Assembly: GCF_030817535.1 (NCBI RefSeq)
Contig: NZ_JAUSZL010000002.1
Location: 5,828,001 to 5,892,000, forward strand
Direction of reading: 5' to 3'
Source of the DNA: Streptomyces sp. V3I8
GTDB lineage: Bacteria > Actinomycetota > Actinomycetes > Streptomycetales > Streptomycetaceae
Length of the DNA stretch: 64,000 nt
Position numbers and translations under genes: made by a program
Shown here: positions 1-64,000 of the stretch, one piece after another
Layout of the letters: every line of letters begins with the position of its first letter
How positions within the stretch are numbered: position 1 is the stretch's first letter
Notes under the pieces: generated by a model
Seen by the model: the letters and a program-made list of their open reading frames with translations, nothing else
Database searches by the model: none
What the model was told of the DNA's origin: nothing

Positions 1-1211
1 TCCGGACCGCATCGGACAAGCGCCGCGACAAGCCGTGGCGGGTGCTGGAGACGAAGGAGATGATCGGCAACCTTCGCGCTGCGCACGCCCGGCGGTACGA
101 GTTGCCCATGCTCACCGGTCCGGTCTCCCTGCCCGAGCGCGAGATCCCCATGGATCCGTACGCTTTGGGGCTTCTTCTCGGCGACGGTTGCCTGACGGGC
201 TCCACCACGCCCTCCTTCGCGACGGAGGACCCGGAACTGGCCGAGGCACTGGAAGCCGCGCTTCCAGGGGTCGTACTACGCCACCGCGGCGGACCCGACT
301 ACGTCCTCAACCGGATCAAGAGCCCCGGCGACGTGGTCACTCTCGAGAATCCGGTCACCCGGATCCTGCGCGAGCTGGATCTGCTGCGGAGCCGTTCGCA
401 CTCCAAGTTCGTCCCCGACGACTACCTGAACAACTCCGCCGAAGTGCGACTGGCAGTCCTTCAAGGCCTGCTCGATTCGGACGGTGGCCCCGTCACCCAG
501 ACGGACCGCACGTGCCGGATCCAGTACTCGACGACATCGATCCTGCTCCGTGACGACGTCATCGCTCTGGTGCAGTCGTTGGGTGGTGTGGCCTATACCC
601 GCCGTCGTGCCGCTGAGGGGCGCAAGCCCGGCAGGGCCAGGGACCGTGACGTCAACCACAACCGTGACGCCCACGTCGTCGACATCCGCCTCCCCGAAGG
701 CATCGAGCCCTTCCGCCTTGCCCGCAAACGTGACAAGTACCTGGCGGCCGGAGGCGGCGGACGCCCGATGCGCTTCATCGACAGCATCGAACCCGCGGGC
801 CGTGAGGAAGCGGTCTGCATCCAGGTCGCGGCGGAGGACTCGTTGTACGTGACGCAGGACTACCTGCTCACGCACAACACGCTCAACGACGCCTTCATCA
901 TCCTGGACGAGGCGCAGAACACCAGCGCCGAGCAGATGAAGATGTTCCTCACCCGGCTCGGCTTCGATTCGAAGATCGTGGTCACGGGTGACGTGACGCA
1001 GGTCGACCTGCCGAGCGGCACGAAGTCCGGTCTGCGGCAGGTCCAGGACATCCTGGAGGGCCTCGACGACGTCCACTTCTCGCGGCTCACGACCCAGGAC
1101 GTCGTACGGCACAAGCTGGTCGGCCGTATCGTCGACGCGTACGAGAAGTACGACAGTGAGAACGGCACGGAGAACGGCACCCACAAGGGCGCCCGTACCA
1201 AACGGAAGTAG
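1..1211 (+). CDS. phoH: PhoH family ATPase, 3' part, interrupted by a LAGLIDADG intein
   Basis: The frame is open from base 3, so the gene starts left of the window. Codons up to base 878 are intein and the PhoH C-extein starts at base 879. In the intein I see two LAGLIDADG-type motifs ([10 protein letters not shown] and [10 protein letters not shown]) and a C-terminal block ending YLLTHN, followed by Thr as the +1 residue. The C-extein begins [13 protein letters not shown], the Walker B region of PhoH, then [12 protein letters not shown]. PhoH proteins are RNA-associated P-loop ATPases. The N-extein with Walker A and the N-terminal splicing block lie outside the window. The gene heads a cluster with ybeY 12 bases downstream, the usual actinobacterial pairing. 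Confidence 0.93.
3..878 (+). other. Intein with homing endonuclease domain (C-terminal part)
   Basis: About 292 codons of intein are visible. The terminal His-Asn pair sits at 873-878 and is followed by Thr at 879-881, as needed for Asn cyclisation and release. Two dodecapeptide motifs typical of LAGLIDADG endonucleases lie near 156-185 and 459-488. The insertion point is just before the Walker B strand, a conserved site where an active intein would break the host protein until spliced. No stop or frameshift is seen, so splicing and endonuclease functions could both be intact, but the N-terminal splicing block cannot be checked here. Confidence 0.9.
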
Positions 1212-1223
1212 ACCAGCGCGACC

Positions 1224-1721
1224 ATGTCGATCGACGTCAACAACGAGTCCGGAACCGAGGTCGACGAGCAGGCGATCCTCGACATCGCCCGCTACGCCCT
1301 CGCGAGGATGCGCATCCACCCGCTCTCCGAGCTCTCGGTGATCGTCGTGGACACCGACGCCATGGAGCAGCTGCACATCCAGTGGATGGACCTGCCGGGC
1401 CCCACCGATGTCATGTCGTTCCCGATGGACGAGCTGCGGCCGCCCACCAAGGACGACGACGAGCCGCCGCAGGGGCTGCTCGGCGACATCGTGCTGTGCC
1501 CGGAGGTCGCCGAACAGCAGGGCAAGGACGCCGAGACGCAGCACTCCATGGACGAGGAGCTCCAGCTCCTCACCGTCCACGGAGTGCTGCACCTGCTCGG
1601 CTACGACCACGAGGAAGCCGACGAGAAGGCCGAGATGTTCGGTCTGCAGGCGGCCATCGTGGACGGCTGGCGTGCGGAGAAGGGCCTCACCGGTCCCTCC
1701 CCGGCCCCGACCGTCTCATGA
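1224..1721 (+). CDS. ybeY: Endoribonuclease YbeY, rRNA maturation factor
   Basis: A 165-residue single-domain zinc metalloprotein of the UPF0054 family, which acts in 16S rRNA 3' processing and ribosome quality control. The zinc-binding signature H-x3-H-x5-H is intact at His119, His123 and His129 ([11 protein letters not shown]). Length fits the family. The start at 1224 lies 12 bases after the phoH stop. Its TGA overlaps the ATG of the next gene (ATGA), which suggests translational coupling in a phoH-ybeY-CBS protein operon. Confidence 0.96.
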
Positions 1722-3028
1722 GCCCGCAACTGGTCCTGGGCGCCATCGCCCTCGTCGTGGTCGCCTGGCTCGCCGCCTGCGCGGAGGCCGGCCTCGCCCG
1801 CGTCTCCAGCTTCCGCGCCGAGGAGGCGGTCAGGTCCGGCCGCCGCGGCAGCGCCAAGCTCGCCCAGGTGGCCGCCGACCCGACCCGCTACCTGAACGTG
1901 GCGCTGCTGGTGCGCATCACCTGCGAGATGGCGGCCGCCGCCCTCGTCACGTACGCGTGCCTGAAGGAGTTCACCGAGACCTGGCAGGCGCTGGCCGCCG
2001 CCATCGGCGTGATGGTCCTCGTCTCGTACGTCGCGGTCGGCGTCTCGCCGCGCACCATCGGCCGCCAGCACCCCCTGAACACGGCCACGGCGGCGGCGTA
2101 CGTGCTGCTGCCGCTCGCCAGGATCATGGGGCCGGTCCCGCCGCTGCTCATCCTCATCGGCAACGCGCTCACGCCCGGCAAGGGCTTCCGGCGCGGCCCG
2201 TTCGCCTCCGAGGCCGAGCTGCGCGCGATGGTCGACCTCGCCGAGAAGGAGTCGCTCATCGAGGACGAGGAGCGCCGCATGGTGCACTCCGTCTTCGAGC
2301 TGGGCGACACGCTGGTGCGCGAGGTCATGGTCCCGCGGACGGACCTGGTGGTCATCGAGCGGTTCAAGACCATCCGGCAGGCGCTCACCCTGGCCCTGCG
2401 GTCCGGTTTCTCGCGCGTTCCGGTCACCGGGGAGAGCGAGGACGACGTCGTCGGCATCGTGTACCTGAAGGACCTGGCGCGCAAGACCCACATCAGCCGG
2501 GACGCGGAGAGCGAGCTGGTGTCCACGGCGATGCGGCCCGCCGCCTTCGTCCCGGACACGAAGAACGCCGGTGACCTGCTGCGCGAGATGCAGCAGGACC
2601 GCAACCACGTCGCCGTCGTCATCGACGAGTACGGCGGCACGGCCGGCATCGTCACCATCGAGGACATCCTGGAGGAGATCGTCGGCGAGATCACCGACGA
2701 GTACGACCGGGAGCTGCCGCCCGTGGAGGACCTGGGCGAGGACCGCTACCGGGTGACCGCCCGGCTCGACATCGGTGACCTCGGCGAGCTGTACGGCTTC
2801 GAGGCGTACGACGACGAGGACGTCGAGACGGTCGGCGGACTGCTCGCCAAGGCGCTCGGCCGCGTGCCCATCGCGGGCGCCTCCTCGGTGGTCGAACTGC
2901 CCGACGGACGCGAGCTGCGGCTGACGGCCGAGGCGTCGGCCGGCCGCCGCAACAAGATCGTCACAGTGCTGGTCGAGCCCGTCGAGGCCGTCGCGCCGGC
3001 CGACTCCGAGGAGGGGGAACCGGAGTGA
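1718..3028 (+). CDS. CNNM/DUF21 membrane protein with paired CBS domains (CorC/HlyC family)
   Basis: 436 residues from the ATG that overlaps the ybeY stop. The N-terminal part (about 1-180) has several hydrophobic helices of the DUF21/CNNM type. Two CBS domains follow (around [14 protein letters not shown] and [14 protein letters not shown], the latter ending in [21 protein letters not shown]), then a C-terminal CorC/HlyC transporter-associated domain. Families like this are linked to Mg2+/Co2+ transport or its regulation, and the old name 'hemolysin' is misleading. The next gene overlaps its stop by GTGA, so the operon continues. Confidence 0.92.
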
Positions 3029-3384
3029 CCCCGCAGGAGCTGCGCACGCTGTGCCTGTCCTTCGATGCCGCCGTGGAGGAGTTCCCCTTCACCCCGGAGA
3101 CCTCGGTCTTCAAGGTGCTGGGGAAGATGTTCGCGCTCAGCTCCCTGGAGACCAGGCCCCTCAAGGTCAACCTGAAGTGCGACCCCGAGGACGCGGTGCG
3201 GCTGCGCGGTGAGCACGAGGGCCTGATCGCGCCCGGCTGGCACATGAACAAGCGCCACTGGAACACGGTGACGGCCGACGGCGCACTCCCGGACCGGCTG
3301 GTCCGGGAGCTCGTCGAGGACTCGTACGACCTGGTGGTGGCCAAACTGCCGAGGGCCGAGCGGCTGCGGCTCGACCGCGCCTGA
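3025..3384 (+). CDS. MmcQ/YjbR family DNA-binding-fold protein
   Basis: 119 residues, a typical length for MmcQ/YjbR proteins, small alpha/beta domains of the CyaY/double-wing fold with no settled function. Family features visible are the N-terminal LRTLCLSFDAAVEEFPF segment, the central LKVNLKCDPEDA strand and the LIAPGWHMNKRHWNTV motif near residues 72-87. It starts at a GTG that overlaps the previous stop (GTGA), which makes it the last gene of the phoH cluster. A perfect hairpin follows at 3391-3422. Confidence 0.88.
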   Translation: MTPQELRTLCLSFDAAVEEFPFTPETSVFKVLGKMFALSSLETRPLKVNLKCDPEDAVRLRGEHEGLIAPGWHMNKRHWNTVTADGALPDRLVRELVEDSYDLVVAKLPRAERLRLDRA

Positions 3385-3390
3385 GGCCCG

Positions 3391-3422
3391 GTGCTCACCC
3401 GGTCACGTCACCGGGTGAGCAC
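3391..3422. terminator. Bidirectional terminator hairpin between convergent genes
   Basis: A perfect 13-bp inverted repeat (GTGCTCACCCGGT and its complement) with a 6-base loop lies just after the YjbR-family gene. It overlaps the last codons of the opposing membrane protein gene, so it can end transcription from both sides. There is no T tract, which is common for Streptomyces terminators. Confidence 0.7.
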
Positions 3423-3782
3423 GTACACGCTCGCTCCCGCCGTGCCCGCGACCGCGAGGAGGAGCGAGGCGCACAGGGCGTGCCACTTCAGCAGGGTCAC
3501 GCGCAGCGCGGCGTAGCGGGACTCGTACTCCCCCCTCAGCCGGTGGGCCCTGTCCGCGGTCCGCCGCAGGGCCTGTCCGGTCAGCCCGAGCCGCTGGTCG
3601 ACGTAGTGCCGCGCCACGTCCTCGGCCTGGGCCGTGGTGAGCCAGGGCAGCCTGGAGCACAGCGCCGCGGCCTCCCGCCGCGCCTGGTCCCGTTCGGCCT
3701 CCAGGAGCAGATAGCCCTCGATCTCGCCGGCCAGCCCGGCGCCCGGCCGGTCCGGCGGACCGGGGGGACCCTGCGGGATCAC
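3408..3782 (-). CDS. Small membrane protein of unknown function
   Basis: 124 residues from a GTG start. The first 20 residues are Pro/Gly-rich, the middle is a charged helical region rich in Arg and Ala (about 25-95), and the C-terminus has one hydrophobic segment (LLLAVAGTAGASVYVL), so it is probably a tail-anchored membrane protein with a cytoplasmic helical domain. I do not recognise a named family. Its GTG overlaps the stop of a 23-codon ORF just upstream (GTGA), so its translation is probably coupled to that ORF, or the two were once one longer protein. Confidence 0.72.
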   Translation of the reverse strand: MIPQGPPGPPDRPGAGLAGEIEGYLLLEAERDQARREAAALCSRLPWLTTAQAEDVARHYVDQRLGLTGQALRRTADRAHRLRGEYESRYAALRVTLLKWHALCASLLLAVAGTAGASVYVLTR

Positions 3783-3850
3783 CGCGATGCGCCGTCGTGG
3801 CCGTCGCCCTCGACCGGCATCGCCGTCACCGGCGTCGTGTCAGCAGTCAT
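3779..3850 (-). CDS. 23-residue ORF coupled to the small membrane protein
   Basis: ATG at 3850 follows an AGGGA Shine-Dalgarno-like sequence by six bases. The 23 codons end in a TGA that shares bases with the GTG of the next gene. The peptide is acidic (contains PVEGDGHDG). It could be a leader peptide that feeds ribosomes onto the membrane protein, or the true N-terminus separated by a frameshift. No function is proposed. Confidence 0.45.
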   Translation of the reverse strand: MTADTTPVTAMPVEGDGHDGASR

Positions 3851-4009
3851 CGGGTTCCCTGATCTGTCGGAGTGCCGCGTACAGCTGCCAGGGTTCCGCA
3901 CACACCGGGACATCGCGCGGTGACGCGCTGTGAGGAGGGGGACGGAACGTGCGGACGGTGGGGCGAGGGGGTGGAGGGGCAGCGGGACGGCGTCCGGTGG
4001 TCTGCGCAG

Positions 4010-4186
4010 TCAGTCCGGTGCGTCCGCCGTGTCGGCAGGCTGCTCCCCGTCGGCTGCGTCGGTCCCGTCGTCGGTGCTCGTTCCGTCCTGCCGGCGCTCG
4101 GCCCTTTCCTCCTCCGGTGTCACGTCCTTCTCGCCGGTCACCTGTTCCAGCGGGTGGGACAGGTCGTCGTCGTGCGTCCCGGACAT
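4010..4186 (-). CDS. Small acidic, probably disordered protein
   Basis: 58 residues starting MSGTHDDDLSHPLEQVTGEK. A strong AAAGGAG Shine-Dalgarno sits a few bases before the ATG at 4186, which decides this start inside a longer open frame. The sequence is rich in Asp, Glu, Thr and Ala with no hydrophobic core, so it is probably intrinsically disordered and cytoplasmic. I recognise no named family. Confidence 0.7.
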   Translation of the reverse strand: MSGTHDDDLSHPLEQVTGEKDVTPEEERAERRQDGTSTDDGTDAADGEQPADTADAPD

Positions 4187-4298
4187 GTCGGCTCCTTTCG
4201 TGGACTGCCTGCCGAGTCCCCCTGTACGGGAGACGTACGCGTCGGCGGCGGGGTGTACCGCGGCGCGGGGGGCCGGTGGGGCTTCGTATGCTCTGGGC

Positions 4299-4652
4299 AT
4301 GACCGACAGCAGCGCGCTCGACCCCGAGGACCGCAAGATCGTCACCCTGGCCCGCGCGGCCCGGGCGCGTAACGGAGTGCCCGAGGGGGCGGCCGTACGG
4401 GACGACAACGGCCGTACGTATGTGGCGGGCACCGTCGCCCTGCCGTCGCTGCGGCTCAGCGCGCTGCGTACCGCGGTGGCCATGGCGGTGGCCTCCGGGG
4501 CGGCGGGGCTGGAGGCGGCGGCGGTGGTGGGCGAGGGGGAGTCCCTCGCGGAGGACGACCTCGCGGCGGTACGGGATCTCGGCGGGGCCGCGACGCCGGT
4601 GCTGCTCGCGGGCGTGGACGGTGCGGTGCGGTCCGTGGTGACCGCGGGCTGA
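4299..4652 (+). CDS. Cytidine deaminase-like protein lacking zinc ligands (pseudoenzyme)
   Basis: 117 residues with the layout of a short cytidine deaminase: GRTYVAGTVALPSLRLSALRTAV aligns by eye with the substrate and CAE region, and later strands (AAVVGEGES, PVLLAGVDG) fit the same fold. The family's catalytic Cys-Ala-Glu reads Ser-Ala-Leu here, the PCxxC zinc motif is absent, and the whole protein contains no Cys or His, so it cannot bind the catalytic zinc. A TATGCT hexamer at 4287-4292 ends six bases before the ATG and no Shine-Dalgarno is seen, so the mRNA is probably leaderless. Confidence 0.75.
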   Translation: MTDSSALDPEDRKIVTLARAARARNGVPEGAAVRDDNGRTYVAGTVALPSLRLSALRTAVAMAVASGAAGLEAAAVVGEGESLAEDDLAAVRDLGGAATPVLLAGVDGAVRSVVTAG

Positions 4653-4842
4653 ACGGTTCCGTCCGCGGTTCCCTCCGAGGGCGGGCGGTGGCGACGGGCG
4701 AGAACCCGCCTACCGGAAGAATCACCCCCGCTTCTCTTGCAATCCCTGCCCCCTCGCGCATCAATGGACGCCAGTTCTCCCGACGGGCCGTCAGATTCGG
4801 CCGTCCCCATACGGCAACTCCCGTACCAGGGAAGGGAATCCA

Positions 4843-5313
4843 ATGATCCGCAAGCGAACGGCAATCAGCGCGGCGTTGGCCGCCGGCACCCTCGCCGCAG
4901 GCATCGCACTCGCTCCGGGAGCCGCGGCCGTCGTCCCCCAGGACGCCACCATCGTCGCCGACTGCGGTGTCTACGGCGGCGGTACGGCCACCCTCACGGC
5001 CACCCAGGACGGCACCGCCGCGACCGTCCGCGTCGCCTCGTCGATCACCGCCCCGCTCGCCCTCGCCGAGGACTCGATCGCCTCCACCCTCACCCTGGTG
5101 AAGGCGGACGGCGGGACGACCGCCTTCACGGGCACCGAGAACCCCGCGATGGCCGCGGGCGACAGCGTCACGGTCGGCCCGCTGGACGGCACCGTCGCGG
5201 CCGGCGACAGCCTGGAGGCCTTCGGCGGCTCCCTGCAGATGGTGATCTTCGGGATCACCGTGACGTGCACGGCGCAGGGACCGCAGTCACCGGGCCCGTT
5301 CGTGTTCGAGTGA
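4843..5313 (+). CDS. Secreted protein of unknown function
   Basis: 156 residues. A clear Sec signal peptide is visible: MIRKR, a hydrophobic stretch, then APGAAA as a likely cleavage site near residue 29. The mature part is Thr/Ala/Gly-rich, with predicted beta-strand character and two Cys (ADCG and VTCT) that could form a disulfide between the first and last strands. A GGGAAGGGA Shine-Dalgarno precedes the ATG. No transmembrane anchor or wall-binding motif is seen, so it is probably released. I recognise no named family. Confidence 0.8.
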   Translation: MIRKRTAISAALAAGTLAAGIALAPGAAAVVPQDATIVADCGVYGGGTATLTATQDGTAATVRVASSITAPLALAEDSIASTLTLVKADGGTTAFTGTENPAMAAGDSVTVGPLDGTVAAGDSLEAFGGSLQMVIFGITVTCTAQGPQSPGPFVFE

Positions 5314-5338
5314 CCGCCGGGTCCGGGCCGGGCCCGGG

Positions 5339-6894
<1,556 letters not shown>

Positions 6895-6971
6895 GGGTGC
6901 CCTTGAGGGTGTCCCTGAGGGTGCCTCTGGGGGCTGTGCCCTCAGACCCCCCTGTCGCGCTGCGCGTTCCC

Positions 6972-7010
6972 GCGCGGTTCCCCGCGCCCCTGACAGGGGC
7001 GCGGAGAACC
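6972..7010. repeat. GCGCAGTTCCCCGCGCCCCT-type element, self-paired copy
   Basis: A GGTTCCCCGCGCCCCTG arm is followed after three bases by its near-complement, giving a strong stem between convergent era and the beta-glucosidase gene. It probably acts as a bidirectional terminator. It belongs to the dispersed family described at 32246-32324. Confidence 0.65.
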
Positions 7011-7021
7011 CTTCGCCGTCG

Positions 7022-8353
7022 TCACCGCTGAGCTCGCAGCACGTCCCGCAGCCAGTGGTAGGACGCCTTCGGGGTCCGTTCCAGTGTCCCGAAGTCGACG
7101 TGCACCAGGCCGAAGCGGCGTGCGTACCCCTCGGCCCACTCGAAGTTGTCGAGGAGCGACCACACGAAGTACCCGCGGACATCCACGCCCTGCTCCGACG
7201 CCCGGTGCAGGGCCCGCAGGTGCCCGTCCAGGTACGTGATCCGGTCCTGGTCGTCCAGTCCCTCGTACGAGCAGCCGTTCTCCGTGATCACGACGGGCGG
7301 GAGCCGGTCGCCGTACCGTCCGCGGAAGTCCACCAGCAGTTCGGTGAGGGCCTCCGGCACCACCGGCCAGCCGAAGTCCGTGACCGGGTAGCCCGCTATC
7401 TCCCGTACGGAGAAAGGGAGTTCGGCGGGCATGGTCAGTCCGCCGAACTCGATCTGCGAACCCTGCGGCGCGCCCACCCTGGTCGGCGCGTAGTAGTTGA
7501 TTCCGTACCAGTCGACCGGCTCCCCGATGATCTCCAGGTCGGCGGCGACCTCCTCGGGGCTGCCCGGCATCAGTTCGACGATGCCCTCCGGGTACCGCCC
7601 CAGCAGCACCGGGTCCGCGAACAGCCGGTTGAGGAGCAGGTCGTAGAAATCGGCCGCCTCCAGGTCCGCGGGGTCCTGGGAGGCGGGCCAGGTCGGGCCG
7701 TGCGAGTTGGCGATGCCGATGTCCCCGGCCCCGGCCGCGCGCAGCGCCCGTACGGCGAGGCCGTGGGCCAGCAGCTGGTGGTGGGCCACCGGCAGGGCGT
7801 CGAAGAGGAGCCGGCCGCCCGGTGCGTGCGCGCCCAGGGCGTGGCCCAGCAGGGTGTGCTCGGCGGGCTCGTTGAGGGTGATCCACTTGGTGACCCGGTC
7901 GCCGAGCCGGGCGGCCACCCGGGCCGCGTACTCGGCGAACCGCCCGGCCGTGTCCCGCCGCAGCCAGCCGCCCGCCTCCTGGAGCGCCAGGGGCAGGTCC
8001 CAGTGGAAGAGGGTCGGGACCGGGCGTACGTCCGCCGCGCACAGCTCGTCGACCAGCCGGTCGTAGAAGTCCAGGCCGCCGGGCGAGTCCACCCGGGGCC
8101 AGGAGACGGAGAAGCGGTACGCGTCCACGCCGAGGTCGTGCAGGAGCGCCACGTCCTCGGGATAGCGGTGGTAGTGGTCGCAGGCCACCTCGGCCGTCGA
8201 GCCGTCCTTCACCCGGCCGGGTTCGGCCGTGAAGGCGTCCCACACGGAAGGGGCCCGCCGGTCCGCCGCGCCCTCGATCTGGTGGGCCGAGGTGGAGACC
8301 CCCCAGAGGAAGCCGGGCGGGAACGGGGGAACGGGCGTCGCGTTCGTGGCCAT
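7022..8353 (-). CDS. Glycoside hydrolase family 1 beta-glucosidase
   Basis: 443 residues with all GH1 hallmarks: FLWGVSTSAHQIEG near the N-terminus, the acid/base Glu in TLNEP (Glu162) and the nucleophile Glu in ITENG (around residue 354). No signal peptide, so it is cytoplasmic and hydrolyses imported beta-glucosides such as cellobiose. The ATG at 8353 is chosen over the one at 8365 because a promoter (TTGACT, 18-bp spacer, CATGAT) ends seven bases before it, giving a leaderless mRNA. No sugar transporter gene is adjacent. Confidence 0.93.
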   Translation of the reverse strand: MATNATPVPPFPPGFLWGVSTSAHQIEGAADRRAPSVWDAFTAEPGRVKDGSTAEVACDHYHRYPEDVALLHDLGVDAYRFSVSWPRVDSPGGLDFYDRLVDELCAADVRPVPTLFHWDLPLALQEAGGWLRRDTAGRFAEYAARVAARLGDRVTKWITLNEPAEHTLLGHALGAHAPGGRLLFDALPVAHHQLLAHGLAVRALRAAGAGDIGIANSHGPTWPASQDPADLEAADFYDLLLNRLFADPVLLGRYPEGIVELMPGSPEEVAADLEIIGEPVDWYGINYYAPTRVGAPQGSQIEFGGLTMPAELPFSVREIAGYPVTDFGWPVVPEALTELLVDFRGRYGDRLPPVVITENGCSYEGLDDQDRITYLDGHLRALHRASEQGVDVRGYFVWSLLDNFEWAEGYARRFGLVHVDFGTLERTPKASYHWLRDVLRAQR

Positions 8354-8390
8354 GGGCGCGATCATGCGTACCGCCGGTGACGGAAGTCAA
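8354..8390 (-). promoter_or_regulatory. Promoter of the GH1 gene
   Basis: On the minus strand TTGACT (8390-8385) and CATGAT (8366-8361) are separated by 18 bp. The expected transcription start coincides with the ATG at 8353, with no room for a Shine-Dalgarno. Confidence 0.6.
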
Positions 8391-8462
8391 CGGGGCCGTG
8401 GCCGCGTCCCTGACGGCCCCGCGCCCCTCCCGACGGTCTTCGCGCCTCTCCCGGCGGTCCCT

Positions 8463-8729
8463 CTACGCGCCCTCCTTCAGGACCCTCGTGATCAGTTTCC
8501 GCTGCTCCTCCGTCAGGTGCGGGTCCGTGCAGTAGGCCGTCCTTCCGTCGACCGTGATCTCGTAGCTGAAGCCGTCCGGGACGCCCATGGGGGGCGTGCC
8601 CCGGCCGGCGGCGACCGCCCGCTCGGCCAGGGCGTGCCATTCCTGGGCGTCGGGGCGGCCCGAGGTGTCGATCTCGGCGTGCCGCCCGATGCCCGCGAAG
8701 CCGCCTGTGCGGCTCACCTGAATACGCAT
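8463..8729 (-). CDS. Emfourin-like inhibitor of M4 metalloprotease
   Basis: 88 residues, starting MRIQVSRTGGFAGIGRHAEID, with FSYEITVDGRTAYCTDPHLT near the C-terminal half. This pattern (short beta-rich protein, FxYxIxVDG and a later PxLTxEQRxLI) resembles emfourin, the proteinaceous inhibitor encoded beside protealysin-like proteases in Serratia and found in actinobacteria. It lies 33 bases downstream of the M4 protease gene on the same strand, so the two are probably co-transcribed. No signal peptide, so it acts in the cytoplasm. The assignment rests on sequence pattern and neighbourhood, not on a search. Confidence 0.8.
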   Translation of the reverse strand: MRIQVSRTGGFAGIGRHAEIDTSGRPDAQEWHALAERAVAAGRGTPPMGVPDGFSYEITVDGRTAYCTDPHLTEEQRKLITRVLKEGA

Positions 8730-8762
8730 GGGTCCTTGTCTAGTACGGAACCGGCGCTGCGG

Positions 8763-9833
8763 TCACCGGGTCGGCACCTTCACCTGTTCCCAGGCCTTCG
8801 TGACGGCCTGGAGTTCCTCGCCCTCGCCGTACGAGGTGCGGGCCTGCGCCAGGGTGAGCGCCGCGAAGTCCGTGAAACTCGCCTCCGAGCCCAGCTCGCC
8901 GCCGGTCAGCACGTCGTACCAGATCTGCCCGGCCCGCTCCCAGGCGTGCCCGGCGAGCGCGCTCGCGGCCAGGTAGAAGGCGTGGTTGGGGATGCCGGAG
9001 TTGATGTGCACGCCGCCGTTGTCGCGGCCGGTGCGGACGTAGTCGTCCATCGTTGCGGGCTGCGGGTCCTTGCCGAGCACGTCGTCGTCGTACGCCGTCC
9101 CGGGGGCCTTCATCGACCGCAGGGCCGTGCCCGTGACGCTCGGGGCGAGCAGGCCCGCGCCGATCAGCCAGTCGGCGTCGGCGGCGGTCTGGCCCAGCGT
9201 GTACTGCTTGATGAGCGAGCCGAAGACGTCCGAGAAGTGCTCGTTGAGAGCGCCCGGCTGGCCGAAGTAGGTGAGGTTCGCCGTGTACTGGGTGACGCCG
9301 TGCGCGAGTTCGTGGCCGATGACGTCGACCGGGATCGTGAAGTCGAGGAAGATCTCGCCGTCACCGTCGCCGAACACCATCTGCTCGCCGTTCCAGAAGG
9401 CGTTGTTGTAGTCCTCGCCGAAGTGGACGGTGGCGTTCAGCGGCAGGCCCTCGCCGTTGACCGAGTTGCGGTGGTACGTCTTCGAGAACAGGTCGAAGGT
9501 GGCGCCCAGGCCGGCGTACGCACGGTTGACGGTGGCGTCCTTGCCGGGCCTGTCGCCCTCGCCGCGGACCTTCCGGCCGGGGAGGTCCTGCTTGTGCCGT
9601 GCGTCGTGGATCGTGCGGGTGGGCCTGTCCTCGGCGGCGCCGGCGGGCGGGGCCAGGGCGGGGGCGCCCAGCACGGTGGTCAGCCGGCGGCTGGTGCGCT
9701 CGTAGGCGTCCTGCTGGAGGGTGCGGCGCGCCTTGGCGGCGATCGCCGGGTTCTGCGCCCGGGCCAGGGTGTCCAGGACGTGGGGCGGGACGATGGTGCA
9801 GAAGACGGGCTCGAAGCCCCCGTGTGTCGTCAT
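8763..9833 (-). CDS. Protealysin-like M4 zinc metalloprotease
   Basis: 356 residues. The active site HELAH is at 174-178, with the third zinc ligand Glu198 in GALNEHFSDVFG, and NSGIPNHAFY supplies the later M4 motif. The N-terminal ~100 residues are a short propeptide with PPHVL near 16-20, the equivalent of the PPYML element of protealysin precursors. There is no signal peptide, unlike secreted thermolysins. An ATG at 9845, four bases after GGAG, is an alternative start that adds four residues. The emfourin-like inhibitor gene follows directly. Confidence 0.92.
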   Translation of the reverse strand: MTTHGGFEPVFCTIVPPHVLDTLARAQNPAIAAKARRTLQQDAYERTSRRLTTVLGAPALAPPAGAAEDRPTRTIHDARHKQDLPGRKVRGEGDRPGKDATVNRAYAGLGATFDLFSKTYHRNSVNGEGLPLNATVHFGEDYNNAFWNGEQMVFGDGDGEIFLDFTIPVDVIGHELAHGVTQYTANLTYFGQPGALNEHFSDVFGSLIKQYTLGQTAADADWLIGAGLLAPSVTGTALRSMKAPGTAYDDDVLGKDPQPATMDDYVRTGRDNGGVHINSGIPNHAFYLAASALAGHAWERAGQIWYDVLTGGELGSEASFTDFAALTLAQARTSYGEGEELQAVTKAWEQVKVPTR

Positions 9834-10029
9834 GCCCGGCACCATCGCACTCCGTGATGCCACTGTCACTAGCGGCAACCATGATTGGTGAAATGATGGG
9901 ATAAGGGGGGCGGTCGGGTCCGGTTTCCTGTACGGATGCGAGCTCGCCGTGACGGGTCGCGCCGTCCCGTGCGGGCGGGGGTGGCGTCCCGCATGGTGAT
10001 ACGCGGGCTCACCCGTGACGGGGGTCGGC

Positions 10030-10045
10030 TAGCATGCGGAGCATC
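10030..10045 (+). promoter_or_regulatory. Likely -10 region and Shine-Dalgarno of the leuA leader
   Basis: TAGCAT at 10030-10035 fits a -10 hexamer, and GGAG at 10038-10041 sits four bases before the leader peptide ATG. The -35 region is poor. Confidence 0.45.
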
Positions 10046-11925
<1,880 letters not shown>

Positions 11926-11947
11926 GGCTGTTCACCTGCGTTTCTCC

Positions 11948-11978
11948 GGTCCCGTCCGCCTCACCGGCGGGCGGGACC
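11948..11978 (+). terminator. leuA terminator hairpin
   Basis: A 13-bp arm (GGTCCCGTCCGCC) pairs with GGCGGGCGGGACC with one mismatch across a 5-base loop, 22 bases after the leuA stop. Confidence 0.65.
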
Positions 11979-12098
11979 GCTGCGTCTATCCGGCCATGTC
12001 GGCGAGTGGCCCCGTACGGGGTACTGACTCCGCGTCCACAATGTGGCTAACATCACGCCAACGCGGCGATGTTGCCGTGGGGTTACGGAGGTGCGAAC

Positions 12099-12815
12099 GT
12101 GCTGCCAGTATGGGGACGAAACGGCCGGTTTGTCCGCGTCGGCACGTTAGGCGTTTCCCGCATCCTCGGCATCAGGACGGCGTGGACCACCGTCGGCGAC
12201 GGCGAGTTCTTCTGCCCGGGCTGCGGAGGCGACCGCAACTACCAGCGCCTCACCGGCCGCCGTCGCCTCACCTGCTTCGGCGTCCCGGTCGTGCCGCGCG
12301 GCGAGACGGGGCCCGTCGTGGAGTGCGCGGCCTGCGGCAGCCACTACAGCGCGGACGTCCTCGACCACCCGACCACCACCCGTTTCTCGGCGATGCTCCG
12401 GGACGCCGTCCACACCGTCGCCCTCGCCGTGCTCGCCGCCGGGGGGACGTGCGCGCGTACGTCGCTGGAGACGGCGGCGGGCGCGGTGCGCGCGGCCGGG
12501 TTCGACGACTGCACGGAGGAACAGCTCGCCGCGCTCGTGGAGGCGCTGGCCGCCGACACGGGGCGTCTCTTCGGCGACGGTGAGCCGTGCGGGCCCGGGC
12601 TGACGATAGAGCTGCACGAGGCGCTGGACCCGCTGGCGCCGCATCTCGCGCCCCCGGGGCGGGAGGCGATCCTGCTCCAGGGCGCGCGGATCGCCCTCGC
12701 GGACGGGCCGTACACACCGGCCGAGCGGGAGGCGCTCACGACGGTGGGCGCGGCGCTGACGATCTGCGCGGACGATGTGACGCGCCTGCTCACGGCGGCG
12801 CGCACGCCGTCCTGA
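12099..12815 (+). CDS. TerB-like domain protein with N-terminal zinc ribbon
   Basis: 238 residues from GTG at 12099, chosen because GGAGG lies seven bases upstream. Residues about 34-90 hold a zinc ribbon (CPGCGGDRNY and CAACGSHY). The rest is an alpha-helical region that fits the TerB fold (RDAVHTVALAVLAAGG, REAILLQGARIALADG, TPAEREALTTVG). TerB-type domains occur in tellurite resistance and stress operons, but standalone copies have no known role. Two copies of the dispersed GC-rich element separate it from the next gene. Confidence 0.78.
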   Translation: MLPVWGRNGRFVRVGTLGVSRILGIRTAWTTVGDGEFFCPGCGGDRNYQRLTGRRRLTCFGVPVVPRGETGPVVECAACGSHYSADVLDHPTTTRFSAMLRDAVHTVALAVLAAGGTCARTSLETAAGAVRAAGFDDCTEEQLAALVEALAADTGRLFGDGEPCGPGLTIELHEALDPLAPHLAPPGREAILLQGARIALADGPYTPAEREALTTVGAALTICADDVTRLLTAARTPS

Positions 12816-12873
12816 ACGCTGTGCCGTCCCGGCGGGGGCGGGCGGGCATGTGCGGGTCCGGCGGGGGCTGGTC

Positions 12874-12924
12874 GCGCAGTTCCCCCGCGCCCCTGAAAAG
12901 ACCGCGCAGTTCCCCGCGCCCCTG
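12874..12924. repeat. Two direct copies of the dispersed GCGCAGTTCCCCGCGCCCCT element
   Basis: Copies at 12874-12895 (one extra C) and 12904-12924, in the same orientation, between the TerB-like gene and the opposing DapA-family gene. Confidence 0.8.
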
Positions 12925-12932
12925 AAGGGTCC

Positions 12933-13868
12933 CTACAACAGGCCCGCGCCCGCCAGGAACTTGCCCACCCTCTCGGTCTCCTCCGCCGACAGGGGGATCT
13001 GTGGTTCCGCCGTGGCGGGGCAGGCGATGACGCCCCGCAGGTGCAGCGCCGCCTTGAAGGCGCCGAGGGCCGACGAGCTGCCGCCCATCCGCCCGGCATC
13101 GCCCACCCGCACCATCCCGAACAGCGCGCACAACCGCTCCTGCTCGGCCCGCGCCGCCTCCCACTCGCCCGCCCGGCACAGGCGGTACAGGCGCACGTAC
13201 CCCGCGGGATCCACGTTCGCCAGCCCCGGCACCGCCCCGTCCGCCCCCATCGCCAGCGCCGAGTCGACGACCAGCTCGGACCCGGTCAGCACGCTGAAAC
13301 CGGTGACGGCGGGGTGCGCCCGGGCCCCGGTCACGACAGCCCGGAAACCGCCCTCGTCCCCGCTGGAGTCCTTCAGCCCGGCCAGCACCCCCGCCGCGGC
13401 CAGCTCCAGCACCAGCTCCGCGCCGAGCTTGGAGTGGACGCCGGCGGGCAGGTCGTACGCGAACACCGGCACGGGCGAGCGGGCGGCGACGAGCCGGTAG
13501 TGGCGGGCGATCTCCACCGGGTGCGTACGGGTGTAGAAGGGGGCCGTCACGACCACGGCGTCGGCGCCCGCCCGTGTGACGTACCGGACGTGGTCCAGGA
13601 CGCGCGGGGTCGTCATGTCGATGGCGCCGGCCAGGACGGGGACCTGGCCCGAGACATGGCCCGCCACCGTCTCGACGACCAGCCGCCGGTGCCGGTCCGG
13701 CAGGTACGCGGCCTCGGACGACGTCCCGAGGACGAACAGGCCGGCCACCCCGGCCTCCAGCAGGTGGTCGACCAGCCTGGTCAACGAGGGGACGTCCACC
13801 TCGCGGTCCGGTGTCAGGGGCGTGCAGACGGGCGGTACGACACCGGTCAGCGGGGCGGGAAGGGTCAT
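12933..13868 (-). CDS. Dihydrodipicolinate synthase/N-acetylneuraminate lyase family protein
   Basis: 311 residues. The TIM-barrel aldolase family is shown by the N-terminal GVVPPVCTPLTPDREVDVPS, the LGTSSEAAYL phosphate-site motif (the family's GTTGE region), VFAYDLP with its Tyr, and the Schiff-base Lys in LAGLKDSSGD. The real lysine-pathway DapA is usually elsewhere, so this is more likely a catabolic lyase for a 2-keto acid. Its ATG overlaps the stop of the ABC ATPase gene (ATGA), so it belongs to the dpp-type operon and may act on the imported compound. Confidence 0.9.
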   Translation of the reverse strand: MTLPAPLTGVVPPVCTPLTPDREVDVPSLTRLVDHLLEAGVAGLFVLGTSSEAAYLPDRHRRLVVETVAGHVSGQVPVLAGAIDMTTPRVLDHVRYVTRAGADAVVVTAPFYTRTHPVEIARHYRLVAARSPVPVFAYDLPAGVHSKLGAELVLELAAAGVLAGLKDSSGDEGGFRAVVTGARAHPAVTGFSVLTGSELVVDSALAMGADGAVPGLANVDPAGYVRLYRLCRAGEWEAARAEQERLCALFGMVRVGDAGRMGGSSSALGAFKAALHLRGVIACPATAEPQIPLSAEETERVGKFLAGAGLL

Positions 13869-14956
13869 CGGGGCTCCCTCGGGACGTCGGCGCGGATGTC
13901 GGTCATGGCGGTGGCCTCCGGTACGGCGGTGACGGCCTCGGCGACCAGGTCGCGGGTCGACAGGCCGTCCTCCACAGGATGGTGGCAGCGGAAGCGGTGC
14001 CCGGGGGCCGACGCGGCCGCGAAGTCCGGCATGTCCTGCGCGCACACCGCGTCCGCCCGCCAGCAACGGGTCCGGAAGGGGCATCCGCTCGGCGGGCGGG
14101 TGGCCGAGGGGACCGGGCCCACGAGCGGGATCGGGTCGATGGGGTCCAGCAGACCGGGCGTCGCCGAGAAGAGGGCGCGGGTGTACGGGTGCCGGGAGCG
14201 GTCCGTCACCTCGCCGGCCGGGGACTCCTCGACGATCCGGCCGAGGTACATCGTGACGACCCGGTCGCTCATCCTGCGTACGGTCTGGATGTCGTGCGAG
14301 ACGAACACCAGCGCCAGGCCGAACCGCTCCTTCAGGTCGAGGAGGAGGTTGAGGATCTGGGCGCGGACCGAGACGTCCAGCGCGCTCGTCGGCTCGTCGG
14401 CGACCACCAGGTCCGGGTCGAGGGCCAGCGCCCGCGCGATGGCGACCCGCTGCCGCTGGCCGCCCGACAGCTGGCCCGGGAGGCCGTCGGCCAGCGCCTC
14501 GGGAAGGCCCACGAGGGACATCAGCTCACGTACCCGGTCGTCACGCTCAGGGCCTGTGCCCCGGCGGTGCACGTCGAGCGGGTCGCGCAGGATCCGGCGT
14601 ACCGTCAGGCGGCGGTTCAGGGCCGTCGACGGGTCCTGGAAGATCATGCCGGTGCCGGCGCCCACCGTGGTCCGCCGCTCGGCCGGGGCCATCGTCCACA
14701 GGTCGGTGCCGCGCAGGGACACCCTCCCGGACGTCGGCCGCTGCACCCCCACCAGGACCTTGGCGAGCGTCGACTTGCCGCAGCCGGACTCGCCGACGAC
14801 GCCCACCGTCTCGCCGGGCGCGACGGTGAGGTCGGCGCCGGTCAGGGCGTACACGCGGTCGCGGGCGAACAGGCCGCCGGTGCGCGCCCTGTGCACGACG
14901 TGCACGTCCGACAGCCGTACGAGGGGGGCGGCCGGCCCGCTCGTGTCGCGGCTCAT
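13865..14956 (-). CDS. Oligopeptide/dipeptide ABC transporter ATP-binding protein (DppF-like)
   Basis: 363 residues. Walker [10 protein letters not shown], signature [15 protein letters not shown] and Walker B DLVVADEPTSALD are present. The C-terminal oligopeptide-transporter extension contains the Cys cluster SGCPFRTRCWRADAVC, which binds an iron-sulfur cluster in some family members. The ATG at 14956 overlaps the previous stop (ATGA), which fixes the start within a longer open frame. It pairs with the ATPase half of the upstream fusion protein. Confidence 0.93.
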   Translation of the reverse strand: MSRDTSGPAAPLVRLSDVHVVHRARTGGLFARDRVYALTGADLTVAPGETVGVVGESGCGKSTLAKVLVGVQRPTSGRVSLRGTDLWTMAPAERRTTVGAGTGMIFQDPSTALNRRLTVRRILRDPLDVHRRGTGPERDDRVRELMSLVGLPEALADGLPGQLSGGQRQRVAIARALALDPDLVVADEPTSALDVSVRAQILNLLLDLKERFGLALVFVSHDIQTVRRMSDRVVTMYLGRIVEESPAGEVTDRSRHPYTRALFSATPGLLDPIDPIPLVGPVPSATRPPSGCPFRTRCWRADAVCAQDMPDFAAASAPGHRFRCHHPVEDGLSTRDLVAEAVTAVPEATAMTDIRADVPREPR

Positions 14957-16950
14957 GTCACGGCCTCGATTCCGTCGGTGCGGCCGGGTGCGACCGCCGG
15001 GTGGTGGCAGGCGACCTCGTGGCGGCCGGGCGGGCCGGTGAGGCGCGGAACCGTCGTACGGCACACCTGCGTCGCCAGCGGGCAGCGGTCGGCGAAACGG
15101 CAGCCCGCCGGGAAGTCGGCGGGAGAGGGCACGGTCCCCTTGATCTGCGTCATGCGCTCGGCCGCCGACTCCAGCGACAGGACGCTGCCGAGGAGGCCGC
15201 GCGTGTAGTGGTGCGAGGGCGACTCCACCAGGTCCGCCGTCACGCCCGACTCCACGATCCGGCCGCCGTACATCACGGCCACCCGGTCGGTGACGTCCGC
15301 GACGAGCGCCAGGTCGTGCGAGACGAGGACGAGCGCGAAGTCCAGCTCGGCGCGCAGCCGCAGCAGCAGCTCCATGATCTGCGCCTGCACGGTGACGTCG
15401 AGGGCCGTCGTCGGCTCGTCGGCGACGATGAGCCGGGGGGCACGGGAGAGCGCCATCGCGATCAGTACGCGCTGGCGCTGGCCGCCGGACAGTTCGTGCG
15501 GGTAGCTGCGCAGGGTGCGCTCCGGGTCGAGGCCGACCAGTTCGAGGAGTTCGGCGCCCGTGCGGGTGCCGCCCCGCCTGACCACCTGCTTCAGCTGGGC
15601 GCGGATCGACATCGCCGGGTTCAGGGAGGAGAGCGCGTCCTGGTGGACCATCGCCATCTCGTGGCCGAGGAGCCGGCGCCGTACGCTCATCGGTTCGCCG
15701 GCCAGCTGCCGCTGCCCGAACCGCACCCGGCCGCGCACCCGGGCGCCCTTCGGCTCCAGGCCCATCACCGCCAGGGCCGTCAGCGACTTGCCGCAGCCGG
15801 ACTCGCCCACCAGGCCCAGCACCTCACCGGGCTGTACGTCGAAACTGATGCCGTCGACGATGTCGACGCCCCCGTGGCGGGCGTCGAAGCCGATCGCCAG
15901 GTTCTCGACGCTCAGTACCGGCTGTCGTCCCGCGGGCAGGGGCCGGGCCCGGCCGCGCAGCCGCCGGGCCGCCTCGGGGAGGCCCGGCAGCTCCAGGACC
16001 TTCCCGCTGCCCGGCTCGGGCGCCTCGAACCGGTCCTCCTCCTCGCGCGCCCGCACATCGCGGGGCGCGGGCGCTGCCCACGCGTCCGAGACGCCCTCGG
16101 CGAGGATGTTCAGGGACAGCACGGTGACCAGCATCAGCAGCCCCGGGAACACGGTCGCCCACCAGCCGCCGGTCAGCACCATGTTCTTGCCGTCCGCGAT
16201 GACACTGCCCCAGGACGGGTCCGGCGGCCGCACGCCCGCCCCGACGAAGGACAGCGACGCCTCGAAGACGATCGCCTCGGCGACCTGCACGGTGCAGAAC
16301 ACCAGGACCGGAGCGGCGCAGTTGACGGCCACGTGCCGCCACACGATGTGCGGGGTGCGCGCTCCGACGACCCGCTCGGCCGTCACGTAGTCCTCGCCGT
16401 ACTGGGCCATCACGTTGGCCCGTACGACCCGGGCCGTCGGCGGCATGTAGAGGAACGCGATCGCGCCGATGAGGATCGGGATGCCGCCGCCGGACACGGC
16501 GACGAAGACGGCCGCGAGCGCGATGCCGGGGAAGGCCATGACGATGTCGAGGCAGCGCATCAGCGTCTCGTCGAGCGCCTTGCGCGAGGTCGCCGCGACC
16601 GCGCCGACGACCGCGCCCACGACCAGCGCGAGCGCCGTCGCGCCCAGGCCGATGGCCAGGGACCAGCGGGCCCCGTACATCAGCCGGCTCAGGATGTCCC
16701 GGCCCAGGCTGTCCTGCCCCATCCAGTGCTCGCCCGACGGCGCGCCCTCGCCGTGGCCGCCGTCGGTCAGCGGGAACTGTTCGAGCGGGTCGTGCGGGGC
16801 GACGAGCGGGGCCAGCAGCGCGGTGAGGACGACCACCCCGATGACGACGACGGCGATCCGCGAGGCCAGGGGGAGCCGGGTGAACCCCTTGAGGCGGACG
16901 CCGGGCAGGGACAGGGCGTCGGTGAGCCGCCTCCGGTACATCGGCATCAT
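14953..16950 (-). CDS. Fused ABC permease and ATP-binding protein (DppC-DppD fusion)
   Basis: 665 residues. The N-terminal ~310 are a DppC-type permease: OppC-like N-terminal segment, [20 protein letters not shown], several membrane helices, and an EAA-type loop around [18 protein letters not shown] charged linker (about 305-350) leads to a DppD-type ATPase with [24 protein letters not shown] and [12 protein letters not shown], plus the C-terminal Cys cluster. Permease and ATPase are normally separate chains in this family. Both stop/start junctions are ATGA overlaps. Confidence 0.93.
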
Positions 16951-17909
16951 GCCCCGGCACCCCTCAGACGCGGGTTGACCAGCAGATAGAGGATGTCGAT
17001 GACCAGGTTCACGACGACGAACCCGAAGGCGATGGTGAGGACGCCGCCCTGGACGACGGCCGGATCACCGTTCTTCACGGCGTCGATCATGAGCTTCCCC
17101 ATCCCCGGCAGGTTGAAGATCGTCTCGATGACGACGGCGCCGCCGAGCAGGTAGCCGACGCGCAGGCCCAGGACGGTCAGCGGGTTCATCAGGGCGTTGC
17201 GCAGCACGTTCCGGCCGACCACGACCACCGGGGGCAGCCCGCTGCCGATCGCGGTCCGTACGTAGTCCTTGTCCAGCTCCTCGACCACCGCCGTACGGAC
17301 GATCCGGGTGAGCTGGGCGGCGACCGGCAGCGACAGGGCCAGCGCGGGCAGCGTCATGGTCTTCAGCCAGCCGGTGAACGAGTCGGCCGGATTGACGTAC
17401 CCGCCGGTCGGGAACCGGCCGAGGTCCACGGCGAGGTACTGGATCATCAGCAGCGCCAGCCAGAAGCCGGGCGCCGCGACCCCGGTCAGGGACACGACCC
17501 GGATCAGCTGGTCGAGGAGGCGGTCCCGGTGGATCGCGGCGGTGATCCCGCCGAGCAGGGCGAGCGCCACCGCGATGCCGAGTCCCAGGAAGGTCAGCTG
17601 CATCGTGAGCGGCAGCGCGGTGGTGACCTGGTCGGCGACCGGCGCCCGGGTCAGCGCACTGACCCCCAGGTCGCCCCGGAGCACGTCCCCGACGAAGTCG
17701 AAGTACCGCACGAGGAACGGGTCCAGCAGCCCGTTGCGCTCCCTGAAGTCGTGCAGCTGCCGCTCGGTCGGGTTCGCCCCCTGGAAATACGCGGACGCCG
17801 GATCGCTGTCCGAGAACCGCATGACGACGAACACGAACAGAATGATCCCGAGCATGAGCGGCACGAGCAGAACGATGCGCCGAACCAGGATCCGTACGAC
17901 CGCCGCCAC
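16947..17909 (-). CDS. Dipeptide/oligopeptide ABC transporter permease (DppB-like)
   Basis: 320 residues with six predicted membrane helices, the first at 10-30 (LVRRIVLLVPLMLGIILFVF). The family N-terminal periplasmic loop has RERNGLLDPFLVRYFDFVGD. The EAA-type loop is DYVRTAIGSGLPP, and GAVVIETIFNLPGMGKLM is the typical C-terminal signature. The stop overlaps the fusion gene start (ATGA). It forms the membrane channel with the permease half of the downstream fusion. Confidence 0.94.
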   Translation of the reverse strand: MAAVVRILVRRIVLLVPLMLGIILFVFVVMRFSDSDPASAYFQGANPTERQLHDFRERNGLLDPFLVRYFDFVGDVLRGDLGVSALTRAPVADQVTTALPLTMQLTFLGLGIAVALALLGGITAAIHRDRLLDQLIRVVSLTGVAAPGFWLALLMIQYLAVDLGRFPTGGYVNPADSFTGWLKTMTLPALALSLPVAAQLTRIVRTAVVEELDKDYVRTAIGSGLPPVVVVGRNVLRNALMNPLTVLGLRVGYLLGGAVVIETIFNLPGMGKLMIDAVKNGDPAVVQGGVLTIAFGFVVVNLVIDILYLLVNPRLRGAGA

Positions 17910-17946
17910 AGCTACTCTTTCTCCTCGCTGTCGCCGGTTCGCCCCG

Positions 17947-19575
17947 TCAGGCCCATTTCGCCTGCAGCACGTTTATCCCGGGATAGGGCTGTGCCCGGAC
18001 ACCGGTGAGGTCCTCGGGATCCCAGGCGGTGATCAGCTCGTTGTGCACCACCGGATAGATCACCGCGTTCTCGGCGACGATGTCGATGTAGTCCTGGGTC
18101 ATCGTCTTCTTCTTCGCGGGATCCGGCTCCCGCGTGGCCCGGTCCATCCGTGTGAAGAGGTCCTTCGCCACGGAATCGTTCTCCCAGCGCGCATACCGCA
18201 TCCAGGTGTTTCCGGGCCCGTAGTTGTAGTGCATGATCAGGTCCGCGTCGAGCCCGAACTGATTCGGGTTGGAGGCGGCGGCGACGACCTGGAAGTCCTT
18301 CTTCTGGTCGAGCTTCGTGAAGAGGGCGGCCGTCTCCTGCGGTTCCAGCGTCGTCTCGACCCCGATGGCGTCCCAGGACGCCTTGATCGTCGGCAGGCAG
18401 TCCACGATCCAGCTCACGTTGACCGCCATCAGCGTGACCTTCAGCCCGCCGGCCCCGGCCTCCTTCAGGAGCGCCCTGGCCCTCGCCGGGTCGTGGCCGT
18501 AGACGGCCGCCGCCTTCCGGTACGTCGGATTCCCCTCGTTCAGGTACGACGAAGCGGCCTTCCCGTGGCCGCGCAGTGCGGCCTGGATCATCTTCCCGGT
18601 GTCGATCGCGTAATGCAGCGCCTGCCGTACCCGTACGTCGTCGAACGGTTTGTGGGCGGTGTTGAAGAGGAGGAAGAGATGGTTCATCCCCGCCCCGCCC
18701 TCGACCTTCAGACCGCCCTTCTCCAGCTGGGAGATATGGGCGTACGGGATGTTGTCGGAGATCTGCGCGCCCGCGCTGGACCCCGAGATCTTCGCGACCC
18801 GCGGCGCGGCGTCCACCATGGTCAGCCAGTTCATCTTCTTGAAGGCCGCTTTTCGCGGCCCGTTGTAGTCCGCGAACGCCTCGAAGGTGGTGTTGGATTT
18901 CGGGTGGTGCGCGGTCTGCCGGTACGGGCCGGAGCCGACCGCCTTTCCCGTGGTCGCCTCGTCGAGGGCGCCCGCTGCGCCGAACACGTGCCGGGGCATG
19001 ATCTTCGCGAGCGTGAGCCGCTGCGCCCCGTCCGGGAAGGGGAACTTGAGAACGAGTTCGACGGTGGTGTCGTCGACCTTCCTCACCTCCTTCAGCCAGG
19101 ACACGAAGAAGTTCCCGGCGAGGGTCGTCGTCCCCGGATCGAGTACGCGCCCGTAGGTGAAGACCACGTCGTCGGCGGTCACCGGCCGCCCGTCGTGCCA
19201 CGTGGCGCCCGCCCGCAGCGTGAACCTCCATGTGGTCGCCCGCAGGTCCGCCGGCACCTCGGTCGCCAGGGCCGCGTACGGCTCACGGCTGATCGGGTCG
19301 GTGTCCAGCAGCCCCTCGTAGACGTGGTGGTTGCCGGCCATCGCGAACGCGGAGGCCGTCATCAGGGGGTCCCAGCTCTGGTCGTTGCCGTAGCCGATCA
19401 CCGCGGTGAGCGTCCGGTCGGCACCCTCGCCCCCGCCGTCCGCCTCGGTCGTGGACTCCGGCCCGGACGAGCACGCGGAGAGGGACGAGGCGATCGTGGC
19501 GGCCGCGCCCAGCGCGCCGGAGTACTTCAGGAACGACCGGCGGCGCAGCGCCGGTGCGGGGGTCGCGTCGCGCAC
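17947..19575 (-). CDS. Peptide ABC transporter substrate-binding lipoprotein
   Basis: 542 residues, SBP family 5. The N-terminus has a twin-arginine-like RRRSFLK, a hydrophobic segment and the lipobox SLSAC (Cys about 35), so it is probably Tat-exported and lipid-anchored. Further on are FTLRAGATWHDGRPVTADDVVFTY, the family signature, and RVRQALHYAIDTGKM. The GTG at 19575 follows GGAGG. It is the first gene of the operon. The ligand is unknown. The DapA-family gene at the operon end suggests catabolism of the imported compound. Confidence 0.94.
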   Translation of the reverse strand: MRDATPAPALRRRSFLKYSGALGAAATIASSLSACSSGPESTTEADGGGEGADRTLTAVIGYGNDQSWDPLMTASAFAMAGNHHVYEGLLDTDPISREPYAALATEVPADLRATTWRFTLRAGATWHDGRPVTADDVVFTYGRVLDPGTTTLAGNFFVSWLKEVRKVDDTTVELVLKFPFPDGAQRLTLAKIMPRHVFGAAGALDEATTGKAVGSGPYRQTAHHPKSNTTFEAFADYNGPRKAAFKKMNWLTMVDAAPRVAKISGSSAGAQISDNIPYAHISQLEKGGLKVEGGAGMNHLFLLFNTAHKPFDDVRVRQALHYAIDTGKMIQAALRGHGKAASSYLNEGNPTYRKAAAVYGHDPARARALLKEAGAGGLKVTLMAVNVSWIVDCLPTIKASWDAIGVETTLEPQETAALFTKLDQKKDFQVVAAASNPNQFGLDADLIMHYNYGPGNTWMRYARWENDSVAKDLFTRMDRATREPDPAKKKTMTQDYIDIVAENAVIYPVVHNELITAWDPEDLTGVRAQPYPGINVLQAKWA

Positions 19576-19729
19576 GGTTCCTCCAGCAAGGAGTGGGAGA
19601 TACGACGTCCTACGTCCAGGTGCAGCGTGACGATAGGAGGACCCGTGGGAGCGGTCAAGGGAACACGCACGAAGCCCGTGCTCGCCGCACGCGCGATCGG
19701 TGACGCTCCGGGGCCGCGCCGCGAAACGG
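19576..19729 (-). promoter_or_regulatory. Upstream region of the dpp-type operon
   Basis: A short inverted repeat GACGT-CCT-ACGTC at 19604-19616 lies about 30 bases before the binding-protein start and could be an operator. No good -35/-10 pair was recognised. Confidence 0.3.
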
Positions 19730-19951
19730 TTACTGCGACCCGGAGTCGGCCCCGGAGTCGGCCCCGGACTCGGAGGCGGAGTCGGAGTCGGACGTGCCGG
19801 TCCCGGTCGGTTCCTCGGCCGGGCTCCGGGGCGCGTCGGCCGGCCGGGCCGTGGCCGCCGTCGCGTGCTGCGCGGTCTCCAGGGCGTGCAGGCGGCGTCT
19901 GATGTCGCGGAGCTCGGTGAGGAGGGTGTCGGGGCGGTTGATCCTGGTCAC
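19730..19951 (-). CDS. Small coiled-coil protein at the end of the tail module
   Basis: 73 residues. The N-terminal half (MTRINRPDTLLTELRDIRRR and on to about residue 30) is a heptad-like helix that should form a short coiled coil. The C-terminal half is Ser/Asp/Gly-rich and disordered (repeated ESGADSGADSG). Proteins of this shape often follow tail fibre genes in actinophages. It is the last gene of the tail operon. Its role is not known. Confidence 0.7.
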   Translation of the reverse strand: MTRINRPDTLLTELRDIRRRLHALETAQHATAATARPADAPRSPAEEPTGTGTSDSDSASESGADSGADSGSQ

Positions 19952-19967
19952 GGGGTGCTCCTTCGGT

Positions 19968-21095
19968 TCATGGGGTACTGGGGGCGGGTACGACGGTCAG
20001 CTGGACCTGCTCCTCGCCCGCGTCGTTGCCCGGAGTGACCTCGATCCCGGTGATGCGTACGCCGAACCGGGTGCCCTCGGGAAAGAACATGTCCTTGATG
20101 ACGACGAGGGCGTCGTCGCCGACCTGGTAGGAGCCGAGTACGGGTTCCAGGTCGGCGCGCACGGTCAGCTCGGGCAGGACGACGGGGGCCGAGACGGCGG
20201 CCAGGGCCGACCGGGCCTGGGAGCGCAGGAGGGCCGCGTCGGTGAGATGGACGTAACTGACCTCGGTCTCGGTGAGCGGGCGCCCGGTGGAGGGGTCCTC
20301 GACGACCGCGACGAGCTGGCTGCCCTCGCCCTGTTCCCCCAGGGCGAAGACCCGGCTCGCGGTGGAGGCGCCGTCGGCCGGCCAGGTGTAGCCGATGAGG
20401 TTGGCGCCGTACTCCCACACGTGCGGGGTGCCCTGCTGGCCGAGGTGCGGGGTGCCGACGCGGAGTCTGCGTACGGGACGGCCGTCGCTGCCGTACGCCA
20501 TGTCGAAGACGAAGTCGGGGCCGTCCTCCAGACTGGCCAGTTCGCGCAGTGCCTCGCCGGTGCTCCTGAGGTCGCTGCCGGGGTACACCAGGGTGCGGGT
20601 GATGCCGGACGGGGCCGTGGACTCGGGGCGTATCCGGATGTCGCCGCCGGGATGCGCCTGGGCGATGGCGACGAGGTCGCGGGCGATGTCGCTCTGGTCG
20701 CGGTCGGTGAAGGGGACGGTGACGGAGGCCAGGTCGGGGGCGGCGGGATCGAAGTCGGCGGGCAGGACGCGGCGGTGGTCGAAGTAGGACAGGAATCCGG
20801 CCGCCCCGATCTCCAGGTGCTGGTCGGCGGAGGTGTACTTGAGGGTCCACACCACCCCGCCCCACACGAGCACGCCGTCCCGTTCGACGTAGAGGGCGGC
20901 GCGGCCGGGCTCGGTGAGTTCACGGGGGCGGTGGACGGTGACCCGCGGATCCCCCAGGGCCAACCGGGCGCGGAACTCACCGGCTTCGTTGAGCTCGGTG
21001 CTGAACGTGGCGTCGTACAAAGGGAGTTCGTCGGTGACGGCGCCGGTGGCGAGGTCGGCCGTGTAGTAGGTGTAGCGGGTCGGGGCGCGGGTCAT
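19968..21095 (-). CDS. Phage minor tail protein, Gp37-like
   Basis: 375 residues. The N-terminal part (TYYTADLATGAVTDELPLYD, then RVTVHRPRELTEPGRAALYV) and the YEYG-like HVWEYGANLIGYTW segment resemble the Siphoviridae Gp37-like tail proteins, related in position and likely fold to tail-associated proteins under the tube tip. There is no peptidase or lysozyme domain. Its ATG overlaps the fibre gene stop (ATGA). The family name is by pattern recognition only. Confidence 0.68.
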   Translation of the reverse strand: MTRAPTRYTYYTADLATGAVTDELPLYDATFSTELNEAGEFRARLALGDPRVTVHRPRELTEPGRAALYVERDGVLVWGGVVWTLKYTSADQHLEIGAAGFLSYFDHRRVLPADFDPAAPDLASVTVPFTDRDQSDIARDLVAIAQAHPGGDIRIRPESTAPSGITRTLVYPGSDLRSTGEALRELASLEDGPDFVFDMAYGSDGRPVRRLRVGTPHLGQQGTPHVWEYGANLIGYTWPADGASTASRVFALGEQGEGSQLVAVVEDPSTGRPLTETEVSYVHLTDAALLRSQARSALAAVSAPVVLPELTVRADLEPVLGSYQVGDDALVVIKDMFFPEGTRFGVRITGIEVTPGNDAGEEQVQLTVVPAPSTP

Positions 21096-22096
21096 CAGCC
21101 GACCAGCCAATTGGTGTCGAGGTAGACTATTTGGTTGACGGGGAGCGGGATGTCCTGGGGGAACACCGCCACGGCTCCGTTGGTGCGGAGCATGCATTCC
21201 AGGCCCCGGGTCACGCCGCCCAGCGCGGTGTACCAGTGGTGCCCCATCACCGGACGGAAGCCCGCCGGGACGTTGACGACGACGGCGCCGTTGGTCGGGA
21301 CGGCGACCGAGGTCCGGATGGCGCCCCGCAGGTGGACGACGGATCCGATCCGGCGGACCCCCGGTGTCTCGTTGTTGTACACGGCCCAGTTGGCGAGCAG
21401 GGTGACGGGAGCCCAGCCGGTGTCGTCGTTGACCGCCTGCCAGCCCACCGAACTGTCGTACCACTCCAGGTGGTTGGTGTCCCAGCGGTGGATGTACATC
21501 CCGGAGTAGGGGTACGTGGGCCGGCCGCTCTCGCCCGAGACCCGCAGGATGCCGCCGGCCGCGGCGACCCAGGGGCGCAGGTCGTCGATGTCGGCGGCGG
21601 CGACGGACGAGGCGTTCCTCGCGACCCTGATCCGGGCGAGCGGGACGAGGTCGCCGCTCACCGCCGGATCGGTGGGGGTGGCGGCGGCGGTTCCCTTGAC
21701 GAGCTCGACCGTCATGGCGGTCGTGGCGTCGCCGTACTGCGCGTCGCGCTGCCGGGCGACGACGAGGTCGTTGCGCGGGTTGGCGGTGTCGGCGGGGTTC
21801 GTGCCGAGGACGTCGAGGGTCTTCTGCTGGCCGAGGGTGACGAGGTAGGCGCCGGCCGCACTGGCCCGGGTCCCCTGGATCACGCCCTGGAACGGAGTGA
21901 CGGTGACCTTGCCGGAGACGGTGGCGGTGGCCTGGACCCGGCCGGGGTCCCCGGTGGCCGGCCGGAGGCCGCTGCGGGCCTGGACCGGGCCGGCCCCGGG
22001 CGCGGCGAGCGCGCCGGTGGCGAGCCGGGCGTCCTCGGCGTCGACGAACCCGCCGGAGACCCAGCCGGAGTCGCGTTCTGGAGTGGGCGTGCTCAT
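21095..22096 (-). CDS. Phage tail fibre/receptor-binding-like protein (copy 2)
   Basis: 333 residues. The N-terminal ~190 are shared with the next protein upstream: RDSGWVSGGFVDAEDARLAT, VTPFQGVIQGTRASAAGAYL, QKTLDVL, DIDDLR. The C-terminal ~140 differ and contain RIGSVVHLRGAI, VPAGFRP and a beta-rich end, typical of a receptor-binding head domain. The two proteins look like a tandem duplication with exchanged C-termini. Translation of the next gene is coupled through ATGA. Confidence 0.75.
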   Translation of the reverse strand: MSTPTPERDSGWVSGGFVDAEDARLATGALAAPGAGPVQARSGLRPATGDPGRVQATATVSGKVTVTPFQGVIQGTRASAAGAYLVTLGQQKTLDVLGTNPADTANPRNDLVVARQRDAQYGDATTAMTVELVKGTAAATPTDPAVSGDLVPLARIRVARNASSVAAADIDDLRPWVAAAGGILRVSGESGRPTYPYSGMYIHRWDTNHLEWYDSSVGWQAVNDDTGWAPVTLLANWAVYNNETPGVRRIGSVVHLRGAIRTSVAVPTNGAVVVNVPAGFRPVMGHHWYTALGGVTRGLECMLRTNGAVAVFPQDIPLPVNQIVYLDTNWLVG

Positions 22097-22121
22097 GAGA
22101 ATGCCTCTTCCGGTCGGGGTG

Positions 22122-23204
22122 TCACGGAACGGGGAGGGCCAGCACGCGCAGGCCGGTGTAGTGCGCGGCGGGCGAGAACACGGCCGCGGTACCGGTCGTC
22201 ATGCCGCCGCCCCGGGCGACGTACTGCGTCAGCACCAGCTGCGTGGCCGCGGGGAGCAGCCGGTGGCCGCTGGCCACGCTGGTGGTGATCCCCGTGGGAC
22301 CGCCGTGGAAGCAGGCCAGGGCCGTGGCCGTGCCGTCCTGCTCGCGCACCACGTGGTCCCACCGCTCGTTGGGACCCGAGGTCTGCGCGGTCAGCTGCGC
22401 CGTCACCAGGAGCATCCGGGGGTAGGGCGCCGCCGCCACGGTCACCTGGTTGAAGGTGTACCCGGTGGCTCCCGCCGATCCGTTGGTCAGCGGCCAGCCC
22501 GCGTCGGCCGGGCCGAAGAACTGGAGCGCGCCCGTGGCCGCCGGACGCCAGGCGGTGCCGGCCCGGACGAGGTCGAGCCCGGTTTCGAGGTCGTACAGCC
22601 GCTGCCCCCCGTAGCCGTCGGCAGGCAGCGACTCGTGGACCTGGAGGGGGAGCACCCCGCCCGCGGCGACCGTGGAGACCCGCAGGTCCTTGATGTCGTC
22701 CTTGGTGACGGATCCCGCGTTCGCCCGGACGGTGATCGCGGCGAGCGGAAGGTGGTCGCCGGTGACCGTGGGCGCGACCGGGGTCACCGCGGCCTTGCCC
22801 GCCACCACCCGGACGACCATGCCGTCGCTCTCGTCGCCGTACTGCCGGTCGGTCTGCTGGGCGACGACGAGGGCGATGCGCGGGTTGGAGGGGTCGGCCG
22901 GGGCCGCGGTCAGCACGTCGAGGGTCTTCTGCCGGGCGAGCGTGATCAGATACGCGCCCGCGGCGGTCGTACGGGTGCCCTGGACGACCCCCTGGAAGGG
23001 CCGGACCGTCACGTTGCGCGAGGGCGTGGACGCCGCCTCGACCTGGCCGGGACTGCCGGGGCCGGGTCTGATGCCCGTGCGGGCCGCGATCGGGTTGCCG
23101 GGGTCGGCCGCCGCCGAGGCGAGCACGCCGGTGGCGAGCCGGGCGTCCTCGGCGTCGACGACGCTGCCGGAGAGCCATCCGGAGTCGCGCTCGAAGTCAG
23201 CCAT
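22122..23204 (-). CDS. Phage tail fibre-like protein (copy 1)
   Basis: 360 residues. It shares its N-terminal half with copy 2 (RDSGWLSGSVVDAEDARLAT, VRPFQGVVQGTRTTAAGAYL, DIKDLRV). That shared region resembles baseplate or fibre attachment domains. The C-terminal ~170 residues are unrelated to copy 2 by eye, are beta-rich, and contain QFFGPADAGWPLTNGSAG. It lies right after the distal tail gene, where fibre and receptor-binding proteins usually are. Confidence 0.75.
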   Translation of the reverse strand: MADFERDSGWLSGSVVDAEDARLATGVLASAAADPGNPIAARTGIRPGPGSPGQVEAASTPSRNVTVRPFQGVVQGTRTTAAGAYLITLARQKTLDVLTAAPADPSNPRIALVVAQQTDRQYGDESDGMVVRVVAGKAAVTPVAPTVTGDHLPLAAITVRANAGSVTKDDIKDLRVSTVAAGGVLPLQVHESLPADGYGGQRLYDLETGLDLVRAGTAWRPAATGALQFFGPADAGWPLTNGSAGATGYTFNQVTVAAAPYPRMLLVTAQLTAQTSGPNERWDHVVREQDGTATALACFHGGPTGITTSVASGHRLLPAATQLVLTQYVARGGGMTTGTAAVFSPAAHYTGLRVLALPVP

Positions 23205-23244
23205 GCGGGCGTTCCTTCTGTCTGTGGGGCCGGGGGAGAGGATT

Positions 23245-24105
23245 TCAGAGCCAGGCGTCGCGCCACTCGGCGGTCAGCCGGGCGGCCGGGGTGTGGTCGC
23301 GGGCACGGAAGAGCACGGGCGTTGCGCCCGGCCGGAGCGGGAACCAGTCCGAGCCGGGCAGCAGGGTGGCGCGGCGCGAGGCGGTGCCCTGGAGCAGGAC
23401 CGAGCGCGCGTCGGTGTCGACGAGCAGGAACTCGCCGTCCTCGAGGCTCAGGTCGAAGGCCAGTTCCTCACCGGTCCCCGTGTTGCTGATCACCGGCTGG
23501 ACGCAGGGCCCGGCGATCCGCCAGACCGGCCAGGTCGGGACGGTGCCCTTGTTCTCCAGCAGCAGCCGGCCGCCGGAGGAGCCGCTGCCGAAGTCCAGCG
23601 GGAAGGTGAGCGGGAAGGCGATCCCGCCGCTGGAGGAGGGCAGCGGGCAGGCGCTGACGTTCAGTCCGTACGAGTACCGCAGCGGGTCCGGCGCCGTCAT
23701 GGTCAGGGAGAACTCGAAGGCCCCGGACCTCCGGTCGACGATCTTCGTCTCCGCGGTGAGCCGGACCAGCGCCCTGCGGGTCCGGTGCGGTTCGGTGACG
23801 ACGAGCGGCAGCAGCGTGCTCCCGTCGGCGAGTACGGCGGCCAGGCGGTCCTTGGCCGCTTCCCGTGCGGCCCGTTCGGGGGCGATGGCCATGCCTTCCA
23901 GGGTGATCACGCGGGGGCCCCGGTAGGAGGGGGCGTCGAAGGCGCCGTGCCGCTCGGGGCGGTCGGTCAGGGTGAGCCGGACCGGCGGGGTGGCGGCCCA
24001 GCCCTGCTCAGCGGTGACCCACCACTCGACCTCGTCGTCGTCGACGGTGTTGCCGGCCCAGCCGTCGACCTCGAACACCGGCTGCTGGAGCTGCCGCGCG
24101 GTCAT
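23245..24105 (-). CDS. Phage distal tail protein (Dit-like)
   Basis: 286 residues. Typical distal tail features: an early mixed beta domain with GPRVITLEGMAIAPERAAREAAKDRL, a central AFEFSLTMTAPDPLRYS motif (the conserved MxAxDP of this family) and a late galectin-like beta domain. Dit proteins form the hexameric hub that joins the tube to fibres. Its ATG overlaps the tape measure stop (ATGA), the standard siphophage order of tape measure then Dit. Confidence 0.8.
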   Translation of the reverse strand: MTARQLQQPVFEVDGWAGNTVDDDEVEWWVTAEQGWAATPPVRLTLTDRPERHGAFDAPSYRGPRVITLEGMAIAPERAAREAAKDRLAAVLADGSTLLPLVVTEPHRTRRALVRLTAETKIVDRRSGAFEFSLTMTAPDPLRYSYGLNVSACPLPSSSGGIAFPLTFPLDFGSGSSGGRLLLENKGTVPTWPVWRIAGPCVQPVISNTGTGEELAFDLSLEDGEFLLVDTDARSVLLQGTASRRATLLPGSDWFPLRPGATPVLFRARDHTPAARLTAEWRDAWL

Positions 24106-25301
24106 CGCTTGGCCGCCCAGGCGAGTTCGCGGGCGGTGATCCGGCCGATCTCGTACTCGGACTGCCCGGGGCGGGGGTGGACGTTGACGGTGACGGGGGA
24201 GGCCGCGCCGCTGCCGGCGCCGTGGCCCGCCGGCCGGGCGGCGGTACCGGCGAGGGCGTACCCGGGTCCGATCACACTGCGCGCGGTGGCGGTGGCGAGC
24301 CGTCCGGCGGCCCCCGCCACCCGGTTCCCGGCGCCCTCCATGCCGAGGGCCAGGCCTTCGCCGATGTTGCCGCCGAAGCCCATCATCACCTTGGACGGAC
24401 TGGAGATGCCGAGGATGCTGCGGATGGGGCCGGGGATGGTGTCGACGATGAACCTCTTGACGGTCTGGAGCAGGGCCGAGGCCGAGTTCCTGATGCCGTT
24501 GACGAGTCCCATGACGAGGTCACCGCCCAGGCCCGTGAGCCGGCCGGGCAGTTCGGCGAAGAAGCCCCAGATCTTCCCGGGAATCCCCCGCAGGAAATCG
24601 ACGGCAGCGTTCCACTTGTCGACGATCCAGTCCCGCACCGTTGCGACGGCCTCCTTGATCCGGTCCCAGTGCTTCACGATCGCCAGCACGGCGATCCCGA
24701 CGGGTCCGGTGAGGATGGCGACGAGCAACGGCCAGTTGGCCTTCAGCCAGTTGACGACGTTCTTCCCGGCGTCGATCAGCCAGTTGACGGCGACCGACGC
24801 CCCCTTCATGACCGTCCCCACCACCTGCCCGATCACCTTGAACGCCGCCTGCATGACGGCCTGCACGGTCTTGGACTGCATCGCCATGTCGACGAGCTTG
24901 GTGATGAGGGGCATGACGAGGGCGAGGATCGCGCCGAGGATGTTGGCCTTCATGGCGGTGTTGAGGCCGCGCTGGGCGGTGGTGGCGGTGCGCAGCCCCT
25001 GGCTGAACCGGGAGAACAGCCCGCCGCCCGACGCCGCGCTGCGCCCCGCCCGCTGGACGTCGGCGGAGGCCCGGGTGGCGGCGGTCCGCATCTGGTTGAG
25101 CCCGCCGCTCGCCTGCGTGGCGGCGCTCCGCAGCCGGCCGGTGGCGGTACCGGCCTGCGTCGCGGCGCTCCTGAGCCGGTCGACCGAACCGGCGGCACCG
25201 GTCACCGCGGTCCGCATGCGGGTGACGGCACTGCCGGTGCCGGTGGCCGCGGTGCGCATCTGGTTCAGCGCCCGGCTGACCGATACGAGTGACGTCTGCA
25301 T
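24102..25301 (-). CDS. Short phage tape measure protein
   Basis: 399 residues. The first ~115 are repeated helical units (variants of RMRTAVTGAAGSVDRLRSAA) that should form a long helix. Then come hydrophobic segments (ILGAILALVMPLITKL, LLVAILTGPVGIAVLAI) and the conserved end GISSPSKVMMGFGGNIGEGL seen in actinophage tape measures. It sits between the chaperones and Dit, as expected. At about 0.15 nm per residue it would set a tail of only ~60 nm. The start has a GGAG ten bases upstream. An ATG at 25356 in another frame overlaps the previous stop. Confidence 0.85.
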   Translation of the reverse strand: MQTSLVSVSRALNQMRTAATGTGSAVTRMRTAVTGAAGSVDRLRSAATQAGTATGRLRSAATQASGGLNQMRTAATRASADVQRAGRSAASGGGLFSRFSQGLRTATTAQRGLNTAMKANILGAILALVMPLITKLVDMAMQSKTVQAVMQAAFKVIGQVVGTVMKGASVAVNWLIDAGKNVVNWLKANWPLLVAILTGPVGIAVLAIVKHWDRIKEAVATVRDWIVDKWNAAVDFLRGIPGKIWGFFAELPGRLTGLGGDLVMGLVNGIRNSASALLQTVKRFIVDTIPGPIRSILGISSPSKVMMGFGGNIGEGLALGMEGAGNRVAGAAGRLATATARSVIGPGYALAGTAARPAGHGAGSGAASPVTVNVHPRPGQSEYEIGRITARELAWAAKR

Positions 25302-25352
25302 GAGGGATGGGCTCCGTCGCTGTCGCCGTGATGATCGTCATGAAACGAACCG

Positions 25353-26231
25353 TCATCGCCGCAGGGCCTGTTCGAGTCCGTTCATCTGGTTGCGCAGGCT
25401 CTCGATGGACCGGCTCGCACTTGTCGCGCCGCGTTCCAGGGCGCCGACCCGCTGCATACCGGTTCCGACTTCCTTGTCCAGCCTGCCGACCTGCTTGCGG
25501 CCTCTGTCGATCTCGCGGTCCAGGGCGCGGACCTTCCCGAGAGCCTCGTCGGTCCTGGTGCGCACGGCCCTGCTGCGGTCGTCCGCGCTGTGCGCGACCT
25601 GGCTCACCCTGCCGACCCTGGTGTCGAGGGTGGTGATGCGCCGGTGCAGTTGCTGGTTGTCGCCCAGGAGCTTCTGCCTGATGTTTTCGACCTTGGCCCG
25701 GAAGTCGCTGATCTCACGTCGCAGTTGCTGGTTCCCGGTCTGCTGGGTCCGGCGGATGCCGGACTCGACGGTGGTCAGGTCCTGCTTCAGGCGTGCCACC
25801 GCCCCCTTGACCGCCCGGATCTCCTTCAGGAGGTTCTCGGGCTCCTGCTCCTTGAGTTCCTTCTTCCTCCCGTCCGAGCGGAACAGGTTCTGGAGCATTG
25901 CGTCGTAGCGGTCCTGGATACCGAAGATCTTGACCGGGTCGAAGACGTTGAATTCGGCCTTGAGCCCGTTGACCGCGAGGTTGAGACCCGCGAGTTCCGA
26001 CTTGAGACCGCTGATCGGCGTCTGCGCCATCCAGGCGCGCTGGATGGCTTCTTCGGACTCCGTCCGGGCCTTCTGGAGCTCCTGGACCGTGGTCCGCAGA
26101 CCTGCGAAGTGGGAGTCGACGGAGGTTCTGAGGAGGTCGACCCGGTTGTCGACGGCATGGGTGAAGAGCTGTGATCCGACGAATTCAGTGACCCAGCCGG
26201 GGATTTTGTTTTCCGGAGGTGGAGTCGCCAT
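25353..26231 (-). CDS. Long coiled-coil protein of the tail module
   Basis: 292 residues. The N-terminal ~60 are globular (IPGWVTEFVGSQLFTHAVDN). From about residue 95 to the end nearly all of it is charged heptad sequence, for example LRREISDFRAKVENIRQKLL and RKQVGRLDKEVGTGMQRV, so it should form a long coiled coil. It lies between the chaperones and the tape measure, where phages usually have nothing, and could be a second tape-measure-like or scaffold protein. No family name is claimed. GGAGG precedes the ATG. Confidence 0.78.
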   Translation of the reverse strand: MATPPPENKIPGWVTEFVGSQLFTHAVDNRVDLLRTSVDSHFAGLRTTVQELQKARTESEEAIQRAWMAQTPISGLKSELAGLNLAVNGLKAEFNVFDPVKIFGIQDRYDAMLQNLFRSDGRKKELKEQEPENLLKEIRAVKGAVARLKQDLTTVESGIRRTQQTGNQQLRREISDFRAKVENIRQKLLGDNQQLHRRITTLDTRVGRVSQVAHSADDRSRAVRTRTDEALGKVRALDREIDRGRKQVGRLDKEVGTGMQRVGALERGATSASRSIESLRNQMNGLEQALRR

Positions 26232-26244
26232 CGGTGTCCTGTCA

Positions 26245-26670
26245 TCACGGGGAACTGAGGAACGCCAGAATCTCGGTCGGGCTCGCGGCGGGGCGGGGCG
26301 TGCCGGCCGCCGCCTCGGCCTCCGGTCCGGTCCGGGCCGGACGGCCGTCCGGTCGCGGCAGTGGGTCCGGGTAGGGCGCCGGCGCCGTGTCCTCGTCCCG
26401 GTTGACCGTCGCGAACATCCAGTTGGCGACGGCCAGGTGGTCGACGACCGCGGCGAGGAGGTGGTCGGTGACCGTCCAGTCCGCCTGCTCGCCGTGGACC
26501 GCCCGGGCGAAGGACGAGTCGGCGGGAAGGTGTTCGGTCAGGACACGCAGGCGGCGGGAGGAGAGGCGGCCCCGGTACCAGTCGAGGAGGTCGACCCCGT
26601 AGTGGCGGAGCAGATCCGCCTCCAGCGCCTCGGCGTGCTCCTCGACCAGCGCACCGAGGCTCAGCCTTCC
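26245..26670 (-). CDS. Tail assembly chaperone GT extension (read by -1 frameshift)
   Basis: An open frame of 141 codons with no ATG or GTG start with a Shine-Dalgarno near its beginning, in the -1 frame relative to the upstream 96-residue protein. It encodes VEEHAEALEADLLRHYGVDL, DWYRGRLSSRRLRVLTEHLP and WTVTDHLLAAVVDHLAVANW, the pattern of actinophage second tail assembly chaperones. After a -1 slip at GGGGGAA the fused product would have 235 residues. It is not a standard start-to-stop ORF, so ORF callers will miss or mis-start it. Confidence 0.82.
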   Translation of the reverse strand, partial: GRLSLGALVEEHAEALEADLLRHYGVDLLDWYRGRLSSRRLRVLTEHLPADSSFARAVHGEQADWTVTDHLLAAVVDHLAVANWMFATVNRDEDTAPAPYPDPLPRPDGRPARTGPEAEAAAGTPRPAASPTEILAFLSSP

Positions 26671-26951
26671 CCCAGCGTCATGCCCGTCTCGCTGCCGTAG
26701 GCCTCCAGGATCGCGGAGACGTCCTGAACGCTGGTGTCGTACTTGCAGAAGCGCTCGAACTGCTCGGGACCGAGCAGCAGGGCCAGCAGCCCGTCGATAT
26801 CGTTGTCCTCCAGCGTGGCGATCTGCTTGGCGACGTTGCGCGAGAACTCGGTGGGCAGACGGAACACGTCCTCGTCCACCTCGAACTCCCAGTCCTTCCC
26901 GACGGTTTCGAGACGCTGGGCGCGGGCGGCATTGACGTTGAAACGGGCCAT
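26661..26951 (-). CDS. Tail assembly chaperone G
   Basis: 96 residues starting MARFNVNAARAQRLE, with FRLPTEFSRNVAKQIATLED, FERFCKYDTSVQDVSAILEA and the end MTLGEG. This matches the first chaperone of actinophage tail modules, which binds tape measure protein during tail assembly. The stop codon follows the slippery heptamer by three bases, so most ribosomes make this short form and a minority shift into the GT frame. Confidence 0.85.
   Translation of the reverse strand: MARFNVNAARAQRLETVGKDWEFEVDEDVFRLPTEFSRNVAKQIATLEDNDIDGLLALLLGPEQFERFCKYDTSVQDVSAILEAYGSETGMTLGEG
26667..26673 (-). promoter_or_regulatory. Probable -1 programmed ribosomal frameshift site
   Basis: On the minus strand the end of the G gene reads CTG GGG GAA GGC TGA. 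The heptamer G GGG GAA lets the P-site tRNA re-pair perfectly with GGG after a one-base backward slip, with the A-site codon becoming GGA. The GT frame is open from here to 26245. The layout is the conserved G/GT arrangement of siphophages. Confidence 0.75.
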
Positions 26952-26993
26952 GACGGGCGGCTCCTCGCGGTGGACGAACGGGCGGGCGGGTCC

Positions 26994-27569
26994 TCAGGCT
27001 GCGCTGAGGCTCGGATCCTTCATCAGGAACGTCGCCAGCGGGGCACCGTTCACCGTGGCCAGTGCCGTGAACGTGACGCCCAGTTTCACGGGCGCCGTAC
27101 GGACGAGGGAGATCTCCTCCGTCTCGGTCACCTGACCCCGGCCGACGATCAGCCGGTACGTCACGTCACCGCCGTCGGCGAACTCCAGTCCGAGCATCCG
27201 CTCGTCGAACTTCGGCTCGGCCTCCAGGTCGTACTTGTAGAGGCCGGACCCGGCCGCGGTCTCCTTGACCTGCCCGCCGCCGAAGAAGAACGGCAGGGTG
27301 TCCTCGTTCAGCTGGAGGAGCTGGAACTTGAAGCTGAGGTCGCGGTCGGAGTAGACGAACCGGGCCGCACTGACGCTCTGCCAGGTGTCCACCGGGTCCA
27401 GCTTGTCCTTCTTGGAGATCTTGATCCCGTCGGTGGTGGTGTAGCCGAGGTCCTTCCAGCCGGCTCCCCACGCGGCGCCGGTGTCGGCGGGCGGTGCGGT
27501 GGCGAGCGGGGCGATGAGCACACGGCCACTGCCCGCGACCCGGATCTCCTTGGCGTTCGTTCCGGCCAT
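26994..27569 (-). CDS. Major tail tube protein
   Basis: 191 residues from the ATG five bases after AAGGAG. Tail-tube features include the early GSGRVLIAPLATAPPAD, DGIKISKKDKLDPVDTWQSV (common in actinophage tube proteins just before the insertion loop), FKFQLLQLNEDTLPFFFGGG and a C-terminal strand pair with TEEISLVRTAPVKLGVTF. The next gene downstream is the tail chaperone, the canonical order. It would polymerise into the non-contractile tube. Confidence 0.85.
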   Translation of the reverse strand: MAGTNAKEIRVAGSGRVLIAPLATAPPADTGAAWGAGWKDLGYTTTDGIKISKKDKLDPVDTWQSVSAARFVYSDRDLSFKFQLLQLNEDTLPFFFGGGQVKETAAGSGLYKYDLEAEPKFDERMLGLEFADGGDVTYRLIVGRGQVTETEEISLVRTAPVKLGVTFTALATVNGAPLATFLMKDPSLSAA

Positions 27570-27627
27570 CACTGCTCCTTGGTTGGGAGAGGGACACGAC
27601 GTGCTGAAGTGGGTGGAGGCCGGCGGC

Positions 27628-28035
27628 TCAGGCCGGGCGGACCACCAGGCGGGTGGTCGAGACGTAACGGTTGGCGGTGGCGTGCCGGTAGTCGGGCAGC
27701 CAGCGCGGACCGTCCTCCTCGACCACGTCGACGACGGTCGCCGCGCCGTGCACGGCTCCCCGGAGCTGGAGCATCAGGGCGCGGGCGACCAGGGAGACGG
27801 TGTGGGCCACGGCCTTCGAGGGGCCGTACACCTCCAGATCGACCAGCGGGTTGTCGAGCCGCGGGTCCTCCGCCCAGGCCCCGCCGACCCGGGAGACCAG
27901 CACGGCGCGCTGCGAGCCGTCGAATCCGGCGGGCGGCTGGACGTCCACGACGACCCCCGCCAGCTCGCTCCTGTCCTTGAGGAGATCGACGACCAGCCGC
28001 TCCACGTCCGGGAAGGTGATGTACGGCTCAGTCAT
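27628..28035 (-). CDS. Tail terminator/tail completion-like protein
   Basis: 135 residues. Order and pattern (MTEPYITFPDVERLVVDLLK, then DVQPPAGFDGSQRAVLVSRV, LVDLEVYGP, VVDVVEEDGPRWLPD) fit small tail terminator or minor capsid-tail completion proteins, which cap the tube at the head end in siphophages. Such a gene always comes just before the tube protein. If no head is made here, this protein would close the tail end. Its start overlaps the end of the upstream 49-residue gene. Confidence 0.72.
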   Translation of the reverse strand: MTEPYITFPDVERLVVDLLKDRSELAGVVVDVQPPAGFDGSQRAVLVSRVGGAWAEDPRLDNPLVDLEVYGPSKAVAHTVSLVARALMLQLRGAVHGAATVVDVVEEDGPRWLPDYRHATANRYVSTTRLVVRPA

Positions 28036-28177
28036 CGCCGGACTCCGGCTCGGGGTCCGCCTCCTCCGCGGGCCGGGCGATCACCCCGAGCGCCTCTCGT
28101 GCGGTCTCGTCGCTCACCTCGACCACATCGCCGGGCTCATGCCCGTTCCACCAGTAGGTCAGCAGGATTTTCGGCAC
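28028..28177 (-). CDS. Small head-tail connector-region protein (49 aa)
   Basis: GTG at 28177 follows a strong GGGGGAGG Shine-Dalgarno. The product begins MPKILLTYWWNGHEPGDVVE and ends in an acidic tail. Small proteins with an NGHxPGDxVxV motif are common in the connector region of siphophages. Its stop lies inside the start of the terminator gene, so the two are translationally coupled. It is the first gene of the tail operon. Confidence 0.7.
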   Translation of the reverse strand: MPKILLTYWWNGHEPGDVVEVSDETAREALGVIARPAEEADPEPESGDD

Positions 28178-28570
28178 AGCACCTCCCCCGAGTGTTCGCT
28201 GTACGGCTGCCGTCGCAGCAACTACCGGAATCTCAACTTCCGTAAATATTCGGCTAGTTGACTGCTCAGAAGTGCAAAGGTAACCAATGCCCCCAGGGGG
28301 AGGCGGGTCGCTTCATGTTTCGGATGGGTAACGATTGGCCGTTCGGGGCGGGAGTCTCCGGTTGCCCGCGGGAGGCGCCGTGGCCGCACCCGTCGCCGAC
28401 CGACGCGGATCCCGGCCGGCGGCGGGACGCGGACGGCTCCCGCCGCGTACGGTTCGGCGCATGTCCGGGTGGCGCGCATCCGGCGACCCCGGAAACCCCC
28501 GGTCGCTGACGCGCTCCGCCGTCAGCGGCGGAACCGGGTCGGGGACCGCCTGGGAACCGAGGGGTGCCGG
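28178..28570. other. Intergenic region with AT-rich patch and divergent promoters
   Basis: Bases 28215-28320 are clearly less GC-rich than the surroundings and mark the upstream edge of the tail operon. On the plus strand TTGACT at 28258-28263 with TAACCA 17 bases later is a fair promoter, followed by the palindrome CCCCCAGGGGG near 28290-28300. No clear promoter for the minus-strand tail operon was found. An ORF on the plus strand through 28258-28509 has weak coding character and is not called. Confidence 0.4.
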
Positions 28571-29023
28571 ATGAGCGGGGAGCAGGGCGGCGCGGGCTGG
28601 GACGAGCGGGCGCCGGGTGTGCTCCGGCTGCCGTCCGGGCGGCTGGTACGGGGCCGGGGGCTGCGCGGTGCACCGGATCCCGAGGAGGTCCGCCCGACGT
28701 ACGGCGTCTACCTCCTCGGCCATGAGCCGCCCGGAGTCCCCTGGGAGGCGCGGTGGGTGAAGTGGCCCGACTTCCGGCTGCCCGGCGACCGGGCCCGGGC
28801 GCGGAGGGTCCTGGCGGAGGCCTGGGAGCGGGCCGCGGACCCCGCCGAACGCGTCGAGGTCGCCTGCTGGGGAGGCCGGGGGCGCACGGGCACGGCTCTG
28901 TCCTGTCTCGCCGTCCTGGACGGCGTGCCGGCCGGGGAGGCCGTGGAGTTCGTCCGGCGGCACTACGACCGCCGCGCCGTGGAGACGCCGTGGCAGCGGT
29001 CGTACGTACGCAGGTTCGCGTAG
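28571..29023 (+). CDS. Protein-tyrosine/dual-specificity phosphatase-like protein
   Basis: 150 residues. The C-x5-R active-site loop is present as CWGGRGRTGTAL (about residues 98-109), a variant of HCxxGxxRTG in which the usual His before Cys is Ala. A WPDFRLP segment upstream could carry the general acid Asp. The ATG at 28571 follows a GAGGGG Shine-Dalgarno. It lies between the tail module and the DUF2637-like pair, and may be unrelated to both. Function as a phosphatase is likely but not certain. Confidence 0.75.
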   Translation: MSGEQGGAGWDERAPGVLRLPSGRLVRGRGLRGAPDPEEVRPTYGVYLLGHEPPGVPWEARWVKWPDFRLPGDRARARRVLAEAWERAADPAERVEVACWGGRGRTGTALSCLAVLDGVPAGEAVEFVRRHYDRRAVETPWQRSYVRRFA

Positions 29024-29194
29024 GCGGCGCAGGCGGGAACCCCTTCGGCCCGTACGGGTGGATCTCCGGTAACAAAAACTTCTCTTCCGTGTTTATCGGT
29101 TCTTGACCTACAAACGCCTTCGTCAATTGTTTCCGCGGCGTTGCCCTCACTCATTTGCCGCGCATCCGAGTAAGCGTGACGGCGTTAGCGAGAT
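29024..29194 (+). promoter_or_regulatory. AT-rich promoter region of the 29195 gene
   Basis: Unusually AT-rich for this chromosome between 29080 and 29160. TTGACC near 29103 with ATTGTT about 17 bases later is a plausible promoter. Confidence 0.35.
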
Positions 29195-29482
29195 ATGACG
29201 AAAGCAAGGATCCTCGGCACTCCGGTCCAGGCCCGGGCGGGTGTGGGAAAACTGCCCGCGGCCCTTGAAGTGGAGATGGGCCGGTACACCTATACGCCCG
29301 CCTCCGCCTATTCCGCGCCGGGTGCCCGCGGCAGCTTGCACGGTGACGGCGCATCGGTCGAACTGAGCGTCACCGAAACGCTGTTGGGCGACCTTCTGGA
29401 CTCACTGAACAGTGCTCAGGACGAGCTGGATCAACGCTGGGGCGCCCAGGGGCGGCCCGGCGGCAATGTGGCTTGCGCATGA
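29195..29482 (+). CDS. Conserved-looking small protein of unknown function
   Basis: 95 residues. The middle has MGRYTYTPASAYSAPGARG, and the C-terminal part is helical and acidic (LSVTETLLGDLLDSLNSAQDELD). No membrane segment or signal peptide. It lacks a clear Shine-Dalgarno. Its TGA overlaps the ATG of the next gene (ATGA), so it probably works with that DUF2637-like membrane protein. I recognise no named domain. Confidence 0.65.
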   Translation: MTKARILGTPVQARAGVGKLPAALEVEMGRYTYTPASAYSAPGARGSLHGDGASVELSVTETLLGDLLDSLNSAQDELDQRWGAQGRPGGNVACA

Positions 29483-30342
29483 GGGGAAGAGCGTTTTCCG
29501 TGAACGACGACTACGCCCATCTGTTCGCTCCGGACGACCGCGCGCACAACGCCGCGCCGGGTGCCGGACGGCATCGCGGTCCCGTCGACACGCGGCATGG
29601 GGACTTCCGCCCGGATCCCCTCCACCCGGCCTGGGACCCGGTCGAGGAGCTCACCCACCTCCTGCAGGACGCCGTCTCCGGGGAGCGGCTCGCCGTGGTC
29701 CCGCCGCCCCGCAGCGAGGCGGCGCCCGACGCCGGCCCCACCGACGACCCGATGGACAACCTGGCACGCATCACCGCCGAACTGCCGGCCATCCGGCCGT
29801 CCTCCTCCCGGCACGGGCACCGCAGGACGCGGGTCCGCACCTCGCGCTTCACCTGGCTGCAGACCGTCAGCTTCCTGATCGCCGCGGTCGCCGCCGTCAT
29901 CGTCTCGATGGTGAGCGTCTTCGGCGGGATGGTGTCCTACGTCCCCCTGCGCCATGTCGCCTCCCGCACGCAGGGCAGCACGGCGGTCTGGTGGCCCCTG
30001 CTGGTCTACGGCCCGTGGATGATGGCCTCGCTGTCCATCCTGCGGGCCGCACTGCACCGGCGCCGCGCCGTGCACTCGTGGGTCGTCGTCCTGCTGTTCT
30101 CGTCCGTCGCGATGGCGCTCTGCGCGGCTCAGGCCCACCGCTCCTTCACGAGCATCGCCACGGCCGCCCTGCCGGCCCTTGCCGCCCTGGCCTGCTTCCA
30201 GCAGCTCGTCCGCCAGATCACGATGACCCGGCCGCCCCGCCAGAGCGCGCCCCGGCACCGGCTGCGCGACCTCACCGCCCGGCGGGCCGCACCTCCCACG
30301 GCGGCGGGTCCGGGCACCCCGGACGTCCCCGCCGCCCGCTGA
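29479..30342 (+). CDS. DUF2637-like membrane protein
   Basis: 287 residues from the ATG that overlaps the previous stop. A GTG at 29500 (MNDDYAHLF) is an alternative start. The first ~125 residues are polar and disordered. Then FTWLQTVSFLIAAVAAVIVS starts a set of four predicted membrane helices ending near 245, and a basic Pro-rich tail follows. The helix pattern resembles DUF2637/SpdB-type proteins, which occur on Streptomyces mobile elements and also as chromosomal copies. Molecular function is unknown. Confidence 0.75.
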   Translation: MRGRAFSVNDDYAHLFAPDDRAHNAAPGAGRHRGPVDTRHGDFRPDPLHPAWDPVEELTHLLQDAVSGERLAVVPPPRSEAAPDAGPTDDPMDNLARITAELPAIRPSSSRHGHRRTRVRTSRFTWLQTVSFLIAAVAAVIVSMVSVFGGMVSYVPLRHVASRTQGSTAVWWPLLVYGPWMMASLSILRAALHRRRAVHSWVVVLLFSSVAMALCAAQAHRSFTSIATAALPALAALACFQQLVRQITMTRPPRQSAPRHRLRDLTARRAAPPTAAGPGTPDVPAAR

Positions 30343-30447
30343 GGCCGGACCCGGGGCCACAGGCCACCCCTCGTGGAACCGGCCGGGAACGGGACCGCGT
30401 ACCGGATGCCGTCCGGGGAGCCACCGTGGCGGAACGGTTCGGTACGG

Positions 30448-30482
30448 CGACCGCGTACGCCGACCGCGTACGCCGACCGCGC
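30448..30482. repeat. Tandem repeat of CGACCGCGTACGC
   Basis: Two full 13-bp copies and a partial third between the DUF2637-like gene and recO. No function is apparent. Confidence 0.7.
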
Positions 30483-30571
30483 GCAGCCGGAGGAGGTCCC
30501 CGGGGCCCGGGCCGCGAAGGTGATCGGGCACCCCGGCCGCACCCGCCGGCCGCGTACGGGAGAATGGGCGC

Positions 30572-31324
30572 ATGAGCCTGTTCCGCGACGACGGCATCGT
30601 GCTGCGCACCCAGAAGCTGGGTGAAGCGGACCGGATCATCACCCTGCTCACGCGCGGTCACGGGCGCGTACGGGCCGTGGCACGGGGCGTGCGCCGGACC
30701 AAGTCGAAGTTCGGCGCCCGCCTCGAACCGTTCTCGCACGTGGACGTGCAGTTCTTCGCGCGCGGGAGCGAACTGATCGGCCGCGGGCTGCCGCTGTGCA
30801 CGCAGAGCGAGACGATCGCCCCGTACGGCGGCGGCATCGTCACCGACTACGCCCGCTACACCGCCGGCACGGCCATGCTGGAGACCGCCGAGCGGTTCAC
30901 CGACCACGAGGGCGAGCCCGCCGTCCAGCAGTACCTCCTGCTCGTGGGCGGGCTGCGCACCCTCGCCCAGGGCGAGCACGAGCCGCACCTCATCCTCGAC
31001 GCGTTCCTGCTGCGCTCGCTCGCCGTGAACGGCTACGCCCCCAGCTTCAGCGACTGCGCGCGCTGCGGGATGCCCGGCCCGAACCGGTTCTTCTCGGTCG
31101 CCGCGGGAGGTTCCGTCTGCGCCGACTGCCGGGTGCCCGGCAGCGTCGTACCCTCGGCGGGGGCTCTGGAGCTGCTCGGCGCGCTGCTGACGGGGGACTG
31201 GGCGGTCGCGGACGCGTGCGAGCCGCGGTTCGTCAGGGAGGGCAGCGGCCTGGTGTCGGCGTACCTGCACTGGCACCTGGAGCGTGGACTGCGGTCCCTG
31301 CGGTACGTCGAGAAGAGCACCTGA
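30572..31324 (+). CDS. recO: DNA repair protein RecO
   Basis: 250 residues. N-terminal OB fold (MSLFRDDGIVLRTQKLGEAD, with RGVRRTKSKFGARLEPF) and a C-terminal helical domain with the zinc site CARCGMPG...CADC (about 155-185). RecO loads RecA onto SSB-coated gaps with RecR in the RecFOR pathway. GAGAAT at 30560-30565 ends six bases before the ATG and there is no Shine-Dalgarno, so the transcript is probably leaderless. uppS follows 44 bases later, the usual actinobacterial pair. Confidence 0.96.
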   Translation: MSLFRDDGIVLRTQKLGEADRIITLLTRGHGRVRAVARGVRRTKSKFGARLEPFSHVDVQFFARGSELIGRGLPLCTQSETIAPYGGGIVTDYARYTAGTAMLETAERFTDHEGEPAVQQYLLLVGGLRTLAQGEHEPHLILDAFLLRSLAVNGYAPSFSDCARCGMPGPNRFFSVAAGGSVCADCRVPGSVVPSAGALELLGALLTGDWAVADACEPRFVREGSGLVSAYLHWHLERGLRSLRYVEKST

Positions 31325-31368
31325 CCGAACAGCTGTACCTGACCTGATCCGAGGGAGACGAGAAGCAG

Positions 31369-32220
31369 ATGGTGGTACGCGGGATCCTGGGGCGCCAGCG
31401 CCGCGAGTACAAGACGCCGGAGCCGCACCCGTCCGGTGCGCGGGCGCCCAAGCTCCCCGGAGAGCTGATCCCGAACCATGTGGCGTGCGTGATGGACGGG
31501 AACGGCCGCTGGGCCAAGGAGCGTGGACTGCCGCGCACCGAGGGGCACCGGGTCGGCGAGGGCGTCGTGATGGACGTCCTCAAGGGGTGCCTGGAGCTGG
31601 GCGTCAAGAACCTCTCGCTGTACGCCTTCTCCACGGAGAACTGGAAGCGGTCGCCCGAGGAGGTCCGCTTCCTGATGAACTTCAACAAGGACGTCATCCG
31701 GCGCCGGCGGGACGAGATGAACGATCTCGGCATCCGGATCCGCTGGGTCGGCCGGATGCCCAAGCTGTGGAAGTCCGTCGTCCAGGAGTTGCAGGTCGCC
31801 CAGGAGCAGACGCGCGGGAACGACCTGCTGACCCTGTACTTCTGCGTGAACTACGGAGGCCGTGCGGAGCTGGCCGACGCGGCGAAGGCGATGGCTCTGG
31901 ACGTGGCCGCCGGGAGGCTCGACCCGGACAAGGTCAACGAGAAGACCATCCAGAAGTACCTGTACTACCCGGACATGCCGGACGTCGATCTCTTCCTGCG
32001 GCCCAGCGGTGAGCAGCGCACGTCGAACTACCTGATCTGGCAGTCGAGTTACGCCGAGATGGTGTTCCAGGACGTGCTGTGGCCCGACTTCGACCGGCGT
32101 GATCTGTGGCGGGCGTGCGTGGAGTACGCGTCGCGGGACCGGCGCTTCGGCGGGGCCGTCCCCAACGAGGACCTGCTCGCCATGGAGGCCGACATGCGTG
32201 GTCGCCCCGAAGGAACCTGA
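31369..32220 (+). CDS. uppS: Isoprenyl transferase (undecaprenyl/decaprenyl diphosphate synthase)
   Basis: 283 residues, a cis-prenyltransferase. VMDGNGRWAK carries the catalytic Asp43. Other family blocks are YAFSTENWKRS and RPSGEQRTSNYLIWQSSYAE. It makes the long-chain polyprenyl diphosphate carrier for wall glycan synthesis, at the cytoplasmic face of the membrane. The basic, Pro-rich ~35-residue N-terminal extension is typical of streptomycete homologues. GAGGGAGACGAGAAG lies upstream of the ATG. A large inverted repeat follows as terminator. Confidence 0.95.
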   Translation: MVVRGILGRQRREYKTPEPHPSGARAPKLPGELIPNHVACVMDGNGRWAKERGLPRTEGHRVGEGVVMDVLKGCLELGVKNLSLYAFSTENWKRSPEEVRFLMNFNKDVIRRRRDEMNDLGIRIRWVGRMPKLWKSVVQELQVAQEQTRGNDLLTLYFCVNYGGRAELADAAKAMALDVAAGRLDPDKVNEKTIQKYLYYPDMPDVDLFLRPSGEQRTSNYLIWQSSYAEMVFQDVLWPDFDRRDLWRACVEYASRDRRFGGAVPNEDLLAMEADMRGRPEGT

Positions 32221-32245
32221 GCCCCCTCCGGCCCGCAGGTGTAAA

Positions 32246-32324
32246 AGATCGCGCAGTTCCCCGCGCCCCTAAAAAAGCTCCCCGCGCCCCTGGGTATTCA
32301 GGGGCGCGGGGAACTGCGCAATCT
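32246..32324. repeat. Inverted pair of the dispersed GCGCAGTTCCCCGCGCCCCT element, bidirectional terminator
   Basis: A 25-base arm at 32246-32270 has its near-perfect complement at 32300-32324, with a partial third copy at 32278-32292 in the loop. It lies between convergent uppS and zur. The same 20-base core also occurs near 6972, 12874, 12904, 37313, 44467 and 47231-47368, always between genes. Confidence 0.85.
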
Positions 32325-32365
32325 TCTGGTTTGACCCCCACCGGGCCGCAGCCGACAGCGGACGG

Positions 32366-32791
32366 TCAGTTCTCCGCCTGGCCGCGCGCAGCGCACTCCG
32401 CGCAGGTGCCGAAGATCTCCACCGTGTGGGCCACGTTCACATAGCCGTGCTCCGAGGCGATCGCCTCCGCCCACTTCTCCACCGCGGGCCCCTCGACCTC
32501 CACGGCCTTCCCGCAGACCCGGCACACCAGGTGATGGTGGTGGTCCCCGCTCGCGCAGCGGCGGTACACCGACTCCCCGTCGGAGGTGCGCAGCACGTCG
32601 ACCTCGCCCGCGTCCGCGAGCGACTGCAGCGTGCGATACACCGTCGTCAGCCCGACGGAGTCCCCCTTGTGCTTGAGCATGTCGTGCAGGTCCTGCGCGC
32701 TGCGGAACTCGTCGACCTCGTCCAGCGCCGCCGCCACGGCGGTGCGCTGGCGGGTGGAACGGCCCCGAACGGGCGGTCCAGCGGTCGTCAC
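32366..32791 (-). CDS. zur: Zinc uptake regulator Zur (Fur family)
   Basis: 141 residues from GTG at 32791, after GAGG. The winged helix (STRQRTAVAAALDEVDEFRS, VYRTLQSLADAG) is followed by the dimerisation domain with metal sites: DHHHHLVCRVCGKAVEVEG and a second CxxC in FGTCAECAA. The His-rich sensor and both CxxC zinc sites are typical of Zur, not Fur. It is the last gene of the znuACB operon it should control, which gives feedback repression when zinc is plentiful. Confidence 0.93.
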   Translation of the reverse strand: MTTAGPPVRGRSTRQRTAVAAALDEVDEFRSAQDLHDMLKHKGDSVGLTTVYRTLQSLADAGEVDVLRTSDGESVYRRCASGDHHHHLVCRVCGKAVEVEGPAVEKWAEAIASEHGYVNVAHTVEIFGTCAECAARGQAEN

Positions 32792-32850
32792 CGTTGCCTC
32801 CAAACGTCTGCGGCTTGCCGGGCCATTGTGCCAGCCCCGGCCGGGCGCGG

Positions 32851-33765
32851 TCAGACGCCGACCTTCCCGGGCGGCCTGCGGCCCGCCGGGACGACGCACT
32901 CCGCCGGGTCGCCGCCCTCCTGCGCCGCGGCCTTGGCCGCGGCCCGCGCCCGTCGCCGGGCCAGCGGCGTCGCCACCACCGTGAGCAGCGCGAACGCGCC
33001 GATGGTCAGCAGCACGATCGTCGCCCCGGGCGGCACGTCCTGGTAGTACGAGGTCACCGTGCCGCCGATGGTCACGCTGACCCCGATCGCCACCGAGAGC
33101 GCGAAGGTGGCCGCGAAACTCCGGCTGAGCTGCTGCGCGGCGGCCACCGGGACCACCATCAGCGCGGAGACCAGCAGCAGGCCGACCACCCGCATGGCGA
33201 CCGTGACCGTGACGGCGGCCGTGACCGCCGTCAGGAGGTTGAGGGCGCGCACGGGCAGCCCCGTCACCCGCGCGAACTCCTCGTCCTGGCTGACCGCGAA
33301 CAGCTGCCGGCGCAGCCCGACCGTCACGAGGACCACGAAGGCGGCCAGGAGGCAGATCGCCGTCACGTCCGACTCCGACACCGTCGAGAGCGAGCCGAAG
33401 AGGTACGAGGTCAGGTTGGCGTTGGAGCCGCCCGGCGCGAGGTTGATGAACATCACGCCGCCCGCCATGCCCCCGTAGAAGAGCATCGCCAGCGCGATGT
33501 CGCCGCGCGTCCTGCCGTACCAGCGGATCAGCTCCATCAGGACCGCACCGAGCACGGAGACGGCGGTCGCCATCCACACCGGGGACCAGGACAGGAGGAA
33601 GCCGAGGCCGACCCCCGTCATGGCGACGTGGCCGATGCCGTCGCCCAGCAGGGCCTGGCGGCGCTGGACCAGGTAGATGCCGACGGCGGGCGCGGTGACG
33701 CCGACGAGGACGGCCGCGAGCAGGGCCCGCTGCATGAAGGCGTAGTCGAGGATTTCGAGGTTCAT
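32851..33765 (-). CDS. znuB: Zinc ABC transporter permease ZnuB
   Basis: 304 residues, ABC-3 family permease with about eight membrane helices. It starts MNLEILDYAFMQRALLAAVL, has RRQALLGDGIGHVAMTGVGLG and MRVVGLLLVSALMVVPVAAA, the conserved family segments. The C-terminal ~35 residues are basic and cytoplasmic. It forms the channel with ZnuC on the cytoplasmic side and ZnuA on the outside. It lies 40 bases after znuC. Confidence 0.94.
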   Translation of the reverse strand: MNLEILDYAFMQRALLAAVLVGVTAPAVGIYLVQRRQALLGDGIGHVAMTGVGLGFLLSWSPVWMATAVSVLGAVLMELIRWYGRTRGDIALAMLFYGGMAGGVMFINLAPGGSNANLTSYLFGSLSTVSESDVTAICLLAAFVVLVTVGLRRQLFAVSQDEEFARVTGLPVRALNLLTAVTAAVTVTVAMRVVGLLLVSALMVVPVAAAQQLSRSFAATFALSVAIGVSVTIGGTVTSYYQDVPPGATIVLLTIGAFALLTVVATPLARRRARAAAKAAAQEGGDPAECVVPAGRRPPGKVGV

Positions 33766-33805
33766 GGCGAGGTCCGTAGGGGGTCCGTGGCGATGTTCAT
33801 GGCGG

Positions 33806-34588
33806 TCAGCTCAGCAGTCCGGTCCGGATCGGTCCGGCGTCGTGGGCCGCGTGGGGGTGTACGTGGTCGTGGCCGGGCAGGGCGTGCTGGCCGACCGCCC
33901 GCGGGGGCGGGCCGTCGTGCAGGACGCAGCCGTCGCGCAGGACGACCGCGCGGTCGATCAGCGGTTCGAGCGGGCCCAGCTCGTGCAGGACCAGGAGGAC
34001 GGAGGTACCGGCCGCGACCTGCTCCCGCAGGGTCCGCGCGAGCACCTCCTGGCTGGCCAGGTCCACCCCCGCCATCGGCTCGTCCATGATCAGCAGTTCG
34101 GGTGCGGAGGCCAGGGCGCGGGCGATGAGGACGCGCTGGTGCTGTCCGCCGGAGAGGGCGTCCACGGAGTCCCTGGCGCGGTCGGCGAGACCCACCAGCT
34201 CCAGGGCGTGCCGTACGGCCTCGCGGTCCTCCTTGCGCAGGACGCCGAAGCGGGCGCGGGACAGCCGCCCGGAGGACACCACCTCGGTCACCGTGGCTGG
34301 CACCCCGCCCGCGGCGGTCGTGCGCTGCGGTACGTATCCCACGCGCGCCCAGTCGCGGAACCGGCGCCGGGGCGTGCCGAACAGCTCGACCTCGCCGCCG
34401 GTGACCGGGACCTGGCCGATGACCGTGCGGACGGCCGTCGACTTGCCGGAACCGTTGGCGCCGAGCAGCGCGACGACCTCACCGCGGTGCACGGTGAGGT
34501 CGATGCCGCGCAGGACGGGGCGCGAGCCGAGTTCGGCGGTCACTGAGCGCAGGGATATGACAGGGTCCCGATGCTGGTCAGCCGTCAT
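33806..34588 (-). CDS. znuC: Zinc ABC transporter ATP-binding protein ZnuC
   Basis: 260 residues. Walker A GANGSGKST, signature LSGGQHQRVLIARAL, Walker B ELLIMDEPMAGVD, and a conserved His shortly after (VLHELGPLEPLIDRAV). The sequence after residue ~230 is Pro/His-rich (PPPRAVGQHALPGHDHVHPH), a possible zinc-binding tail. GGAAGG lies eight bases before the ATG. It energises uptake by ZnuB. Confidence 0.94.
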   Translation of the reverse strand: MTADQHRDPVISLRSVTAELGSRPVLRGIDLTVHRGEVVALLGANGSGKSTAVRTVIGQVPVTGGEVELFGTPRRRFRDWARVGYVPQRTTAAGGVPATVTEVVSSGRLSRARFGVLRKEDREAVRHALELVGLADRARDSVDALSGGQHQRVLIARALASAPELLIMDEPMAGVDLASQEVLARTLREQVAAGTSVLLVLHELGPLEPLIDRAVVLRDGCVLHDGPPPRAVGQHALPGHDHVHPHAAHDAGPIRTGLLS

Positions 34589-34634
34589 GACTCATGCCTT
34601 CCGTGGTGTGCGTACCGCGTTACGTCACTTCGCG

Positions 34635-35603
34635 TCACTTCGCGCCGAGGGCCTTTTCCAGAGCCTTCAAGTTCGACCGCATGACCTCGATGTAGTCGTC
34701 GCCCCTGGACTTGTCGGTGATGCCCTCGAGGGGGTCGAGTACATCAGTCCTCAGCCCCGCGTCGTCGGCCAGGGTCTTCGCGGTCTTGTCCGAGACCAGT
34801 GTTTCGTAGAAGACGGTGGTGACGCCGTCCGCCTCGGCCTCCTGCTGGAGTTCCTTGATCCGGGCGGCGCTCGGCTCGCTCTCGGGGTCGAGGCCGGAGA
34901 TGGACTCCTGGGTCAGGCCGTAGCGCTCGGCGAGGTAACCGAAAGCGGAGTGGTTGGTGAAGAAGACCTTGGAGTCGGTGTCCTTCAGCCCGTCCTCGAA
35001 CTCGGTGTCGAGGTCGCCGAGCTTCTTCGTCAGCGCCTCGGTGTTCTTCCTGTAGTCCGCCGCGTTGTCCGGGTCGGCCTTCTCCAGGGCCTTGCCCACG
35101 CCCTCGGCGACCTGGGAGTACTTCACCGGGTCGAGCCAGATGTGCGGGTCGGGGCCGGACCCCTCGCCCTCCTCCTCGGCGTGCTCGTCCTCGCCCTCGT
35201 GGGAGTGGCCCGCGCCGCCGTGGTTCTCGAGTTCGGTCAGGGTCGCCGCGTCGACCTTGGTCCCGATGCCGGACTGGGCGACCGCCTCGTCGACGGAGGG
35301 CTGGAGGTTCTTCAGGTACAGGACCACGTCCGACTCCTGGAGCTGCGCCGTCTGCTTGGCGCTGATCTCCAGGTCGTGCGGCTCCTGACCGGGCTCGGTC
35401 AGGCCGGTGACGTCGACGTGGTCCCCGCCTATCCGCTCGGCGAGGAACTGCATCGGATAGAACGACGCCACGACGTCGAGCTTCCCGCCGCTGCCGGAGC
35501 CGGCGGCCTCGGAGTCGGACGAGCAGGCGGAGAGGGTGCCGAGACCGAGGGCGGTGACCGCCGCGATCACGGTCGCGGACATGTGGCGTCGTCGTACGTT
35601 CAT
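34635..35603 (-). CDS. znuA: Zinc-binding lipoprotein ZnuA
   Basis: 322 residues, cluster A-I binding protein. Signal peptide with lipobox TLSAC (Cys about 27), so it is lipid-anchored outside the membrane. The charged His/Glu-rich loop (NHGGAGHSHEGEDEHAEEEG, about 130-150) is the zinc-collecting loop, and PHIWLDP follows. Metal-binding His also occur in GQEPHD and TNHSAFGY. ATG 35603 is chosen over 35612 and 35618 because a promoter (TTGACA, 18-bp spacer, GAAAAT) ends seven bases before it, and the two upstream ATGs lie inside the operator. Confidence 0.94.
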   Translation of the reverse strand: MNVRRRHMSATVIAAVTALGLGTLSACSSDSEAAGSGSGGKLDVVASFYPMQFLAERIGGDHVDVTGLTEPGQEPHDLEISAKQTAQLQESDVVLYLKNLQPSVDEAVAQSGIGTKVDAATLTELENHGGAGHSHEGEDEHAEEEGEGSGPDPHIWLDPVKYSQVAEGVGKALEKADPDNAADYRKNTEALTKKLGDLDTEFEDGLKDTDSKVFFTNHSAFGYLAERYGLTQESISGLDPESEPSAARIKELQQEAEADGVTTVFYETLVSDKTAKTLADDAGLRTDVLDPLEGITDKSRGDDYIEVMRSNLKALEKALGAK

Positions 35604-35617
35604 GACAGTCATTTTCA
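35603..35617. promoter_or_regulatory. znuA: Zur box 1 of znuA
   Basis: TGACAGTCATTTTCA on the plus strand, an imperfect 15-bp palindrome of the Streptomyces Zur-box type (TGA...TCA ends). It covers the -10 region and the start codon, so bound Zur would block transcription. Confidence 0.78.
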
Positions 35618-35624
35618 ATGATTC

Positions 35625-35639
35625 TGGAAACGATTGTCA
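35625..35639. promoter_or_regulatory. znuA: Zur box 2 of znuA
   Basis: TGGAAACGATTGTCA, a second Zur-box-like palindrome 22 bp from the first. It overlaps the -35 hexamer TTGACA (35640-35635 on the minus strand). Confidence 0.72.
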
Positions 35640-35876
35640 ATAACCGGAGTTGTGACCTGGGCTTCATCCCGGTATGCGACGGTGCGACCGCCGGGGGCGG
35701 CCGTGACCTGGAACCGATTTGATCCGGAGGGCGGGGCCGCCGGTAATCTGAGGCATTCGCTCTGAAGCAATCGCTGTGAAGCAACCGCCCGCCCGTCACC
35801 CGACCGCCACCCCCCATCGAGGCGCTTCGCGCCGCACCAGTCAATTTTCGCCCGTCGTCGTAATGAAGAGAGCACC

Positions 35877-37259
<1,383 letters not shown>

Positions 37260-37312
37260 CCGCTCGCGGACGGCGCGGCAGTCGTTCGTCCACGGGTGCG
37301 TCGCGGCCGGCC

Positions 37313-37333
37313 GCGCAGTTCCCCGCGCCCCTG
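37313..37333. repeat. Dispersed GC-rich element, single copy
   Basis: One copy of GCGCAGTTCCCCGCGCCCCT, just upstream of the glyS terminator. Confidence 0.75.
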
Positions 37334-37341
37334 GGTAAGTG

Positions 37342-37384
37342 GCCCTCGGCCCCCTCACGTACGTGAGGGGGCCGAGGGCTTTTC
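37342..37384 (+). terminator. glyS: glyS terminator
   Basis: A perfect 19-bp stem (GCCCTCGGCCCCCTCACGT and its complement) directly abutting, followed by TTTT at 37380-37383. A strong intrinsic terminator. Confidence 0.9.
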
Positions 37385-37398
37385 GGTTGCCGGGATGG

Positions 37399-37434
37399 TG
37401 ACAGCTGACAGATATTGAAATCTGTCAGCTGTCA
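37399..37434. promoter_or_regulatory. 36-bp perfect palindrome, probable operator for TetR protein 38513-39097
   Basis: Arms TGACAGCTGACAGAT and ATCTGTCAGCTGTCA are exact complements, separated by ATTGAA. Each arm contains a CTGACAG repeat. TTGAAA (37415-37420) and CAAGGT (37438-37443) with a 17-bp spacer make a promoter that the palindrome overlaps. The aldo/keto reductase and the TetR gene follow in that order. Confidence 0.75.
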
Positions 37435-37482
37435 TGCCAAGGTGGGGGCATCGCTTCGTCACGGACGTACAAGGAGTGCCAG

Positions 37483-38487
37483 ATGATCCACCGGACCCTC
37501 GGAACCACCGGTCCCCAGGTCTCCGCCCTCGGACTCGGATGCATGGGGATGTCCGCGCTGTACGGGGACGCCGACCGGGGCGAGGCCGTCGCCACGATCC
37601 ACGCCGCCCTGGAGGCCGGCGTCACGCTGCTCGACACCGGCGACTTCTACGGCATGGGGCACAACGAGATGCTGATCGGCGAGGCGCTGCGGAGCGCCCC
37701 GGCAGCCCGGCGTGAACAGGCCCTGGTCAGCGTGAAGTTCGGGGCCCTGCGCGATCCTCGGGGCGCCTGGTCCGGCTACGACGGGCGGCCCGCCGCGGTG
37801 CACAACTTCGCGGCGTACTCGCTGCAGCGGCTCGGCGTCGACCACATCGACGTCTACCGCATCGCGCGCGTCGACCCGGACGTCCCCATCGAGGAGACCG
37901 TCGGCGCCATCGCCGAACTCGTCGAGAAGGGGTACGTACGGCACATCGGGCTGAGCGAGGTGGGCGCGCAGACCGTGCGCCGGGCGGCGGCCACCGCCCC
38001 GATCGCGGACCTGCAGATCGAGTACTCCCTCGTCTCGCGCGGCATCGAGGACGAGATCCTGCCCACCACCCGTGAACTGGGCATCGGCATCACCGCGTAC
38101 GGCGTGCTGTCGCGCGGCCTGATCTCCGGGCACTTCACGCGCGACCGGCAGCTCGCCGCGAACGACTTCCGGGCGTTCAGCCCCCGCTTCCAGGGCGAGA
38201 ACCTCCAGCACAACCTGAACCTCGTCGAGGCGCTGCGGAAGATCGCCGAGCGGAAGGGCGTGTCCGTCGCGCAGATCGCCATCGCCTGGGCGCTGTCCCG
38301 CGGCGAGGACATCGTGCCGCTGGTGGGCGCCCGCACCCGGGAGCGGCTGACGGAGGCCCTCGGGGCGCTCGACGTCGTCCTCGACACCGCCGACCTCACC
38401 GCGATCGAGGACGCGGTGCCGGCCGGGGCCGCCGCGGGCGACCGCTACCCGTCCGCGCAGATGGCACACCTCGACAGCGAGCGCTGA
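37483..38487 (+). CDS. Aldo/keto reductase
   Basis: 334 residues, AKR (beta/alpha)8 family. Near the N-terminus GLGCMGMSALYGDADRGEAV matches the YajO/AKR13-like group. Catalytic Asp and Tyr are in LLDTGDFYGMG, and Lys in VSVKFG. The usual catalytic His position reads DVYRIARVD, so the His seems replaced, as in some family members. NADPH binding fits IAIAWALSRGEDIVPLVGAR. It reduces an unknown carbonyl compound. It is likely co-transcribed with the TetR gene, behind the 36-bp palindrome. Confidence 0.9.
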   Translation: MIHRTLGTTGPQVSALGLGCMGMSALYGDADRGEAVATIHAALEAGVTLLDTGDFYGMGHNEMLIGEALRSAPAARREQALVSVKFGALRDPRGAWSGYDGRPAAVHNFAAYSLQRLGVDHIDVYRIARVDPDVPIEETVGAIAELVEKGYVRHIGLSEVGAQTVRRAAATAPIADLQIEYSLVSRGIEDEILPTTRELGIGITAYGVLSRGLISGHFTRDRQLAANDFRAFSPRFQGENLQHNLNLVEALRKIAERKGVSVAQIAIAWALSRGEDIVPLVGARTRERLTEALGALDVVLDTADLTAIEDAVPAGAAAGDRYPSAQMAHLDSER

Positions 38488-38512
38488 CCGCGCCGCCGGT
38501 ACGGTCGTCACC

Positions 38513-39097
38513 ATGGGGACCACCGAGATCCTGACCGCCGAGCGCATCCTCGAGGCGACCGAGGAGGTGCTGCGCCGCCACGGGCCCGCGAAGGCCACCG
38601 TGGTGGACGTGGCCCGCGCGCTCGGCGTCAGCCACGGCAGCGTCTACCGGCACTTCCGTACGAAGGCGGCGCTGCGGGAGGCGGTCACCAAGCGGTGGCT
38701 GGACCGTACGTCGGAGATGCTCGACGCCATCGTCGCGCAGGACCGTGACCCCGAGGCCCGCCTGCGGGACTGGCTCGCCGCCCTGTTCACCGCCAAGCGC
38801 CGCAAGGCGGGCGACGACCCCGAACTGTTCGCCACGTACATGGTGCTCACCGGGGAGAGCGGCGAGGTGGTCGGCGAGCACATAGCCACCCTGACCGGCC
38901 AGCTGACGACGATCATCCGGTCCGGTGTCGACTCGGGCGCCTTCGCCGTCGCCGACCCCGCCGCCGGAGCCCTCGCCCTCTTCCACGCCACGGACCGCTT
39001 CCACGACCCGTGCCATGCCGGTGCGTGGGAACAGCCCGCCGTCGAGGACGAGTTCGCGGCGGTCGTGGAGCTGGTGCTGCGGGGGCTGCGCGCCTGA
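38513..39097 (+). CDS. TetR family transcriptional regulator
   Basis: 194 residues. N-terminal helix-turn-helix: LTAERILEATEEVLRRHG, then ATVVDVARALGVSHGSVYRHFRTKAALREAV, the TetR signature. The C-terminal ligand domain ends in LFHATDRFHDPCHAGAW. TACGGT at 38500-38505 lies seven bases before the ATG, so it may also have its own leaderless transcript in addition to read-through from the reductase gene. It probably represses both genes through the palindrome at 37399-37434. Confidence 0.93.
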   Translation: MGTTEILTAERILEATEEVLRRHGPAKATVVDVARALGVSHGSVYRHFRTKAALREAVTKRWLDRTSEMLDAIVAQDRDPEARLRDWLAALFTAKRRKAGDDPELFATYMVLTGESGEVVGEHIATLTGQLTTIIRSGVDSGAFAVADPAAGALALFHATDRFHDPCHAGAWEQPAVEDEFAAVVELVLRGLRA

Positions 39098-39128
39098 TCC
39101 GGCCGCGGGCCCGGCGAGGTGCGGTTTT

Positions 39129-39332
39129 TCAGGTGCGCGCCGGGTCCACCGTCGCCTGGTGCGCCTGTGTGAGGTGTTCCTCGGCCTTCAGCCAGGGCAG
39201 GAACTGGGCCGCCCTGCGCCAGCCGCACGTATCGCATCTGATCGTCCGCTGCATGCCCGAGCGCTGCACCCGTACGACGTGCTCGCGGCCGTGCTGGTCC
39301 CAGCGGCTCACCTTGCTGGTGTTCGTCTGCAC
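39129..39332 (-). CDS. Small zinc-finger-like protein
   Basis: 67 residues from GTG at 39332, with AGGAGG seven bases upstream. CDTCGWRRAAQFLPWLKAEE then HLTQAH give a Cys-x2-Cys ... His-x4-His arrangement that resembles a C2H2-type zinc site. The N-terminal ~30 residues are basic and polar (SRWDQHGREHVVRVQRSG), so nucleic acid contact is possible. No family name is claimed. Confidence 0.72.
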   Translation of the reverse strand: MQTNTSKVSRWDQHGREHVVRVQRSGMQRTIRCDTCGWRRAAQFLPWLKAEEHLTQAHQATVDPART

Positions 39333-39477
39333 CGTGCGCCTCCTGGTCGTCGCGCTCCGGTTCCGGCGCGCTATGGAGTGTGCAGCAAGAACAACATCAA
39401 CAGGGGTCCGTGTGAAGTGAGTTCTGTGCGCGTTCCGCGCGTTGCGGGGCTCGTGGTGCAGGTTCTAGCGTGCAGGT

Positions 39478-40968
39478 ATGACAGGGAAGTGCCAGACCTG
39501 CGGGCGCCCGATCGAGGGCGGCGGGGGCCCGGGCCGGACGGCCTCGTACTGCTCGCAGGCGTGCCGTCAGCGCGCCTACCGGGAGCGGCGGCGGCCGGCC
39601 GCCGCGCCCGCCGGGGAACTGGTCGCCGACCTGGGCGACCGGCTGCGGCGCCTGCGGCTGGAACCCGCGCCCGCCTTCCACGCCGATGTGGAGGCCGTGT
39701 CGGCGCGTTTCGCCCAGTTGCGCCGGCTCGCCCGGGCAGCGCGTGAGACCCACGGGGCCGAAGAGGCCGGTGGGGCCGAAGAGGCCGGTGGGACGGAAGG
39801 GGTCGCCGCCACCGCGGACGGGGAATCCGTCACGCCCGCCGCCGTGACGAGTGCCGGCGCCGCGGCCCCCGGTGTGCCGGACTCCGGTACCGCGGTCCCC
39901 GGTGTGCCGGACTCCGGTACCGCGGTCCCCGGTGTCACGGGTTCGCGTGTGACGGAATCCGGTGTCGTGCGGGCGGCGGGAGAGCGGGCCGGGGAGGGCG
40001 ACTTCGACGCCCTCGTCGAGGCGCACCGCAAAGAGCTGCGGGTGCACTGCTACCGGATGCTCGGTTCGTACGACGAGGCCGAGGACCTCACCCAGGAGGC
40101 GTTCCTGCGGGCCTGGCGGGCCCGGGACGGCCTGGCGGACGTCGGCAACCCGCGGGCCTGGCTCTACACGATCGCCACCCGTGTGTGCCTGGACTTCCTG
40201 CGCGGGCACAACCGGCGGCCCGCCCCCTACGAGCCGGTGCCGGGCATGGACTCCGGTGACGGCCCGCCGCCCCCGAGCGTGCCGTGGCTCCAGCCGTTCC
40301 CCGACGACCAGCTGCCCGGGGCCGTCGGGCCCCGGCCCGAGCCGGACGAGGAGGCGGTGGCCGGCGAGACCCTGGAGCTGGTCTTCCTCACCGCCATCCA
40401 GCACCTGCCGCCCCGCCAGCGGGCCGCGGTGATCCTGCGCGACGTCGCCGGCTGGTCGGCCCGGGAGACCGCCGACCTGCTCGGCTCCAGCCAGGCCTCG
40501 GCCAACAGCGCCCTGCAGCGCGGCAGGTCGGCCCTGCGGGAGGCGCTGCCGGGCCGCCGTGAGGACTGGTCGGCGCGTCCGCCCACCGCCGGCGACCAGG
40601 AACTCCTGCGCCGCTACATGGAGGTCGTGGCCCGGGCCGACATCGACGCCATGGTCGAGCTGGTGCGGGAGGACGCCGTGCTCACCATGCCGCCCAACCC
40701 GTTCTGGTTCACCTCGCGCGACGCGCTCTTCGCGTTCGTGCGGCCGAACCTCGATCCGGCCTCGCCGATGTTCGCCGGCCACTGGCGGCACCTTCCGGTG
40801 CGGGCCAACGGCCAGCCGGCGGTCGCCGGTTATCTGCGACGGCCCGGGACCAGCGTCTTCCGGGCCCAGCTCATCGACGTCCTGCGGGTCGAGGACGGCC
40901 TGATTGCCCAGATCACCACCTTCGAACCCCACCTGTTCGCGGCCTTCGGACTGCCCATGACGCTCTGA
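39478..40968 (+). CDS. ECF-type sigma factor with N-terminal zinc finger and C-terminal SnoaL-like domain
   Basis: 496 residues in four parts. (1) Zinc-finger-like segment: Cys5, Cys8, Cys25, Cys29, followed by RQRAYRERR. (2) A long low-complexity linker (about 85-165) with perfect 30-bp DNA repeats. (3) ECF sigma domain: region 2 FDALVEAHRKELRVHCYRML and AEDLTQEAFLRAW, region 4 LPPRQRAAVILRDVAGWSAR. (4) A SnoaL-like domain (EVVARADIDAMVELVREDAV). Parts 3-4 match the SigJ/ECF41-like groups, where the SnoaL domain controls activity. TAGCGT at 39466-39471 ends six bases before the ATG, so the mRNA may be leaderless. No anti-sigma gene is adjacent. Confidence 0.88.
   Translation: MTGKCQTCGRPIEGGGGPGRTASYCSQACRQRAYRERRRPAAAPAGELVADLGDRLRRLRLEPAPAFHADVEAVSARFAQLRRLARAARETHGAEEAGGAEEAGGTEGVAATADGESVTPAAVTSAGAAAPGVPDSGTAVPGVPDSGTAVPGVTGSRVTESGVVRAAGERAGEGDFDALVEAHRKELRVHCYRMLGSYDEAEDLTQEAFLRAWRARDGLADVGNPRAWLYTIATRVCLDFLRGHNRRPAPYEPVPGMDSGDGPPPPSVPWLQPFPDDQLPGAVGPRPEPDEEAVAGETLELVFLTAIQHLPPRQRAAVILRDVAGWSARETADLLGSSQASANSALQRGRSALREALPGRREDWSARPPTAGDQELLRRYMEVVARADIDAMVELVREDAVLTMPPNPFWFTSRDALFAFVRPNLDPASPMFAGHWRHLPVRANGQPAVAGYLRRPGTSVFRAQLIDVLRVEDGLIAQITTFEPHLFAAFGLPMTL
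39754..39930 (+). repeat. In-frame tandem repeats in the sigma factor linker
   Basis: Two 18-bp copies at 39754-39771 and 39772-39789 and two exact 30-bp copies at 39871-39900 and 39901-39930. The 30-bp unit encodes GVPDSGTAVP. They keep the reading frame, so the linker length probably varies between strains. Confidence 0.85.
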
Positions 40969-41116
40969 GCCCCGTTGAGCCCGTACGCGACCTGTACGGT
41001 CGGTGAAGTCCGTACGGGGCCGTACCGGTGGCGCCGGGAGCGATGAGTTTCCGCGGCGGGCACGTCATACAGGACGACGGGCGCACCACGCGCCCCCACC
41101 GAAGGGTCGAAGAGCC

Positions 41117-41884
41117 ATGCTGCAGAACAAGGTCGCGGTCGTCTACGGCGGAGCGGGTTCCCTGGGCGCGGGTGTCGCCGAGGCGTACGCGGAGGCCGGG
41201 GCGCGGGTGTTCCTCGCCGGCCGGACGGAGAAGACGCTGCGCGAGGTCGCCGACGCGACCGGGGCCGCGTACGACGTGCTCGACGCCGGTGACGAGGAGG
41301 CCGTCGAGGCGCACGCCGCCTCGGTCGTCGAACGGGCCGGCCGCATCGACATCTCGTTCAACCTGGTGCCGCGCGGCGACTTCCAGGGCGTCCCCCTGAC
41401 CGACATGTCGGTGGCGGACTACACCCGGCCGGTCACGCAGGGCATCACCTGCCAGTTCATCACCGCCCGGGCCGCCGTCCGCCGGATGTCCGCACAGGGG
41501 TCGGGTGTGGTCCTCGCCCTCAACAGCGGTTCCCACAACGGCAGTCCGATGCTGGGCGGCACCGGGGCGGCCGACGGCGCGCTCGACGCGCTGATCCGCC
41601 AGTTCGCCCAGGAGGCCGGTCCGGCGGGCGTCCGCGCGCTCGGCATCTGGACCGCGGGCGTGGTCGACACCCTCACCCCCGAGAAGCTGAGCGCCGCCGG
41701 TGCGCCCGCCCCGGACGAGGCGGCCGTCGAGGGCATCCGCGCGCACCTCGACAGCCTGCGGATGACGAGGCGCTCGCCCCGGATCGCGGACATCGCGGCC
41801 CTCGCGACGTTCCTCGCCTCCGACGCGGCGACCGGTCTCACCGGCACCTGGGTCAACGCGACCGCCGGGATGTTCCCCAGCTGA
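41117..41884 (+). CDS. Short-chain dehydrogenase/reductase-like protein lacking catalytic Tyr/Lys
   Basis: 255 residues, Rossmann fold: YGGAGSLGAGVAEAYAEAGA near the N-terminus is the TGxxxGxG cofactor loop, and NLVPRGDF occupies the NAG position. The active-site helix normally reads YxxxK. Here GGTGAADGALDALIRQ aligns with Thr and Asp in place of Tyr and Lys, so normal SDR chemistry is doubtful. The C-terminal FLASDAATGLTGTWVNATAG matches the family. It lies 148 bases after the sigma factor gene and may be a target of it. Confidence 0.85.
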   Translation: MLQNKVAVVYGGAGSLGAGVAEAYAEAGARVFLAGRTEKTLREVADATGAAYDVLDAGDEEAVEAHAASVVERAGRIDISFNLVPRGDFQGVPLTDMSVADYTRPVTQGITCQFITARAAVRRMSAQGSGVVLALNSGSHNGSPMLGGTGAADGALDALIRQFAQEAGPAGVRALGIWTAGVVDTLTPEKLSAAGAPAPDEAAVEGIRAHLDSLRMTRRSPRIADIAALATFLASDAATGLTGTWVNATAGMFPS

Positions 41885-41904
41885 CCGGCCCCGGGGCGGG
41901 CGGC

Positions 41905-43332
41905 TCAGGTGATCTCGCGGGGCAGCCGCAGGCTCAGGGCGGTGGTGAGGACGACACCGGCGAGCTGCACGAGCAGGGTCACCGCCAGGGCGTCGCCCAT
42001 GCCGTGGCCCGGGACGAGACTCAGGAACAGGGTGCCGAGGGTGGCGACGCCCAGGGCCAGCGCGGACTGCTGGACGGTGATCATGACACCGCCGCCCACC
42101 CCGGCGCGGTCCGCCGGCACCTCGGAGAGGACGACGCGGAACAGGACGGGGAGCTGCAGGGCCTGTCCCGCGCCCGCGACGATCACCCCCGGCCAGAGTT
42201 CGAGACCGCCGACGTGGGGCCAGGAGCCCCACACCGTGAGGGCGAGGACGCCCACGCCGACCGCCTGGAGCAGGCCGCCCGCCGTCACCACGCGCGTACC
42301 CCAGCGGGTCACGAGGCGGGGGCCCAGCAGCGACATCACGAAGAAGGAGAGCGCCATCGGCGCGAGGGTGAGGCCGGCCCGGACCGGGCTCAGGCCCACG
42401 CCCTGCTGGAGCGCCACCGCGATGACGAACATGAAGCCGCTGAAGCCGATGGAGAAGGGGACCATCATCACCAGGCCGCGGCGCAGGGGCAGGTTCGAGA
42501 AGAGCCCCGGCGGGACCAGCGGGGTGCGGCCCCGGCGTTCCGCCCGGCGCTCGACCAGGTAGAAGGCGGTCGCCGCGACGGGGGACAGGGCGAGCGACAG
42601 CCACGTCCACAGGGGCCAGCCCGCCGCCCGGCCCTCGGTGAGCGGGGCGAGCAGGGAGACGAGGGTCACGGCGAGCAGGACCGTGCCGGGGACGTCCACC
42701 GGCTGCGGGTGCTGCGAGCGCGTCTCGGGGACGGCCCGCGCGGCCAGGAACAGGCCCAGCAGCACGACGGGTACGTTCACCAGGAAGACCGCGCGCCAGC
42801 CGGTGCCCGCGATGTCCGCCGCGACGAGGACGCCGCCGAGTATCTGCCCGGCCACCATGGAGAGGCCGGCCGTGGCGCCGTACAGGCCCATCGCCCTGGC
42901 GCGGCGCGGTCCCCGGGTCGCCGCCTGGATGGTGGCGAGGACCTGCGGGAGCATCGCCGCGGAGGCCGCGCCCTGGGCGGCGCGCGCCGCGACGAGCGTC
43001 CAGGCCGTCGGGGCGAGGCCGCACGCCAGCGAGGTCAGCCCGAAGGCCACCATGCCGCCGAGGAAGAGCCGGCGCCGGCCGAACATGTCGCCGAGCCGGC
43101 CGCCGAGGACGAGGAGCACGGCGTACGCGACTCCGTAGCCGGAGACGACGAGTTCCAGGACCGCGTCGCCCGCGGCCAGGTCGTGGCCGATCGTGGGCAG
43201 GGCGACGTTCACGATGAAGAAGTCGACGAGGGGCAGGGCCGCGCCGAGCAGCACGGTGAACAGTCCGAGCGCGCCGAGCAGGGGTGGGCCGGCCGGCGGG
43301 CGGGTGGTGCGGGGAGCCAGGGTTTCGGTCAC
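41905..43332 (-). CDS. MFS transporter, drug:H+ antiporter type (DHA2-like)
   Basis: 475 residues with about 14 predicted helices. LPLVDFFIVNVALPTIGHDL matches the first helix motif of 14-TM drug antiporters, GGRLGDMFGRRRLFLGGM is the MFS loop 2-3 motif, and GLYGATAGLSMVAGQILGG fits motif C of exporters. GTG at 43332 is chosen because GACGAT (43345-43340 on the minus strand) lies seven bases upstream. The next gene, divergent, is an MmyB-type regulator, and the shared region holds a TACCAG-N12-CTGGTA palindrome. Confidence 0.9.
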   Translation of the reverse strand: MTETLAPRTTRPPAGPPLLGALGLFTVLLGAALPLVDFFIVNVALPTIGHDLAAGDAVLELVVSGYGVAYAVLLVLGGRLGDMFGRRRLFLGGMVAFGLTSLACGLAPTAWTLVAARAAQGAASAAMLPQVLATIQAATRGPRRARAMGLYGATAGLSMVAGQILGGVLVAADIAGTGWRAVFLVNVPVVLLGLFLAARAVPETRSQHPQPVDVPGTVLLAVTLVSLLAPLTEGRAAGWPLWTWLSLALSPVAATAFYLVERRAERRGRTPLVPPGLFSNLPLRRGLVMMVPFSIGFSGFMFVIAVALQQGVGLSPVRAGLTLAPMALSFFVMSLLGPRLVTRWGTRVVTAGGLLQAVGVGVLALTVWGSWPHVGGLELWPGVIVAGAGQALQLPVLFRVVLSEVPADRAGVGGGVMITVQQSALALGVATLGTLFLSLVPGHGMGDALAVTLLVQLAGVVLTTALSLRLPREIT

Positions 43333-43363
43333 GGAACCGATCGTCCGCCCGTTCCCAGCCGGG

Positions 43364-43387
43364 TACCAGAGTCTTCTTATCCTGGTA
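43364..43387. promoter_or_regulatory. TACCAG-N12-CTGGTA inverted repeat between MFS and MmyB-type regulator genes
   Basis: A 6-bp perfect inverted repeat with a 12-bp AT-rich spacer lies midway between the two divergent starts, where a repressor would control both genes. The divergent XRE/MmyB-type protein is the best candidate. Confidence 0.5.
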
Positions 43388-43433
43388 GGAGGAGTACCTG
43401 GCAACAGGGTCCGCGGGACGGCAGGCTGGAGAC

Positions 43434-44420
43434 ATGACGATCACGGCCGGGGAATCAGGGGTGGGTACGGCGGCAGCCGCAACGGCGGGGGCGGGGGTGG
43501 GGGTGGTCGCAGGGGGCCTGGTGGGCGTACGGGAGCCGTCGGCCGCCGGTGTGCCCCTGCGCGGGCCGGACGGGCGGCCCGCGGGGGAGTCGGAGGTACG
43601 GCGGCACGAGCTCGCCGCGTTCCTGCGGCACCGGCGGGAGCACATCACGCCCGAGCAGGTGGGCCTGCCGCGGGGCAGCCGCCGCCGCACGCCGGGGCTG
43701 CGGCGGGAGGAGGTCGCCCAGCTCTCCTCGGTGGGCGTCACCTGGTACACGTGGCTGGAGCAGGCCCGGGACATCCAGGTCTCCGTGCAGGTCCTCGACG
43801 CGCTCGCCCGCAGCCTGATGCTGGACTCGAACGAGCGGGCCCATCTCTTCCAGCTGGCCGGCGCCGTCGACCCGACTCCGGCGTGGCGGTGTCCGACGAT
43901 CACACCGGCGCTGCTGCAGATGCTGGAGCAGCTGGAGCCGCTGCCCGCCTGCATCCAGAACAGCCGGTACGACATCCTCGCGTACAACCGCACGTACGGC
44001 CGGCTGCTGTGCGACCTCGACGAGGTGGCGCCGGAGGACCGCAACTGCATGCTCCTCATCACGACCAACGAGCAGTGGCGGTCCTCGATCGTGCTGCTCG
44101 ACGAGACGGTGCGGCTGATGGCCGCGAAGTTCCGGGCGGCCATGGCCGGGCATCTCGCCGATCCCGCCTGGAAGATGCTGCTCAAGCGGTTGTGCGCCGA
44201 GTCGGAGGAGTTCCGGGAGGTGTGGGGGCGGCACGAGGTGGTGGGGGCGCGGAGCAAGACGAAGCTGTTCGACAACCGGTACGTGGGGCGGCTGACGCTC
44301 GTCCACACCGATCTGTGGCTCGGGCCGGCGCAGGGGGCGCGGATGGTGACGTACGCGCCGGCGGACGGGGAGTCGCGCGAGCGGCTCGAACGGTTGCGGG
44401 GCGCTGCGGGGCGGGCCTGA
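43434..44420 (+). CDS. XRE family regulator with MmyB-like ligand-binding domain
   Basis: 328 residues. A variable N-terminal region of ~55 residues (Ala/Gly-rich) precedes the HTH: LAAFLRHRREHITPEQVGLP, RTPGLRREEVAQLSSVGVTW and TWLEQARDIQVSVQVLDALA. This is the signature of HTH_31 plus MmyB-like regulators, common in streptomycetes. The C-terminal half (IQNSRYDILAYNRTYGRLL onward) is the MmyB PAS-like ligand domain. It is divergent from an MFS exporter and probably controls it. Confidence 0.9.
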   Translation: MTITAGESGVGTAAAATAGAGVGVVAGGLVGVREPSAAGVPLRGPDGRPAGESEVRRHELAAFLRHRREHITPEQVGLPRGSRRRTPGLRREEVAQLSSVGVTWYTWLEQARDIQVSVQVLDALARSLMLDSNERAHLFQLAGAVDPTPAWRCPTITPALLQMLEQLEPLPACIQNSRYDILAYNRTYGRLLCDLDEVAPEDRNCMLLITTNEQWRSSIVLLDETVRLMAAKFRAAMAGHLADPAWKMLLKRLCAESEEFREVWGRHEVVGARSKTKLFDNRYVGRLTLVHTDLWLGPAQGARMVTYAPADGESRERLERLRGAAGRA

Positions 44421-44466
44421 GCCGTGGGGGGACCGGCCCGCACGTGCGGGCCGGTGGGGGTTGGTC

Positions 44467-44487
44467 GCGCAGTTCCCCGCGCCCCTG
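44467..44487. repeat. Dispersed GC-rich element, single copy
   Basis: GCGCAGTTCCCCGCGCCCCTG between convergent regulator and MFS genes. Confidence 0.75.
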
Positions 44488-44503
44488 GGGAGGCGGGGCG
44501 GGG

Positions 44504-45946
44504 TCAGTGGATGCTTGCCGACTCCTTGATTTCCGGCGCTTCCAGTGCGTGGGCCGTGCGCTCGGCGGAGCGGCGGGCCCGGGGGCCGCTCGTCGCCGCT
44601 CCCACCACCAGGACCACGAGGCCGCAGGCCGCGATGATCCACCATGCGGGCCGCGCCGCCGGGACGAACGCGCCCCGGTAGGAGGCCGTGCCGACCCCCG
44701 AGGCCAGGACCGCGCCTATCACCGCGACGCCCAGCGTCTGGCCGATCTGACGGCTGGTGGAGGCGACCGCCGCCGCCACCCCCGCCTGCGCCCGGGGCAT
44801 CCCCGAGACCGCCGTGTTCGTGATGGGCGCGTTCACGAAACCGAAGCCCAGCCCGAACAGCACGTACCCGATGACAAGCGTCACGTTCGCCGTCTCCGCC
44901 TCGAACGCCGCGAACAGCACCCCGCTCGCCGTCATCGCCGTACCGGCCACCAGCAGGGACAGCCGCGGACCGCGGTTGCCGACCAGGCGGCCCGACAGCG
45001 GCGCGCAGACGAACGTCATCGCCGCCATCGGCAGCATCCACAGTCCCGCGTGCAGCGCGCTCAGGCCCCGCACGTTCTGCAGGTACAGCGTCGACAGGAA
45101 GAGGAACCCGCCCAGCGCCGAGAACGCGCTGACCGCCACCACCGTCGCCCCGCTGAACGGCGCCGACCGGAAGAAGCGCAGGTCGATGAGGGGTTCGTCG
45201 CGCCTCGGCTCGTACCAGAGCAGAGCGGTCAGCGCGGCGAGCGCGACCGCGCCGAAGACGACGGTCTCGGCGGCGCCCGAGTCGGGCGCCTCGATGATCG
45301 CGTACGTCAGGGAGCCGAGCAGCGCGATCACCAGGAGCTGGCCGACGGGATCGGGGCGGCGGGCCTTCGGGGCGCGGGACTCGGGCACGTACCGCAGGGT
45401 GAGCAGGAGCGCGGCCAGGCCCACCGGCAGGTTGACCCAGAAGATCGAGCGCCAGCCGACCGAGTCCACCAGGAGGCCGCCGACCAGCGGGCCGGCGGCC
45501 ATGGATATGCCGACCACGGCGCCCCAGACACCGATCGCGCGGGCCCGCTCACGCGGGTCCGTGAAGGTGTTGGTGATGATCGACATGGCGACCGGGTTGA
45601 GCATCGAGCCGCCGACCGCCTGGATCATGCGGAAGGCGACGAGCGACTCCAGGTCGGGCGCGAGCGAGCACAGGACCGAGCCGATGGTGAAGACCACCAG
45701 CCCCGCCATGAAGACCTTCCGGCGGCCGATGCGGTCGGCGGTCGAGCCCGCGAGCATCAGCAGGGCGGCGAGCACGAGCGTGTACGCGTCGATCGTCCAC
45801 TGCATGCCCGACAGGCTCGCGTGCAGATCCTTCTGCATGGAGGGCAGCGCGACGTTGAGAACGGTGTTGTCGAGACTCACGATCAGCAGGCTCATGCAGC
45901 AGATCGCGAGCACCAGCATGCGCCGGCGGGGGCTGAGCTCAGGCAT
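44504..45946 (-). CDS. MFS transporter, DHA2 family (EmrB/QacA type)
   Basis: 480 residues with 14 predicted helices. MSLLIVSLDNTVLNVALPSM is motif D1 of DHA2 exporters, GSTADRIGRRKVFMAGLVVF is motif A, and GVWGAVVGISMAAGPLVGGL is motif C. It probably exports drugs by proton antiport. The C-terminus is a basic, polar tail. Upstream of it, CGGTAGT and ACTACCG flank a 14-bp spacer, a likely operator. It is divergent from the dus gene. Confidence 0.92.
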   Translation of the reverse strand: MPELSPRRRMLVLAICCMSLLIVSLDNTVLNVALPSMQKDLHASLSGMQWTIDAYTLVLAALLMLAGSTADRIGRRKVFMAGLVVFTIGSVLCSLAPDLESLVAFRMIQAVGGSMLNPVAMSIITNTFTDPRERARAIGVWGAVVGISMAAGPLVGGLLVDSVGWRSIFWVNLPVGLAALLLTLRYVPESRAPKARRPDPVGQLLVIALLGSLTYAIIEAPDSGAAETVVFGAVALAALTALLWYEPRRDEPLIDLRFFRSAPFSGATVVAVSAFSALGGFLFLSTLYLQNVRGLSALHAGLWMLPMAAMTFVCAPLSGRLVGNRGPRLSLLVAGTAMTASGVLFAAFEAETANVTLVIGYVLFGLGFGFVNAPITNTAVSGMPRAQAGVAAAVASTSRQIGQTLGVAVIGAVLASGVGTASYRGAFVPAARPAWWIIAACGLVVLVVGAATSGPRARRSAERTAHALEAPEIKESASIH

Positions 45947-45967
45947 GGCACCAGGGTACGCCCATGT

Positions 45968-45995
45968 CGGTAGTGTCCCTAACTAACGACTACCG
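45968..45995. promoter_or_regulatory. CGGTAGT-N14-ACTACCG inverted repeat upstream of the MFS gene
   Basis: A perfect 7-bp inverted repeat in the MFS/dus intergenic region, with AACTAACG inside. It has the size of a TetR or MarR operator. No regulator gene is adjacent, so the protein that binds it is unknown. Confidence 0.5.
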
Positions 45996-46025
45996 TCACG
46001 GGCCGGCGTACGTGACAATGGGGCC

Positions 46026-47192
46026 ATGCCCACGCTCACATCCATGCCCGCGCCCGCGGTGAACACCGCGCTGCAGATCGGTCCGCACACCGTCCGGCCG
46101 CCCGTCGTGCTCGCCCCCATGGCGGGCATCACGAACGCGCCGTTCCGCACCCTGTGCAGGGAGTTCAGCGGGGGCAAGGGGCTGTTCGTCAGCGAGATGA
46201 TCACTACGCGGGCGTTGGTCGAGCGCAACGAGAAGACGATGCAGCTGATCCGGTTCGACGCGTCGGAGACGCCGCGGTCGATCCAGCTGTACGGCGTCGA
46301 CCCCGCGACCGTCGGCAAGGCCGTCCGCATGATCGCGCAGGAGGGGCTGGCCGACCACATCGACCTGAACTTCGGCTGCCCGGTCCCCAAGGTGACCCGC
46401 AAGGGCGGCGGTTCGGCCCTCCCGTACAAGCGGCACCTGCTGCGGGCGATCCTGCGCGAGGCGGTGTCCGGGGCGGGGGACCTGCCGGTCACCATGAAGA
46501 TGCGCAAGGGCATCGACGACGACCACATCACCTTCCTCGACGCCGGGCGGATCGCGGTCGAGGAGGGCGTGACGGCGATCGCGCTGCACGGGCGCACCGC
46601 GGCCCAGCACTACGGCGGGACGGCCGACTGGGACGCGATCGCCCGGCTGAAGGAGCATGTTCCGGAGATCCCCGTCCTCGGCAACGGCGACATCTGGTCG
46701 GCGGACGACGCGCTGCGGATGGTTCGGGAGACCGGGTGCGACGGGGTGGTGGTCGGGCGGGGCTGCCTCGGGCGGCCCTGGCTGTTCGCGGACCTGGTGG
46801 CGGCGTTCGAGGGGCGGCCCGGTGACTTCGCCCGTCCGGCCCTCCGGGAGGTGGCGGCCGTGATGGTGCGGCACGCGACGCTGCTCGGGGAGTGGCTCGG
46901 GGACGAGGCCCGCGGGGTCATCGACTTCCGCAAGCACGTGGCCTGGTACCTGAAGGGGTTCGCGGTCGGGTCGCAGATGCGCGGGCGGCTCGCGGTCACC
47001 TCGTCGCTGGCGGCGCTCTCCGAAGGGCTGGAGGAGCTGGACCTCGACCAGCCGTGGCCGGTGGGCGCGGACGGCCCCCGCGGACGGACGTCCGGCAACA
47101 ACCGGGTCGTCCTGCCGGACGGTTGGCTGAAGGACCCCTACGACTGCGCGGGCATCAGCGAGGACGCGGAGCTGGACACGTCGGGGGGCTGA
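46026..47192 (+). CDS. dusB: tRNA-dihydrouridine synthase
   Basis: 388 residues. The flavin TIM barrel begins VVLAPMAGITNAPFRTLCRE, then INLNFGCP-type HIDLNFGCPVPKVTRKGGGS with the catalytic Cys, MKMRKGIDD, ALHGRTAAQHYGG and VLGNGDIW (FMN site). The C-terminal RNA-binding domain is at about 260-388. It reduces uridines in tRNA D-loops. The layout is closest to DusB. GACAAT at 46014-46019 ends six bases before the ATG, with no Shine-Dalgarno, so it is probably leaderless. Confidence 0.94.
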   Translation: MPTLTSMPAPAVNTALQIGPHTVRPPVVLAPMAGITNAPFRTLCREFSGGKGLFVSEMITTRALVERNEKTMQLIRFDASETPRSIQLYGVDPATVGKAVRMIAQEGLADHIDLNFGCPVPKVTRKGGGSALPYKRHLLRAILREAVSGAGDLPVTMKMRKGIDDDHITFLDAGRIAVEEGVTAIALHGRTAAQHYGGTADWDAIARLKEHVPEIPVLGNGDIWSADDALRMVRETGCDGVVVGRGCLGRPWLFADLVAAFEGRPGDFARPALREVAAVMVRHATLLGEWLGDEARGVIDFRKHVAWYLKGFAVGSQMRGRLAVTSSLAALSEGLEELDLDQPWPVGADGPRGRTSGNNRVVLPDGWLKDPYDCAGISEDAELDTSGG

Positions 47193-47230
47193 CGGCCGGC
47201 TCCGGCGGCGGCGGACCCGTCGACGACCGA

Positions 47231-47368
47231 TCGCGCCGTTCCCGCGCCCCTGAAGGATGCCGGCTTGCGGTTGTCCGTCCGGTGCGGGTCGGCGGCGCCG
47301 TTCCCCGCGCCGCCCTTTGAGGGCTCGGGCCGAGGCCCTGCTTTTCAGGGGCGCGGGGAACGGCGCGA
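47231..47368. repeat. Cluster of dispersed GC-rich element variants, inverted
   Basis: A copy at 47231-47256 and its near-complement at 47346-47368, with a third variant at 47292-47312. They lie between convergent dusB and the glycosidase operon and can form a long hairpin. Confidence 0.7.
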
Positions 47369-47417
47369 CCAGCCCCCACGGACCCGCAGCCGAAATTGGA
47401 GCCCCCGCCGGCAGGCG

Positions 47418-49361
47418 CTACGCGCCGCCCACCGCCGTGAGCAGCGCCAGCGGCGCGGCCGCGGACCGGGACTCCCGGACGCACGCGTGCGGATACGGGA
47501 CCGGCTCTGCATGCGTCCCGCGGCCGTACCCCGCGAGGACCTCGGGCAGCCGGTGCCCCGCGGCCGTCGCCGCGTCCACCAGCCCGTGGGCGACCGTACG
47601 GGCCTCGTCGTGCAGCCCGTACCGCGCCAGCCCCAACGTGATCAGCGCGTTGTCGTGCGGCCACACCGAACCGCGGTGGTACGACAGCGGATGGTAGGCG
47701 GGCTGGCCCGCGGCGAGCGTCCGTACACCCCACCCCGAGAAGAAGTCCGGCTCCAGCAGGCGCCGCCCCACCACCTCCCCGTACTCCTTGTCCAGCAGCC
47801 CGGACCACAGCAGGTGCCCCGCGTCGGACGCCAGCGCGTCGACCTGGTTCCCGTCGCCGTCCAGCGCGAGCGCCGGGAAGGAGCGGTCCGCCATCCAGAA
47901 GTCCCGCTGGAACCGGTCCCGCAGATCCCCCGCGGCCTGCTCCAGCAGCGCCGCGTACACCTCGTCGCCCCACACCGTCCGCGACAGGTGCGCCGTGCGC
48001 CGCAGGGCGTCGTAGGCGTACCCCTGCGCCCCCGCCGCCATCACCGGACCGCTCGGCCGGCTGCCGTCGCCCGAGCAGATCGCGCCGGGCGAGTCCTTCC
48101 AGTTCTGGTTGGCGAGCCCGCCCTCGTCCGCGCGGTAGACGAGGTAGCCGCGCGAGGTCAGCCCGCCGTGGTCCAGCATCCAGCCGACCGCCGCGCGGGC
48201 GTGCGGTTCCAGGCGGCGGGCGAGCACCGCGTCCCCGGTCTGCTCCACGTACGCGCCGAGGAGGACCAGGAAGAGCGGGGTGGCGTCGACCGAACCGTAG
48301 TAACGGCCGTACGGCACCTGCCCGAAGTGCGCCAGCTCCCCGTGCCGCACCTCGTGCACGATCTTGCCCGGCTGGGCCACCGCGCCCACGCCGACCTCGG
48401 TCGCCTGGACCGCCGCGAGCGCGGGCAGCGTGGCGGCCGCCAGCTGGGGGCGGTAGGGGAGCGCGAAGAGGGAGGTGAGGAGGGCGTCGCGGCCCAGGAG
48501 CGTCAGGAACCAGGGGACCCCCGCCGCGGGGACGCGCAGGTCCTCGCCGTCGGGGCCCTTCGCCGGCACCTGGAGCACCGCCAGGTCGGACACGCCCCGC
48601 GCGCACGCCGCCGCCAGCTCGGGCCAGCCCGTCGGGAAGGGCACACCCCGCGCGAACTCCCCCTCCAGCGCTTCGAGCCGGGCGTTCGCGGCGGCCGGGG
48701 TGAGGGGTACCTCCGGAGGCGCCGCGCCGTGCGGGCGCGCCGCCACCCGCAGGGTCAGTCCGGCCGACCCGTGCGGTTCCAGGCCGAGGGACCAGACCAG
48801 GCGCCGCGCGCCCGTGCCGGTCTCCTCCACACCGTCGGGCGCGGGCTCGCCGGTGACGGTCGTACAGGACCGCCACTCCCCGCGCCGGTAGCCGAACTCC
48901 ACGCCGTCGTCCAGGATCCGGCGGGAGCGGACGGCGCCCGTCTTGGCGTACGTGCGGTGGTCGGAGCGCAGCTCGAACTGGTCCGTGAAGTCGGCGTCCG
49001 CGGTGACCGCGATCCGGACCGTCGTCGGCACCGGGCGGTTGCTCGTGATCCGCAGCGTCTCGACGAACGAGCCCTCCGCGACCGCCTGTTCGCGGAAGAC
49101 CGTGTGGGCGGGCGGCTCCTGCCGGCCACCGCGCGGCACGAGCACGCAGCGGGCGACGTCGCCGTCCGCGACCGGTGACAGGGTCTCGGGCACCGCCCCG
49201 TCGACGGTCAGCTGCCAGCGGCTCAGGTGCCGGGCGTCGCGCACGAACAGTCCGTCGGGGGCGGCGTGCGAACTGCCGCCCCGCACACCGCTGATGTCTC
49301 CGCCGTCGTCCACGGCCGCGAACGTCCCGCCGTGTACGAGCAGATGATGCCGGTCCGTCAT
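47418..49361 (-). CDS. Glycogen debranching enzyme-like glycosidase (amylo-alpha-1,6-glucosidase family)
   Basis: 647 residues. The N-terminal beta domain (about 1-230) is the glycogen debranching N-terminal type, with LFVRDARHLSRWQLTVDG. The C-terminal (alpha/alpha)6 barrel carries FLTLLGRDALLTSLFALPYR, QNWKDSPGAI and YHRGSVWPHDNALI, typical of this glucosidase group. The catalytic Asp and Glu are probably in GRDAL and NWKDS-type segments. No signal peptide. Its ATG overlaps the stop of the upstream glycosidase (ATGA), so the two probably work together. Substrate unknown. Confidence 0.87.
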   Translation of the reverse strand: MTDRHHLLVHGGTFAAVDDGGDISGVRGGSSHAAPDGLFVRDARHLSRWQLTVDGAVPETLSPVADGDVARCVLVPRGGRQEPPAHTVFREQAVAEGSFVETLRITSNRPVPTTVRIAVTADADFTDQFELRSDHRTYAKTGAVRSRRILDDGVEFGYRRGEWRSCTTVTGEPAPDGVEETGTGARRLVWSLGLEPHGSAGLTLRVAARPHGAAPPEVPLTPAAANARLEALEGEFARGVPFPTGWPELAAACARGVSDLAVLQVPAKGPDGEDLRVPAAGVPWFLTLLGRDALLTSLFALPYRPQLAAATLPALAAVQATEVGVGAVAQPGKIVHEVRHGELAHFGQVPYGRYYGSVDATPLFLVLLGAYVEQTGDAVLARRLEPHARAAVGWMLDHGGLTSRGYLVYRADEGGLANQNWKDSPGAICSGDGSRPSGPVMAAGAQGYAYDALRRTAHLSRTVWGDEVYAALLEQAAGDLRDRFQRDFWMADRSFPALALDGDGNQVDALASDAGHLLWSGLLDKEYGEVVGRRLLEPDFFSGWGVRTLAAGQPAYHPLSYHRGSVWPHDNALITLGLARYGLHDEARTVAHGLVDAATAAGHRLPEVLAGYGRGTHAEPVPYPHACVRESRSAAAPLALLTAVGGA

Positions 49362-50869
49362 CGCAGGTCCCCTTCCAAGGCACCTTCGCCGAACTCCTCG
49401 GTGGTGCCGTGCGCCGCGCCGGGCGCGTCGGCTCCCTCGTCGTGCAGCAGGTCCAGCGTCAGCGCCGCGGTCCAGCTGAAGCCGAGCGCCCCGCAGGCCT
49501 CCCCGGTGTACGGGTCCACGTACTCGGCGAACCCGGAGGTGTCCGCCGTCTCCAGCAGGGCGTCGCGCAGTTGCCGCGCGCGGGCGTGCTCCCCGTGCAG
49601 CCGCAGCCCGCGCTCCACCAGCCAGTTGGTGTTGAACCAGGCCGGGCCGCGCCAGTACCGGTGCGGGTCGAAGGCGTGTCCGGTGAGGTCGTAGCTCGGC
49701 ACCAGCCGGGTCGCGCCGCCCAGCCCGAAGTGCGGTCCCCGCAGGGTGCGTACGAGTGTCGCGGCGGTCTCGCGGGGCAGCGTGGGCAGGATCAGCGGGA
49801 CGAGGCCGGACACCCCGCGCTCGGGGACGAGTTCGTCCGTGCGTACGTCCCGGCAGAAGAACATGCCCTCCGCCGGGTCCCACAGCCGGTCCACCAGCGC
49901 CGCCGTCAGCCGCTGCGCGCGGGCGTGCCGGGCCGTACCGGTGGCCCCCAACTCCCGTGCGATACGGGCCAGCGCGTGCTCGGAGGCGATCAGCAGGGCG
50001 TTGAACGCCGGGTCCTCCACCGCGAAGCCGCCGGTACCGCCGCCGCCACTGCCGCCACCGCTGCCGCGGCGCCCGCCGTTCCCGTACCCGCCGTCCTCGT
50101 ACCCGCCGTCCCGGTAGTCCGCCGCCAGGCGTACGTACCGGCCGTAGTCCAGGTCGGTGGGCCGGTCCTCGGCGGCGCCGTGGTCCAGGTCCGCGCGGCG
50201 GAAGGAGCGCGCCGGGGCTGGCGTCACCCGGGCCAGCGGCGCGTCCCAGCTCGGCGCGTTGTCCATGCCCTGCTCCCAGGGGTGGACCACCGAGGCGAGC
50301 CCCCCGCCGCCCAGGTCCCGGCGGTGCAGCAGATAGCGGTGCCAGGCGGCCAGGCGCGGGTAGACGCGGGACAGGAAGGACCGCGACCGGGACAGACCGG
50401 GGTCCGCGGTGTGCACCAGCCAGGCGGCGAGCGCGTGCACCGGTGGCTGCACGATGCCCGAGGTCTGTACCGTTCCCGGGGCGCCCGCGGCGTGCCCCGC
50501 GGTCGAGGAGCGCCAGAAGTCGGGGCTCGGGAAGTACGCGTCGAGGGGGACGGAAGGGTTGAACACGATGTGCGGGATCCGGCCGTCGCCCCACTGCGCG
50601 CCGAGCAGTGTCTCCAGCTCCGTCTGGGCCCGCAGCGGCGACAGGTGGCGCAGCCCGACGGCGATGAACGCCGAGTCCCAGGACCACTGGTGGGGATACA
50701 GGCTGCGGGAGGGGACCGTGGAGGCGCCCGTCCAGTTGCCGTGCAGCACCTCGGCCGCCCGGCGGTGCAGCGATCCCGCCGGGCGGACCGGGGCGTGCAC
50801 GGCTGTTCCGGCCCGGCCGTGGCCGTGGTGCGCGGTGCGTGGTGCGGTGAGCTGGGATGTGCGGTTCAC
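49358..50869 (-). CDS. MGH1/GH63-like glycoside hydrolase
   Basis: 503 residues from GTG at 50869 after GGGGAG. An (alpha/alpha)6 barrel with YPHQWSWDSAFIAVGLRHLS and WGDGRIPHIVFNP near the N-terminus, and HRYWRGPAWFNTNWLVERGL and GFSWTAALTLDLL near the C-terminus, matches the mannosylglycerate/glucosylglycerate hydrolase-like group related to GH63. A Gly-rich insert (about 256-280) is unusual and probably a surface loop. It is first in the two-gene operon, divergent from a ROK repressor. It may degrade a small compatible-solute glycoside, but the substrate is not shown. Confidence 0.85.
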   Translation of the reverse strand: MNRTSQLTAPRTAHHGHGRAGTAVHAPVRPAGSLHRRAAEVLHGNWTGASTVPSRSLYPHQWSWDSAFIAVGLRHLSPLRAQTELETLLGAQWGDGRIPHIVFNPSVPLDAYFPSPDFWRSSTAGHAAGAPGTVQTSGIVQPPVHALAAWLVHTADPGLSRSRSFLSRVYPRLAAWHRYLLHRRDLGGGGLASVVHPWEQGMDNAPSWDAPLARVTPAPARSFRRADLDHGAAEDRPTDLDYGRYVRLAADYRDGGYEDGGYGNGGRRGSGGGSGGGGTGGFAVEDPAFNALLIASEHALARIARELGATGTARHARAQRLTAALVDRLWDPAEGMFFCRDVRTDELVPERGVSGLVPLILPTLPRETAATLVRTLRGPHFGLGGATRLVPSYDLTGHAFDPHRYWRGPAWFNTNWLVERGLRLHGEHARARQLRDALLETADTSGFAEYVDPYTGEACGALGFSWTAALTLDLLHDEGADAPGAAHGTTEEFGEGALEGDLR

Positions 50870-50917
50870 TCAGGTCTCCCCGAAGACATGCGGCCGGCCG
50901 GTTCGGCGTGAACTGCC

Positions 50918-50968
50918 GTAGAGTTACGTCTATTTAACACGCACAACTCAATATGTAATGCAGAGTTG
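50918..50968. promoter_or_regulatory. Divergent regulatory region with inverted repeats (likely ROK operator)
   Basis: CAACTC (50944-50949) and GAGTTG (50963-50968) form an inverted repeat around a 13-bp AT-rich spacer, and another GAGTT lies at 50921-50925. The region is AT-rich and sits between the glycosidase operon and the ROK gene. Confidence 0.5.
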
Positions 50969-50981
50969 GTAAACGCAAGGG

Positions 50982-52223
50982 GTGTGGATGGCCGGGACCG
51001 GAGGGAGCAGCGCCATGGCGGTCAGGACCGGGGGCCGGACCGGCTCCGGCGACCTGCTGGAGCTGGTGCGCAGCGGACGTGCCACCACCCGGAGCGAGTT
51101 GCAGCAGGTCACGGGCCTGTCCCGGGCCACGGTCGGCCAGCGCTTGGACCGGTTGTTCCGGGCCGGCTGGCTGCGCGAGGGCGCCGCGGGCCCGGTCGAC
51201 TCGCCGCTGGGCGGACGTCCTTCGGTCCGCCTGGAGTTCGACGACTCCCACGCGGTCGTCCTCGCCGCCGACCTCGACACCCGGCACGCGCGCACGGCCG
51301 TGCTGTCGCTGACCGGCGAGCCGCTGGCCGAGCACGCGGGTCAGCTGCTCGTGGAGGACGGCCCGGACGCGGTGCTCGGCGAGCTGGCCCGCCGGTTCGC
51401 CGAACTGCTGGTCAAGACAGGGCACTCGGCGCACGAGGTGTGCGGCATCGGCCTCGCCGTGCCGGGCCCCGTCGACACCGACACCGGCCGGGTCGTCCAG
51501 CCGCCGATCATGCCGGGCTGGGACGGCTACGACATAAGGGGCCGCCTCACCCGCGCCTTCACCGAGCACACCGGCGCGGGGGCCGTCCCGGTCCTGGTCG
51601 ACAACGACGCCAACCTGATGGCGTACGGGGAGCAGCGCACCGCTCACCCCGACTGCTCGGCCTTCGTCCTGGTGAAGGTGTCCACCGGCATCGGCGCGGG
51701 TGTGGTCGTCGACGGCTCGCTCTACCGGGGCATCGACGGCGGGGCCGGGGACCTCGGGCACATCCGGGTCCCGGCGGGCGCCGACGCGCTGTGCAGGTGC
51801 GGGTCGTACGGCTGCCTCGCCGCCGTCGCCGGCGGCGGCGCCGTGGCGCGCAGGCTCGCGGAGTCGGGGGTGCCGGCGGCCTCGGGCTCGGACGTACGGG
51901 ACCTGCTCCGGTCGGGGCACCCCGGCGCGGCGGCGTTCGCGCGGGAGGCGGGGCGGCACGTCGGTGACGTCCTGGCGACCGTGGTGACCCTGCTCAACCC
52001 CGGCGTCCTGATGATCGCCGGGGATCTGGCCGGAACCCCGTTCCTGACCGGCGTGCGCGAACTGCTCTACCAGCGGGCCCTGCCCCGCTCCACCGCCCAC
52101 CTGGACGTGGTCACCTCGCGGCTCGGCGACCGGGCGGCCCTGGTCGGGGCGGGCGCGCTGGTCGTGGAGCACCTGTACGCGCCCGAGCGGATCGAGGAGC
52201 GGCTGCTCGCCCGGGGCGTCTGA
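50982..52223 (+). CDS. ROK family transcriptional repressor
   Basis: 413 residues. An N-terminal winged helix (GDLLELVRSGRATTRSELQQ, TGLSRATVGQRLDRL) is followed by the ROK domain: LAADLDTRHARTAVL, the sugar-site DNDANLMAYGE and the zinc motif CRCGSYGCLAAVAGG. The zinc motif normally has Glu after CL, which reads Ala here. GTG 50982 or ATG 50988 are both possible starts. It probably senses a sugar and represses the divergent glycosidase operon. Confidence 0.92.
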   Translation: MWMAGTGGSSAMAVRTGGRTGSGDLLELVRSGRATTRSELQQVTGLSRATVGQRLDRLFRAGWLREGAAGPVDSPLGGRPSVRLEFDDSHAVVLAADLDTRHARTAVLSLTGEPLAEHAGQLLVEDGPDAVLGELARRFAELLVKTGHSAHEVCGIGLAVPGPVDTDTGRVVQPPIMPGWDGYDIRGRLTRAFTEHTGAGAVPVLVDNDANLMAYGEQRTAHPDCSAFVLVKVSTGIGAGVVVDGSLYRGIDGGAGDLGHIRVPAGADALCRCGSYGCLAAVAGGGAVARRLAESGVPAASGSDVRDLLRSGHPGAAAFAREAGRHVGDVLATVVTLLNPGVLMIAGDLAGTPFLTGVRELLYQRALPRSTAHLDVVTSRLGDRAALVGAGALVVEHLYAPERIEERLLARGV

Positions 52224-52650
52224 GCCGGTGTGACGGTGGTGTCTCCGGCCGGGGAGGGGTCCGCGCGAGGGGTCCGCATGGTGAAATCCCGGCATTGCCG
52301 ACGGCGTGATTCTCGCCACGTCTGATCGAGGTTTCGCTCAGATGAGCGGATCTTGAACGGCTGCACTTCTCAAAGGGTGGCACTCAGTGCCACCCTTTGA
52401 TCATTTACGGCATGAACTCAAGCGTGCCGATAGCTGCTCATCTGAGCGGCTTTTCCGGGCTGTGCGCGCGAGCCCGTTCAAGAGGTGAAGGCTGCGGGCC
52501 CCGGCGCCTTACTCTCTCTTGACTTTCGATCCGGTGGCGGACGGGTGGTTACAGCCGTATGACGCGCAAGTGGACGTACCCAGGCACCTTCGATCTGGGT
52601 ATGTTCCCCGTCGTCAGGGCAGCCACCGCGTCCTCGAGGAGTCGAGACCC
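52224..52650. other. 427-bp intergenic region with nested palindromes
   Basis: It holds outer 12-bp arms GCTCAGATGAGC (52337-52348) and GCTCATCTGAGC (52436-52447), around a perfect hairpin at 52371-52399. Each outer arm is itself a small palindrome. Downstream, TATGTT near 52600 may be a -10 for ppdK, without a good -35. Confidence 0.6.
52371..52399. terminator. Hairpin, likely bidirectional terminator
   Basis: Perfect 14-bp stem CAAAGGGTGGCACT with its complement around a single C. It lies about 150 bases after the ROK stop, at the centre of the larger inverted repeat. Confidence 0.65.
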
Positions 52651-55434
<2,784 letters not shown>

Positions 55435-55666
55435 CCGACCGGCGGCGACCACCGGTGGCCCCGGTCCGCGAGACCCCGGGGCCGTGATCCACCGTCCCAC
55501 CCTCACCGACGGATCACGGCCCCGGCGCACGAAAGAAACCGCGGGGGCGGCACCTTGTGCGGGGTGCCGCCCCCGCGGCGCGTGCCGGCAGGACGGCCGC
55601 GCCGCCGGCCGCGAGGTACGCGGTGGCGCCGCTGCCGCCGGTCTCCGCCAGGTCGGCGGTCTTCTC

Positions 55667-55702
55667 GCCGGTGCCGGTGCCGGTGCCGGTGCCGGTGCCG
55701 GC
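55667..55702. repeat. Tandem GCCGGT hexamer
   Basis: Five copies of GCCGGT plus a partial sixth, between ppdK and nirD. Confidence 0.8.
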
Positions 55703-55703
55703 C

Positions 55704-56087
55704 CTACCCCGCCCGCACCTCGTACGTGGTCACCGCCACCGACTCGTCGTCCAGGCAGCGGCCCGACTCCAGGTCGAAGCGCTGCTTCAGGAGCGGGGAA
55801 GCCACGAAGGGACGGCCCTGGTGGGAGCCGGTGAGGCCGCGGGAGAGGACGGCCGCGCCGGAGAACGGATCGCGGTTGTCGATCCCGTACATCCGGCCCG
55901 TACGGTCCATGAAGAGCGCCACCTGACGGCCGTCCGGGAGCAGGGCGGCCACCCCGCGGCCGGGGATCAGCACGGACAGGTCGCACACGGCGAACCAGTC
56001 GGCGTCGGCGTCGGCGGCCGTGCCGTCCGGTCCGGCCGGCCGGAGCCGGACCGTGAGCGTCGTGGTCGTCTCGGGTGCGAGCGTCAT
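55704..56087 (-). CDS. nirD: Nitrite reductase (NADH) small subunit NirD
   Basis: 127 residues with the Rieske-like NirD fold: WFAVCDLSVLIPGRGVAALL, VALFMDRTGRMYGIDNRDPF, and PFVASPLLKQRFDLESGRCL. The cluster-binding Cys/His of true Rieske proteins are not conserved, as expected for NirD. Its ATG overlaps the nirB stop (ATGA), which fixes the start. It completes the assimilatory nitrite reductase. Confidence 0.94.
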   Translation of the reverse strand: MTLAPETTTTLTVRLRPAGPDGTAADADADWFAVCDLSVLIPGRGVAALLPDGRQVALFMDRTGRMYGIDNRDPFSGAAVLSRGLTGSHQGRPFVASPLLKQRFDLESGRCLDDESVAVTTYEVRAG

Positions 56088-58720
56088 CGCTGGGCGCTTC
56101 CTTCCAGGGGGCGGGTGCCGATGGTCAGCAGCGGCAGATCGGGCTTGATCTGGTCGCGCTCGGGGACGAACCCCACCACCGGGTCGGGGGTGTCCGGCGC
56201 GTTGACGAAGGAGACGAAGCGGGACAGCTTCTCCGGGTCGTTGATGGTCTCGGCCCACTCGTCGCGGTAGTTCGCGACGTGGGCCGCCATCAGCGACTCC
56301 AGTTCCTCGCAGATGCCCAGCGAGTCGTCCACGACGACGTCGCGGACGTGGTCCAGGCCGCCGTCGATCCGCTCCAGCCAGGTCGAGGTGCGCTCCAGGC
56401 GGTCGGCCGTGCGGATGTAGAACATCAGGAACCGGTCGATGAGGCGGATCAGTCCGGCGTCGGAGAGGTCCTGGGCGAGCAGGTCCGCGTGGCGCGGGGT
56501 GGCGCCGCCGTTGCCGCCGACGTACAGGTTCCAGCCGCCGGCGGTGGCGATGATGCCGAAGTCCTTCGACTGGGCCTCCGCGCACTCGCGGGCGCACCCG
56601 GAGACCGCCGACTTGAGCTTGTGCGGGGAGCGCAGGCCCCGGTAGCGCAGCTCCAGGTCGATGGCCATGCGCACCGAGTCCTGGACGCCGTAGCGGCACC
56701 AGGTCTGCCCGACGCACGACTTGACCGTCCGCAGCGACTTTCCGTACGCGTGCCCGGACTCGAAGCCGGCGTCCACCAACCGGGTCCAGATGACGGGCAG
56801 TTGCTCGACGCGCGCCCCGAACATGTCGATCCGCTGGCCGCCGGTGATCTTCGTGTAGAGGCCGAAGTCGCGGGCCACCTCGCCGATCACGATGAGCTTC
56901 TCGGGGGTGATCTCGCCGCCGGGGATGCGCGGCACGATCGAGTACGAGCCGTTCTTCTGCAGGTTCGCGAGGAAGTGGTCGTTGGTGTCCTGGAGGGCGG
57001 CCTGCTCACCGCCCAGGACGTAGCCCTCGGCGCCGATCGTGGGCGCGAGCGAGGCGATGACCGAGCCGACCGTGGGCTTGCAGACCTCGCAGCCGTCGCC
57101 GCCCCGCGCGCCCTCGCGGCCGTAGCGGTCGAGCAGCTGCTGGTAGGAGGAGATGCGCAGGGCGAGGACGATCTCGTACAGCTCCTCGCGGGTCTGCGAG
57201 AAGCAGCCGCACAGGCCCTTGTCGACCTCGACGCCGCTCGCCTCCAGCTCGGAGGTGACGAGCTGGCCCAGCACCTTGACGCAACTGCCGCACCCGGTAC
57301 CGGCCTTGGTGCACTTCTTGACCTCGGGGACCGTCGTGCAGGAGTGCTCGGTGACGGCGCCGCGGATCGTGCCCTTGGTGACGTTGTGGCAGGAGCAGAT
57401 GATCGCCTCGTCCGGCAGGGCGGACGGGCCGAGCTGGACGGGCGCGCCGGCCCCGGCGGGGAGGACCAGCTGCTCCGGGGCGATCGGCGGCACCGAGCCG
57501 GTGAAGGCGCGCAGGGTGCCGTACGCCTCCGCGTCGCCGACCAGGATGCCGCCGAGCAGCTCCCCGCCCCGTCCGATGACCAGCTTCTTGTACGTGCCCG
57601 AGCGGGAGTCCGAGTAGACGACGTCGAGGCAGTCGGCGGCGGCGCCGTGCGCGTCGCCGAAGGAGGCGACGTCGACGCCGAGCAGCTTCAGCTTGGTCGA
57701 GAGGTCGGCGCCGGTGAAGGAGGCGGCGACGGCGGCGCCGGTGGAGGGGGCCGCGTCGGCGGCGATCGTGGCGGCCGCCGTCTGCGCCATCTCGTAGCCG
57801 GGGGCCACCAGGCCGTAGACCCGGCCGTCCGAGGCCAGCGCGCACTCGCCGATCGCGAAGACGTGCGGATCGCAGACCGTACGGCACTGCTCGTCGACGC
57901 TGATGCCGCCGCGCTCGCCCACGGTGAGCCCGCTGTCGCGGGCGAGCTGGTCACGGGGGCGTACGCCGGCCGAGAACACCACCAGGTCGGTGGCGACCGT
58001 GGAGCCGTCGGAGAGCTTCATGCCGGTCACGGCGCCGTCGTCACCGGTGACGACCTCCTGCGTGCCCGTGCCGGTGTGGACCGTCAGGCCCATGTCCTCG
58101 ATGGTGCGCAGCAGTGCGGCGCCGCCGCCCTCGTCGACCTGGACGGGCATCAGCCGCGGCGCGAACTCCACGATGTGGGTGGCGAGTCCGAGCCCCTTCA
58201 GCGCACCGGCGGCCTCCAGGCCGAGCAGTCCGCCGCCCACCACGGCGCCGGTCGTCGCCCGCGCCTTCGCGTACTCCTCGATGGCGAGCAGGTCCTCGAT
58301 GGTGCGGTAGACGAAGCAGCCCTCGGCGTCCTTGCCCGGCACGGGCGGCACGAAGGGGAACGAGCCGGTGGCGAGGACCAGCGTGTCGTAGCCGACGACC
58401 AGACCCGAGCGGGCGGTGACCTTGCGGGCGGCCCGGTCGACGGTCTCCGCCGGGTCCCCGAGGTGCAGCTCGATCCCGTGGTCCTCGATGAACCCCCTGT
58501 CCGTCATGGACAGTTCCTCGGGCGTGCGGCCCGAGAAGTACGAGGTCAGCTGTACGCGGTCGTACGCGGGACGCGGCTCCTCGCACAGCACGACCACGCG
58601 GTGCGTGGCGGTCAGGCCGCGCTCGACGAGTGCTTCCAGGAAGCGCTGGCCGACCATGCCGTGGCCGACGAGCACGATCGTGGGCCGGGGCCCGGTCCCC
58701 ACAGGTGCGGTCGTGGACAT
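56084..58720 (-). CDS. nirB: Nitrite reductase (NADH) large subunit NirB
   Basis: 878 residues. FAD/NAD(P) domain: VLVGHGMVGQRFLEAL and VGGGLLGLEAAGALKGLGLA. The BFD-like [2Fe-2S] region is CSCHNVTKG with CGSCVK. The siroheme/[4Fe-4S] domains contain SCVGQTWCRYGVQDSVRMAI and SGCARECAEAQSKDFGIIAT. It reduces nitrite to ammonium in the cytoplasm with NirD. Start ATG 58720 shares one base with the upstream stop. The operon is preceded by a GlnR box. Confidence 0.97.
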   Translation of the reverse strand: MSTTAPVGTGPRPTIVLVGHGMVGQRFLEALVERGLTATHRVVVLCEEPRPAYDRVQLTSYFSGRTPEELSMTDRGFIEDHGIELHLGDPAETVDRAARKVTARSGLVVGYDTLVLATGSFPFVPPVPGKDAEGCFVYRTIEDLLAIEEYAKARATTGAVVGGGLLGLEAAGALKGLGLATHIVEFAPRLMPVQVDEGGGAALLRTIEDMGLTVHTGTGTQEVVTGDDGAVTGMKLSDGSTVATDLVVFSAGVRPRDQLARDSGLTVGERGGISVDEQCRTVCDPHVFAIGECALASDGRVYGLVAPGYEMAQTAAATIAADAAPSTGAAVAASFTGADLSTKLKLLGVDVASFGDAHGAAADCLDVVYSDSRSGTYKKLVIGRGGELLGGILVGDAEAYGTLRAFTGSVPPIAPEQLVLPAGAGAPVQLGPSALPDEAIICSCHNVTKGTIRGAVTEHSCTTVPEVKKCTKAGTGCGSCVKVLGQLVTSELEASGVEVDKGLCGCFSQTREELYEIVLALRISSYQQLLDRYGREGARGGDGCEVCKPTVGSVIASLAPTIGAEGYVLGGEQAALQDTNDHFLANLQKNGSYSIVPRIPGGEITPEKLIVIGEVARDFGLYTKITGGQRIDMFGARVEQLPVIWTRLVDAGFESGHAYGKSLRTVKSCVGQTWCRYGVQDSVRMAIDLELRYRGLRSPHKLKSAVSGCARECAEAQSKDFGIIATAGGWNLYVGGNGGATPRHADLLAQDLSDAGLIRLIDRFLMFYIRTADRLERTSTWLERIDGGLDHVRDVVVDDSLGICEELESLMAAHVANYRDEWAETINDPEKLSRFVSFVNAPDTPDPVVGFVPERDQIKPDLPLLTIGTRPLEGSAQR

Positions 58721-60078
58721 CAGGAGCCTCCATCGTTGGTGAGCAGGTGGAGCAGCGGGGCGCCGTCCGCGGGGAGCGGCTCCGCTCCCTCCCAGGCGCG
58801 GGCGAGCGCGCCGACGGTGCCGAGTTCGCCGACGAGCACCCCGCCCACCAGGCGGTCGTCGCGGACGACGACCTTGCGGTAGGTGCCGCGGGTCGCGTCG
58901 GTGAGCTGGACGACGTCGTCACCGGGGAGCGGGGTCTGCTCCCCGAAGACGGCGAGGTCGAGAGGACCGCCGGTGCCGGGGCGGTCACCGGAGCCGGGGC
59001 GGTCGACGGAGCCGAGGGGACTGCCGGGGGAGAGGGTCAGCCGGGTGAGGGCGCGGGTGCCGCGGTAGCCGACAGCGGCGACGTCCGCGGACGCGGCCCC
59101 CGCGGACGACTCCGCGGAGGACCCGGCAGACGACCCCGCCGGTGATCCGGCCGGTGACCCGGTCCGCGCCCCGGCCAGCAACTCGGCCAGGACACCCGCC
59201 TGTTCGAGCGCGGGGGCGGCCAGTCCGTACACCTGGCCGTCGTGCTGCGCGCAGTCGCCGATGGCCCGCACCTGCGGGTCGGAGGTGCGCAGTTCGTCGT
59301 CGACGATGACGCCCTTGTGCACGGCGAGCCCCGCGTCCCGGGCGAGGCCCACCCGCGGATGCACTCCGCAGGCCAGCACCACCAGGTCGGCGTCGAGGGC
59401 GTACCCGTCGGCCATCTCGACCGAGCGGACCGCGCCCTCGACGCAGCGCACACCGCGCACCCGGGTCTCGGTGTGCACCTCGACGCCGAGCTCCGTGAGG
59501 TGGCGCAGCACCAGCCGGGACGCGGCCGGGTCGAGCTGGCGTTCCATGAGGCGCTCGCCCTGCTGGGCCAGCACCACCTGCGCGCCGCGTTCGGCGAGCG
59601 CGCGGGCGGCCGAGACGCCGAGCAGTCCGCCGCCGATGACGACGGCCCGGGTGTCCCGCCGGACGGCGCCGGACAGGCCCAGGCAGTCGTCCATGGTGCG
59701 GAACGCGTGGACGCCCTCCGGCAGTTCGGGCCGGCCGGGGCCGAACAGCCCGCGCAGGGGCGGGAGCACCGGGTTCGAGCCGGTGGCCAGGACCAGCGTG
59801 TCGTATGCGATCACCGCACCGTCGGCGAGGTGCACCCGCCGCTCCGCGCGGTCGATGCGCACCACCCGGCCGCGGGTCAGCCGCTCGGGCGCCGGGAGGG
59901 CGATGACCTCGGGGGCGTACCGCCCGGCCAGGACCTCCGCGAGCAGGACCCGGTTGTACGGGGTGTGCTCCTCCTCACCGACGAGGACGGCGGACACACC
60001 GAGCTCTCCGAGCCTGCGGGCGAGACGTACGCCCGCGAGGCCGGCGCCGATCACCACCACACGCGTATTCGAGGTCAT
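58720..60078 (-). CDS. FAD-dependent NAD(P)H oxidoreductase, NirB N-terminal-like
   Basis: 452 residues, similar in plan to the first ~400 residues of NirB: VIGAGLAGVRLARRLGELGV, ATGSNPVLPPLRG, VIGGGLLGVSAARALAERGA and RAIGDCAQHDGQVYGLAAPA. It stops before any [2Fe-2S] or siroheme domain. A Ser/Ala/Gly-rich insert (about 308-335) and a second Gly/Pro-rich one (about 358-380) are unusual. It overlaps nirB by one base (TGATG). It is probably an electron-transfer partner of nitrate or nitrite reductase. Confidence 0.9.
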   Translation of the reverse strand: MTSNTRVVVIGAGLAGVRLARRLGELGVSAVLVGEEEHTPYNRVLLAEVLAGRYAPEVIALPAPERLTRGRVVRIDRAERRVHLADGAVIAYDTLVLATGSNPVLPPLRGLFGPGRPELPEGVHAFRTMDDCLGLSGAVRRDTRAVVIGGGLLGVSAARALAERGAQVVLAQQGERLMERQLDPAASRLVLRHLTELGVEVHTETRVRGVRCVEGAVRSVEMADGYALDADLVVLACGVHPRVGLARDAGLAVHKGVIVDDELRTSDPQVRAIGDCAQHDGQVYGLAAPALEQAGVLAELLAGARTGSPAGSPAGSSAGSSAESSAGAASADVAAVGYRGTRALTRLTLSPGSPLGSVDRPGSGDRPGTGGPLDLAVFGEQTPLPGDDVVQLTDATRGTYRKVVVRDDRLVGGVLVGELGTVGALARAWEGAEPLPADGAPLLHLLTNDGGS

Positions 60079-60101
60079 GTACCGCAGCGTGCGGTGCCGG
60101 T

Positions 60102-60139
60102 GTTACCCGTCCGCATCACGACTGTTTCCCGCGGGGAAC
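60102..60139 (-). promoter_or_regulatory. GlnR box of the nir operon
   Basis: Read on the minus strand there are four half-sites with exact 6-bp spacers: GTTCC, GAAAC, GATGC, GTAAC. This matches the gTnAc-n6-GaAAc tandem pattern of GlnR, with mismatches in some half-sites. It lies 24 bases upstream of the first nir operon start. GlnR is known to control assimilatory nitrite reductase in Streptomyces. Confidence 0.75.
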
Positions 60140-60331
60140 GCTGCCCTCAGCGGCACCCGGACCCGGATGTGAGGGCCCCGCCCCGGGCCGACCCTCCTGG
60201 CCTTCCGGCCTCCTGATCTCCTGGTCTCCGGGCCTTTTGGTCTTCGGGCCTCCGGGTCTCCTGGCCTCCTGGTCTCCGGGGATGGGCCCGGTCCGGGAAG
60301 CTCAGAAGACCCTCAAGGTTCCCGGGATCGA

Positions 60332-60361
60332 TGGACGGCGCATCTACCTCGTCCCTAGGCT
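60332..60361 (+). promoter_or_regulatory. Promoter of the TauE/SafE gene
   Basis: TGGACG at 60332-60337 and TAGGCT at 60356-60361 with an 18-bp spacer. The -10 ends seven bases before the ATG, which indicates a leaderless mRNA. Confidence 0.55.
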
Positions 60362-60368
60362 CACGATC

Positions 60369-61151
60369 ATGCCCGACATCTCACTGACCACGGTCGTCGT
60401 CCTGTGCCTCGCCGCACTCGCGGCCGGCTGGATCGACGCGGTCGTGGGCGGCGGCGGGCTGCTCCTCCTCCCCGCGCTGCTGCTCGGACTGCCCAACACG
60501 GGCTCGGTGGCCCAGTACGCGCTCGGCACCAACAAGGCCGTGGCGATCGTCGGGACGACGGGCGCGGCGGTGACCTACGCGCGCAAGGCGCCCGTGGACG
60601 TCGGCACGGCGGTCCGGATCGGGCTCGCGGCGCTCGTCGGCTCCACCGCGGGGGCGTTCGTCGCCACCGGGATGAGCACCGAGATCCTGAAACCGGTCGT
60701 GATGGTCGTCCTGCTCGGCGTCGGCGCCTTCGTGATCATGAAGCCCGCCTTCGGCACGGCACCCTCCGCCGAGCCCGTCCCCCCGCGCCGCGTGCTGGCC
60801 GCGATCGGGCTCGCGGGCCTGGGCATCGGCTTCTACGACGGGCTCGTCGGCCCCGGCACGGGTACGTTCCTCGTGCTCGCGCTGACCGCGCTGCTGCACC
60901 TCGACCTCGTACGGGCCTCCGCCACCGCGAAGATCGTCAACTGCTGCACCAACGCCGGCGCCCTCGCCACGTTCGCCTGGAAGGGCACGGTCTTCTGGCA
61001 GCTCGCCGCGCTGATGGCCGTCTTCAACCTGGCCGGCGGGATGGTCGGGGCGCACACCGCGCTCAAGAAGGGCAGCGGATTCGTCCGGGTCGTGCTGCTG
61101 ACGGTGGTGTTCGCGCTGGTGGCGAAGCTGGCGTACGACTTCTGGCTGTAG
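60369..61151 (+). CDS. TauE/SafE family membrane transporter (TSUP)
   Basis: 260 residues with about seven or eight predicted membrane helices. GWIDAVVGGGGLLLLPALLL matches the N-terminal family repeat and GIGFYDGLVGPGTGTFLVLA the second. These transporters export or import organosulfur compounds or small anions. The ATG at 60369 is favoured over an earlier in-frame GTG because a promoter ends just before it. No sulfur gene is adjacent, so the substrate is unknown. Confidence 0.92.
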   Translation: MPDISLTTVVVLCLAALAAGWIDAVVGGGGLLLLPALLLGLPNTGSVAQYALGTNKAVAIVGTTGAAVTYARKAPVDVGTAVRIGLAALVGSTAGAFVATGMSTEILKPVVMVVLLGVGAFVIMKPAFGTAPSAEPVPPRRVLAAIGLAGLGIGFYDGLVGPGTGTFLVLALTALLHLDLVRASATAKIVNCCTNAGALATFAWKGTVFWQLAALMAVFNLAGGMVGAHTALKKGSGFVRVVLLTVVFALVAKLAYDFWL

Positions 61152-61193
61152 TTCCGGCTGTAGTTCCGGCTGTAGTTCCGGCTGTGGTTCCGG
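61146..61193 (+). repeat. 12-bp tandem repeat after the TauE gene
   Basis: Four units of CTGTAGTTCCGG with one changed base in the last. The first unit includes the stop codon of the TauE gene. Confidence 0.8.
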
Positions 61194-61206
61194 CGGTGAG
61201 GGCGCG

Positions 61207-61845
61207 TCAGCCCCGGGCCGCCGCCGGGCGGCTGCCCGTGAGGTGGGCGAAGACGACCACGTTGCCCTGGTAGCCGGTGCCCGCCGACCAGCCGCCCCCG
61301 CAGGTGATCACACGCAGCTCCGGGCGCCCCGCGGCCCCGTACACCTTCTCGTCCGGGAAGTCGCGGGCGTCGTACACCTCGACCGCGTCGACCGAGAAGA
61401 GCGCGACGCTGCCGTCCCGGCGCCCGACCTCGATCGTGCCGCCCCTCTTCAGGGCTCCGAGGTGGAAGAAGACGGCGGGGCCCTCGGCGTTGTCGACGTG
61501 GCCGGCGACGATCGCGGTGCCCCTCTCGCCGGGCGCGGTGCCGGCCTCGTACCAGCCGGCGAGGTTCTTCCTGGCGGCGGGCGGCACGTCGAGGCTGCCC
61601 TGCGGGGTGAGGCCGAGACCCATGAGGGGGGCGTCCACCCGGATCGAGGGGATCCGGACGCGGGCGGGCGCCGAGCGCGGCAGCGCGGCGGCGGCGGGCC
61701 GGTCCACATGGCCGCCCGCGCGGGCCTGGGCGGGCGTCGGCTGGGGCGGCGCGTGCGCCCCGGCGCCCCGGTGCAGCAGCCAGGTCCCGCACAGCAGGGC
61801 GACGAGGGTGACGGCGGCTATGGAGACATTGCTGAACCGGCGCAC
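61207..61845 (-). CDS. Class F-like sortase
   Basis: 212 residues. One N-terminal membrane segment (VSIAAVTLVALLCGTWLLHR), a Pro/Ala-rich stalk, then the sortase barrel: VRIPSIRVDAPLMGLGL, catalytic His in IVAGHVDN and catalytic Cys in RVITCGGGW. The length and the CGG context fit actinobacterial class E/F sortases. It is type II membrane-anchored with the active site outside. The gene upstream (62018-62635) encodes a surface protein ending in a sorting-signal-like region, a probable substrate. Confidence 0.88.
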   Translation of the reverse strand: MRRFSNVSIAAVTLVALLCGTWLLHRGAGAHAPPQPTPAQARAGGHVDRPAAAALPRSAPARVRIPSIRVDAPLMGLGLTPQGSLDVPPAARKNLAGWYEAGTAPGERGTAIVAGHVDNAEGPAVFFHLGALKRGGTIEVGRRDGSVALFSVDAVEVYDARDFPDEKVYGAAGRPELRVITCGGGWSAGTGYQGNVVVFAHLTGSRPAAARG

Positions 61846-62017
61846 GTCGGCCCCTCTCGGTGATTCGGTGATTCGGTGATTCGGCGACCGGGGACTCCCG
61901 GCGGCCCGGAGACCCCTGGAACGGTGCGGATGTCCCGCGTCCCCCTCCGGGCCGCGAGGGGCGTCGGGCCGGGAGGGGGCGGGGACGGCGGTACCAGTGG
62001 ACAGCGGAGGGTGTCCG

Positions 62018-62635
62018 TCAGATCCCGTCGCCTCTCGCCCGGCGATGCAGGAGCCAGGTACCGCCCGCGGCGGCGACGGCCAGGGCCGCCACTCCCGCCG
62101 CGGTCTGCACGGGGTCGGGGCCGAGTGCGCCGCCGACCCCCGTCTTCACACTCCCCCGCGGATCGACCCGCGGATCGACCCGTGGGTCGGTCCGCGGATC
62201 GCCCTGCGGATCGCCTTGCGGGTTCCCCTGCGGGTCGGCCCGCTGCGGACTGCTCTCCTGCGGCCTGCTCTCCTGGGTGGAGGTGAGCGTGACCACCAGG
62301 TCCGCCGTCATCGGCGGGCCGCTCGAACAGCGCGCGACGATCTCGTACGTGCCCGGCTGCGCGGACGGCGGCACCTCGAAGTGGCCGACCGCGTCGCCCT
62401 CGTGCGCGCTGGGGATCAGCGTGAACCTGCCCGCGCCGACGGCGCCGGCGTCCCCGGACACCGCGTCGCGCGCCCCGCACGCCGCCGTGTTCACCGTGAC
62501 CTCGGCGCCGGGCACGACGGTGGCCGGGTACAGCTCGACGGACCCCGCGCCGGCCGCCCCGTACGCGGACGCCGCGCAGAGGCCCGCCGTGGCGACGGCG
62601 AGCGCGGTACCGGTCAGCAGACGGGCTGTGCGCAT
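62018..62635 (-). CDS. Surface protein with sorting-signal-like C-terminus
   Basis: 205 residues. Signal peptide with cleavage near ASAYGA (about 24-27), an Ig-like beta domain with two Cys (ACGARDAV and ARCSSG), then a repeat stalk of NPQGDPQGDPRTDPRVDPR-type units, then SVKTGVGG, a hydrophobic segment and RRARGDGI. The end is built like a sortase signal, with KTG in place of canonical LPXTG. A class F-like sortase gene follows on the same strand. Confidence 0.83.
   Translation of the reverse strand: MRTARLLTGTALAVATAGLCAASAYGAAGAGSVELYPATVVPGAEVTVNTAACGARDAVSGDAGAVGAGRFTLIPSAHEGDAVGHFEVPPSAQPGTYEIVARCSSGPPMTADLVVTLTSTQESRPQESSPQRADPQGNPQGDPQGDPRTDPRVDPRVDPRGSVKTGVGGALGPDPVQTAAGVAALAVAAAGGTWLLHRRARGDGI
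62157..62250 (-). repeat. Tandem repeats coding for the surface protein stalk
   Basis: About seven imperfect 12-bp units (CGGATCGACCCG-like) that encode the DPR/DPQG stalk. The reading frame is kept. Confidence 0.75.
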
Positions 62636-62953
62636 CGTGCTTGCTCCTGTCGAGGGGGCGGACCCGCGACCCTCGTGCGCCGCTGCGTCGGTCACGCCCT
62701 TGCCCTACCGAGGTAAGTGGCAGTCGGGGGCACCCGCCTCCTGATGTCACGTCGGAAGTGCGGTGAACGGGTGTCGTCCGGCCGTCCCGCGCGCATCGGC
62801 CGGTGACGTTTCGCCAGGTCACCGCCGTGTCCGGGGTGTAAGGGCAGAAAGAACCAGGAGGCGGCGGGCGGCACGTGTGAACGGGTGACCGGGGCCTGCG
62901 CGACTCAGGTTCGGGCTTGACCTCAAGTTTGGTCGAGGTGTGAGGCTCGCTCC
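62636..62953. other. Intergenic region between surface protein and FMN reductase genes
   Basis: The right end contains the SoxR-type box and promoter. No other gene was seen. Confidence 0.5.
62917..62947 (+). promoter_or_regulatory. SoxR-type promoter of the FMN reductase gene
   Basis: CCTCAAGTTTGGTCGAGG at 62921-62938 is an 18-bp near-palindrome like the Streptomyces SoxR box. It sits in a 19-bp spacer between TTGACC (62917-62922) and GAGGCT (62942-62947). The long spacer is characteristic of MerR-family activated promoters. The -10 ends six bases before the ATG. Confidence 0.8.
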
Positions 62954-63565
62954 ATGAACCCCACCACGGACGTTCCCGCCCCCTCCGCCGAACCCCTGAA
63001 GGTCGCCGTCATCCTCGGCAGCAACCGGGAGGGCCGCTTCGGTCCCGTCGTCGCCGACTGGCTGCTCGGCCGGTTCCGCGGCCGTGACGACCTCGTGGCC
63101 GAGGTGGTCGACACGGCCGACGCGCGGCTGCCGACGGCCCTGTCCTCCTCCCCGTCCCCGGAGGTGGCCGCCGAACTGGCGAAGGTCACCCCCAGGCTCG
63201 CCGGGGCGGACGCCTTCGTCGTCCTGACCCCCGAGTACAACCACTCGTTCCCCGCCTCGCTCAAGGCCCTCATCGACTGGCACCACGAGGAGTGGCACGC
63301 CAAGCCCGTCGGTTTCGTCTCGTACGGCGGGGTCTCGGGCGGCCTGCGTGCCGTCGAGCAGCTCCGCCAGGTCTTTGCCGAGCTGCACGCCGTCACCGTC
63401 CGCGACACGGTGTCCTTCCACCACGCGGGCGCGTCCTTCGACGACGCGGGCCGGCACCGGGACCCGGCGGCCCCGGACGCGGCGGCGAAGGCGATGCTGG
63501 ACCAGCTGGCGTGGTGGGCGTCGGCGCTGCGGGCCGCCAAGGCGGTGCGCCCGTACGGGAGCTGA
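62954..63565 (+). CDS. NADPH-dependent FMN reductase (flavodoxin-fold quinone reductase-like)
   Basis: 203 residues. VAVILGSNREGRFGPVVADW is the phosphate-binding loop and TPEYNHSFPASLKALIDW the flavin motif. VGFVSYGGVSGGLRAVEQL completes the fold. It reduces flavins or quinones with NAD(P)H and may protect against redox-cycling compounds. The SoxR-type promoter agrees with known SoxR control of such a reductase in S. coelicolor. The transcript is probably leaderless. Confidence 0.93.
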   Translation: MNPTTDVPAPSAEPLKVAVILGSNREGRFGPVVADWLLGRFRGRDDLVAEVVDTADARLPTALSSSPSPEVAAELAKVTPRLAGADAFVVLTPEYNHSFPASLKALIDWHHEEWHAKPVGFVSYGGVSGGLRAVEQLRQVFAELHAVTVRDTVSFHHAGASFDDAGRHRDPAAPDAAAKAMLDQLAWWASALRAAKAVRPYGS

Positions 63566-63579
63566 GGCCGACGCCCGCT

Positions 63580-64000
63580 CTATTCGGTGTCGGCGAGGGC
63601 TTCCGCGACCGCCCGGTGCCCCACCGCCGCGAGGACGGGATTGGTGACCCGGTAGTGGTGCTCCGCCGTGAGCCCGAAGTACAGGGCCCAGCCGCGCCCG
63701 CGGGCCCAGGTCGCGTCGTCGGCCCCGGCGGCGTCCCGGAACAGGCGCCGTGTCCCGGGGGTGAGGACGGCCCAGGCGGCGAGCACGTCGGCCGCCGGGT
63801 CGCCGGTGCCGAGCCCGCCGAAGTCGATGACCGCGCTGAGCCGGCCCTGCCGGGCCAGCAGGTTGCCGGGCAGGAGGTCACCGTGCAGCCACACGGGGGC
63901 GCCGTCCCACCGGGGGACCCGCAGGGCGTCCTCCCAGGCGGCGGTCGCGCCGGCCGCGTCCGCGCGGCCGTCCGCGCCCAGGTCGCGGATGGCCGCGCGG
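63580..64000 (-). CDS. Aminoglycoside phosphotransferase family protein, 3' part (cut by window edge)
   Basis: About 140 codons are visible. The frame is open from the right edge, so the true start is outside. VWLHGDLLPGNLLA holds the catalytic Asp and VIDFGGLGTGDPAADVL the metal-binding Asp, both hallmarks of the APH family. These kinases act on antibiotics, choline, homoserine and other small substrates, so the family name does not imply resistance. Confidence 0.9.
   Translation of the reverse strand, partial: RAAIRDLGADGRADAAGATAAWEDALRVPRWDGAPVWLHGDLLPGNLLARQGRLSAVIDFGGLGTGDPAADVLAAWAVLTPGTRRLFRDAAGADDATWARGRGWALYFGLTAEHHYRVTNPVLAAVGHRAVAEALADTE

Follow-up and report, generated by a model that had tools for sequence, protein, structure and literature searches.

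A conserved headless, non-contractile phage tail cassette in Streptomyces chromosomes with predicted likeness to F-type tailocins

F-type tailocins are described as rare (PMC10811719), and their release is attributed to lysis (PMC12090994, PMC10811719). The F-pyocin, the Listeria monocin and rhizoviticin are chromosomal headless siphovirus-type tail clusters with a receptor-binding tip, as outlined in PMC10811719, and the locus described here, in Streptomyces sp. V3I8, is of the same general kind. A domesticated phage tail widespread in Streptomyces is already represented by the contractile injection systems SLP and CIS-Sc (PMC8910223). Those systems are contractile, whereas no protein of the present module matches a sheath family in Pfam or PHROG. 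Among the papers listed by our literature searches, none describes a non-contractile tail particle from Streptomyces; the Streptomyces papers listed treat contractile systems.

The window, that is, the whole stretch of V3I8 DNA analyzed, is 64,000 nucleotides long. Its siphovirus tail block is an 8.4-kb cassette of 12 frames running from position 28177 to 19730, the limits given in the original prediction. All frames are on the minus strand, and GC content by codon position favors minus-strand coding across the block. The features, with window coordinates and the PHROG or Pfam profile matches (E-values) that identify the proteins, are as follows.

28317..28335, minus strand: box 1, a conserved upstream element 140 bp before g1 (alignment of eight type A upstream regions, the window included)
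Starting at 28284 and at 28241, minus strand: two more conserved upstream boxes (same type A alignment)
28028..28177, minus strand: g1, 49 aa, probable remnant of a head-tail joining region (homolog in prophage L098)
27628..28035, minus strand: g2, tail terminator, 135 aa (phrog_123, 5.5e-20)
26994..27569, minus strand: g3, tail tube protein, 191 aa (PF25681, 1e-58; phrog_117, 7.5e-39)
26661..26951, minus strand: g4, tail assembly chaperone G, 96 aa (phrog_10551, 1.8e-18; conserved slippery site at its end)
26245..26664 (upstream limit approximate), minus strand: g5, GT extension via −1 frameshift (phrog_5813, 1.4e-28)
25353..26231, minus strand: g6, hypervariable coiled-coil protein, 292 aa (pairwise identity comparison)
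24102..25301, minus strand: g7, short tape measure, 399 aa (phrog_58, 9.4e-21, positions 691-1010 of 1544)
23245..24105, minus strand: g8, distal tail protein (Dit), 286 aa (phrog_5577, 6.4e-53; PF22768, 1.3e-11)
22122..23204, minus strand: g9, baseplate protein with a predicted TNF/C1q-like head domain at residues ~225-360 (phrog_3398)
21095..22096, minus strand: g10, receptor-binding-type protein with a predicted lactophage-like head domain at residues ~223-333 (phrog_3398)
19968..21095, minus strand: g11, Gp37-like baseplate hub, 375 aa (phrog_1885, 1.3e-67, positions 12-377 of 1033)
19730..19951, minus strand: g12, small charged protein, 73 aa (kept in type A genomes)

The block thus encodes a terminator, a tube, G/GT chaperones, a coiled-coil protein, a tape measure, Dit, two receptor-binding-type proteins and a hub, in agreement with the original prediction of 12 same-strand genes in siphophage order, which had also proposed searches against phage structural families. 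Neither g1 nor g12 has a Pfam or PHROG match. The claim that many genes are linked by ATGA overlaps was overstated: Apart from that of G and GT, the overlaps measure 4 bases (g7/g8), 8 bases and 1 base, once each.

By Pfam, the tested neighbors of the block are cellular, as had been proposed: a family 5 solute-binding protein and a permease on one side, and a phosphatase-like protein, DUF2637, RecO and UppS on the other. The phosphatase-like neighbor, which also matches phrog_17568 (1.8e-12), is present in relatives without the module; the flank comparison with 30 relatives, consisting mostly of partial matches, was used only for finding this phosphatase/transporter site. The absence of head, lysis and integration genes in or near the block is borne out by tblastn of window positions 9001-44000 (E ≤ 1e-5), in which we found no matches to head markers of four actinophages, to integrases of two of these, or to a type B amidase and a holin-like protein (type B being a related design described below). 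No head, packaging or integration genes thus accompany the tail as in an intact prophage, nor are the capsid, portal and terminase genes that with a short tail would mark a gene transfer agent linked to the module.

The comparison of synteny across Streptomyces, also proposed originally, locates the same cassette at 11 other loci in the genus, and across genomes it occupies more than one chromosomal site. We looked for frame disruption in the nine loci compared in detail and saw none: The genes are full length in all nine, and core genes have dN/dS values of 0.13–0.27 (medians: g2, 0.13; g3, 0.13; g4, 0.19; g7, 0.22; g8, 0.18; g11, 0.27). The highest medians among the long genes besides g6 are those of g9 (0.39) and g10 (0.50). 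Judged from these comparisons, the cassette is intact and under purifying selection. The initial view that all frames look intact holds with one qualification, namely that translation enters the GT frame through a conserved −1 frameshift, as judged from its slippery site at the end of G, which is kept in 41 of 41 loci checked, and from the −1 frame, open for 126-145 codons beyond the G stop in every one of them.

There is large variation among the genes in their conservation. Among nine type A genomes, g6 has a mean pairwise identity of 33%, compared with 86-95% for g2, g3, g4, g7 and g8. Together with the 399-aa tape measure that it directly precedes, this hypervariable gene is the unusual feature of the module. 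The slot just before the tape measure likewise holds the least conserved gene in 123 of 124 type B/C pairs, and in about half of the type B and C loci its protein has a likely membrane segment. Ten slot proteins matched no Pfam family at 0.001, and PADLOC gave only weak coiled-coil matches for g6 and one marginal match for g7, in which hydrophobicity analysis finds two hydrophobic segments. When the ends of 28 slot proteins were compared, a C-terminal helix was alike in most of those from type A, but no motif was common to all 28. The gene in this slot, which has a fixed place between chaperones and tape measure in all three designs found below, might encode an exchangeable tube passenger, a polymorphic protein of the lumen (a candidate pore former or effector) that sets the effect on the target, so that the specificity of the family would lie in its cargo rather than its fibers; we put this forward tentatively and consider it unlikely.

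At the tip, g9 and g10 have an N-terminal baseplate region in common but differ in the predicted fold of the head. Folds of these kinds are used for binding surfaces, which predicts a receptor-binding-type tip. At the other end of the operon, a g1 homolog (42%) lies between the connector gene and the terminator of prophage L098, and g1 is probably a remnant of the head-tail joining region. The small g12 is present in all 11 type A genomes examined (the window and L036 counted). A PDB sequence search with the tube gave no matches, IMG/VR gave a single tube match (27%), and a plasmid search with the hub gave 30 records, all of them below 60%. Neither tube nor hub has an INPHARED relative at 60% or more, the best among the matches listed being 33.5% and 33.8%, respectively.

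The conserved upstream element is a candidate regulatory feature of the cassette, beside which we found no linked regulator gene. The box 1 pattern, with at most one mismatch, occurs once in the 9.3-Mb genome, and by this pattern we rejected box 1 as a shared-regulon site. Compared by eye with LexA and WhiG consensus sites, the element fits neither.

Among 32 regions around tube-gene matches in 31 other genomes, we find 28 headless modules, two broken or truncated ones and two prophages. Head markers occur only in these two prophages and in two further ones fetched for the hub; the same head-gene test does detect head genes in these prophages (L098, L099, L145 and L146), and the type A loci that we mapped show neither head nor integrase markers next to the cassette. 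Overall, 29 of 199 sampled Streptomyces genomes, about one in seven, have a headless module. The modules fall into three designs, A, B and C, the window's module being type A. Types B and C share with it a homologous terminator and tube, a G/GT pair carrying the same frameshift site, the hypervariable slot and tape-measure genes that are likewise short (about 270-430 aa each). They differ in their baseplates, and 13 of 14 type C modules have two tape-measure-like genes. In contrast to the window's design, in which we found neither an endolysin nor regulators of its own, 10 of 11 type B modules have an amidase endolysin, and two or more regulator-region genes from the set XRE, WhiB, VEL and MerR-like are present in 23 of 25 B/C modules, a layout that suits a regulated, released particle.

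The V3I8 genome holds other phage-like loci. One is a second, decayed tail module. Another, noticed from the surroundings of an amidase match (amidases are present elsewhere in the genome), is a complete-looking prophage on contig C2 at about 4.144-4.185 Mb, with capsid, portal and terminase matching phrog_267, phrog_104 and phrog_19179. Whole-genome head-gene searches had missed it (nothing with PF05065 or PF04860, two weak partial matches with phrog_2), and we reject the statement that the genome has no head genes. Capsid and terminase genes, named originally as evidence against the proposal if they completed a phage, are thus present, but the prophage has its own tail, so its head genes do not complete the window module. 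Its head set is the one that we saw in the genome, within the scope of those non-exhaustive marker searches and of the amidase surroundings. What by eye seems to be a separate contractile-system cluster lies near C2:7.00-7.01 Mb.

That the tail is domesticated, headless and non-contractile is strongly supported: Its frames are intact and under purifying selection, other species have the cassette too, we found no head genes around it, and it encodes two receptor-binding-type folds. The F-type tailocin, also named in the original prediction, is the best functional analogy, but one of its usual features, a linked lysis cassette, is missing from the window's type. We think it somewhat probable that this operon of the host chromosome makes an F-type-tailocin-like particle that would depend for its release on lysis supplied in trans, with killing as its presumed function. 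One dedicated promoter region would drive the cassette. G and frameshifted GT would load tube subunits around g7, and probably also around g6, while g2 would cap the tube where a head would join, and Dit, the hub, g9 and g10 would form the tip. By the usual rule of 0.15 nm per residue, the tube would be about 60 nm long; with g6 also in the lumen it could reach about 100 nm. The particle would stay in the cytoplasm until developmental death or, since the cassette has none of its own, lysis enzymes acting in trans. It might then attach via g9/g10 to glycans on the surface of related actinomycetes and release g7/g6 into the membrane, with depolarization as the bacteriocin action.

Some of our data sit poorly with this tailocin reading. 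The most variable protein is g6 and not a fiber, which would be expected to vary most in a tailocin; the receptor-binding-type proteins are just moderately diversified. Release and induction are left unexplained in type A, in which we found neither lysis genes nor a linked regulator. The lack of lysis genes would suit a tail particle acting inside the producer, in its own development, stress response or programmed death, and the S. coelicolor contractile system is described as residing in the cytoplasm and as linked to cell death (PMC10066040, PMC12237407). However, the cassette keeps two predicted surface-binding head-fold proteins with the highest dN/dS among long genes besides g6, and related type B modules keep an endolysin; we regard an intracellular role as a rather unlikely, minority reading.

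The phage ancestry is clear, g1 resembles a head-tail junction leftover, and decayed or truncated relatives exist (the second V3I8 locus, L089 and L100), all of which a decaying prophage remnant that happens to keep its tail genes would explain. Such decay, against which the original prediction had also argued, is nevertheless largely refuted by the selection data and appears highly improbable: Frames are full length in the 10 type A genomes compared, dN/dS is low, the cassette stands at different chromosomal sites, and the frameshift site and upstream element are conserved. Least probable is a tail donor whose product joins heads that a helper prophage or a gene-transfer-agent-like unit makes at another place in the genome. 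A terminator and a remnant of the junction region are retained in the cassette, and the C2 prophage head could in principle interact, which is also a point against the tailocin. But the terminator and tube that this prophage encodes for itself belong to other families (phrog_176 and phrog_158, compared with phrog_123 and phrog_117 in the module), and it has its own 710-aa tape measure, although this one does share broad PHROGs with g7; the mapped type A loci, moreover, are free of head and integrase markers beside the cassette.

Should these modules produce particles, an uncharacterized protein weapon or developmental device would be present in about one in seven of the sampled Streptomyces genomes, alongside the richest known antibiotic repertoire. 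With its hypervariable slot and short tape measures, the family makes testable, for headless non-contractile tails, whether killing needs no more than the insertion of tape-measure-like proteins into the membrane or involves delivery of a variable cargo.

Among known systems, the Streptomyces siphophages mu1/6, OnionKnight, Darolandstone and Kromp have a similar gene order (terminator, tube, chaperones, tape measure, Dit, minor tail, hub). Among the matches listed, the hub is 29.5-33.8% identical to those of mu1/6, OnionKnight and Darolandstone, and the tube 33.5% to that of Kromp. Unlike the module, these phages also encode heads, integrases and lysis functions, and their tape measures are 740-1604 aa long. 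Compared with the F-type tailocins, the window's type showed no lysis or regulatory genes in our searches; it also differs in its short tape measure following a hypervariable coiled-coil gene and in its actinophage-type tail ancestor.

The headless siphovirus-type tail module of the original prediction is present at its locus, and we regard it as almost certainly a maintained cassette. The features concerned, including those on contig C2 of the same genome, are these:

Window 28177-19730, minus strand: cassette, genes g1-g12
Window 28241-28335: three boxes upstream of g1, common to eight aligned upstream regions
Window 28317-28335: box 1, found once in the V3I8 genome by pattern search
C2:4674025-4680475: second headless locus (L009/L010), some kilobases from dnaK
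C2 about 4144500-4185000: complete-looking siphoprophage (L163, L162, L159)

The cassette has exactly the predicted limits, its minus-strand coding agrees with GC by codon position, and its frames, claimed to be intact, have no internal stops on translation. A PHROG and Pfam profile check of each protein identified the expected siphophage tail order of terminator (g2), tube (g3), G and GT (g4, g5), tape measure (g7), Dit (g8), and Gp37-like hub (g11), together with two phrog_3398 proteins (g9, g10); most g6 matches were of the coiled-coil type. Neither g1 nor g12 matched anything in either collection. The neighbors are cellular by Pfam, as proposed: one flank has a solute-binding protein and permeases, and the opposite flank encodes a phosphatase-like protein, DUF2637, RecO, and UppS. 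The phosphatase-like protein has a PHROG match too (1.8e-12), and its gene is also present in relatives without the module. No tRNA was found within the window. The reported lack of head, integrase, and lysis genes holds for window 9001-44000, where no match was found to head proteins from four actinophages, to integrases from two of these, or to the amidase and holin-like proteins of type B modules (another headless design in the genus).

A hub scan returned eight named loci, all in Streptomyces, and searches of 150, 199, and 293 genomes supplied further ones for comparison. Besides the window there are 11 complete loci of its design, type A (L031-L035, L037, L038, L069, L070, L143, and L144; the apparent duplicates L071 of L035 and L142 of L032, and the short contig L036, are excluded), and gene order is identical in all 11. 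A DnaE-type polymerase gene lies 3′ of the cassette in all except L037; the polymerases of L035 and L031 are only 55% identical, and the best V3I8 match to this polymerase reaches 30%. Checked for disruption, the frames are full length in the window and nine type A loci (L036 contributes g8-g12 as well; the later-fetched L143 and L144 are not included). The g6 of L038 was missed in this comparison, yet a 287-aa frame is present at its place. The tape measure has 399 aa in nine of the 10 genomes compared and 374 aa in one. Median dN/dS is 0.13 for g2 and g3, 0.19 for g4, 0.22 for g7, 0.18 for g8, and 0.27 for g11; for g9, g10, g1, and g12 it is 0.39, 0.50, 0.40, and 0.55. By their full-length frames and low median dN/dS, the core genes are maintained and are not debris. 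Relatives of g10 at ∼50% identity occur in Actinokineospora, Kibdelosporangium, and Amycolatopsis.

For a site comparison five other genomes were fetched, and both genes flanking the window's cassette (phosphatase-like and transporter) were located in three. In G009 and G011 the gap between them measures ∼1.1 and 0.7 kb and holds no tail genes; in G007 it is filled by ∼7 kb of other genes. The cassette of G011 itself stands at the polymerase site. The flanking genes without tail genes in G009 and G011, and the position of the G011 cassette, indicate that type A cassettes occupy different chromosomal places. No integrase was found with a type A cassette.

The tube g3 has matches (E ≤ 1e-20) in 32 of 199 genomes, V3I8 included, and we fetched 32 regions around those in the other 31 and mapped markers. 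They comprise 28 modules spanning at least the terminator to the Dit position (three type A, 11 type B, and 14 of a third headless design, type C), two broken or truncated regions (L089, L100), and two prophages with head genes (L098, L099). The 30 regions other than these prophages showed no head marker, L079 starting at a contig edge with its upstream side unseen. The test does detect head genes, since L145 and L146, two of seven hub-only matches (34%-38%), were detected as prophages with head genes. Type B modules end in two proteins and then a minor-tail-like protein, and 10 of the 11 finish with genes for an amidase endolysin and a holin-like protein. In L094, neither of the two baseplate-position proteins (L094:3569-6785; 281 and 794 aa) matches a PHROG or Pfam family at 0.01, unlike the rest of its tail. 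Thirteen of the 14 type C modules have two tape-measure-like genes, and type C Dit shares up to 58% identity (L074) with the corresponding protein of phage Darolandstone. Among the 25 type B and C modules, XRE, WhiB, and MerR-like genes occur in 21, 17, and 23, and none of the three in L076 and L079; L074 ends after the hub as type A does, yet retains two regulator-region genes.

The rpsL operon adjoins 10 of the 14 type C modules. Among types B and C, the loci on the rpsL side are L077, L082-L085, L087, L088, L090, L092, and L093, and those on the rpoC side are L075, L076, and L100. The rpoC and rpsL operons adjoin one another, and modules of types B and C may insert preferentially between them. 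By eye, a small membrane-type protein is encoded at L094:8461-8850, in the interval from GT to the slot gene (the g6 position before the tape measure), with its frame running opposite to both; L095-L097 have frames of that orientation at the corresponding position. The protein could be an immunity partner.

All 41 loci with a G match end the gene in GGGGGAAGGCTGAG (28) or GGGGGAAGACTGAG (13), and in each the -1 frame stays open 126-145 codons beyond the G stop. These rows take in two duplicates, the second V3I8 locus, and truncated L089; L100 is not among them, and prophages L098 and L099 have no G match.

Capsid and terminase genes do occur elsewhere in the genome, in the siphoprophage, which has its own terminator, tube, and tape measure, so they do not complete this module. 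PHROGs confirmed these genes together with its integrase and portal, and the remainder, lysis genes included, was read from gene calls; three standard head-family searches of the genome missed it. The second headless locus, a decayed type B relative, retains a terminator, a tube, G/GT, XRE, WhiB, and MerR-like genes, and small coiled-coil and holin-like genes, but only a stub remains of the tape measure, and the amidase frame is disrupted. Further amidases lie in the siphoprophage and beside a contractile-type cluster at 7.01 Mb. There, at C2:7001000-7011900 (L158), large tail/baseplate-like genes adjoin an intact amidase, by eye a contractile injection cluster. For the cassette's product, the best reading, which we think fairly probable, is a released bacteriocin-like particle; the main rival is an intracellular role of the tail particle. 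The Streptomyces literature matches listed were contractile systems, phages, and unrelated papers, with no non-contractile tail particle among them; novelty is provisional, because most subscription journals and bioRxiv lay outside the search. Comparison literature was PMC8910223, PMC12090994, PMC10023795, and PMC10811719.

The slot is hypervariable. Type A g6 has a mean identity of 33% (minimum 17%) versus 86%-95% for g2, g3, g4, g7, and g8, and its 14 matches in the protein collection include itself, the best other being 43% identical over full length. Among 124 type B/C pairs (24 loci) whose tape measures share at least 45% identity, the slot protein is the least conserved in 123; the medians are 23 for the slot, 60 for the tape measure, 65 for the tube, and 81 for G. 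A likely membrane segment was called in none of nine type A loci but in 12 of the 26 scanned from the B/C range. The g6 protein may be one half of a split tape measure, evolving fast, or it may be a swappable lumen protein. The g7 protein, with two strongly hydrophobic segments, aligns to positions 691-1010 of 1544 in phrog_58 and to comparable regions of further long tape measures. Phage tape measures have 740-1604 aa (four phages) or 710-1515 aa (five prophages), whereas those of headless modules have about 270-430 aa each, the two of type C combining to ∼800 aa.
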